From a virus, in the IMG/VR virus record IMGVR_UViG_3300046003_005078, positions 1 to 29,531 of that record: a stretch of DNA of 29,531 nt; one strand, 5' to 3'. This document shows, piece after piece, positions 1 through 29,531 of the stretch. The notes below the pieces were generated by a model. The model was not told the origin of the DNA and made no database searches. It was given only the letters and a program-made list of their open reading frames with translations. Made by a program: the position numbers and the translations under genes. Each line of letters begins with the position of its first letter. Positions within the stretch are counted from its first letter, which is position 1.

Positions 1-429
1 GATGGTAGTCGATACCGATACTGCTAGCGCATCCATTACAGATCCCATAGGGCGTTTAATAACTGCACCATACCCATTACCGTTTGGTCTCCATCCAGCG
101 GGCTTAGCTACATACGGTAGGTTGGTCCTAATGGATGTTGAATACTTTCCAATATCATCCCAAGGAGATTCCCACTTATCTGGCATAATATTGGTTTTAA
201 ATTCCACCGTAATTACACCATCATCTGATGTAGTAACATCAGCGATATCTTTCATACGGAACTTTCTAAACGTATTTAACCGTTTTGTTTTATCCACATC
301 GATGAATAGAACTGAGCGGCTGTTGGCCTTACATACTTTAAGCACCTTACTTGCCGATGTGTTACCGTTACTAACTGTTACGGTTACGTGCCTACCAACT
401 AATACTGTCATTTTATCTAAGAAACTCAT
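1..429 (-). CDS. Hypothetical protein, 3' end beyond the window
   Basis: Minus-strand reading frame that starts at ATG 427-429 and stays open to base 1, giving 143 residues without a stop, so the C-terminus lies outside the window. The start is preceded by the A-rich leader AAAAGTTATG that recurs in this window and by a well-formed promoter 45 bases upstream. The protein begins MSFLDKMTVLVGRHVTV; the first part looks like a small beta-rich domain (VTVTVSNGNTSASKVLKV), and the middle has a tryptophan-rich stretch (KWESPWDDIGKY, about residues 83-94). No family recognised. The opposite strand is also open here (2-448), but that frame has low-complexity, unnatural composition and no promoter. 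Confidence 0.72.
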   Translation of the reverse strand, partial: MSFLDKMTVLVGRHVTVTVSNGNTSASKVLKVCKANSRSVLFIDVDKTKRLNTFRKFRMKDIADVTTSDDGVITVEFKTNIMPDKWESPWDDIGKYSTSIRTNLPYVAKPAGWRPNGNGYGAVIKRPMGSVMDALAVSVSTTI

Positions 430-473
430 AACTTTTATCATTAACTAATTGTTTAAAAGAACGATTGTTACAC

Positions 474-503
474 AATATACAAAAAATAATTCACATTTCC
501 AAA
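474..503 (-). promoter_or_regulatory. Promoter, TTTG-N20-TATATT type (copy 1)
   Basis: On the minus strand ATTTGGAAAT (TTTG at 500-503) is followed after exactly 20 bases by TATATT (474-479). It sits 45 bases upstream of the gene starting at 429. Spacing and -33 element match seven other sites here. It resembles the Bacteroidota housekeeping promoter (-33 TTTG, -7 TAnnTTTG), so it is probably read by host RNA polymerase. Confidence 0.75.
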
Positions 504-584
504 TATATTTGAAACTATTTTTTAAATACCAGTAATATATTTCTTAGCACAATTCCTAACTACTTTACAGACCAAGACGCTACT

Positions 585-1175
585 CTAAATCATAACGTTC
601 TTTCCATAGATGGGTGTTAATGAAACCCCAAAGAACTTTGTTATACCAAATAATATGGCTAAGTAGCTTAGGTCTCCTAAAAGTGTATTTTGAAAAAATG
701 GAAGACCTGCCGCATAGGATGCCATTAAACCCATATAATTTTGTGGGTAAATTGGATTATTTATCCAGCTTCCGAAATTAGTAATAAGAAAAAACAAGGT
801 AGCAGTTAAAAACCCCGTTAAAGCCAATTTTGGTATAGAAACTTTATTTAAAATAAGCCAACCGATGGGTACCATTAACAGAAATGAACCATATACCCAT
901 ATTGAACCAAACAGATTGAAACCATAATAATATTCAGTATACTGTATAGGATAAATAACGTTATTAATAAACAAGTCACTTAACCACATGGCAATAATCG
1001 GAATAGCAAATGCCCAAATTTTTCTACCTATAAAGTAACTACCAAAGATAGCTATACCGCCAACGGGTGTGAAGTTATGTGGGTGTGGTATCAATCTACT
1101 AAACGCTGCCAGTAAAATGAGGATTACGACGAATTTCAGGGTGTTTTGTTTTTTATCCGTAATATCTTTTATCAT
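585..1175 (-). CDS. DUF6580-like integral membrane protein
   Basis: 196 residues with about five hydrophobic segments. The pattern RLIPHPHNFTPVGGIAIFG (about 27-45), MWLSD (63-67), LFFLITNFGSWI (127-138) and GLPFFQNTLLGDL (157-169) is what I remember of the DUF6580 family, a group of small bacterial membrane proteins often seen in Bacteroidota; I do not know an established function. The length is normal for that family and the frame is intact, so it appears functional. It is preceded by a 77-base gap in which I see no promoter of the main class, and it is followed by a 155-base gap holding the promoter of the next gene. A family like this is normally chromosomal, so it is probably a host-derived auxiliary gene. 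A transporter S-component-like role is only a guess. Confidence 0.7.
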   Translation of the reverse strand: MIKDITDKKQNTLKFVVILILLAAFSRLIPHPHNFTPVGGIAIFGSYFIGRKIWAFAIPIIAMWLSDLFINNVIYPIQYTEYYYGFNLFGSIWVYGSFLLMVPIGWLILNKVSIPKLALTGFLTATLFFLITNFGSWINNPIYPQNYMGLMASYAAGLPFFQNTLLGDLSYLAILFGITKFFGVSLTPIYGKNVMI

Positions 1176-1252
1176 TTTGTTTGTTGTTACTTTAATAAAT
1201 TAATAGCTACATCATAGTTTGTCATTAATTATTTTCAATTTATTTACGAACT

Positions 1253-1516
1253 TTATTCAGTAACCCGTCGGTTAAGAACGAAATATCCAATCTTAAATGG
1301 TTGGTTTCCATAATCACATGGTTGTGTGATATCTATATCATCTTCACCCGTTTCCGTCTCATGTACCGAAACAACATCGCATCCAATAGTTTCATAATAC
1401 TGGGCCAATTCTATTTCTTCGGGATGCAGAATTATAAAATCTCCATACTGTGCATCATCAACATGGGTTTGGACAAGCAAATCGCCATACATTTCAAAAA
1501 ATTCTGTTTTTTTCAT
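1253..1516 (-). CDS. Hypothetical acidic protein, 87 aa
   Basis: Intact 87-residue frame beginning MKKTEFFEMYGDLLVQTHVDD, acidic overall, with an ETETGEDDIDI stretch in the middle and a C-terminal FKIGYFVLNRR strand. No family recognised and no membrane segment. The start has an A-rich leader (AAAACTAAAAAATATG) and lies 14 bases after the stop of the preceding 97-aa gene, so the two are probably co-transcribed from the promoter near 2740. Part of a run of five small ORFans of similar style (1253-2690), typical of phage early or accessory regions. Confidence 0.7.
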   Translation of the reverse strand: MKKTEFFEMYGDLLVQTHVDDAQYGDFIILHPEEIELAQYYETIGCDVVSVHETETGEDDIDITQPCDYGNQPFKIGYFVLNRRVTE

Positions 1517-1530
1517 ATTTTTTAGTTTTT

Positions 1531-1824
1531 TTAAATATCTTTAACATAAGGTGTAAACCAATCCCTAACCCTACCTACAGCCCAAGACGATACCCCAAAT
1601 CCCCAGGCAATCATCGATTCCAATATTTCGCTGTATAGCGCATCGGAATGAACTCCGTATACCTCACATAAGGTATTTATATGAGCCTTTATTCGTTTCT
1701 CAACTTCTATGCCTGACCTCCATACGGAATGGTCATCTGACATCATATAGGAGTAATCGTGACTTTCGACCATCTCCAACAATTCCATTTTAATTGAATG
1801 GATTGTTTCAGTTCCTGTTTTCAT
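1531..1824 (-). CDS. Hypothetical protein, 97 aa
   Basis: Intact 97-residue frame beginning MKTGTETIHSIKMELLEMVE, predicted largely helical, with three tryptophans in the C-terminal third (AWGFGVSSWAVGRVRDWF). An alternative start is M13. No recognised domain or membrane segment. It sits 13 bases after the 79-aa duplicate gene and belongs to the same small-ORF operon. GC content is visibly higher than in the genes to the right of 2.9 kb, as for its neighbours. Confidence 0.68.
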   Translation of the reverse strand: MKTGTETIHSIKMELLEMVESHDYSYMMSDDHSVWRSGIEVEKRIKAHINTLCEVYGVHSDALYSEILESMIAWGFGVSSWAVGRVRDWFTPYVKDI

Positions 1825-1837
1825 CTCTTTTTGTTTA

Positions 1838-2077
1838 TTAGTTCAACCAAAGGTTATATACATAATTGTAACTCACATTCAACTCTTTAGCAAGTTGCTC
1901 AAACAATCTCTCTCTCACTATACTATCCGAAACACCAATGTAGTGATAGATATCAGCGTTAGTAATCAGTTTGTTTAACAACCCAGGAAACGTTGCTGTA
2001 TCATTGAGTTCCATTCCCAAGCCATCTGATTTACAGTCTGATGGGTAATTCTCTAAATAAAATTCTCTAATATTCAT
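1838..2077 (-). CDS. Small hypothetical protein, tandem paralogue A (79 aa)
   Basis: Begins MNIREFYLENYPSDCKSDG and shares its whole length with the next upstream gene (2083-2331): identical first 15 residues, then D-S-[IV]-RER-[IL]-FE near residues 51-59 and Y-[DN]-Y-[VI]-YN-x-WLN at the end. I recall similar small proteins in Bacteroidota phages (IREFYLENYP ... ATF.GL ... YIGV.DS.VRER) but no function. The leader AAAACTTATG is also shared with the paralogue, so the duplication took in the translation start. Transcribed with the promoter near 2740. Confidence 0.75.
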   Translation of the reverse strand: MNIREFYLENYPSDCKSDGLGMELNDTATFPGLLNKLITNADIYHYIGVSDSIVRERLFEQLAKELNVSYNYVYNLWLN

Positions 2078-2082
2078 AAGTT

Positions 2083-2331
2083 TTAAATTTCAGCATTGTT
2101 TAACCATTCATTATAAATGTAATCATAATCATGTCGGGTGATTTCAGCAAATCTCTCAAATATCCTCTCTCGGATGATGCTATCTTCAACACCAATGTAT
2201 TCATAAAAACGATTACTACGAATTGCAGCCCATAACCCAGCGAAGGTTGCTTCAGGATTGAGTTCCAGTCCCAATCCATCCGATTCGCAATCTGATGGGT
2301 AATTCTCTAAATAAAATTCTCTAATATTCAT
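2083..2331 (-). CDS. Small hypothetical protein, tandem paralogue B (82 aa)
   Basis: Sister of 1838-2077: MNIREFYLENYPSDCESDG, then ATFAGLW, YIGVEDSIIRERIFERFAE and YDYIYNEWLNN. The two copies are about half identical, most strongly at the N-terminus, and the surrounding leader bases (AAAACTTATG) match as well, so this is a recent-enough tandem duplication with the C-terminal half diverged. This copy has a three-residue C-terminal extension (AEI). Function unknown; small soluble protein with no membrane segment. Confidence 0.75.
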   Translation of the reverse strand: MNIREFYLENYPSDCESDGLGLELNPEATFAGLWAAIRSNRFYEYIGVEDSIIRERIFERFAEITRHDYDYIYNEWLNNAEI

Positions 2332-2363
2332 AAGTTTTAAGTTTTGGGTTTAATAATTACATC

Positions 2364-2690
2364 CTATACGGTAGTCGGCTTCGAATACCTAATCACCTTT
2401 AGGTAGGGTGCGAACCCGGTTTTCAAATGGTCGTCGAGGTTAGCCAACCCAATCATTGTATCAATGAGGGATTGATGAACGTATGTCATATCGGATGAAC
2501 CAAATCCCTGGTCTTCGGGCCAATCCCGATAGGATTCGGCTACATCGCTAAGAGCCTCATATACCGCATCGGCGTAAGTGATGACCCGTTTTGTAAACCT
2601 ACATTCAACGGGGAAGGCGTTTTTAACCGAATCGAACCCTTCTATGGAGGTTGCGGCCAGAACGTTATTCAAATTAAAAGGTAAACTCAT
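2364..2690 (-). CDS. Hypothetical protein, 108 aa, first gene of a small-ORF operon
   Basis: Intact 108-residue frame beginning MSLPFNLNNVLAATSIEGF; mixed helical protein with a conserved-looking ESYRDWPEDQGFGSSDMTYVHQSLID section (about 52-77). No family recognised. A TTTG-N20-TATATT promoter lies 40 bases upstream, making this the first gene of the run 2690-1253. The base composition (about 50 % GC in two 60-base blocks I counted) is far above that of the carbohydrate island, suggesting a different origin or stronger codon constraint. Confidence 0.72.
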   Translation of the reverse strand: MSLPFNLNNVLAATSIEGFDSVKNAFPVECRFTKRVITYADAVYEALSDVAESYRDWPEDQGFGSSDMTYVHQSLIDTMIGLANLDDHLKTGFAPYLKVIRYSKPTTV

Positions 2691-2729
2691 AGGGAAATGA
2701 TTTATTGGTTATCAAAACAATTACTCCAC

Positions 2730-2759
2730 AATATACGCAAACGCATCCATATTTCCAAA
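2730..2759 (-). promoter_or_regulatory. Promoter, TTTG-N20-TATATT type (copy 2)
   Basis: Minus strand ATTTGGAAAT with TTTG at 2756-2759, exactly 20 bases, then TATATT at 2730-2735 (context GCGTATATTGTG). Forty bases upstream of the gene that starts at 2690. The 10-base -33 block is identical to copy 1. Confidence 0.78.
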
Positions 2760-2809
2760 TTATTCGGCGGCTTTTTTTAAAAAAAATAAAGGGGTGCTAA
2801 TCGGATGGG

Positions 2810-2845
2810 CGGCACTGCTCGGCTATTCGGCACTACTCAGCTATT
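2810..2845. repeat. Two tandem 18-bp repeats in a GC-rich intergenic spacer
   Basis: Two adjacent 18-base units, CGGCACTGCTCGGCTATT at 2810-2827 and CGGCACTACTCAGCTATT at 2828-2845, differing at two positions. They lie in the 218-base gap between 2690 and 2909, which also holds promoter copy 2, a T7/A8 block at 2772-2786 and a C-tract pair CCCCCCAGCCCCCC (2893-2906). I see no coding sequence in this gap. Purpose unknown. Confidence 0.6.
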
Positions 2846-2908
2846 AGGCTTGTATATACTATCAAAAAATTATGAGGTTACGACTTTGGATTCCCCCCAG
2901 CCCCCCGT

Positions 2909-3646
2909 CTATTTATTAGGGGTGGATATGTGTTTACGGTATATATCTATATTACCATTTTCATCGATTAAAATAGCGCTCATATTTTCCACCCAATCAC
3001 CGCTATTGAGATATCGTTTACCATCTATCATTCTATCTTCTGGCTGATGTATGTGTCCGCATATCACTCCATCACAACGTTTTTTAGTAGCCATTCTTAA
3101 TGCTGATACTTCGAAATCGTTTATATAATTCGTAGCAGCCTTAACACTATTTTTAATTTTCTGAGATATGGATTGATATGGTAGCTTTCTCCAAACCCTA
3201 TATCGATTATACCAACGATTCAGCCAAAGTGCTAAATCATATCCGGCTGAGCCTATCTTTGCTATCCATTTATATTTAGATATAAATACATCTATAACAT
3301 CCCCATGAAAACAATAGTATTTTTGTTTGTTCACATTTAGGATATAATCCTCTCTTATTTCAATCGACCCAATATGATTATTCATAAATTCTTGAATAAA
3401 TTCATCATGATTTCCTCTAATCCAAATAATACGAGTTTTATTAGAAATCTTTAATAACTTACCGATTACTTTGGTATGAGATTTTCTCCATTTAGAACCT
3501 CTATTCAAGGCCCAACCATCGATAATATCTCCATTAAGAATTAATAATTCAGTAGAATGTGATTCTATAAATTCTATGAACTCATCGGATTTGCTATCAA
3601 TAGTTCCTAAATGTAAATCTGATACTATGATTGATTGATATTTCAT
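2909..3646 (-). CDS. LpxH-like metallophosphoesterase (UDP-2,3-diacylglucosamine diphosphatase-like)
   Basis: 245 residues carrying the full calcineurin-like set: SDLHLG (9-14), NGDIIDGW (38-45), RGNHDE (77-82), HGD (114-116) and CGHIHQPE (196-203), all metal ligands present. The SDLHLG plus GDIIDGW plus late GHIHQPE layout and the 245-aa length match UDP-2,3-diacylglucosamine hydrolases (lipid A pathway) and their undefined relatives in Bacteroidota. Its start overlaps the stop of the small membrane protein gene by 4 bases, which in turn overlaps the GT2 gene, so the three form one operon that probably acts on envelope lipids or glycans. Exact substrate is not determinable from sequence. Confidence 0.85.
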   Translation of the reverse strand: MKYQSIIVSDLHLGTIDSKSDEFIEFIESHSTELLILNGDIIDGWALNRGSKWRKSHTKVIGKLLKISNKTRIIWIRGNHDEFIQEFMNNHIGSIEIREDYILNVNKQKYYCFHGDVIDVFISKYKWIAKIGSAGYDLALWLNRWYNRYRVWRKLPYQSISQKIKNSVKAATNYINDFEVSALRMATKKRCDGVICGHIHQPEDRMIDGKRYLNSGDWVENMSAILIDENGNIDIYRKHISTPNK

Positions 3647-3927
3647 TTTTTAAATAATTTTTGCCAAATTGTATTATTAGGATTGCCCAACTGCATTCCA
3701 ATATATTTTCCTAATACTGAACCTATTATGTAGAAAATAACAATTCTAAAATTTCCTTTCAATAAATCATCAATTGCGTAATAGGTAGATGCCAGTGCAA
3801 CTACATTTAACCAAACTGAATTTAATAATAAAGCTCCTATTTTATTCTGATATGTATATTTTATTTCTAATACTTTAAAAATATTAAACAATGTTTGCGC
3901 CAATAATACAATTATTTCTTTATACAT
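3643..3927 (-). CDS. Small integral membrane protein, 94 aa
   Basis: Three hydrophobic segments: about 5-20, 30-50 and 60-80 (FRIVIFYIIGSVLGKYIGMQLG). The C-terminus is basic (WQKLFKK). No family assigned with confidence; the size and GKYIGMQLG ending resemble small membrane proteins I have seen in phage genomes. ATG overlaps the upstream GT2 stop (TAATG) and its own stop overlaps the phosphoesterase start, so translation of the three is probably coupled. It could be the membrane partner of the glycosyltransferase or phosphoesterase; that is inference from context only. Confidence 0.72.
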   Translation of the reverse strand: MYKEIIVLLAQTLFNIFKVLEIKYTYQNKIGALLLNSVWLNVVALASTYYAIDDLLKGNFRIVIFYIIGSVLGKYIGMQLGNPNNTIWQKLFKK

Positions 3928-4622
3928 TAGTTCCAGTAATTGTGATGTTTTTTGAAAAAGTTAGGATTATTCCGGTTGATATAACACAAAATAGTTAGCA
4001 ACCCCATATAAAAAACCCCTTTATTCTTAAATCTTCTTGCAGATGTCCACACTCCCTTTGTATTGTGTATTTTCATACTTTCCGATTTTTGCGAAACCCA
4101 ATAATCTTCTGCGAACAAATGAGTTTCATCATAGCCGCCGGTTTTCCAATATGCTTCAGTTTTCCAAAATTGAAATCCACCTACTGCAAATGGCGTTCCT
4201 AACCAATTACTCATTCTTTGTTGAATATCAAATAATCTAAATATCCAATTATAGTTATCATCTGTTTGAAGCGAAACGGTTACCAAATCTGCATCATACG
4301 CCAAACATTCAGCTATTATCGATTTATCCTGAAGCATTATATCCGCATCTAAGAATAGAATATATGGAGTTTTAACTAGCTTGCTACCTTCAAATCTGGC
4401 TTTAGCTGGGAATCCTCCTTTTATGATTTCTATGTTTAGTATATGTTGGAAATCTCTTTTGGTATTCTTTAAGAAATGTAAACTTTCCAACTCATCTGAA
4501 TTATCTGCTATGATGATATTCGTTCCAATGATACCCGTTTGCTTAGATATAAGCTTTATACATTCGTAAATATTATCCCTTTCATTTTTACATGGGATTA
4601 TGATGGTTATTATATCTTTCAT
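3927..4622 (-). CDS. Family 2 glycosyltransferase
   Basis: 231-aa GT-A fold enzyme. ITIIIPCKNERDNIYECI (5-22) is the nucleotide-binding first strand, FLDADIML (90-97) gives the DxD metal site at D92/D94, and the AEDYW motif near 167-171 is the usual catalytic ED(W/Y). Two hydrophobic patches near the C-terminus (YMGLLTILCYI) suggest membrane association. First gene of a three-gene overlapping operon with a membrane protein and an LpxH-like phosphoesterase; the substrate is probably a lipid-linked or lipid A-like acceptor. A hairpin with weak T-tract lies just upstream (4636-4658), separating it from the holin candidate. Confidence 0.85.
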   Translation of the reverse strand: MKDIITIIIPCKNERDNIYECIKLISKQTGIIGTNIIIADNSDELESLHFLKNTKRDFQHILNIEIIKGGFPAKARFEGSKLVKTPYILFLDADIMLQDKSIIAECLAYDADLVTVSLQTDDNYNWIFRLFDIQQRMSNWLGTPFAVGGFQFWKTEAYWKTGGYDETHLFAEDYWVSQKSESMKIHNTKGVWTSARRFKNKGVFYMGLLTILCYINRNNPNFFKKHHNYWN

Positions 4623-4635
4623 GGTTATAAATAGT

Positions 4636-4658
4636 AAACCCCTACAAATGTGTAGGGG
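4636..4658 (-). terminator. Hairpin, possible terminator after the 86-aa membrane protein
   Basis: Perfect 8-bp stem CCCCTACA (4639-4646) / TGTAGGGG (4651-4658) with a 4-base loop; on the minus strand it is followed by only TTT. It stands between the stop at 4678 and the GT2 start at 4622, a normal place for a terminator, but the short T-run makes it weak. Confidence 0.5.
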
Positions 4659-4677
4659 CTTAGATGTTAATAAATTA

Positions 4678-4938
4678 TTAACCTATTTCATCATCCGAAT
4701 TATCTGCTTTTCGTTTTCTGTTTATGAATTTATCGAATGATGCAATACCGAATGCACCAAGTGTAATTACCATGAATCCATCAAAAATAAATTCGTGAAT
4801 CGGTAGCTCTCTACCTGATATACCTGTAGCAATATCTACAAATAGTGTAATAATCATCATAATAAACGCAGCAAATCCTACAACCGATTTTTCATTAATG
4901 TCGTTTGAATCTCTAAATAAATCGTTCCAAAATTTCAT
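4678..4938 (-). CDS. Two-TM small membrane protein, holin candidate
   Basis: 86 residues: short polar N-terminus (MKFWNDLFRDSNDINEKS), a hydrophobic segment about 19-38 (VVGFAAFIMMIITLFVDIAT), a loop, a second at about 50-68 (FIFDGFMVITLGAFGIASF) and a highly charged tail (FINRKRKADNSDDEIG). The NEKSVVGF ... D..TGI ... LGAFGI..FDKF pattern resembles small phage membrane proteins found in T4-like phages, often annotated holin-like. Two transmembrane segments and a charged C-terminus fit a class II holin. A GH19 endolysin lies 1.6 kb upstream. No biochemical role is proven by sequence. Confidence 0.65.
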   Translation of the reverse strand: MKFWNDLFRDSNDINEKSVVGFAAFIMMIITLFVDIATGISGRELPIHEFIFDGFMVITLGAFGIASFDKFINRKRKADNSDDEIG

Positions 4939-5001
4939 AGTTTTACATTTTAATTATTATTAATAATGTAACCCATTTATTGGATTGTAACGATTTTTTA
5001 T

Positions 5002-5190
5002 CTACAAACGCCTATCATTTAATATGACATCCATTGGAGCCAATATACAATATACTCCAATGGATTCAAGAAAGCTTAGCTCTACAAATATCATTGGAAA
5101 TAAGTAGGTAATATACGATATCAATATTCCTATTATACAGGTAAAGATTGTGACTCCAAGCAATTTTAAAATTTTTTCTTTCATTTTCAT
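5002..5190 (-). CDS. Small two-TM membrane protein, 62 aa
   Basis: Begins MKMKEKILKLLGVTIFTCIIG; a basic N-terminus is followed by hydrophobic segments at about 10-28 and 30-52 and a charged end (ILNDRRL). No family recognised. It has its own promoter of the TTTG-N20-TATATT class ending 17 bases before the start, so the leader is very short; the second in-frame ATG (5184) is an alternative start with the same A-rich context. Could be a holin/antiholin partner of the neighbouring 86-aa protein, or a superinfection factor; neither is demonstrated. Confidence 0.65.
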   Translation of the reverse strand: MKMKEKILKLLGVTIFTCIIGILISYITYLFPMIFVELSFLESIGVYCILAPMDVILNDRRL

Positions 5191-5206
5191 TTATTTATTA
5201 TTCACT

Positions 5207-5236
5207 AATATAAGACATTTTTAGTAAATTACCAAA
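5207..5236 (-). promoter_or_regulatory. Promoter, TTTG-N20-TATATT type (copy 3)
   Basis: Minus strand ATTTGGTAAT with TTTG at 5233-5236, exactly 20 bases, then TATATT at 5207-5212. Only 17 bases from the ATG at 5190, so the transcript would have a leader of about ten bases. It lies in the 77-base gap after the hemA stop and isolates the 5190 gene from hemA transcription. Confidence 0.72.
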
Positions 5237-5267
5237 TAAAAGTAAATAATTTTATATGATTGTTTTG

Positions 5268-6506
5268 CTACAAAAATGCATTATACTGTTCTTTAACAAT
5301 TTTCATCGGAATCCCTATGCATTTCTTCTCCATATATGTCATTATAGTATCGATGATTTTTATTGTAGACTCATCCATGTTCTCAAGATCTTTTTTAAAA
5401 ACGTTTGTAATAGCATTTTCCTTCATTGCCCGTATTTCCGAAGGAATTGTGTTAAATAATATTTCAATTCTCCGTTGATTGTATATCTTGTTAAATTTCT
5501 GAACATTGATGTATATTATAAATGCAGCTTTAGTCAGTTCGGATTCTCTAAATGATTTGTTCTCATGTGCTATTTTCCGTAGAGATTCGACATCTATATA
5601 ATCTACATATGGTAATCTTGCAACTTCATCTACTATATTATTTGGAACAGCTAAATCAACTATAATCTTCGGAGTAATCTCTCCACCAACTAATTGAGTA
5701 TATTCAGTAAATCCAACTACCGGTTCGGTAACAGAAATACAGGATATTATAATATCGGCACCCTCTGTATATGTTTTTAAATCACTTAGGAGTAAAGCCT
5801 TTCCATTTGGAAATAATTTAGCTATAGTTTCAGCCTTTGATAGTGTTCGATTAAATACACTAACATTTGTAAACCCCTTATTTCTTAATATCTTAGCCAC
5901 AGTATGGTTCGTTTGACCTGCGCCAATTAGTATAATTTTTGAATCTGAGTTTACAGAACATTTCATTAGTTTAAATACAGCTAATGATGCAATGGATACC
6001 GATGTTTTGCCGATTTTAGTGTTATTAAATACCTCTTTAGATGTTAGAAATGCATTCTCCATCAATATACGAATCCAATCACCACATATATTAGTATTTT
6101 TTAATGTATTATAGGTATTACGCAGTTGATAAACAATTTGCCGTTCACCCACTACTAACGAATCGACTGATGATGCTACTTTGAATATATGCTGTATAGC
6201 ACCGATTCCTACATAAATACCAACCGATTGTTTTAATACTTCAATATCACTATCTGATAAATTGGGTATAAATCTATTATACATTGAAACTACGGTATCG
6301 TTAGATATATGTGCTTCTCCATATAATATAAACATTACTCTATTGCAAGTAGAAATGTATAGTAATTCGCTAACGCCAAACCACTCCTTTATAGCAGACA
6401 ATTTATCTACAAATTCTTCATTGGATTCAGGTAAAATAAATTTTCCTAAATCTTTTAAATTTGTATTATGATATGATATCGTTATAATTTTATAGTTTGA
6501 TATCAT
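5268..6506 (-). CDS. hemA: Glutamyl-tRNA reductase
   Basis: 412 residues, full family length. It reduces glutamyl-tRNA(Glu) with NADPH to glutamate-1-semialdehyde, the first committed step of C5 tetrapyrrole synthesis. Visible: the catalytic STCNR with nucleophile Cys54; His106 in QHIFKVASSVDSL and G120-E-R-Q123 of the glutamyl-binding region; the Rossmann glycines ILIGAG (192-197), NRT at 219-221, DIIISC and VDLAVP of the NADPH domain; and a C-terminal helical dimerisation part ending FNTIPSEIRAMKENA...FKKDLE. All signature residues look intact. The start at 6506 lies 11 bases after the endolysin stop, so it is in a lysis-gene transcript and has phage-like AT-rich codon use. A complete C5-pathway gene is unexpected in a phage; hosts of this type normally carry their own copy. 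Confidence 0.93.
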   Translation of the reverse strand: MISNYKIITISYHNTNLKDLGKFILPESNEEFVDKLSAIKEWFGVSELLYISTCNRVMFILYGEAHISNDTVVSMYNRFIPNLSDSDIEVLKQSVGIYVGIGAIQHIFKVASSVDSLVVGERQIVYQLRNTYNTLKNTNICGDWIRILMENAFLTSKEVFNNTKIGKTSVSIASLAVFKLMKCSVNSDSKIILIGAGQTNHTVAKILRNKGFTNVSVFNRTLSKAETIAKLFPNGKALLLSDLKTYTEGADIIISCISVTEPVVGFTEYTQLVGGEITPKIIVDLAVPNNIVDEVARLPYVDYIDVESLRKIAHENKSFRESELTKAAFIIYINVQKFNKIYNQRRIEILFNTIPSEIRAMKENAITNVFKKDLENMDESTIKIIDTIMTYMEKKCIGIPMKIVKEQYNAFL

Positions 6507-6517
6507 ATTAATTTCGT

Positions 6518-7117
6518 TTAGTTCAATAAATTATAATATTCTTTAAAATGAGCGATTCTATCTACTAATCCAATAGTTCCACCGTTTACTCTCTTTGTAA
6601 TAGAAGTCACAACCGAATCGGCCGCTCCCCCATCAGCTATAGTATTTAATCCATTTTTAGACCAGAACCAAGCCGCAGATAATAGTGCGTATTTCGATGA
6701 TACCAAGTCAGGATTAGCACAGATATCTTCTCCAATGGATTTTCCAAATAAAGTATAATTTGCTTTACCGGTTAATTGTATGTATCCCCTACCTCTAAAT
6801 TTATAACCATCACCACTTACTTCAGAGCCATTACCCATACGATTTGCATATACTTTATTTGCAATTTTTTGAGGTTTTCTAGCATAATCGACAGCAGATG
6901 CTTCGGTTGGGAAATATTTATTAAAAACACGCGTTAATGCTTTTGCAGAGTAATTTAAGTTTTCTTGAGTTACCTTAAATTTTCCGCTCTCATGAGCACA
7001 TTGTGCTATGAAATGAGCCAATCTGATTGGTGTGTTTATCTGAAAATCATCAGCAGTTGCTGGAATCAATTGTATTACTGAATCTGGAATATGTCCTTTT
7101 AACTTATCTATCATCAT
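6518..7117 (-). CDS. GH19 endolysin (chitinase-class-I-like lysozyme)
   Basis: 199 aa, single catalytic domain, no signal peptide. IRLAHFIAQCAHESGKF (31-47) carries the general acid Glu43 and TQENLNYSA (50-58) the second Glu52; SGDGYKFRGRGYIQLTGKANY (101-121) is the GH19 signature; TKRVNGG and a final aromatic helix (RIAHFKEYYNLLN) complete the fold. GH19 proteins of this size in phages cut peptidoglycan for lysis. With no signal peptide it needs a holin; two small membrane genes follow downstream. MM at the start leaves two possible ATGs (7117 or 7114). Confidence 0.92.
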   Translation of the reverse strand: MMIDKLKGHIPDSVIQLIPATADDFQINTPIRLAHFIAQCAHESGKFKVTQENLNYSAKALTRVFNKYFPTEASAVDYARKPQKIANKVYANRMGNGSEVSGDGYKFRGRGYIQLTGKANYTLFGKSIGEDICANPDLVSSKYALLSAAWFWSKNGLNTIADGGAADSVVTSITKRVNGGTIGLVDRIAHFKEYYNLLN

Positions 7118-7188
7118 GGATTTGAATTTAATATGTATATATCAACCCATTAGAAGTATAGTATTTTGGTATCTCATACTAATTGGGG

Positions 7189-7209
7189 TATTGCCCTAAT
7201 AGGGCAATA
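7189..7209. repeat. Perfect 10-bp palindrome in the endolysin leader
   Basis: TATTGCCCTA and its exact complement TAGGGCAATA flank a single central base. It lies in the 116-base gap between the 55-aa gene and the endolysin start. There is no T-run on the minus strand after it, so it is a poor intrinsic terminator; an operator or an RNA stem controlling the endolysin is possible. Confidence 0.55.
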
Positions 7210-7233
7210 ACCGATTATGGGGGGTCAAATAGT

Positions 7234-7401
7234 CTAATCGTCTAATCCTGTGGTATCCGCTTTTACCTTTCTAGCAGATTTTTGTTTTTTTACAGGTTTT
7301 TTTAATTCAGAATCTGCTACCACAACTACGGATTCTGCTACGGTTTCAGTTTGTGCTTCTTTTTTAAAAAGCTTCTTAAAAAATCCTAATAATTTCATCA
7401 T
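7234..7401 (-). CDS. Lysine-rich 55-aa protein with amphipathic N-terminus
   Basis: Small frame starting at ATG 7399-7401 (a second ATG follows at once) and stopping at 7234. The N-terminus MMKLLGFFKKLFKKEA is a short cationic amphipathic helix like that of membrane-seeking peptides; it is followed by an acidic/valine part (VAESVVVVADSE) and a lysine-rich tail (LKKPVKKQKSARKVKAD) ending LDD. No family recognised. It lies between a hairpin (7485-7521) and the endolysin gene. An accessory lysis or DNA-binding role could be imagined, but nothing in the sequence decides it. Confidence 0.6.
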   Translation of the reverse strand: MMKLLGFFKKLFKKEAQTETVAESVVVVADSELKKPVKKQKSARKVKADTTGLDD

Positions 7402-7484
7402 TTTTTGGTTTAGTTAGCTATAGTTGCCTATAAATATATAAATACTAAAATTATATACGGATTATCTGCAATATATTTAATACG

Positions 7485-7521
7485 AAGAAACCCCCTATAA
7501 CCTATAACAGTCACAGGGGGT
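7485..7521 (-). terminator. Probable terminator after the 81-aa gene
   Basis: A 7-bp stem ACCCCCT (7490-7496) / AGGGGGT (7515-7521) encloses an 18-base loop, followed on the minus strand by TTTC. It is 27 bases after the stop at 7548. The long loop and short T-run make it a moderate candidate. Confidence 0.45.
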
Positions 7522-7547
7522 ATATCTGATATTAAATATATTAGAAA

Positions 7548-7793
7548 TTATTCTTCGCCATACAATGAGAATCGCTTAACTTCCTTCTGAACTTCATGCT
7601 CTTTAACGATTTCAACTGTACCCCTTCTAGCTTCAATATAAAAGTTAGTATCACCATGTGATTGATACCAAGCTTCTAATGCATCAGTTAAAGATGGGTA
7701 GATATTATTTGGAGCGTATGCAAATGTCCAATTATCACCAGGAGGTACACGCTTTAGTATTAATTTTTTCTCTTCTTTAATTTCTATTTCCAT
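7548..7793 (-). CDS. Hypothetical protein, 81 aa
   Basis: Begins MEIEIKEEKKLILKRVPPGDNW and contains WTFAYAPNNIYPSLTDALEAWYQSHG in the middle, ending RFSLYGEE. Charged N-terminus, beta-rich; no membrane segment, no family recognised. It starts 3 bases after the stop of the DUF4494-like gene and so shares its promoter (8036-8065), with a probable terminator beyond its end: a two-gene transcription unit. Confidence 0.7.
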   Translation of the reverse strand: MEIEIKEEKKLILKRVPPGDNWTFAYAPNNIYPSLTDALEAWYQSHGDTNFYIEARRGTVEIVKEHEVQKEVKRFSLYGEE

Positions 7794-7796
7794 ATA

Positions 7797-8003
7797 TTAA
7801 AATACTTCTAATATTTTTGTTTCGGATACCTTTATTACCTCATACTCAAGTCTTACACCATCTGCTACAAATTTCTTAACTAATTTAGCTTCAGCTTCCG
7901 TTACCGACATTGCATCTACTAAATAGTTTTCCTTATTTTTTTTAATCTTTCCTTTAGCATCTTCGATTTCAACCGAAACCAATACTGAATAATACTTTGC
8001 CAT
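7797..8003 (-). CDS. DUF4494-like small protein
   Basis: 68 residues from MAKYYSVLVSVEIED. The stretch KENYLVDAMSVTEAEAKLVKKF (25-46) resembles the DUF4494 signature (YLVDA.S.TEAEA) common in Bacteroidota and their phages; function unknown. A longer frame reaches 8096, but it runs through the promoter (8036-8065) and the upstream terminator hairpin, while ATG 8001-8003 has the recurrent leader AAAAGTTATG 33 bases after the -10 box. I therefore use 8003. Confidence 0.75.
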   Translation of the reverse strand: MAKYYSVLVSVEIEDAKGKIKKNKENYLVDAMSVTEAEAKLVKKFVADGVRLEYEVIKVSETKILEVF

Positions 8004-8035
8004 AACTTTTGTTTTTAATTGTTTACTATAACGTA

Positions 8036-8065
8036 AATATACAATAATAATTTCACTTTTACAAA
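8036..8065 (-). promoter_or_regulatory. Promoter, TTTG-N20-TATATT type (copy 4)
   Basis: Minus strand TTTG at 8062-8065, exactly 20 bases, TATATT at 8036-8041 (TTGTATATTTAC). The TTTG is made by the end of the T-rich tail of the terminator of the receptor gene, so terminator and promoter overlap. It serves 8003-7548 and rules out the longer start at 8096. Confidence 0.75.
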
Positions 8066-8093
8066 TAAAAATGGGAGAATTTCTTCCCCCATT
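8063..8093 (-). terminator. Strong Rho-independent terminator of the TonB receptor gene
   Basis: Minus strand AATGGGGGAA - GAAA - TTCTCCCATT: a 10-bp stem (one G-T pair) with a GAAA tetraloop at 8070-8093, followed by TTTATTT. It is 22 bases after the receptor stop codon. Of the hairpins here this is the most convincing. Confidence 0.85.
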
Positions 8094-8114
8094 CAAATTT
8101 ATTTTTACTGTATT

Positions 8115-11100
8115 TTATCTTCCAAAGATATATCTAAGCCCCAACTGAGCACTCCATACATCAAATACTGATGTGTTGTATTGGTAAGTATCTCTAGCTA
8201 ATACCGTAGAACCATCTACTAACCTTTGAGTTGCTAATCTATATACAGGTTCGCCTGCTGATGTAGTGGATGTATAGTTTAAGATAGTTGGAATAGTTGC
8301 TCTCTGAGATACTCCCCAATTATCATTCAACATATTACCAAAATTTAATATATCGGCTCTAATCTGAATAGTATTAATTTTACCTTTAATATTTACAAAA
8401 ATATCCTGCACTACTGATAAATCAAATCGATTCAACATAGGTATAAATGCTCCATTTCTTTCCGCATATTCTCCTCTACGAGAAGATAAATATTTGTCCT
8501 GATTAATGTAAGAATCAAATGCGGTTTGTTGCTCAGCTTCACTATATGTTCGTGTACCTACAACTAATGGTGCAAATTTAATATCAGAAGCGGTTTTTGG
8601 GACATAAATCAGTTCGTTATTTGGAATTCTATCTCCATTCATATCTCCGCCAACTGTGTATGAGAATGGATTACCACTATTTCCAACATATCCAAGTGTA
8701 AATGAAGTTGCTCCACCTTTAGTTTTTCCGTATTCCAATTTATATCCTACTAAACCAACTAAACGGTTTGGTGATACAAAATCTGAATTTGTTAAATCAA
8801 GAGTATTGTTTCCGTTTACACTTCTTGCTCCAGTCCAACTACCACTTGCAATAGAACCAGCGCTCATATAATCCCTAGCCGATGATACAGTCCATGCAAC
8901 TGAACCAAATACACCATTTTGGTATGGGTATTCCAGCTTAAATGTCAATGATTGAAAATTAGCACCACCTTTATTAGTTAATACAACTGCATTTGAAACA
9001 TTATCGTTAACTCTAACTCCGCTATCATTACCTGCGAATCTATCTCTCCTATCAACGCCAACAAATCTACCAATTGGTGATTCCAAATTTGCGTTATAAT
9101 AATGAACTGCATTTATATTTCTATTACCAATAAACTCAATTGTTCCAATAAAGTCAAATGGCAATTTATGGTCAACTGCTATATTACTTTTGAATACTTG
9201 TGGAAATTTATATTGGGTATCCGTAAATGCTAAATCAAATGTCGATGGTAACGTTGGCGTAGATGGTATAAAATATTTATTAGGGTCAGCTGTAAATCCA
9301 TATTTACTTGCAGCAGAACCACTTACATCTATGTAACCCGTAAGAACGCCATTGTTACCAATTTGATTTGAAATAAACACATATGGTGGTCTGCCTGTAA
9401 AAATACCAGCACCACCTCTAATCTGTGTTCTCTCATCACCTTTCAAATCATAGTTAAATCCTAATCTGGGTTCAAATAATAACTGAGTTTTTGGTAATAC
9501 TCCTGTATTAAATTGCTCACCATTGGCAAATATCATTTTAGATACTGCTGGATTTTCCAATGCTGTTTGGGAAAATCCGATAACGGATGCTCTTAAACCA
9601 AATGTTAATTTTAAATTATCATTATATTGAAACGCATCTTGTCCATACAAATCCAATCGATTCGTTTTTAAAGTCTGCAAAGGTTCAATTGCACCAGGTA
9701 ATGCTGAGTAACGGAACTGAAACCTAGCTGGAACTATAGTTGAGGGTGCTCCTGCGTTTGCAAGTGATTGATTGGCTGCATTATAGAACTCTTCTAAACT
9801 ATTAAAAATATAAACTCCGTTAGATGCTGGAAAAAATAAGTTATTAGACTGATATCTTTCGTAGTTAACCCCAGCCGTAAGTGTGTGTTTATTTACATAC
9901 TTTGTTAAGTTGTTTGTAATATGAAATGTGTTATAGTCTAATTTATTACCAGGAGTAAATGGGTCAAATCCTACAGAAGTAAGAGTAGTTGCTCCTTCTT
10001 TTATATCAATAGTTGGAAACAACTGAGAGCGATATGCCCTGTTTTCTATTTGCCTATCTAACCCAACAATTAAGTTATTATATAATGTGTTTGATAATTT
10101 AGAATTCAATTCCAATACATAAGAACGAGTATTATCCATAATAATGTAACCACTATTCTGAAAACTCATTGATAGCGGAGATTGAGTTCTATCACCAAAT
10201 CCAGCAGATCTTGAATTTGAAATATTAATTTCAGCATCGGAATTATGATGTACATATCTCGCAGTTAATTTATGCGCATCATCGATGTTCCAATCCATAC
10301 GAATTAAAAACTTATTAGATTCATTTGCATTCGAATAACCTTCAAACGGACCCGTAACATAATTGAACTTATCTTTCATAAATTTAGATAAATCCGATAA
10401 CTGTGCAAATGTGGGTCTACTTACCTGTGAACCAGTTAATGGGGATCCCGTTGAAATCCAAGTAGTTCCTGGTTCAGTTTTCTTTATTGATTCATAGTTA
10501 CCAAATATAAATAATTTATTCTTAATAATTGGTGCTCCGATACGAAATCCCTGAACCCTCTCATCAAATTTAGATGCGGTTACTGCTGTCCCTCTAGCTT
10601 CATTACCTACATATTTAGAACTATTATCTCTATATGTTCGATAAACTGAGCCTTCGATTTCATTTGTACCTGAGCGGGTTACTGCATTGATACCTGCGCC
10701 CGTAAATCCACTTTGACGGATATCGAATGGTGCTATATTAACTTGTAGTTGTTCAATTGCATCTAATGAGATTGCACTCGATCCTGTTCTACCGCCTGCC
10801 TGTGCAGAAGAGCCTAATCCGAATCCATTATTAAACTGCGAACCATCGATAGTAAAGTTATTCAAACGGGAATCTTGTGCTCCGAATGAATTTCCGTTTC
10901 CGTTTGGATTATACTTTGTAATACCATCAATTGTTCTTGCTCCTGTAATTGGTATACTCTGTAAATCCCGTCTAGTAAATTGTTGAGATGCTCCAGTCCG
11001 TTCCTTTGAAATTACGTTATTTACACCGGCACTAATAACTACCTCTTTGAGTTCAATATCTTGTGGGAATAAATAAAAATCAACATTCGTTGATAATCCC

Positions 11101-11387
11101 AACTGAGTATTAATGCCCTTAATTTCATCTTTACCGTATCCAACATATGTAGCTTGGATTGTATACGGGCCTCCCACTCTAACCGCTGGGAATATGTATC
11201 TACCATTATCATTAGTAGATGTTGAATACTTACTACCCGTTGGTATGTGTACTGCTTGGATTGTTGCTCCAACCAATATTTCGGATTTCTCATTCGTAAC
11301 AACACCGGATATAGAAGATGTGGTTATTTGCCCAAATCCTAAAAATCCTGATAATGTAAGCGGAATCCATAACATTAATTTTTTCAT
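8115..11387 (-). CDS. Oar-like TonB-dependent outer membrane receptor
   Basis: 1090 residues, full length for the Oar-like group. Signal peptide about 1-19 (MKKLMLWIPLTLSGFLGFG), a carboxypeptidase-regulatory-like beta domain about 24-108 (SISGVVTNEKSEILVGATI ... NGRYIFPAVRVGGPY), a TonB-box-like ELKEVVISA (112-120), a plug (about 125-240, with NNFTIDG and AGINAVTRSGTNEIEG) and a long outer-membrane barrel with many aromatic strands, ending SAQLGLRYIFGR with the near-terminal Phe used for barrel insertion. In Bacteroidota these proteins import unknown ligands or affect surface behaviour. The gene stands alone between two terminators (11409-11440 and 8063-8093), as an added cassette would; I see no clear promoter between the first terminator and its ATG. 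Intact frame over 3.3 kb argues for selection. Confidence 0.92.
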   Translation of the reverse strand: MKKLMLWIPLTLSGFLGFGQITTSSISGVVTNEKSEILVGATIQAVHIPTGSKYSTSTNDNGRYIFPAVRVGGPYTIQATYVGYGKDEIKGINTQLGLSTNVDFYLFPQDIELKEVVISAGVNNVISKERTGASQQFTRRDLQSIPITGARTIDGITKYNPNGNGNSFGAQDSRLNNFTIDGSQFNNGFGLGSSAQAGGRTGSSAISLDAIEQLQVNIAPFDIRQSGFTGAGINAVTRSGTNEIEGSVYRTYRDNSSKYVGNEARGTAVTASKFDERVQGFRIGAPIIKNKLFIFGNYESIKKTEPGTTWISTGSPLTGSQVSRPTFAQLSDLSKFMKDKFNYVTGPFEGYSNANESNKFLIRMDWNIDDAHKLTARYVHHNSDAEINISNSRSAGFGDRTQSPLSMSFQNSGYIIMDNTRSYVLELNSKLSNTLYNNLIVGLDRQIENRAYRSQLFPTIDIKEGATTLTSVGFDPFTPGNKLDYNTFHITNNLTKYVNKHTLTAGVNYERYQSNNLFFPASNGVYIFNSLEEFYNAANQSLANAGAPSTIVPARFQFRYSALPGAIEPLQTLKTNRLDLYGQDAFQYNDNLKLTFGLRASVIGFSQTALENPAVSKMIFANGEQFNTGVLPKTQLLFEPRLGFNYDLKGDERTQIRGGAGIFTGRPPYVFISNQIGNNGVLTGYIDVSGSAASKYGFTADPNKYFIPSTPTLPSTFDLAFTDTQYKFPQVFKSNIAVDHKLPFDFIGTIEFIGNRNINAVHYYNANLESPIGRFVGVDRRDRFAGNDSGVRVNDNVSNAVVLTNKGGANFQSLTFKLEYPYQNGVFGSVAWTVSSARDYMSAGSIASGSWTGARSVNGNNTLDLTNSDFVSPNRLVGLVGYKLEYGKTKGGATSFTLGYVGNSGNPFSYTVGGDMNGDRIPNNELIYVPKTASDIKFAPLVVGTRTYSEAEQQTAFDSYINQDKYLSSRRGEYAERNGAFIPMLNRFDLSVVQDIFVNIKGKINTIQIRADILNFGNMLNDNWGVSQRATIPTILNYTSTTSAGEPVYRLATQRLVDGSTVLARDTYQYNTSVFDVWSAQLGLRYIFGR

Positions 11388-11408
11388 GTCTGTTTTTAAA
11401 AAATTGTT

Positions 11409-11440
11409 AAAAAATATGAGGATGCATTACACATCCTCAT
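11409..11440 (-). terminator. Rho-independent terminator between the 56-aa gene and the receptor
   Basis: Perfect 9-bp stem ATGAGGATG / CATCCTCAT (11416-11424 and 11432-11440) with a 7-base loop; on the minus strand it is followed by ATTTTTT. It begins 9 bases after the stop at 11449 and ends 21 bases before the receptor ATG. Confidence 0.8.
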
Positions 11441-11448
11441 TTTGGTTA

Positions 11449-11619
11449 CTACTTTGCTTCTTCTACTGATACTTGTCTATATTCAGTCACCAACTTTTTT
11501 AGTTCGCCAATTGCTGTTCTGGCATTTTTTTGTGAAACTTTAGTAGATTTTTTATGCTCATCTACGAATGTATTCCACAGATTGGTCATCTGTTCAAACA
11601 AATCCTCTTTTTTACTCAT
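11449..11619 (-). CDS. Small histone-H1-like protein, 56 aa
   Basis: Starts at ATG 11617-11619 and ends TAG at 11449. The N-terminal helix MSKKEDLFEQMTNLWNTF is followed by KKSTKVSQKNARTAIGELKKLVTEYRQVSVEEAK. The second half resembles the Bacteroidota/Chlamydia Hc1-like small histone-like family, in which AxRxRK...ELKKL..E[FY]R..S is typical; such proteins bind DNA. Rich in Lys (10 of 56). It has its own promoter 37 bases upstream (copy 5) and a strong terminator after it, making a monocistronic unit, which suits an abundant DNA-binding protein. The family assignment is by memory of the pattern and could be wrong. Confidence 0.6.
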   Translation of the reverse strand: MSKKEDLFEQMTNLWNTFVDEHKKSTKVSQKNARTAIGELKKLVTEYRQVSVEEAK

Positions 11620-11655
11620 AAATTGTGTTTTAGTTAAAAAATAAATGTATAAACG

Positions 11656-11685
11656 AATATAGGGAGATTTTTTATAATTTCCAAA
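11656..11685 (-). promoter_or_regulatory. Promoter, TTTG-N20-TATATT type (copy 5)
   Basis: Minus strand ATTTGGAAAT with TTTG at 11682-11685, exactly 20 bases, TATATT at 11656-11661 (CCCTATATTCGT). The -33 block is inside a 7-bp inverted repeat ATAATTT-GG-AAATTAT, and GGGAGAT / ATCTCCC flank it further out, so the region could also fold as an RNA hairpin after the 11686 gene. Confidence 0.72.
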
Positions 11686-11880
11686 TTATCTCCCCCTTTT
11701 TGTTTTTAATTCTAATGATTTTAAATAATGTGCCTTCCAATGGCATTCTACGGAAATCGGCCCGTTTGCAAATTTATCCAAATCGTATTTCCATATAACT
11801 TTTGAATCGGAATCTTCATATATCCGTTCATATTTTCTAAGGGGTTCTATTTTAGGAGTAGTTTGTTTATCTGCTTTCAT
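11686..11880 (-). CDS. Hypothetical basic protein, 64 aa
   Basis: Begins MKADKQTTPKIEPLRKYERIYED and ends HYLKSLELKTKRGR; charged throughout, with SDSKVIWKYDLDKFANGPISVECHWKAH in the middle. No membrane segment and no recognised family. It starts 35 bases after the stop of the zinc protein gene and is probably read with it. The last codons run into the inverted repeat that surrounds the next promoter. Confidence 0.65.
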   Translation of the reverse strand: MKADKQTTPKIEPLRKYERIYEDSDSKVIWKYDLDKFANGPISVECHWKAHYLKSLELKTKRGR

Positions 11881-11914
11881 TTTATTTAGGATAATATTAT
11901 ATGCTATTTAGCTA

Positions 11915-12496
11915 CTATGTAGCGGTATCTTCTATATCCTCATCATCGATATACCCATGTTCCGCATACCAATGTTTCACATTCCTGTCACCTACTAATA
12001 GAAAAAAGCAGTTATAGCACAAAGGTCTGATGTTATCTAATTTACGATTATTTAAGTTGCCATCTGAAAAATCAATGAGTAATGGCATCTTACCATCTGT
12101 TACCCTTTCTTCGCTAAATCCACAGCTACCGCATACTTTGGGAACATGGCCGCTATTAAATAGTTTATTTTTGAATTTATGTAGCGGATATCTAACATGC
12201 TTACCTGCTATCAAATCATCAATATGATATTTATTATTTTTTATAGTGGTATTTTTAGGAATACCTACTCCAAATGGATTTTTTAAATCTTCAAAAATTC
12301 CATATAATTTAGCATACTTTTTATAAGTATTGTATGATACACCTAACGTTCTAGATGCCTCAAATGCAGATCGTGATTTCTGCTGCGCTTCTCTAATTTC
12401 GGATTCCAAAATCATCCTAGATCCTAATCCTCTCTTTGTAAGTCTATTAGGGGATTGCATATTTGGAAAAAATTCTTCGGTTTCATCGTTTTCCAT
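11915..12496 (-). CDS. HTH plus HNH-like zinc protein, probably not a nuclease
   Basis: 193 aa. Residues about 33-68 (EIREAQQKSRSAFEASRTLGVSYNTYKKYAKLYGIF) form a helix-turn-helix typical of phage homing-type proteins. Residues 91-116 (HIDDLIAGKHVRYPLHKFKNKL) and the zinc pairs CGSC (122-125) and CYNC (160-163) match the HNH family in which the middle normally reads HHxxG...N..NL..LC..C. Here the catalytic histidine region is replaced by LLIDFSDGNLNN while the structural cysteines stay. It is therefore more likely a DNA-binding or regulatory relative than an active nuclease. Acidic ends (MENDETEEFF, DDEDIEDTAT). Confidence 0.72.
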   Translation of the reverse strand: MENDETEEFFPNMQSPNRLTKRGLGSRMILESEIREAQQKSRSAFEASRTLGVSYNTYKKYAKLYGIFEDLKNPFGVGIPKNTTIKNNKYHIDDLIAGKHVRYPLHKFKNKLFNSGHVPKVCGSCGFSEERVTDGKMPLLIDFSDGNLNNRKLDNIRPLCYNCFFLLVGDRNVKHWYAEHGYIDDEDIEDTAT

Positions 12497-12529
12497 ACAA
12501 ATAACATTTGGTTTATACTAATAAGTATA

Positions 12530-12973
12530 TCAATTAAGAATTTTTATTAGTTTATTGAATGTATTGTCAATTGAATCCGATGTATCTAAATCTAAATAAA
12601 AAGATGTTGGAGGCTCGTAATCCGATTCCAGTGTGGATTCTTTACTCATAAGTTTTTTAGAGTGACAATATATTTCTTGAACATTGCATTCGGATTTTAA
12701 TTTTTCTCTTAGAGCAATATACGGTGATACTAATGTTATAACCACATCATTGCCACAACTATCCAAGTATTTTGCGATATCATACGCACGTTGAATGGCA
12801 AATATTCTGTCTTCTTTAGTGGTATGCTGAGATGGGAGTATTCTACTCAAATCATCGCTTATATGAAATACGGATTTTCTCCAATTTCTCTTATCAGTTT
12901 GAATGAAAAATTGCAATTTTTTACCAAGAGCTTCTTTTCCACTATCAGGTCTGCCTGTGAACAGATATATCAT
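12530..12973 (-). CDS. APS-kinase-like P-loop protein
   Basis: 147 aa, shorter than a full APS kinase (about 200). The order of elements fits CysC-like kinases: GRPDSGKEALGKKL (7-20) as Walker A, DDLSRIL near 40-46 where APS kinases have DN.R, RIFAIQRAYDIAKYLDSCG (about 56-75), then VVITLVSPYIALREKLK (77-93) corresponding to the FISP...R motif. The Walker A residue after GK is Glu14 instead of Ser/Thr, which would be unfavourable for Mg-ATP chemistry. It may phosphorylate a nucleotide or sugar, or have lost activity. Its start overlaps nothing; the leader AAATAAGTTATG is of the common type. Confidence 0.7.
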   Translation of the reverse strand: MIYLFTGRPDSGKEALGKKLQFFIQTDKRNWRKSVFHISDDLSRILPSQHTTKEDRIFAIQRAYDIAKYLDSCGNDVVITLVSPYIALREKLKSECNVQEIYCHSKKLMSKESTLESDYEPPTSFYLDLDTSDSIDNTFNKLIKILN

Positions 12974-12987
12974 AACTTATTTATTTG

Positions 12988-13008
12988 CAAACTATTTTGT
13001 ATAGTTTG
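12988..13008. repeat. 8-bp inverted repeat upstream of the APS-kinase-like gene
   Basis: CAAACTAT and ATAGTTTG separated by five bases, 15 bases upstream of the ATG at 12973. There is no T-run on the minus strand, so operator or leader stem-loop is more likely than terminator. A second short repeat, CAACATTA / TAATGTTG, spans the stop codon of the upstream gene. Confidence 0.45.
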
Positions 13009-13058
13009 TTAATCATTTTAATTAAATCCCATTTAACCTAACCACCTATCAACATTAG

Positions 13059-13661
13059 TTAATGTTGAACGTGTCTTACTTTTAATGATATATTAGGATA
13101 TTTTTTAGAAAGTGCTTTTACTGCTGAAACATTTTTGTGTGAATCATCTATAAAGTATACATCATTAACTCCACTTTTAATTTTATCTTCAATCCAATCC
13201 GCTTTCCGTTGTGGATTTGCATCAGCTAACGCTATAACATATATATTTCGTAATCCAATATCCTCTAAATAGGCTTTTACTGGTTTATATGCAGCTCTTG
13301 CGGTAAGTATTACAATCTCCGATCCTCCGATTCTAACTATATTCCTAAGTAATCTAGTTACTCCTTTTATCTCTTCAGGCTGCATTACCTTTTGAAAGTC
13401 TGAATAATCAAATACATCTCCCTCTTTTGGAGAATATACAGCATATTCGCCAGGAGATAATTTAGATTTTTTACCATTTTTATGAGTTATATATATATTA
13501 GAATTAGTTTTAACCAATGTATCATCAAAATCAAATACTCTAAGTTTTTTATCAAAAGATTCGTCTATTCTACTAAATGCCGATGCGTTGAAATTTGGAT
13601 ATACTTTTCCAAATTCAACTTTCATACCATTCCATAATCCTACCGTAAAGTTATTTCCCAT
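13059..13661 (-). CDS. HAD-superfamily phosphatase
   Basis: 200 aa with all four HAD motifs: RVFDFDDTLVKT (41-52, nucleophile D44 and acid D46), ILTARAAYKP (118-127, motif II Thr), RKADWIEDKI (152-161, motif III Lys) and YFIDDSHKNV (169-178, D172/D173). The small cap GKKSKLSPGEYAVYSPKEGDVFDYSDF (63-89) is found in HAD proteins of many large phages, some of them near polynucleotide kinases. Substrate could be a nucleic acid end or a small phosphate ester. A TATAAATA box overlaps the stop codon of the preceding gene 12 bases upstream. Confidence 0.85.
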   Translation of the reverse strand: MGNNFTVGLWNGMKVEFGKVYPNFNASAFSRIDESFDKKLRVFDFDDTLVKTNSNIYITHKNGKKSKLSPGEYAVYSPKEGDVFDYSDFQKVMQPEEIKGVTRLLRNIVRIGGSEIVILTARAAYKPVKAYLEDIGLRNIYVIALADANPQRKADWIEDKIKSGVNDVYFIDDSHKNVSAVKALSKKYPNISLKVRHVQH

Positions 13662-13673
13662 TCCAGTTCGTTT

Positions 13674-13681
13674 TATTTATA
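13674..13681 (-). promoter_or_regulatory. TATAAATA box, possible T4-type late promoter
   Basis: Minus strand GTATAAATAAAAC, whose TATAAATA core is the T4 late promoter consensus, overlaps the stop codon of 13677-14471 and sits 12 bases before the HAD gene ATG. The same 13 bases occur at 28922-28934. In an AT-rich genome the 8-mer alone is expected by chance a few times, so this is a candidate only. Confidence 0.35.
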
Positions 13682-14471
13682 CCAATGCATTTAGTTTTTT
13701 TTGTAATTTTTCTATTTCCTTATTGTAATACTTAATTCTCTCCATTGGCCATTTTATATGTTTCTCTTTCCAAAAAACCATATTATATTCTATATCAGCT
13801 GCTTTTCTTGTATTATAATAATTTTCATCATTATTATAATTAACAGCAGCACCTCGTTTAACTATCTCTTTCCACTCAGGCCATCTCCATGATTGCCCAT
13901 CGGCATAAATTTTATCAAAAATTTGTTTATCGTTAAGTTTGGAACTCGCATCAACTAATTTTTGCTTATCTTCAATCTCTTTACTATAACGATTAATATC
14001 TGTTCGTAATTTTTCACCTTTAGATAATCTAGCTAATTCCGCTTTAACTTTATCAGCTTCCGGGTTGGAATTTCTTCTTGGTAATTTGGTTTTGGTTAGA
14101 TATCTGAAATGCAATTTCTGTATGTTGTATCCACCTGCGTAAATTACATCGGTGTGTAATGGGAATTGCTCACCATCTCTTTCTATTAGCGCATCAATCG
14201 TTAATGCTCCTTTATTAGAATTACTTACAGAACCTTTAATCATCTTATCTGATGATACGGTAAAATTGCCCAATGCTTTTAGTAAATCATACTTTAAGGT
14301 TAATTCGGTAATCTCTTCTTCGTATTTACCAAAACGTTCCCCATCTTTTAATGCTTTTTGTTTCTGTAGAGCAACGATATCATCAATAACTGGTTGAATC
14401 TTTTGAAGTAAGAAATCTATAAAGTCATTTCCGGTCTTTATTTCATTCAGTATATGGGTTAATCTTATCAT
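13677..14471 (-). CDS. Possible packaged internal virion protein, tandem paralogue A (264 aa)
   Basis: Paralogue of the next gene upstream: shared N-terminus (MIRLTHILNEI), a middle domain with YDLLKALGNFTVSSDKM, GALTIDALIERDG and the nearly invariant VIYAGGYNIQKLHFRYLTKT (about 109-128), and a charged coiled-coil C-terminal half (SKEIEDKQKLVDASSKLND, KYYNKEIEKLQKKLNALV). The first ten residues end L-N-E, like the T4 internal-protein capsid-targeting peptide, whose ten residues also end in Glu and are removed by the prohead protease. I therefore suspect a protein packaged in the head. Own promoter 37 bases upstream. Function otherwise unknown. Confidence 0.7.
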   Translation of the reverse strand: MIRLTHILNEIKTGNDFIDFLLQKIQPVIDDIVALQKQKALKDGERFGKYEEEITELTLKYDLLKALGNFTVSSDKMIKGSVSNSNKGALTIDALIERDGEQFPLHTDVIYAGGYNIQKLHFRYLTKTKLPRRNSNPEADKVKAELARLSKGEKLRTDINRYSKEIEDKQKLVDASSKLNDKQIFDKIYADGQSWRWPEWKEIVKRGAAVNYNNDENYYNTRKAADIEYNMVFWKEKHIKWPMERIKYYNKEIEKLQKKLNALV

Positions 14472-14507
14472 CTAATATCTTTTACGTCTATCAATTAACT
14501 TCCCTTA

Positions 14508-14537
14508 AATATACAAAAAATATAAATTAAAGTCAAG
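14508..14537 (-). promoter_or_regulatory. Promoter, CTTG-N20-TATATT variant (copy 6)
   Basis: Minus strand CTTG (14534-14537), exactly 20 bases, TATATT (14508-14513). The leader from TATATTTAAGGGAAGTTAATTGA to AAAGATATTAGATG is almost identical to that of the upstream paralogue (15374-15415), so promoter and leader were duplicated with the gene, the -33 box then drifting from TTTG to CTTG. Confidence 0.68.
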
Positions 14538-14554
14538 CATTTTGTGAATTGTTT

Positions 14555-15373
14555 TTACAAATTATCCAACTTTTTTTGTGATTTTTCCATTTCTTTTTTC
14601 CATTTGGCAAGAAATTGTGCATTTTGCTCAATGTTTTTATACTTCCACCTAGTAATAGCATAATCGGTGCGTTGTTCATTATATTTTTCCATTTCTGATT
14701 TATTACCAAATTCTTCCTTTTGCTTATCACTTAATTCATCCCACTTTAACGGCTTTAATTGTGAAGCAAACCAACCACCTGTAGGAGTTGTTCCGTATCC
14801 AGGTTCTGAAACTATTTTGATAATTTCTTTATCACTCATTTTAGAGTTTTTATCAATTTCTTTCTGATATATTTGAATGCGTAGTTCATAATTTTGAATA
14901 TCTTTTTGTAATTTTGCACCCTTACTCATCTTTGCCAACTCTGCTTTTAACTTTTGAGTTTCAGCTGATTGACCGGTGTATGGTAGGGCCGTTTTAGTTA
15001 AATAACGAAAGTGTAATTTCTGAATGTTATACCCACCTGCGTAAATTACTTCGGTGTTGAATGGGTATTTATTGCCATCTCTTTCTATGATACAATTAAG
15101 TTGCAATGCACCTTTGGACGAATTTCTTACGGTAACCTGGCTCATTTTATCGCTAGGTAAGGTATATTTTTCTAAAGCCTTAACCATATCATATTTCAAT
15201 ACGAGTTCGGTATAATGAGCATCATATTCACTAAACTTCATATCATCTTTCTTGAATCGTTGTTTAGTGTCCGCAATAATATCGGCAATTAGAGGTTTTA
15301 ACTCAATTAATAATCTACTGATTAATGGGCTTTTTCCAGTTGCCTCGTTTAATAAATGTGTTAACTTTATCAT
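14555..15373 (-). CDS. Possible packaged internal virion protein, tandem paralogue B (272 aa)
   Basis: Begins MIKLTHLLNEATG, again a ten-residue peptide ending in Glu after L-N, then Y(A/D)xHYTELVLKYDMVKALEKYTLPSDKM, GALQLNCIIERDG and VIYAGGYNIQKLHFRYLTKTALP (about 109-131) shared with paralogue A. The C-terminal part is Lys/Glu-rich coiled coil with a tryptophan-rich insert (GGWFASQLKPLKWDELS) absent from the sister. No catalytic motif seen. Promoter copy 7 is 37 bases upstream. The two genes are each transcribed separately in spite of their tandem order. Confidence 0.7.
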   Translation of the reverse strand: MIKLTHLLNEATGKSPLISRLLIELKPLIADIIADTKQRFKKDDMKFSEYDAHYTELVLKYDMVKALEKYTLPSDKMSQVTVRNSSKGALQLNCIIERDGNKYPFNTEVIYAGGYNIQKLHFRYLTKTALPYTGQSAETQKLKAELAKMSKGAKLQKDIQNYELRIQIYQKEIDKNSKMSDKEIIKIVSEPGYGTTPTGGWFASQLKPLKWDELSDKQKEEFGNKSEMEKYNEQRTDYAITRWKYKNIEQNAQFLAKWKKEMEKSQKKLDNL

Positions 15374-15409
15374 CTAATATCTTTGGTGGTTGTCAATTAA
15401 CTTCCCTTA

Positions 15410-15439
15410 AATATACAAAAAAATATTGAATTTACCAAA
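15410..15439 (-). promoter_or_regulatory. Promoter, TTTG-N20-TATATT type (copy 7)
   Basis: Minus strand ATTTGGTAAA with TTTG at 15436-15439, exactly 20 bases, TATATT at 15410-15415, 37 bases from the ATG at 15373. Same distance to the start as copy 6. Confidence 0.76.
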
Positions 15440-15443
15440 TATA

Positions 15444-15758
15444 TTACCCATTAATTATTGACTTTTCTGATTTTAATTTTTTATTAAGTTCTTGATTTTC
15501 TTTATTTAGGTATTCAACTTTAACCGATAATGCGGCTACCTCCTTTGTTAACTCCAATATCATCAATCGCATTTCATCCTTTTCTTTAGATGATTGAATT
15601 AATAAAGCTTCTAACTTGCCAATACGTTCTTTACAATCGGTTTTAATAAAATCATCATCTTTCTCCTTTGCTAGCGCTCTCTTTTCGTAGTAACGCCAAG
15701 CGGATGTTCCCCCTAAAATGGTAATCGCCGTTATTAAAACTGAATACAGATTTTCCAT
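15444..15758 (-). CDS. Membrane-anchored coiled-coil protein, spanin-like
   Basis: 104 aa with one N-terminal hydrophobic segment (LYSVLITAITILGGTSAW, about 4-21) and then an almost continuous charged coiled coil (ERIGKLEALLIQSSKEKDEM ... VEYLNKENQELNKKLK) to the end. A single N-terminal anchor followed by a periplasmic coiled coil is the layout of i-spanins, though also of other phage membrane proteins. No partner lipoprotein is visible next to it. Starts 3 bases after the stop at 15761. Confidence 0.65.
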   Translation of the reverse strand: MENLYSVLITAITILGGTSAWRYYEKRALAKEKDDDFIKTDCKERIGKLEALLIQSSKEKDEMRLMILELTKEVAALSVKVEYLNKENQELNKKLKSEKSIING

Positions 15759-15760
15759 AC

Positions 15761-16339
15761 CTAATCCTTTAATTTATAGTTATTAGTAGAATATACATCA
15801 ATTGTGTTTCCGGTTTTTAAATTCTTCAAAGTTGCTGATTTTTTGCCATCAGTAGATACAACTATGTATTCTTTATATGGAGGAAACTTACCAACTACAT
15901 TAAAACCTTTTTTCAATTTGGAAAAAAACGTTCTGTCTTCTTTCATAGGTTCTATCTCACCATCCCTTCCATCCATACTATCATGTACTGAATTCAGGTG
16001 TTCTACTGCTAATGTAATTTGGGAATACATCCAAGAATCCAATTCTTGTCCAGTATTAAGTCTTTCCAAAATCATATTAGCATAGTCTGCAATTCTTTCC
16101 AAATCACCCGTTGCCATATTCTTTAACTGAGATAAGGTTTCTTCAGGCGAATCTCCCTGCCCTTCTTTTAATCTGTAATTAAGAAGTTCAGTCATTTTAT
16201 TAAACACCTGCTCACCTCCACTTTCTCCAAAACGATATGCGCCACCTAATTTCTCATATATTTTTAGTTTATGAGACATTGAGACATTTTTTTCATTTAT
16301 AGCTTTCCAAGCTTTGGGGTTTGTTACCTTGATTTTCAT
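15761..16339 (-). CDS. Conserved phage protein, possibly structural (192 aa)
   Basis: The N-terminal half is basic and helical (MKIKVTNPKAWKAINEKNV). The section about 70-125, SQLKNMATGDLERIADYANMILERL ... ELDSWMYSQITLAVEHLNSVHDSMDG, resembles a motif I recall in many phage proteins (W..SKIT.A..Y..SV.DY), whose role I do not know. The C-terminal 45 residues look like a small beta domain (YIVVSTDGKKSATLKNLKTGNTIDVYSTNNYKLKD). It is followed by the coiled-coil protein with 2 bases spacing. No promoter of the main class is seen upstream. Confidence 0.65.
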   Translation of the reverse strand: MKIKVTNPKAWKAINEKNVSMSHKLKIYEKLGGAYRFGESGGEQVFNKMTELLNYRLKEGQGDSPEETLSQLKNMATGDLERIADYANMILERLNTGQELDSWMYSQITLAVEHLNSVHDSMDGRDGEIEPMKEDRTFFSKLKKGFNVVGKFPPYKEYIVVSTDGKKSATLKNLKTGNTIDVYSTNNYKLKD

Positions 16340-16367
16340 AGTTTATATTATAGGTATAAATATATTA

Positions 16368-17456
16368 TTATTTAATTTTTATTAAATCGTTCTGATGTTC
16401 TTTTAACGAATTAATTGTTATTTTAAATATATCCCACTCCATCTTGCCGATTTGCCCACTATCTCTTAAAATAGATGGCAATTGGAATATGAACTGTATA
16501 TTTTCGTTTGTCAATCGTTTTGCATCAAACTCTACAATTACATCATTAACTAATTCAATATTTCCGTCAAATGATATATTGGAACAATATGGCTCTATTA
16601 TATTAGTAATTTGTTCTGTTTGGTTTATTACATTAAATCCTATATCATACTTTGGAGATGGCATTGGTTTGTGATTTTCATTGAATATAGGGTCTGTACC
16701 AAACTTCTTTACATAGATTCTTCTCGTCTTTTCCATTTGTTCCCTATACCCATCGTTCTCAATACCAACTCCCTTAGTCCATTTATGCCCTCTTTGAGTG
16801 AAGTGATACACCAACGCATCTCTACTTTGGATAAAGTTAAATCCAGCCAATGCCATTCTTGTAAACAAATCACTATCCTCATATCCATATGGTGCATATA
16901 TTGTATCATGTCCACCAATCTTTTCAAAGTATTCATCTTTCAATAAAAACCAAGGTGCAAATATTCCTTCACTTACCCCACCTTCCACATTATCACAAAA
17001 TTCGGTAAATAAAGTTTCATTGAATTCATTCGGATACAATCCTGCATCAAATATATGCTTCTCTCCGCCAGGTGGATGCAATGGTGGTTCTACACAAGTA
17101 CCACATACTACATTACCTTCATCTATGTGCTTTAAAATATTATCGAAGAAGTTTTTGTGAACAATCATATCGGCATGTAATATACCAATAATTTTACCAC
17201 TTGCTTCTTTGAATCCTCTATCATATAAAATAGTATGGCCTATTCTATTTTGTAAAAGATGTATTATTGTATTTTTATCAGTCAATTCTGACATCCACTT
17301 CTTAGTGCCATCTTCACCACCATCATCAAATAAAATAACTTCAATATCATTTGAGATTGTTCTTACTGAATTATAAATTAGTTTAAGATATTCTAAATTA
17401 TTATAAGATGGAATTACTACTGATATATCTTTTAATGTATACATTTTATTTGCCAT
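16368..17456 (-). CDS. Family 2 glycosyltransferase with extra C-terminal domain
   Basis: 362 aa. ISVVIPSYNNLEYL (11-24), FDDGGEDGTKKW (43-54) and a metal site of the form HAD (H94-A-D96 in ILHADMIVHKNFF) where GT2 enzymes usually have DxD; the EDSDLFTRM stretch (about 188-198) is the catalytic ED region. After about residue 265 there is an extra domain of unknown kind (FNVINQTEQITNIIEP to the end). ATG 17456 overlaps the previous stop by 11 bases; a second ATG at 17444 has the better A-rich context (AAATAAAATG) and may be the true start. Last gene of the island in transcription order. Confidence 0.85.
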   Translation of the reverse strand: MANKMYTLKDISVVIPSYNNLEYLKLIYNSVRTISNDIEVILFDDGGEDGTKKWMSELTDKNTIIHLLQNRIGHTILYDRGFKEASGKIIGILHADMIVHKNFFDNILKHIDEGNVVCGTCVEPPLHPPGGEKHIFDAGLYPNEFNETLFTEFCDNVEGGVSEGIFAPWFLLKDEYFEKIGGHDTIYAPYGYEDSDLFTRMALAGFNFIQSRDALVYHFTQRGHKWTKGVGIENDGYREQMEKTRRIYVKKFGTDPIFNENHKPMPSPKYDIGFNVINQTEQITNIIEPYCSNISFDGNIELVNDVIVEFDAKRLTNENIQFIFQLPSILRDSGQIGKMEWDIFKITINSLKEHQNDLIKIK

Positions 17457-18135
17457 TTACTCCATCAATTATATGCCTATCCCAACCAATATGTGTTACA
17501 TATGATTCTAAAAATCTCATTGCCAACATTCCTCGCTTAGCGTATTCTACTGAAATATCACATTCTAATGTAACTCCACCACTCTGCTCTGCCGGTGTAA
17601 TTCTATCACACCCATCATATCCATTTGGTAATTTTTTCCAATCTGATAATCTTTTTAGACCTGGATTAAAGCTGAATCCATTCCAAATACCGGCATACTT
17701 AACCAATACCATCTTTATCCCATCTAATTCATATAGTCCTTCTTCCCAAGGATGTGGTAGTGTTGTATCATCAACACCTCTTAGCCAAACTTGTAATATA
17801 TTCTCATCAGCTTCCAATACTTTCATAGAATGTTCAATGAATGATGGTTTTAAAAATTCCCAATCTTCTTCCATATGAAAGATGTATTCGGTATCCACCA
17901 TTGAATATGCCGCATCAATTGATTTGATTTGAAATAACTTTGGGTCATTATATACTACTTCAATTGGAAATTCATATTTTGTTTTTACAAAATCATTGCA
18001 TCCAAAATTCATCCCATCATCGATTATGATAAAACGTTTTAGCGGATATGTGTTATATTTGAAAAAGCTGTCCAATGTCTTTTCCAGTAAGTCTGCTCTA
18101 TTACAAGCCGTTAATACTACCGTAACTTCTTTCAT
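17446..18135 (-). CDS. Family 2 glycosyltransferase
   Basis: 229 aa with VTVVLTACNRADLLEKTL (4-21), FIIIDDG (35-41) and EEDWEF (89-94), where E-E-D takes the place of the DxD metal site. The C-terminal third includes CDRITPAEQSGGVTLE and a closing WDRHIIDGVNGK. The start overlaps the preceding gene by 35 bases; the overlap encodes the essential first beta strand of the fold, so it is real. Acceptor unknown. Confidence 0.82.
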   Translation of the reverse strand: MKEVTVVLTACNRADLLEKTLDSFFKYNTYPLKRFIIIDDGMNFGCNDFVKTKYEFPIEVVYNDPKLFQIKSIDAAYSMVDTEYIFHMEEDWEFLKPSFIEHSMKVLEADENILQVWLRGVDDTTLPHPWEEGLYELDGIKMVLVKYAGIWNGFSFNPGLKRLSDWKKLPNGYDGCDRITPAEQSGGVTLECDISVEYAKRGMLAMRFLESYVTHIGWDRHIIDGVNGK

Positions 18136-19012
18136 AAAAATTTGTTAATTCATTTCTAAAATTATCCATTGCTATCTTAGTAAATTCATCCTTTCGATTT
18201 TTGGATGCTATATATTTTTTAATAGTTTCGTTGCATCTTTGGGTGTAACTTTCACCTATAATCAAATTCTCTACTACAAACTGCGAAATATAGTCATTAT
18301 TGGATTTCATAATATTCATACATTCGATAATATATGTATCTTCTAATCCGTAATGTCCAAAGGATTCAGGTATTCCGGTTTTGCGCAATAACTCTCCACT
18401 TATACAAGTAAACCATCCTCCCGCAAATTTGTTCGTTTGCATTTCTTGTATTGCAATGTCATTATATTCCGGTAAGGTATCATTGTAAACATCCGCAATC
18501 TCTTGATAGCCCACTGGTTTATTCAAAAACTGCTCATTTACAACAACATCCCAAGTATTATCCCATTGTTTTACAAATTGCGGAGTAACAACAAAGTTAT
18601 CAATTCCTCCTTCTTTTAGAAGTTTGAATGCCGATGATATATAATATAGTGTGGTATCTTTGAATATGAAATCGCAATCCAACCAAATGAAAAAATCAGC
18701 ATCAGTATTTCTCTGTAAACTTGTTCTTCTTTGGGATACGCATCCTAATATATTTGGATTATCCCACTGCAAATCCCACAAACACCAATCCAAATATTTT
18801 TCTACTAATTCAATTGTTCTTTCTTTGATATACTCTTTCGGTAACTTTGAATTTTCCCAATCGGTTAATTCATCTGATAAACACATTGTTACATCTACTT
18901 TGTAGTTTATACTCGTATCTCTAAATACTGAATTTCTTTTTAACATATTTAATGTCAATGCCAAATCTTCTAATTCTTGCGGCATTGCAAATATTGATAT
19001 AACTCCTTTCAT
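18101..19012 (-). CDS. GT-A-type glycosyltransferase
   Basis: 303 aa with FFIWLDCDFIFKD (107-119), giving the metal motif D112-C-D114, and GHYGLEDTYIIECM (about 226-239) as the acceptor/catalytic region. The N-terminus (MKGVISIFAMPQELEDLALTLN) is not the standard GT2 start, so this is a more distant GT-A family. Upstream of it is an 82-base gap with AT-rich sequence but no copy of the TTTG-N20-TATATT promoter; an AT-rich stretch TATATTAATATTAG lies at about 19046-19059. It heads the last three genes of the island. Confidence 0.78.
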   Translation of the reverse strand: MKGVISIFAMPQELEDLALTLNMLKRNSVFRDTSINYKVDVTMCLSDELTDWENSKLPKEYIKERTIELVEKYLDWCLWDLQWDNPNILGCVSQRRTSLQRNTDADFFIWLDCDFIFKDTTLYYISSAFKLLKEGGIDNFVVTPQFVKQWDNTWDVVVNEQFLNKPVGYQEIADVYNDTLPEYNDIAIQEMQTNKFAGGWFTCISGELLRKTGIPESFGHYGLEDTYIIECMNIMKSNNDYISQFVVENLIIGESYTQRCNETIKKYIASKNRKDEFTKIAMDNFRNELTNFYERSYGSINGL

Positions 19013-19094
19013 ATTAATTAAAATTGTGGATAAAATTTTGTGTTGCTAATATTAATATATACTTTTCAAAATATGGATACATTGTAAATGTATA

Positions 19095-19679
19095 TTATAC
19101 TTTTTTATAAGTTAATTTAAATGTTTTCAATTTCAAATTATTCTGACGCAAATAATCCCTAAGTATTGCTTCTATACCTGCATTCTTTGGGATATTCCAA
19201 TTGTATTTAAATAACAAATCAAAATAAATATCCATCGATGATTTCATTCCAATTACTATCTGATCATTACATACAGCATCTACATCGAATGGTTTATCTT
19301 CGTGAAATTCCTTTTCAGGTACCCATATCTCACCATTAACAATTTCAGGAAATTCAAATCCATCTAATGATATTACAATATCGTTTCTCAATTTTAGTAT
19401 AATATCGGTATCTTCAATGCTATCTTTAATGGTTTGGTATGTTTGATATAATGCGCTCCATTGATACTTGTAATTCATAAAATGATCATGCCTAGATTCT
19501 TCAAATATAGTATTGTAGCATAACGGTTCAGTCTTTATATAATAGTGATTAATATTAAATCCATTCCACTCATCTATTGAACCAACATATATTTTACCTT
19601 TTATAAATTCAATAAATTTACTTAAAGAATTATATGATTCGACATTGCCTCTTTCTTGTCCTGCTAATATGGCAATCAT
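19095..19679 (-). CDS. WavE-like glycosyltransferase family protein (short)
   Basis: 194 aa. The start MIAILAGQERGN, the tract WSALYQTYQTIKD (74-86), ILKLRNDIVIS (94-104, R-x-D) and CNDQIVIGMKSSMDIYFDL (about 135-153) follow the WavE lipopolysaccharide-synthesis family pattern (RxD, N/DQ). It shares the overall plan with the next upstream gene (SGQPRN ... TRFD) and is likely a diverged paralogue. Role: addition of a sugar to a surface or virion glycan, donor unknown. It is followed by an 82-base gap without an obvious terminator. Confidence 0.7.
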   Translation of the reverse strand: MIAILAGQERGNVESYNSLSKFIEFIKGKIYVGSIDEWNGFNINHYYIKTEPLCYNTIFEESRHDHFMNYKYQWSALYQTYQTIKDSIEDTDIILKLRNDIVISLDGFEFPEIVNGEIWVPEKEFHEDKPFDVDAVCNDQIVIGMKSSMDIYFDLLFKYNWNIPKNAGIEAILRDYLRQNNLKLKTFKLTYKKV

Positions 19680-19695
19680 AATTTACTGGGTTTTA

Positions 19696-20424
19696 TTATC
19701 TTATAATCTGTCCGTCAGCATGTTGCATTTCGGTGTTATGAATTTCTACATCTACATTGGCTTGAGTCAGATGCCACCTCAATAAATACTCATTTCTTAG
19801 ACCACTATCCCTTTCCGGCCAATCACTTTTTAGAAATTTTATATAATCTTTATCATAGTTTAAATACCAATCTAATTTTGGATATATCGATGAATATATT
19901 CCCATATTAGTTCTGTTACCAATAGCAAATACATCGTAGTATCCTTTATGCTTCACCCTAAAATCATTATCCCAATCCCAAATATGTAATTTATTCATAT
20001 CCAATTTTTCCAAATCCAATGTAGCTGGCTCATATTTCAAATCAAACCGTGTTCTAATATATACATCGTATATATCTTCTACTAAATTATATGCCTTTGA
20101 AATGGAATACCACATTGATTTAGTATTTTGTAGCGGTTGTCTCCATAGAATATCAACTATACCCTTATCATCGAATACGATTGGATTTTCGAATTCATAT
20201 CTAGTTGGATTATACATAGCTAATATATCATTAAGATATCCTTCACTATATTTGTATGTATGTTTAGGTCTATCATAGAAAAATTGAGTTGCTTCAAAAT
20301 TACCACCTTTCCAAGTATGTAGATAAACATCGCAATCATACTTATCTAAATATGATTTTTTTAATTCATCATATCCTAAATAATAGTTTCTAGGTTGACC
20401 TGATATCAATATTGCTACTTTCAT
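19696..20424 (-). CDS. WavE-like/SGQPR glycosyltransferase family protein
   Basis: 242 aa beginning MKVAILISGQPRNYYLGYDEL, then DVYLHTWKGG (32-41), MWYSISKAYNLVEDIYDVYIRTRFDL (104-129) with the R126-F-D128 motif and HIWDWDN...DVFAIGNRTNMGIY. This family, common in capsule clusters and in large phages and viruses, is thought to be glycosyltransferase-like. Start overlaps the GDPD-like stop (ATGA). No signal peptide; cytoplasmic. Confidence 0.72.
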   Translation of the reverse strand: MKVAILISGQPRNYYLGYDELKKSYLDKYDCDVYLHTWKGGNFEATQFFYDRPKHTYKYSEGYLNDILAMYNPTRYEFENPIVFDDKGIVDILWRQPLQNTKSMWYSISKAYNLVEDIYDVYIRTRFDLKYEPATLDLEKLDMNKLHIWDWDNDFRVKHKGYYDVFAIGNRTNMGIYSSIYPKLDWYLNYDKDYIKFLKSDWPERDSGLRNEYLLRWHLTQANVDVEIHNTEMQHADGQIIR

Positions 20425-20873
20425 TTATATCGGTATATATAATCTGAACAAATTCCACTACAAACATCTAAATTATCATTATGTATTTCAGGCATCACAG
20501 CAATACTACCTTTAATTGGTTGTTTGCCAGGATATGCCCATATGATATTCATTGACGTAAGTGCTACCGTATCTTCTTGATGCCAAAAATAGTTAAAACC
20601 ACCAATTGTATTAAACCACTCAATTGCTTCTACGTTCTTACAATGTATCCACAAACGTTCACATCTTTCATTTAACCAATGCTGCGTTACACCGTATTGC
20701 GGTTCGTCATGTCCTAAAAATAAAACACCGTCAATCATCCATACATCTATTTCAACATCCCACCCATACCCTATTGCTTGATTTATATAGTCAGGATGGT
20801 TTTCTCTTGCTTCATTTTTACCATCAATATTTCCTCTATGAGATATTAAAATCATTTCATTATTCGGATTCAT
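20421..20873 (-). CDS. Short glycerophosphodiester-phosphodiesterase-like protein
   Basis: 150 aa. LISHRGN (9-15) with His12-Arg13, VEIDVWMIDG (40-49) with Glu41 and Asp43, and GHDEPQYG (54-61) with His55 match the GDPD catalytic set (HR, ExD, H). Typical GDPD proteins are 230-250 aa, so this is a minimal form, of a type also seen in phage and capsule loci. It may trim or transfer a glycerophosphate or cyclise a phosphodiester on a glycan. It could start at M7 (20855). Overlaps the preceding small gene by 14 bases. Confidence 0.75.
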   Translation of the reverse strand: MNPNNEMILISHRGNIDGKNEARENHPDYINQAIGYGWDVEIDVWMIDGVLFLGHDEPQYGVTQHWLNERCERLWIHCKNVEAIEWFNTIGGFNYFWHQEDTVALTSMNIIWAYPGKQPIKGSIAVMPEIHNDNLDVCSGICSDYIYRYK

Positions 20874-21024
20874 TCCATTTATTATTTTTAATCTTTTTCA
20901 TTTTTTTTGGAGTTACTTTTTTTTTAGTGAACGATTGGTTCATTTCATAAACCTCATCTTCAATACGATTGAATGTTTGTTCCACTACATAAATTTTTTT
21001 TAAATAAGCCTTTTCGGATTTCAT
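20860..21024 (-). CDS. Small basic protein, 54 aa
   Basis: MKSEKAYLKKIYVVEQTFNRIEDEV then a lysine-rich tail (TKKKVTPKKMKKIKNNKWNESE). The frame continues upstream to 21132, but that would overlap the preceding gene by 98 bases; ATG 21022-21024 comes 10 bases after that gene's stop and is the sensible start. No family recognised. The short basic tail could bind nucleic acid or acidic lipid. It may be a small accessory peptide or be non-functional. Confidence 0.5.
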   Translation of the reverse strand: MKSEKAYLKKIYVVEQTFNRIEDEVYEMNQSFTKKKVTPKKMKKIKNNKWNESE

Positions 21025-21034
21025 GTTAATAATA

Positions 21035-21904
21035 TTAATATTCTTCTCCTTCCACAACTTTTCTAACATCTCCTCTTTCAAAGTTGTGATTTTGTGATTT
21101 AATTGAATGATACATATGAACGCCAAACGCATCTATTTCAGTAGAGCGTATAATACCGACCTGATTAAATGCTATGTTAAATAAATTATGTGCTCCTCCC
21201 CAAGTAGAATTTCTATCAAAAGCCATTTCAGATATTTGATTACATATACTAATTATATCATTGGTGAATATATGTATATTATAATCATTCTGTATATTAT
21301 GTGATACAAATCGAATTGATGTATCCGTATCCACCATTCCATTTGATGAAACTTCTAGATATGGATTGTCTAATGTTCCAGGTGTTATTGGATGATTAGT
21401 GCCTCCTCTGTAATATGTATTGAGAGGAGCTACTTCAAACATTTCAAGTTTACATAATTCATCTATTTCGTTCTGTAATACTTTTGATTTGGCATTATAT
21501 ATTGGTAAACTCCATATTGAGTTAACTTCGGTATGTCGATTGAATATCTTATTGAAATTGCGAGATACACAATAATCGGATTTTAGTAGAAGCGTTTTAC
21601 CTGGGCTATTCAATCCGTTTTGGATTAGCATGGTAAATTGATTCATCAAATCCTGAGTTAGTGTTTTTGGGCAATTTAATTCTTCATATGGAAATATTGC
21701 CAAATTCTGAATGTAATTATTAATATCCAATTCTTTAACTTTAGCTTCCAACCAGTCATTACCAATTGTTTCTGAGTGTGTGTTATATATAATAAACCAA
21801 TCCCACACTATACTTTCAGTTTGAGCTACCAATAAAGACCGTAAGCTATATTCAGCGTGTTCTTTTGTTAATGTACTGTGGGTTGTAAATATGCAATTAT
21901 TCAT
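21035..21904 (-). CDS. Probable GT-A-type glycosyltransferase, uncharacterised family
   Basis: 289 aa. The opening CIFTTHSTLTKEHAEYSLRSLL (4-25) and TLLLKSDYCVSRNFNKIF (104-121), with S109-D110 in the place of a DxD, are what suggest a GT-A fold; later FVSHNIQNDYNIHIFTNDII and TWGGAHNLFNIAFNQVGIIR are conserved-looking. I do not recognise the family by name. It lies two bases after the methyltransferase stop, in the glycan island. Function by context only. Confidence 0.6.
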   Translation of the reverse strand: MNNCIFTTHSTLTKEHAEYSLRSLLVAQTESIVWDWFIIYNTHSETIGNDWLEAKVKELDINNYIQNLAIFPYEELNCPKTLTQDLMNQFTMLIQNGLNSPGKTLLLKSDYCVSRNFNKIFNRHTEVNSIWSLPIYNAKSKVLQNEIDELCKLEMFEVAPLNTYYRGGTNHPITPGTLDNPYLEVSSNGMVDTDTSIRFVSHNIQNDYNIHIFTNDIISICNQISEMAFDRNSTWGGAHNLFNIAFNQVGIIRSTEIDAFGVHMYHSIKSQNHNFERGDVRKVVEGEEY

Positions 21905-21906
21905 AA

Positions 21907-22614
21907 TTATTTTTTACAAATTACATAAATCCAATTTGGATGCCCCCCATCTTCCCAAGGTTGGTGTATTTCAAATTTGATATCTTTAAATCCTATAATT
22001 TCTAAATCCGATATTAATTCTAATTCATCTGTGACTCTAACATCGTTAGATCCATTGCTATTCGAAGCCCCATAATAATTCTCATAATATGTTTTTGGAT
22101 TAGTGTGTCCCATAAATGATATATCACCGTATCCCATTTGAAAAGAAAATGTTCCTCCTGCTTTTAAAATTCTATAAATTTCTTCTTTAATTTTGTATCT
22201 TAGCTCATGTACACATATATGTTGAAATACTATTGTAGACATTACAAAATCATATTCATCATTTTTTAGTTGAGATAAATCTTTGCCGGAATTTTTATAG
22301 AATTCCGATGGTTGATTTGTATAGTTTTTTTTACAGAATCCAATGTTATCTTCACTAACATCGATTCCATCTACTCTTTTAAAATCTGCTAAAGATAGTA
22401 TATTTGTAACATTTCTACCTTTACCACACCCGAAATCTAAAGCGGTTTTATCTTTCCATTTTTCAGGATTAGATTTTATATCACCTAACAATAAATCCCA
22501 ATATAATGGATTACTATTATGCTCGGTGTGATTAGTTGTGCCATCTCTATAAACTAAATTAAGCATATTAACGTAGTTTGATAAATCATCATTTTCAACA
22601 TAAAATACTGGCAT
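21907..22614 (-). CDS. SAM-dependent methyltransferase (class I)
   Basis: 235 aa. TALDFGCGKGRNV (57-69) is motif I, VDGIDVSEDNI (about 79-89) the ribose-binding acidic strand, EYDFVMSTIVFQHIC the post-II/IV strand, and RILKAGGTFSFQMGYG motif VI, i.e. the Methyltransf_11/25 type. Position inside a glycosyltransferase run suggests O- or N-methylation of a sugar. Starts 4 bases after the HAD-nucleotidyltransferase stop. Confidence 0.85.
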   Translation of the reverse strand: MPVFYVENDDLSNYVNMLNLVYRDGTTNHTEHNSNPLYWDLLLGDIKSNPEKWKDKTALDFGCGKGRNVTNILSLADFKRVDGIDVSEDNIGFCKKNYTNQPSEFYKNSGKDLSQLKNDEYDFVMSTIVFQHICVHELRYKIKEEIYRILKAGGTFSFQMGYGDISFMGHTNPKTYYENYYGASNSNGSNDVRVTDELELISDLEIIGFKDIKFEIHQPWEDGGHPNWIYVICKK

Positions 22615-22618
22615 TTTT

Positions 22619-23983
22619 TTATTTTTTGTAATTTTCTAAATAATATTTTAAATCTTCAGGAGTTCCCAATCCCCACATCTTTTCAATGTTAAATGTTTTT
22701 ATTTTCTTACCATCCGCAATTGCTTCGTTAAAAGTTGGGCAAGTGTAGAACTCATTATTTGTTCTGATATTCTTATCAATCATTTGCTCTGCATATTTTA
22801 CATAATCAGAACCTTTAGCCCAATAGTAAACACCAACCGTTGCGATATCTGAAATTGGATTCTTCTCTGCCACTTCCGTAACATAACCATACTCATCCAC
22901 TTTAGCGAACGACCATTTAGGATGCGTTGCTTTGAATGTAAGAATGCCACCATCAACTTGCTGTTCTATCATTTTATACATGAACTCATTACTATCCCAT
23001 TCTATAAATTGGTCAGAATTTGCCATCAATAGCGGTTCATCATTATTTATATATTCCTTTGCTAAGAGAGTTGTGCAAGCGGCACCTTCCGTTATCCCAT
23101 CTACTTCAACAATCTTACAACCGGGTGTAATCAAATTAAGAAGCGTATCTAAGTTATATTTAACTCTATGTTCTTTTTGAACTACATAAATGAACGTAGC
23201 ATCTATATTAAGATTATCAGTTACAACCTGTATCATTGGTTTACCCTCAACATCGATTAATGGTTTTGGAAATGTGTAACCTGCTTGTTGGAATCTGCTT
23301 CCTGCTCCAGCCATTGGGATAATAATATTCATCTTACCGCCTTGCCATTTTGGAATACTCATACTTTTATTTTCGTTTAATTTGTTTGTTATTTTTTCTA
23401 ATGTCAAATTTTTTGGATTATCTACTCTTAGGACAGTTGCTCTACTCCTGCTTGCCGCCAATAACCCATGTGGAGAATCTTCTACAATTAGGGTTTCTTC
23501 GGGTAAACATCCCATCATACTCATTGTCTTCCAATACATTTCAGGATGCGGCTTAGAGTTCTTTACATCCTCATTAGAGATGATTAAATCCATATACTCA
23601 ATTATACCTATCTTTGCTAACATTACCAACACAGATCTTCTAATTGAGTTTGAAGCACATGCTAGCTTATATCCTCTATTACGAAGTTCTTTAAATAGCT
23701 CAATCTTATCAATTGCGGGTTTCAATTCGGATATTGCATCTATGGTTAGATTTTGTTTTCTATTCCAGATTTGCTCATATAAATGATTACCTAAACCTTT
23801 ATTTTTAGTTAGTAATTCTAATTTTTGAGTCGTTTTTAATCCATCATATATTGAGAGATGCTCACTTTGGGTTATCACATATGATGGGTGTATTTCTTCC
23901 AATGCTTTGTTTAAAGTTTGATAGTGTATTTCTTTAGCTTCAACTAAAACCCCATCGAGGTCAAATATTATCAATCGTATCAT
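22619..23983 (-). CDS. Fusion of HAD phosphatase and sugar-1-phosphate nucleotidyltransferase
   Basis: 454 aa from ATG 23981-23983 (a longer frame to 24079 exists but overlaps the GT2 gene by 119 bases; here the overlap is 23). Residues 1-205 are a HAD of the beta-phosphoglucomutase type: IIFDLDGVL (D8, D10), ASNS (110-113), KPHPEMY (144-150), IVEDSPHGL (166-174). Residues 218-454 are an NTP transferase: MNIIIPMAGAGSRF (218-231) with G-x-G-x-R and FPKPL (238-242), later ANSDQF and WGLGTPEDL. One chain could dephosphorylate a sugar and activate a phosphosugar to an NDP-sugar, supplying donors to the surrounding glycosyltransferases. Confidence 0.88.
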   Translation of the reverse strand: MIRLIIFDLDGVLVEAKEIHYQTLNKALEEIHPSYVITQSEHLSIYDGLKTTQKLELLTKNKGLGNHLYEQIWNRKQNLTIDAISELKPAIDKIELFKELRNRGYKLACASNSIRRSVLVMLAKIGIIEYMDLIISNEDVKNSKPHPEMYWKTMSMMGCLPEETLIVEDSPHGLLAASRSRATVLRVDNPKNLTLEKITNKLNENKSMSIPKWQGGKMNIIIPMAGAGSRFQQAGYTFPKPLIDVEGKPMIQVVTDNLNIDATFIYVVQKEHRVKYNLDTLLNLITPGCKIVEVDGITEGAACTTLLAKEYINNDEPLLMANSDQFIEWDSNEFMYKMIEQQVDGGILTFKATHPKWSFAKVDEYGYVTEVAEKNPISDIATVGVYYWAKGSDYVKYAEQMIDKNIRTNNEFYTCPTFNEAIADGKKIKTFNIEKMWGLGTPEDLKYYLENYKK

Positions 23984-24593
23984 AATAACTATTTTGTTTT
24001 GTTTGTCTTTCGATTGTTTTTGGGTGTTTAATACAATAGATTTCATCGGCTGGGAATGATGTATAATTTTCAAATCCAACTATCCTCTCATGCACCGTAC
24101 CACTCCATCCAATTTTATCAGAGTTTTTGTAGATACGGGTCTGAACATCTGGAAAGTTTACCCATCCTTTTTCATTTACCTTCCACCCCCAACGGGTTAT
24201 ATGCTCCAAAGTAAGTCCTTCAACTGTATTTATTCGTGGAACTAATATGAGCTCTTTATCATAATTTGCATCTAATAATGCTTCTAAATTATGAATCAAA
24301 TCATTTTCTAAGTATTCATCGGCATCTAATTGAAATATCCAATCTCCTTTGCAATGTGAGTTTAGGAGATTTTTCCATTGAGCAAAATCATTATCAAATT
24401 CTGATTCAATCAATGTAATATGGTCTGCGTTAGCCTGTAATTCTAAATACTCTACTAATTCGACTGGAGCTTTTGGTGTATCTAAAAGGACTACTATTTC
24501 CGAATTCGAATCTTTGTAGTTCAATAGCTGCGAAACTAACCGAATTGTTTCTTCGACTTCATTACAAGCCGTTATTGCATAACTTAATTTCAT
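23961..24593 (-). CDS. Family 2 glycosyltransferase (WaaE/KdtX-like)
   Basis: 210 aa. LSYAITACNEVEETIRLV (3-20), IVVLLDTPK, then DWIFQLDADEYLEND (84-98) with DxD at D90/D92. The DADE and the following loops, WSGTVHERI (near 163-171) and IKHPKTIERQ, match the WaaE-like GT2 proteins. Last bases overlap the HAD-nucleotidyltransferase start by 23. Likely transfers the sugar made by that fusion or its relatives, but the donor is not readable. Confidence 0.85.
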   Translation of the reverse strand: MKLSYAITACNEVEETIRLVSQLLNYKDSNSEIVVLLDTPKAPVELVEYLELQANADHITLIESEFDNDFAQWKNLLNSHCKGDWIFQLDADEYLENDLIHNLEALLDANYDKELILVPRINTVEGLTLEHITRWGWKVNEKGWVNFPDVQTRIYKNSDKIGWSGTVHERIVGFENYTSFPADEIYCIKHPKTIERQTKQNSYYDTIDNI

Positions 24594-24606
24594 TATTTAT
24601 TTTTTA

Positions 24607-24855
24607 TTAAAACGGAAATTTGCCTTGTAGATATGATTGAACTGTTTCCGTAGATTCTATATTAGAGGCTTCGTAATGATTTGTAGGAATCGGTTTAACA
24701 TCTGAACCTTTGTGGGTTATATAATTAAATCCGTTCACATCACTTACATTTGATAGGGTATCCTTTAGTATATCCCACTGCTTTGGTGTTGGTGCATATT
24801 CATGGCATGCTACTGTAAATCCTTTAAGCCAAATCGTAAACTCTTTAGATGTCAT
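24607..24855 (-). CDS. Conserved small phage protein, 82 aa
   Basis: MTSKEFTIWLKGFTVACHEYAPTPKQWDILKDTLSNV: the F.IWL.GF...PTP.QW..I...L pattern is common in small phage proteins of Bacteroidota and Proteobacteria phages; function unknown. The second half is polar and likely disordered. It starts 2 bases after the stop of the 156-aa gene and is an island of phage-type genes between two glycosyltransferase groups. Confidence 0.72.
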   Translation of the reverse strand: MTSKEFTIWLKGFTVACHEYAPTPKQWDILKDTLSNVSDVNGFNYITHKGSDVKPIPTNHYEASNIESTETVQSYLQGKFPF

Positions 24856-24857
24856 AC

Positions 24858-25328
24858 TTATATATTTTTTAATTGAGATTTTTTATCAATTCCGGTAACA
24901 TTTTTATTCTTTGGAGTAAGTTGGTTGATATCCATATTCAATTCTATCACCTTAGTAAGTCCGCTTATTTTATAAGTTCTATATGCCTCCGATGTAATGA
25001 CTGGAACTTTACTGACTATATTAGCATATATGTTTTTAGCGCCTCCCTTCATTTGTAATTTTTCAGTTTCTTCGTTTATGAATTTATCAAAAAATTTTTT
25101 AATTAGGTTTGGATTAACATTTGATACTTTTACGCAGTGTATAATATTCTTAGCCACCGATACAAATAATGTATATATTATAGGTGCATTAGTTTCGGTA
25201 AATTTACCTTTAACTCCATCCACATACTCATATTCTTTTATAAGATAGAACTTACCTCTAGTCATCCTATTAGGAGTGACTAGATTTCGTTCATCTATAA
25301 AGTTACGGTATATTGGGTTATAATTCAT
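24858..25328 (-). CDS. Conserved phage hypothetical protein, 156 aa
   Basis: Begins MNYNPIYRNFIDERNLVTPNRMTRGKFYLIKEYEY, then PIIYTLFVSVAKNIIHCVKVSNVNPNLIKKFF (about 49-80) and AYRTYKISGLTKVIELNMDINQLTPKN (about 115-141). It looks like a beta-rich domain followed by basic C-terminus. I believe I have seen the RNY...R..L.TP.R...G.FY.IK.Y start in T4-like phage genomes but cannot name a function. Not a sugar enzyme, although it lies in the island, so virion or morphogenesis function is possible. Confidence 0.65.
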   Translation of the reverse strand: MNYNPIYRNFIDERNLVTPNRMTRGKFYLIKEYEYVDGVKGKFTETNAPIIYTLFVSVAKNIIHCVKVSNVNPNLIKKFFDKFINEETEKLQMKGGAKNIYANIVSKVPVITSEAYRTYKISGLTKVIELNMDINQLTPKNKNVTGIDKKSQLKNI

Positions 25329-25329
25329 G

Positions 25330-26598
25330 TTATTTACTTATCATTTTTAGTTTAGGTAGCGTTATCTGTTGAAACGTAGGCTGTTTACTATTATATATAC
25401 CATATTGGTTTAAAATTATATCAAAATAATTAGTCATTTTTTCTAAACTGAAATTTTCTCTATTATACTTACCTAACTTTAATGAATTTTTCTTATAATT
25501 AGCATAATTTGTATAAACATCCTGTATAATTGGGATTGATTTTGAAATATTTACATTGAACCATTTAGATTCTTTCAGTAAAAAATCATTAGCAGCAGAT
25601 GCGTGCACTTCTTTCAAATCACCTTCTAATAAAACTGCTCCATTTTTTAAAAAATCCAAATGACCACTCCAATTTGAAACAATTACAGGTTTGCCTGTTA
25701 AGCTAAACTCCAATAACGGTCTACCAAACCCCTCTCCTTTTGTAAAATTTAACATTGCTTTTACTTTCGGATGATGATATAGCCCATTCATTTGAGATTG
25801 TGTTAAATCACCATGTAGCAAATAAACAGGAACTTTACTATAATCAGACCCCAATGTTTCACGAATCTTTGATATCAACCGTTCTCTATCTAATATTGAA
25901 AATCCTGCTGTAGATGTTTTTAATATCAATGCTGGCTTTATTTTTGAGTTCTTAAATGCTATAGCAAATGCTTTTATCATCATTCCGACATTCTTCCTAT
26001 CCTCGCCCAAATCACCGCTTAACCAATGTCCTACGAATAAGAATGCAAATTCTTCCTTAACCGAATCCAATTCTGTAATGGTTATGGGGGTTTCATTTAC
26101 AAAATCAATTTCATCGAATCCCTCAAACAGTATTTCTACTGGTTTCTCAATCCTATGCTGTGCTACAACCCTTCCCGTCTGTTTATCCTGTTCACTATAA
26201 ATTGTATCTACTAATGTTCTTTTAGAATGTTCCGATGGAACGATTATTAAATCCATTCGGTTACAGCCATTAATCCATTCCAACGCACAATGTGTAGTTT
26301 CTATACCAGCGGTTATTCCCACATTATAAGCACCCAATGGTTGGAATTCGTTTGGAACTGTCATTTGCATATACACATCGGGCTTTTGACCGATGCTTGG
26401 TATAATGTTATCCACTACCCATTTGTGGAATGGATTACTGTAATCAAGTGCATCCATTGGGGTTTGCCCCCATCTGGTACTAATAATTTTTATTTCAAAT
26501 TTATTCAACTTATATAGGGATTGTAATAAATCCCTCGAGTGGTCCCCGTATCCGCTGCGAGTTGCTACAGGTGCCTGAAATACTAAAGTTGGCTTCAT
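25330..26598 (-). CDS. GT4 family glycosyltransferase
   Basis: 422 aa, GT-B fold. RSGYGDHSRDLLQSL (14-28) is the acceptor-side glycine loop, LFVGHWLSGDLGEDRKNVGMMIKAF (about 187-211) the linker into the donor domain and KGEGFGRPLLEFSLTGKPVI (287-306) the donor-binding E-x7-E motif. Complete. Two bases separate it from the second GT4 gene, so both are made together. Confidence 0.88.
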   Translation of the reverse strand: MKPTLVFQAPVATRSGYGDHSRDLLQSLYKLNKFEIKIISTRWGQTPMDALDYSNPFHKWVVDNIIPSIGQKPDVYMQMTVPNEFQPLGAYNVGITAGIETTHCALEWINGCNRMDLIIVPSEHSKRTLVDTIYSEQDKQTGRVVAQHRIEKPVEILFEGFDEIDFVNETPITITELDSVKEEFAFLFVGHWLSGDLGEDRKNVGMMIKAFAIAFKNSKIKPALILKTSTAGFSILDRERLISKIRETLGSDYSKVPVYLLHGDLTQSQMNGLYHHPKVKAMLNFTKGEGFGRPLLEFSLTGKPVIVSNWSGHLDFLKNGAVLLEGDLKEVHASAANDFLLKESKWFNVNISKSIPIIQDVYTNYANYKKNSLKLGKYNRENFSLEKMTNYFDIILNQYGIYNSKQPTFQQITLPKLKMISK

Positions 26599-26599
26599 A

Positions 26600-27979
26600 T
26601 TATATTTCTATTAATTTAAATTTTTGCTTAGGTTTCCAATTTTCAAATGCTCCTTCCATACCATCTACTAATGTTTTACACATTGCTTCATTGCTCAACA
26701 TACCATCGCCAATCATCCACTCTCTACCTTTTTTACCCAATAAATTTCTTGCTATCTTTGGGGTGTTATACCAATCCATAATCAAAGGTGCTACATCTTC
26801 AAAATCTATTCTATCATCGAAGATATACGGAGTTGGAACTGAGCCCGTTGTTGACCTAACTGGCCATATTGGTTTAACCCATTCTCCCCAACTAACAGAA
26901 TCTTTTTTGTATTTGGAGTGTAGTGAACCAATCTCAACATAATCGTCTGCGGTTAATAGTTTGCCAGTTTTGATATCCCTAAAACCACACTGGTCTTGTA
27001 ATCCACCCGTAACCGTAGTTATAATCGGCGTTCCTGCCATTATGGATTCAGCCGTTCCTAATCCAAATCCCTCATTAGATGATAGCATAATTGTTACATC
27101 TGCCAAATTATATAAATAATTCAATTCCGTTTCATTGAGTTTTTTATCAACGAATATAATATTGGCATCCGGCATAAGGTGTTCTGCTGTTTTTGGTAAA
27201 TCAGTACCATGCTCCTCAACCGGATTAGTTTTCATAACTAATACAACTTTATCACGCTTTTCTTCAGGTAAGGATTCTCTGAAAGTATTGAATGCTAACA
27301 TTACATCAATTGGCTGCTTTCTTCTAATATTACGGTTTGTCCAATATAATACGAATTCATATTCTTTTTTTCCAAATATGGATTCCTTAAATTCATTAGG
27401 AACTTCTACTGGCTTATATATGTCAGAGCGGATACCATGCGGTACATAGCTTACCTGCCAATTCTCTGGAGTTTTCCAATGTTTTTCCTTATTCCACCCC
27501 CAAACTCGTTTGGTGATACCATATGTTTGTTTAGATATACACCCAATCCAATCACAACTTTCGTAGTAATCTCTATTATACTTTGGGTCAGGTAAATCAT
27601 CCCATATGTGGTAAAAGAATAATGGAACAGATTGTCTTATCTCATGTTCTATCTCATATAACCAAATCCAATATCTTGGGTCTGTGAAATGTAGGATAGC
27701 ATCGGGTCTTTCAACCATCAATAATTGCCGTATCATATCAGCATTACCGTATCCATCGAATGGATATACTTTTACGCTAGCATCGCTGACTCCGGTTTGC
27801 TTCCTAACATCATCATTCAAATCGAATATTTTACCTGCCTCCGGATGTTTTATTGCTGCTCCAAGTTGAACCCAATCGTATTTGTCTACAGTTCCTAATA
27901 CCAATTGCTTAGACATATTGGCTATACCACTAGCCATTCTCAGATCATCGGATAGTAATAGTATTTTCTTTTTTGTCAT
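26600..27979 (-). CDS. GT4 family glycosyltransferase
   Basis: 459 aa, GT-B fold. SDDLRMASGIANMSKQLV (10-27) as the first glycine loop, VPHGI (179-183), the phosphate/donor domain start YWTNRNIRRKQP (212-223) and SSNEGFGLGTAESIMAGTP (300-318) with the E-x7-E motif. Similar enzymes are common in marine T4-like phages. Its leader is AAAAAGTTATG. It opens the island; the 77-base gap before it is AT-rich with no TTTG-N20-TATATT copy, so the nuclease promoter (28936-28965) may feed it. Confidence 0.88.
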   Translation of the reverse strand: MTKKKILLLSDDLRMASGIANMSKQLVLGTVDKYDWVQLGAAIKHPEAGKIFDLNDDVRKQTGVSDASVKVYPFDGYGNADMIRQLLMVERPDAILHFTDPRYWIWLYEIEHEIRQSVPLFFYHIWDDLPDPKYNRDYYESCDWIGCISKQTYGITKRVWGWNKEKHWKTPENWQVSYVPHGIRSDIYKPVEVPNEFKESIFGKKEYEFVLYWTNRNIRRKQPIDVMLAFNTFRESLPEEKRDKVVLVMKTNPVEEHGTDLPKTAEHLMPDANIIFVDKKLNETELNYLYNLADVTIMLSSNEGFGLGTAESIMAGTPIITTVTGGLQDQCGFRDIKTGKLLTADDYVEIGSLHSKYKKDSVSWGEWVKPIWPVRSTTGSVPTPYIFDDRIDFEDVAPLIMDWYNTPKIARNLLGKKGREWMIGDGMLSNEAMCKTLVDGMEGAFENWKPKQKFKLIEI

Positions 27980-28056
27980 AACTTTTTAAATATTTATTAA
28001 AATTTTTAGCTAAACCACTTTAATATTAACTAATCTATATATTATATATATTAAAT

Positions 28057-28917
28057 TTAAATTCCATCACATATACCTCTCGCTTTAAAGTCGCACCAAT
28101 CACATAATTTTGTTGGATTTTTTGGATATAGTCTCTCTGTGTTATACGAACCATCTACATTGAATACGGATTCTACAAATTCACTAAACGATTTCCATGC
28201 TTTATTTATGGATGGTTTTCCGTTTGCAGGAATGTGCCTACTGATACGAGGAATATTAAAATCCGTATTGCTTGATACCTTTCTTTTTAAGATAATAAAT
28301 TCTACATCAATCATATCCTCCGATATTCCAATTATCTTCGAATAAAATTTCTTATATAACAATATTTGCGAATTTTTAATTGGGTCTGATTTCTGATACT
28401 TACTCCAACCTTTAGTTGCTGTTTTAAAGTCTATAATACGATATCTGCCGGTTTTCTTGCTTTTTACAATAAAATCCACAAATCCTATAAAGTTAACATT
28501 TTCAGTAATCTGTTCATTAATTTCAAATTCGATTGATATTAATTCATCATCTTTTAGTGAAAAGAAATTGTTGAAATTTTTAGATTTCTGAAAGTAGTCT
28601 AATATCAGATACCCATCTTCCAAAAATTCTACCAATTGCTCTTTAGTACATACTGCTCCGCTTTTTTCGGATTCTTTAACAAATAATTCCCTCATTTTTT
28701 CTTTGAGAAATTCTTTGATATCCATAGTTTTATCAGCAGATGCTTTTGATACCGTAAGACACTTGGATAGATATTCTTGAAGTGTTTCATGTATAGCTGA
28801 ACCGAATATTAAGTGTATATTAGAGGATGACTGCCTTAAATCATCAATATACGCTAATTTATACTGATGTTGGCAACTACTCCACATACTATACTGAGAA
28901 AAGGAAACTTTAGCCAT
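28057..28917 (-). CDS. PD-(D/E)XK nuclease with 4Fe-4S cluster (Cas4/AddB-like)
   Basis: 286 aa from ATG 28915-28917. FGSAIHETLQEYL (38-50), GFVDFI with D148, IIDFKTATKG (161-170) with D163-x-K165 and QILLYKKF with Q184 are the PD-(D/E)XK elements. Cys15 with Cys272, Cys275 and Cys283 (CDWCDFKARGIC) makes the iron-sulfur layout of Cas4 and AddB. Such single-strand exonucleases occur in many large phages, in replication or recombination. A longer frame to 28944 exists, but its start lies inside the promoter copy 8 -10 region, so the shorter start with leader AAAACAGTTATG is right. Confidence 0.9.
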   Translation of the reverse strand: MAKVSFSQYSMWSSCQHQYKLAYIDDLRQSSSNIHLIFGSAIHETLQEYLSKCLTVSKASADKTMDIKEFLKEKMRELFVKESEKSGAVCTKEQLVEFLEDGYLILDYFQKSKNFNNFFSLKDDELISIEFEINEQITENVNFIGFVDFIVKSKKTGRYRIIDFKTATKGWSKYQKSDPIKNSQILLYKKFYSKIIGISEDMIDVEFIILKRKVSSNTDFNIPRISRHIPANGKPSINKAWKSFSEFVESVFNVDGSYNTERLYPKNPTKLCDWCDFKARGICDGI

Positions 28918-28925
28918 AACTGTTT

Positions 28926-28933
28926 TATTTATA
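28926..28933 (-). promoter_or_regulatory. TATAAATA box (second copy of a shared 13-mer)
   Basis: Minus strand GTATAAATAAAAC at 28922-28934, identical to the 13 bases at 13670-13682, directly between the -10 box of promoter copy 8 and the ATG. It might act as a late start site or be a chance AT-rich match. Confidence 0.3.
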
Positions 28934-28935
28934 CA

Positions 28936-28965
28936 AATATACAAAAATATTTTGAATTATCCAAA
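28936..28965 (-). promoter_or_regulatory. Promoter, TTTG-N20-TATATT type (copy 8)
   Basis: Minus strand ATTTGGATAA with TTTG at 28962-28965, exactly 20 bases, then TATATTTG at 28934-28941, the full Bacteroidota -7 form TAnnTTTG. It is 19 bases from the nuclease ATG and fixes the choice of start there. Confidence 0.78.
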
Positions 28966-28996
28966 TAAATCTTCATATTATTTTAGATTGTATAAA

Positions 28997-29449
28997 TTAT
29001 ATCTTTAATTTTAGTTTAGCAATTTCTTTCTTATCTATACCGTATTTTTCGCAAATATATTTAATATTTTCTCTACCCTCGCGGGTAGAGTATAATATAT
29101 CAATATATTCCAATGCATGTGCTTCGGGTACTTCGAAATCTCGTTTAATAAGATTGATTAAGAATTCCTCATATTTATCCTGAGCTTTCCCTTTTGTATA
29201 TTTTAGATACTGCTTACCCTTCGGTAATACACTAATATATAGTTTATACATCTCCTTTGGGTTAAGAGTCTGGGTTAGTGGTAATAATGATGCAATCAAT
29301 TCAACCCATTCTGTTTTCATAGATAGAAATCGATTAATCATAAAATTGCTCCAAGACTTCAAATCCTCGTCGGTTAGCGTATTAAAATAATTTGGATCCT
29401 GCTCGGCTGTGATTGCGTTAAGATGATCGAATAACTTTTTAGCTGCCAT
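28997..29449 (-). CDS. Clamp loader small subunit, T4 gp62-like
   Basis: 150 aa (T4 gp62 is 187). The block YKLYISVLPKGKQYLKYTKGK (68-88) followed by EEFLINLIKRDFEVPEAHALEYIDIL (94-119) aligns well with the T4 gp62 region around VPRGKRYGKWAK and the helix after it, including the conserved PxGKxYxK core. gp62 forms the non-ATPase subunit of the gp44/62 clamp loader that puts gp45 on DNA. Its ATG overlaps the stop of the preceding gene (TAATG), as for the gp44-gp62 pair, but that partner is not identifiable in the window. Confidence 0.8.
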   Translation of the reverse strand: MAAKKLFDHLNAITAEQDPNYFNTLTDEDLKSWSNFMINRFLSMKTEWVELIASLLPLTQTLNPKEMYKLYISVLPKGKQYLKYTKGKAQDKYEEFLINLIKRDFEVPEAHALEYIDILYSTREGRENIKYICEKYGIDKKEIAKLKLKI

Positions 29450-29531
29450 TACTTCACTTCATTTGATGTTGTTAATTCTTCAGGTAAAAACTCTTGTAAC
29501 GGTTTTCCACAATTTGTACACAATGGAACTT
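29449..29531 (-). CDS. C-terminal end of an unidentified gene
   Basis: Partial frame, 5' end beyond the window. Only the last 26 residues are seen, VPLCTNCGKPLQEFLPEELT and TSNEVK, with TAA overlapping the next ATG. The C-T-N-C pair is one half of a possible zinc ribbon. In T4 the gene before gp62 is the clamp loader ATPase gp44, but a zinc-binding end is not expected there. No function assigned. Confidence 0.6.
   Translation of the reverse strand, partial: VPLCTNCGKPLQEFLPEELTTSNEVK

Follow-up and report, generated by a model that had tools for sequence, protein, structure and literature searches.

A glutamyl-tRNA reductase gene behind the endolysin of a phage genome, and its probable role in tetrapyrrole supply

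Why would a phage carry glutamyl-tRNA reductase (GluTR, HemA), the enzyme that opens the C5 route to tetrapyrroles? The question is raised by a hemA gene in a 29.5-kb virus record of IMG/VR, which was analyzed over its whole length and is called the window throughout. Tetrapyrrole genes have been found in phages before, and the first-pass annotation was right to count among them the 5-aminolevulinate (5-ALA) synthase of freshwater phages, an enzyme of the C4 route (Wegner et al. 2024, PMC11480375). This synthase, AlaS, is functional and rescues 5-ALA auxotrophic E. coli, thus giving a precedent for phage control of 5-ALA supply; the same authors suggested that phage AlaS spares Glu-tRNA for translation (PMC11480375). 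The GluTR family is already known, and it is the phage role that is new. Our answer, to which we assign a probability of about two in three, is that hemA would be an active auxiliary metabolic gene raising or sustaining tetrapyrrole supply in a large T4-like Saprospiraceae phage.

Identity of the hemA product

The gene is an open reading frame of 412 amino acids running from 6506 to 5268 on the minus strand with an ATG start; the plus-strand translation contains many stops. When compared with TIGR01035, the NCBIfam hemA equivalog, the product reached 248.5 bits, above the curated cut-off of 209.55 (E 1.1e-73), and covered profile positions 3-396 of 416, which is near full length, while Pfam returned GlutR_N (97 bits) and Shikimate_DH (95 bits); these scores place the family assignment far beyond chance. 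A full-length HemA at 5268-6506 had been proposed at first pass, and the present analysis upholds its identity, length and coordinates, with the strand corrected to minus.

The active site appears intact. The catalytic Cys54 lies within TCNR and His106 within QHIFKVASSVDS, both residues being where they were initially read, and the nucleotide-binding (NADPH) motif is GAGQTN at 195-200. C54, R56, H106 and G195/G197 are invariant positions in the alignments and each tested residue is present; altogether the protein keeps 21/21 invariant and 39/40 near-invariant residues (90% level), and its C-terminal MTYMEKKC segment, a conserved region, is intact. Departures from conserved sites were seen at some positions (for example E167K, K168T and A350L), and few conserved positions are changed at the N-terminus (e.g. 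H12Y); no feedback site established for Bacteroidota HemA was found in the literature.

The AlphaFold2 model (pLDDT 80.7, pTM 0.58, C-terminal end poorly modelled) is predicted to hold the catalytic, NADPH and C-terminal helical domains of the GluTR fold. The seven best PDB chains retrieved by Foldseek were all GluTRs (5che, 1gpj, 4n7r, 5yjl; E 1e-22 to 1e-18), at TM values of 0.49-0.66 and with domain placement reproduced only in part; such modest scores are expected because the domain angles are not fixed. A structure search of the BFVD viral library returned no GluTR-like protein. The product did not classify as a PLP-dependent 5-ALA synthase of the vAlaS type, GluTR being the sole full-length family above its cut-off, and no synthase or aminotransferase family was present among its profile matches. 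Judged from its sequence, the product of 5268-6506(-) is a complete glutamyl-tRNA reductase with an intact active site.

A cargo slot among phage genes

The window encodes a clamp-loader protein, an exonuclease, a holin-like protein and an endolysin. The features relevant to the locus are the following:

6518..7117, minus strand: GH19 endolysin, bordering the cargo slot upstream (phrog_181, E 2.7e-71; PF00182)
5268..6506, minus strand: hemA, glutamyl-tRNA reductase, the cargo gene (TIGR01035, GlutR_N and Shikimate_DH, catalytic residues, Foldseek)
5206..5236, minus strand: conserved leader of the next gene, promoter-like (TTTGG-N-TATATTA), immediately 3' of hemA (comparison with relative locus L098)
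5002..5190, minus strand: 62-aa membrane protein, bordering the slot downstream (homologs of 33-49% after the endolysin, directly or past cargo, in relatives)
4678..4938, minus strand: 86-aa membrane protein, possible member of a lysis cassette, in the downstream phage block (homologs up to 65% in 26/80 phage loci; no Pfam or PHROG family)
4635..4662, minus strand: terminator-like hairpin ending the endolysin-hemA-62aa-86aa segment (12-bp stem, consensus scan)
2909..4622, minus strand: phage block with a GT2 glycosyltransferase (3927-4622), a 94-aa protein and a metallophosphoesterase (2909-3646) (Pfam)
585..1175, minus strand: DUF6580 putative membrane transport protein, a second host-type gene (PF20221, 165 bits)

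The start of hemA is 11 bases beyond the endolysin stop, which agrees with the spacing and the neighbor named at first pass. On its other side, the leader TTTTATTTGG...TCTTATATTAG follows hemA directly here and follows the endolysin (past a hairpin) in L098, where the slot is empty; hemA therefore fills precisely the space that separates the endolysin from the next gene's leader. The flanks of this host-type metabolic gene are phage genes on both sides and recur in other phage contigs. Relatives of the endolysin were found in IMG/VR viral contigs (n = 261, the best 80 of 261 at 76-81%), the glycosyltransferase and the metallophosphoesterase were each present in 74-80 phage loci with up to 78% identity, and 125 relatives of the metallophosphoesterase were detected in IMG/VR contigs; some contigs with endolysin or phosphoesterase relatives measure 180-290 kb.

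By glycosyltransferase and endolysin, the nearest described relatives are Flavobacterium phage vB_FspM_immuto (Immutovirus, 160 kb) and 'Microcystis' phage Mel-JY01 (190 kb). Their gene neighborhood is similar, although both are distant (45-55% in glycosyltransferase/endolysin) and have no hemA in the annotated regions examined; in immuto a holin comes after the endolysin, unlike hemA here. Considering the widespread endolysin and phosphoesterase relatives together with these phages, the window most likely represents part of the genome of a large phage infecting Bacteroidota. The location of hemA in a phage genome is well supported by this context, and so is the earlier statement that a conserved, full-length enzyme of the C5 route is found in a phage. 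The endolysin and glycosyltransferases of the Mel-JY01 record (PP395634.1) are among the closest to this group of Bacteroidota phages, and its stated cyanobacterial host may be questionable. The endolysin of the window begins at its own ATG, and its relatives carry an in-frame upstream extension resembling a peptidoglycan-binding region (ADGIVGDGTWAKIMGE), which may have been lost in this phage.

Both flanks of the slot were present in 14 relative loci; as L191 and L098 lie on one contig, 13 are distinct. The slot is empty in 6/13 (L098, L136, L196, L208, L252 and L256), with a gap of 33-91 bases between the flanks, and holds one to three other genes in the remaining 7. By eye, this cargo is SGNH-like in L056, L064, L128, L130 and L133 and ADP-ribosyltransferase-like in L062 (17771-18817); L233 carries a pair of GT2 and phosphoesterase genes. 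None of the 13 has hemA. The post-endolysin slot is a cargo hot spot among relatives.

Elements of the form TTTGG-N(about 20)-TATATT precede start codons on the minus strand at 28935-28965, 15409-15439, 14507-14536, 8035-8065 and 5206-5236, the latter being the leader downstream of hemA, so that four other genes of the window have a similar element. They are possibly a promoter of this phage group, of the Bacteroidota-like -33/-7 kind. No such element was seen in the 11 bases preceding hemA, and the gene is thus probably co-transcribed with the endolysin; a scan for sigma-70-type promoters gave a result at chance level.

Single-sequence, Saprospiraceae-profile and general GluTR-motif scans of 2.9 million IMG/VR viral contigs detected no further HemA; these scans require exact short motifs and may omit records near the window, and "unique" means here not found elsewhere in the data searched. 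HemA was also absent from 42 whole relative records and from 173 relative loci, PHROGs has no family matching the protein, and HemA matches labelled as phage in GenBank were weak (at most 31% identity). Two 'phage' records with hemA, CAKLQH020000007.1 and OR844993.1, were rejected as unfit evidence for phage HemA: the former, the annotated match, is a bacterial chromosome segment (lolB, hemA, dnaG, yfiO, rluD), and the latter an unannotated UNVERIFIED record of 163 kb. Host contamination was rejected given the phage flanks on either side of hemA, matches in phage collections being no more than 31% identical. HemL was sought in 31 relative phage records and none scored above cut-off, with one weak aminotransferase-like match. 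No earlier report of a phage GluTR was found in a literature search that left out most subscription papers and bioRxiv. Phage hemA is therefore known from one record, a single metagenomic contig.

Origin of the gene and the candidate host

In a tree of 76 HemA proteins, the phage HemA is the sister of one Saprospiraceae genus with support 100/100, a genus of the same family as genome G004. Seven genomes of the genus, with one HemA copy each, show 52-54% identity to the phage protein, and no cellular copy reached 55% or more in the genomes sampled. The terminal branch of the phage HemA is 0.91, compared with 0.39 for the stem of the sister genus. When sites are ranked by variability, the phage protein departs from the consensus of the host genus at 11% of positions in the most conserved fifth and at 75% in the most variable one, with a steady increase between (Mann-Whitney p 1e-19); in this single phage copy the conserved residues are kept and the substitutions gather in variable sites. 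The GC content of the gene is 30.3%, with phage genes at 32 ± 2% and hemA of the host genus at 37-38%, and its codon use is closer to phage genes than to host-genus hemA. The long branch, the phage-like composition and the kept conserved sites argue for an old acquisition and a long residence under purifying selection. Phylogeny against Bacteroidota HemA had been proposed as a check, a recent passive host fragment with decaying sites being the outcome that would count against the gene; no such fragment was seen.

The DUF6580 protein is 72-73% identical to copies in three genomes (G547, G577 and G649), the next best genome being at 57%, and no relative was found in other viral contigs; it is a second host-derived gene, probably more recently acquired. 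HemA and DUF6580 are each nearest to the same Saprospiraceae genus, and from these two genes one host genus is indicated. HemA and HemB are present in G577, G547 and G649, and in G577, the one genome checked for it, HemL is also found above the NCBIfam cut-off; the phage HemA would thus feed an existing pathway.

One gene counts against this host assignment. A 1090-aa outer-membrane beta-barrel protein (OMP; 8115-11387, minus strand; CarboxypepD_reg and OMP_b-brl_4, Oar-like) is nearest to other Saprospiraceae than the genus of HemA and DUF6580, with cellular homologs at no more than 54% in the sampled members of the family. Since copies of about 70% identity recur in 13 other phage contigs (L056-L068), it would be a long-standing phage gene and less reliable as a guide to the host; its role is perhaps superinfection exclusion or uptake. 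A true host without hemA was dropped as the main reading: HemA is missing from all five genomes that match the OMP best, but four of the five show no HemB either, and HemA alone would be useless in those four because HemB was not seen there. HemA and DUF6580, which point to other genomes, oppose it as well. In our sample of 150 Saprospiraceae species genomes (completeness not known), 95 have HemA and HemB, 45 neither, 4 HemA only and 6 HemB only; members of the family seem often to have lost the entry to tetrapyrrole synthesis altogether.

What the phage enzyme may do

We propose that a large T4-like phage infecting Saprospiraceae would carry GluTR as an auxiliary metabolic gene in its variable post-endolysin slot. 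The phage enzyme would convert host Glu-tRNA(Glu) with NADPH into glutamate-1-semialdehyde, host HemL would turn this into 5-ALA, and host HemB would form porphobilinogen, from which heme, siroheme or corrinoids would be made; respiratory heme would be the most likely sink. In the bacteria studied GluTR is a regulated entry step, and in S. aureus HemX reportedly controls its abundance. As this step is the first to which the pathway is committed, and normally the one under control, a single phage gene would be enough to hold or raise tetrapyrrole supply, and a phage-borne, possibly unregulated copy is a plausible way to keep up or increase it. We infer catalytic activity, co-transcription with the endolysin, a net gain in 5-ALA and a benefit to the phage, and likewise flux, feedback escape and timing. 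What stands against this explanation is that the host seems already equipped with hemA, and the sequence shows no reason for a second copy. More tentatively, and at somewhat less than even odds, the phage lineage may have evolved a GluTR free of feedback, the first known C5-route entry enzyme of a phage, that takes over control of Saprospiraceae 5-ALA supply and has a long phage-specific history.

HemA supplies every tetrapyrrole branch (PMC11480375), and the gain could lie in siroheme or cobalamin rather than heme, for example for a B12-dependent ribonucleotide reductase or methionine synthase. We regard this as rather unlikely: no corrinoid gene was identified within the 29.5-kb window, which is a partial phage genome, and there is no cobalamin or other riboswitch in the window or near host DUF6580, hemA and hemL. 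It is also improbable that hemA is a passive hitchhiker, a chance host gene in a tolerant slot, of no benefit and heading to decay. The slot does admit genes of unrelated kinds, roughly half of the relatives examined leave it vacant, and hemA was found in only one phage record; however, although about 47% of the amino acids differ from the nearest host copy, the frame is intact, the conserved sites are kept and codon use is phage-like.

An action on translation, by diverting Glu-tRNA(Glu) from the ribosome or altering how charged tRNA is used late in infection, has very little probability in our view: tetrapyrrole flux is small relative to translation, late protein synthesis of the phage itself would suffer, and the window has no tRNA gene. 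The substrate is indeed common to translation, and the converse was proposed for phage AlaS by Wegner et al. (PMC11480375), but a drain on Glu-tRNA is an unlikely purpose of the phage HemA. We likewise give scant credence to a non-catalytic partner, in which the phage subunit would pair with host GluTR and protect it against proteolysis or feedback control. Known GluTR structures are dimeric, the MTYMEKKC region is conserved and changes such as E167K, K168T and A350L fall in otherwise conserved sites, yet this role would not require the kept catalytic Cys, His and Arg and the NADPH motif. An assembly chimera, with bacterial hemA wrongly joined to phage sequence, is conceivable for a single metagenomic contig but highly improbable given phage genes on both sides at natural spacing, including the next gene's leader at nucleotide level, phage-like GC and codon use, and no cellular copy of at least 55% identity in the sampled genomes.

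As an auxiliary gene for tetrapyrrole supply, phage hemA resembles vAlaS (PMC11480375) in being carried by an aquatic phage, in encoding the first tetrapyrrole step and in supplying the host pathway at 5-ALA with one gene. They differ in route, since vAlaS uses glycine and succinyl-CoA (C4, Shemin) whereas the HemA of this Bacteroidota phage uses Glu-tRNA (C5); moreover, vAlaS often shares a cassette with heme oxygenase and a bilin reductase, and the hemA window has no other tetrapyrrole gene. Compared with cellular HemA/GtrR of the Saprospiraceae type, family, domain order and catalytic residues are alike, but the cellular gene lies beside aroQ- and aspS-like genes, whereas phage hemA follows an endolysin, is AT-richer and has the long branch of 0.91.

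Phage-encoded 5-ALA formation was previously known only through the one-enzyme C4 route, a choice explained partly as compact and Glu-tRNA-sparing; a C5 enzyme in a phage contradicts that choice as a general rule. This suggests that the shared purpose is control of 5-ALA supply, with the enzyme chosen to fit the host pathway. A phage GluTR that has diverged by 47% from the host form would be useful for locating regulatory residues, and the gene adds a metabolic function to a little-studied group, the large freshwater phages of Bacteroidota.
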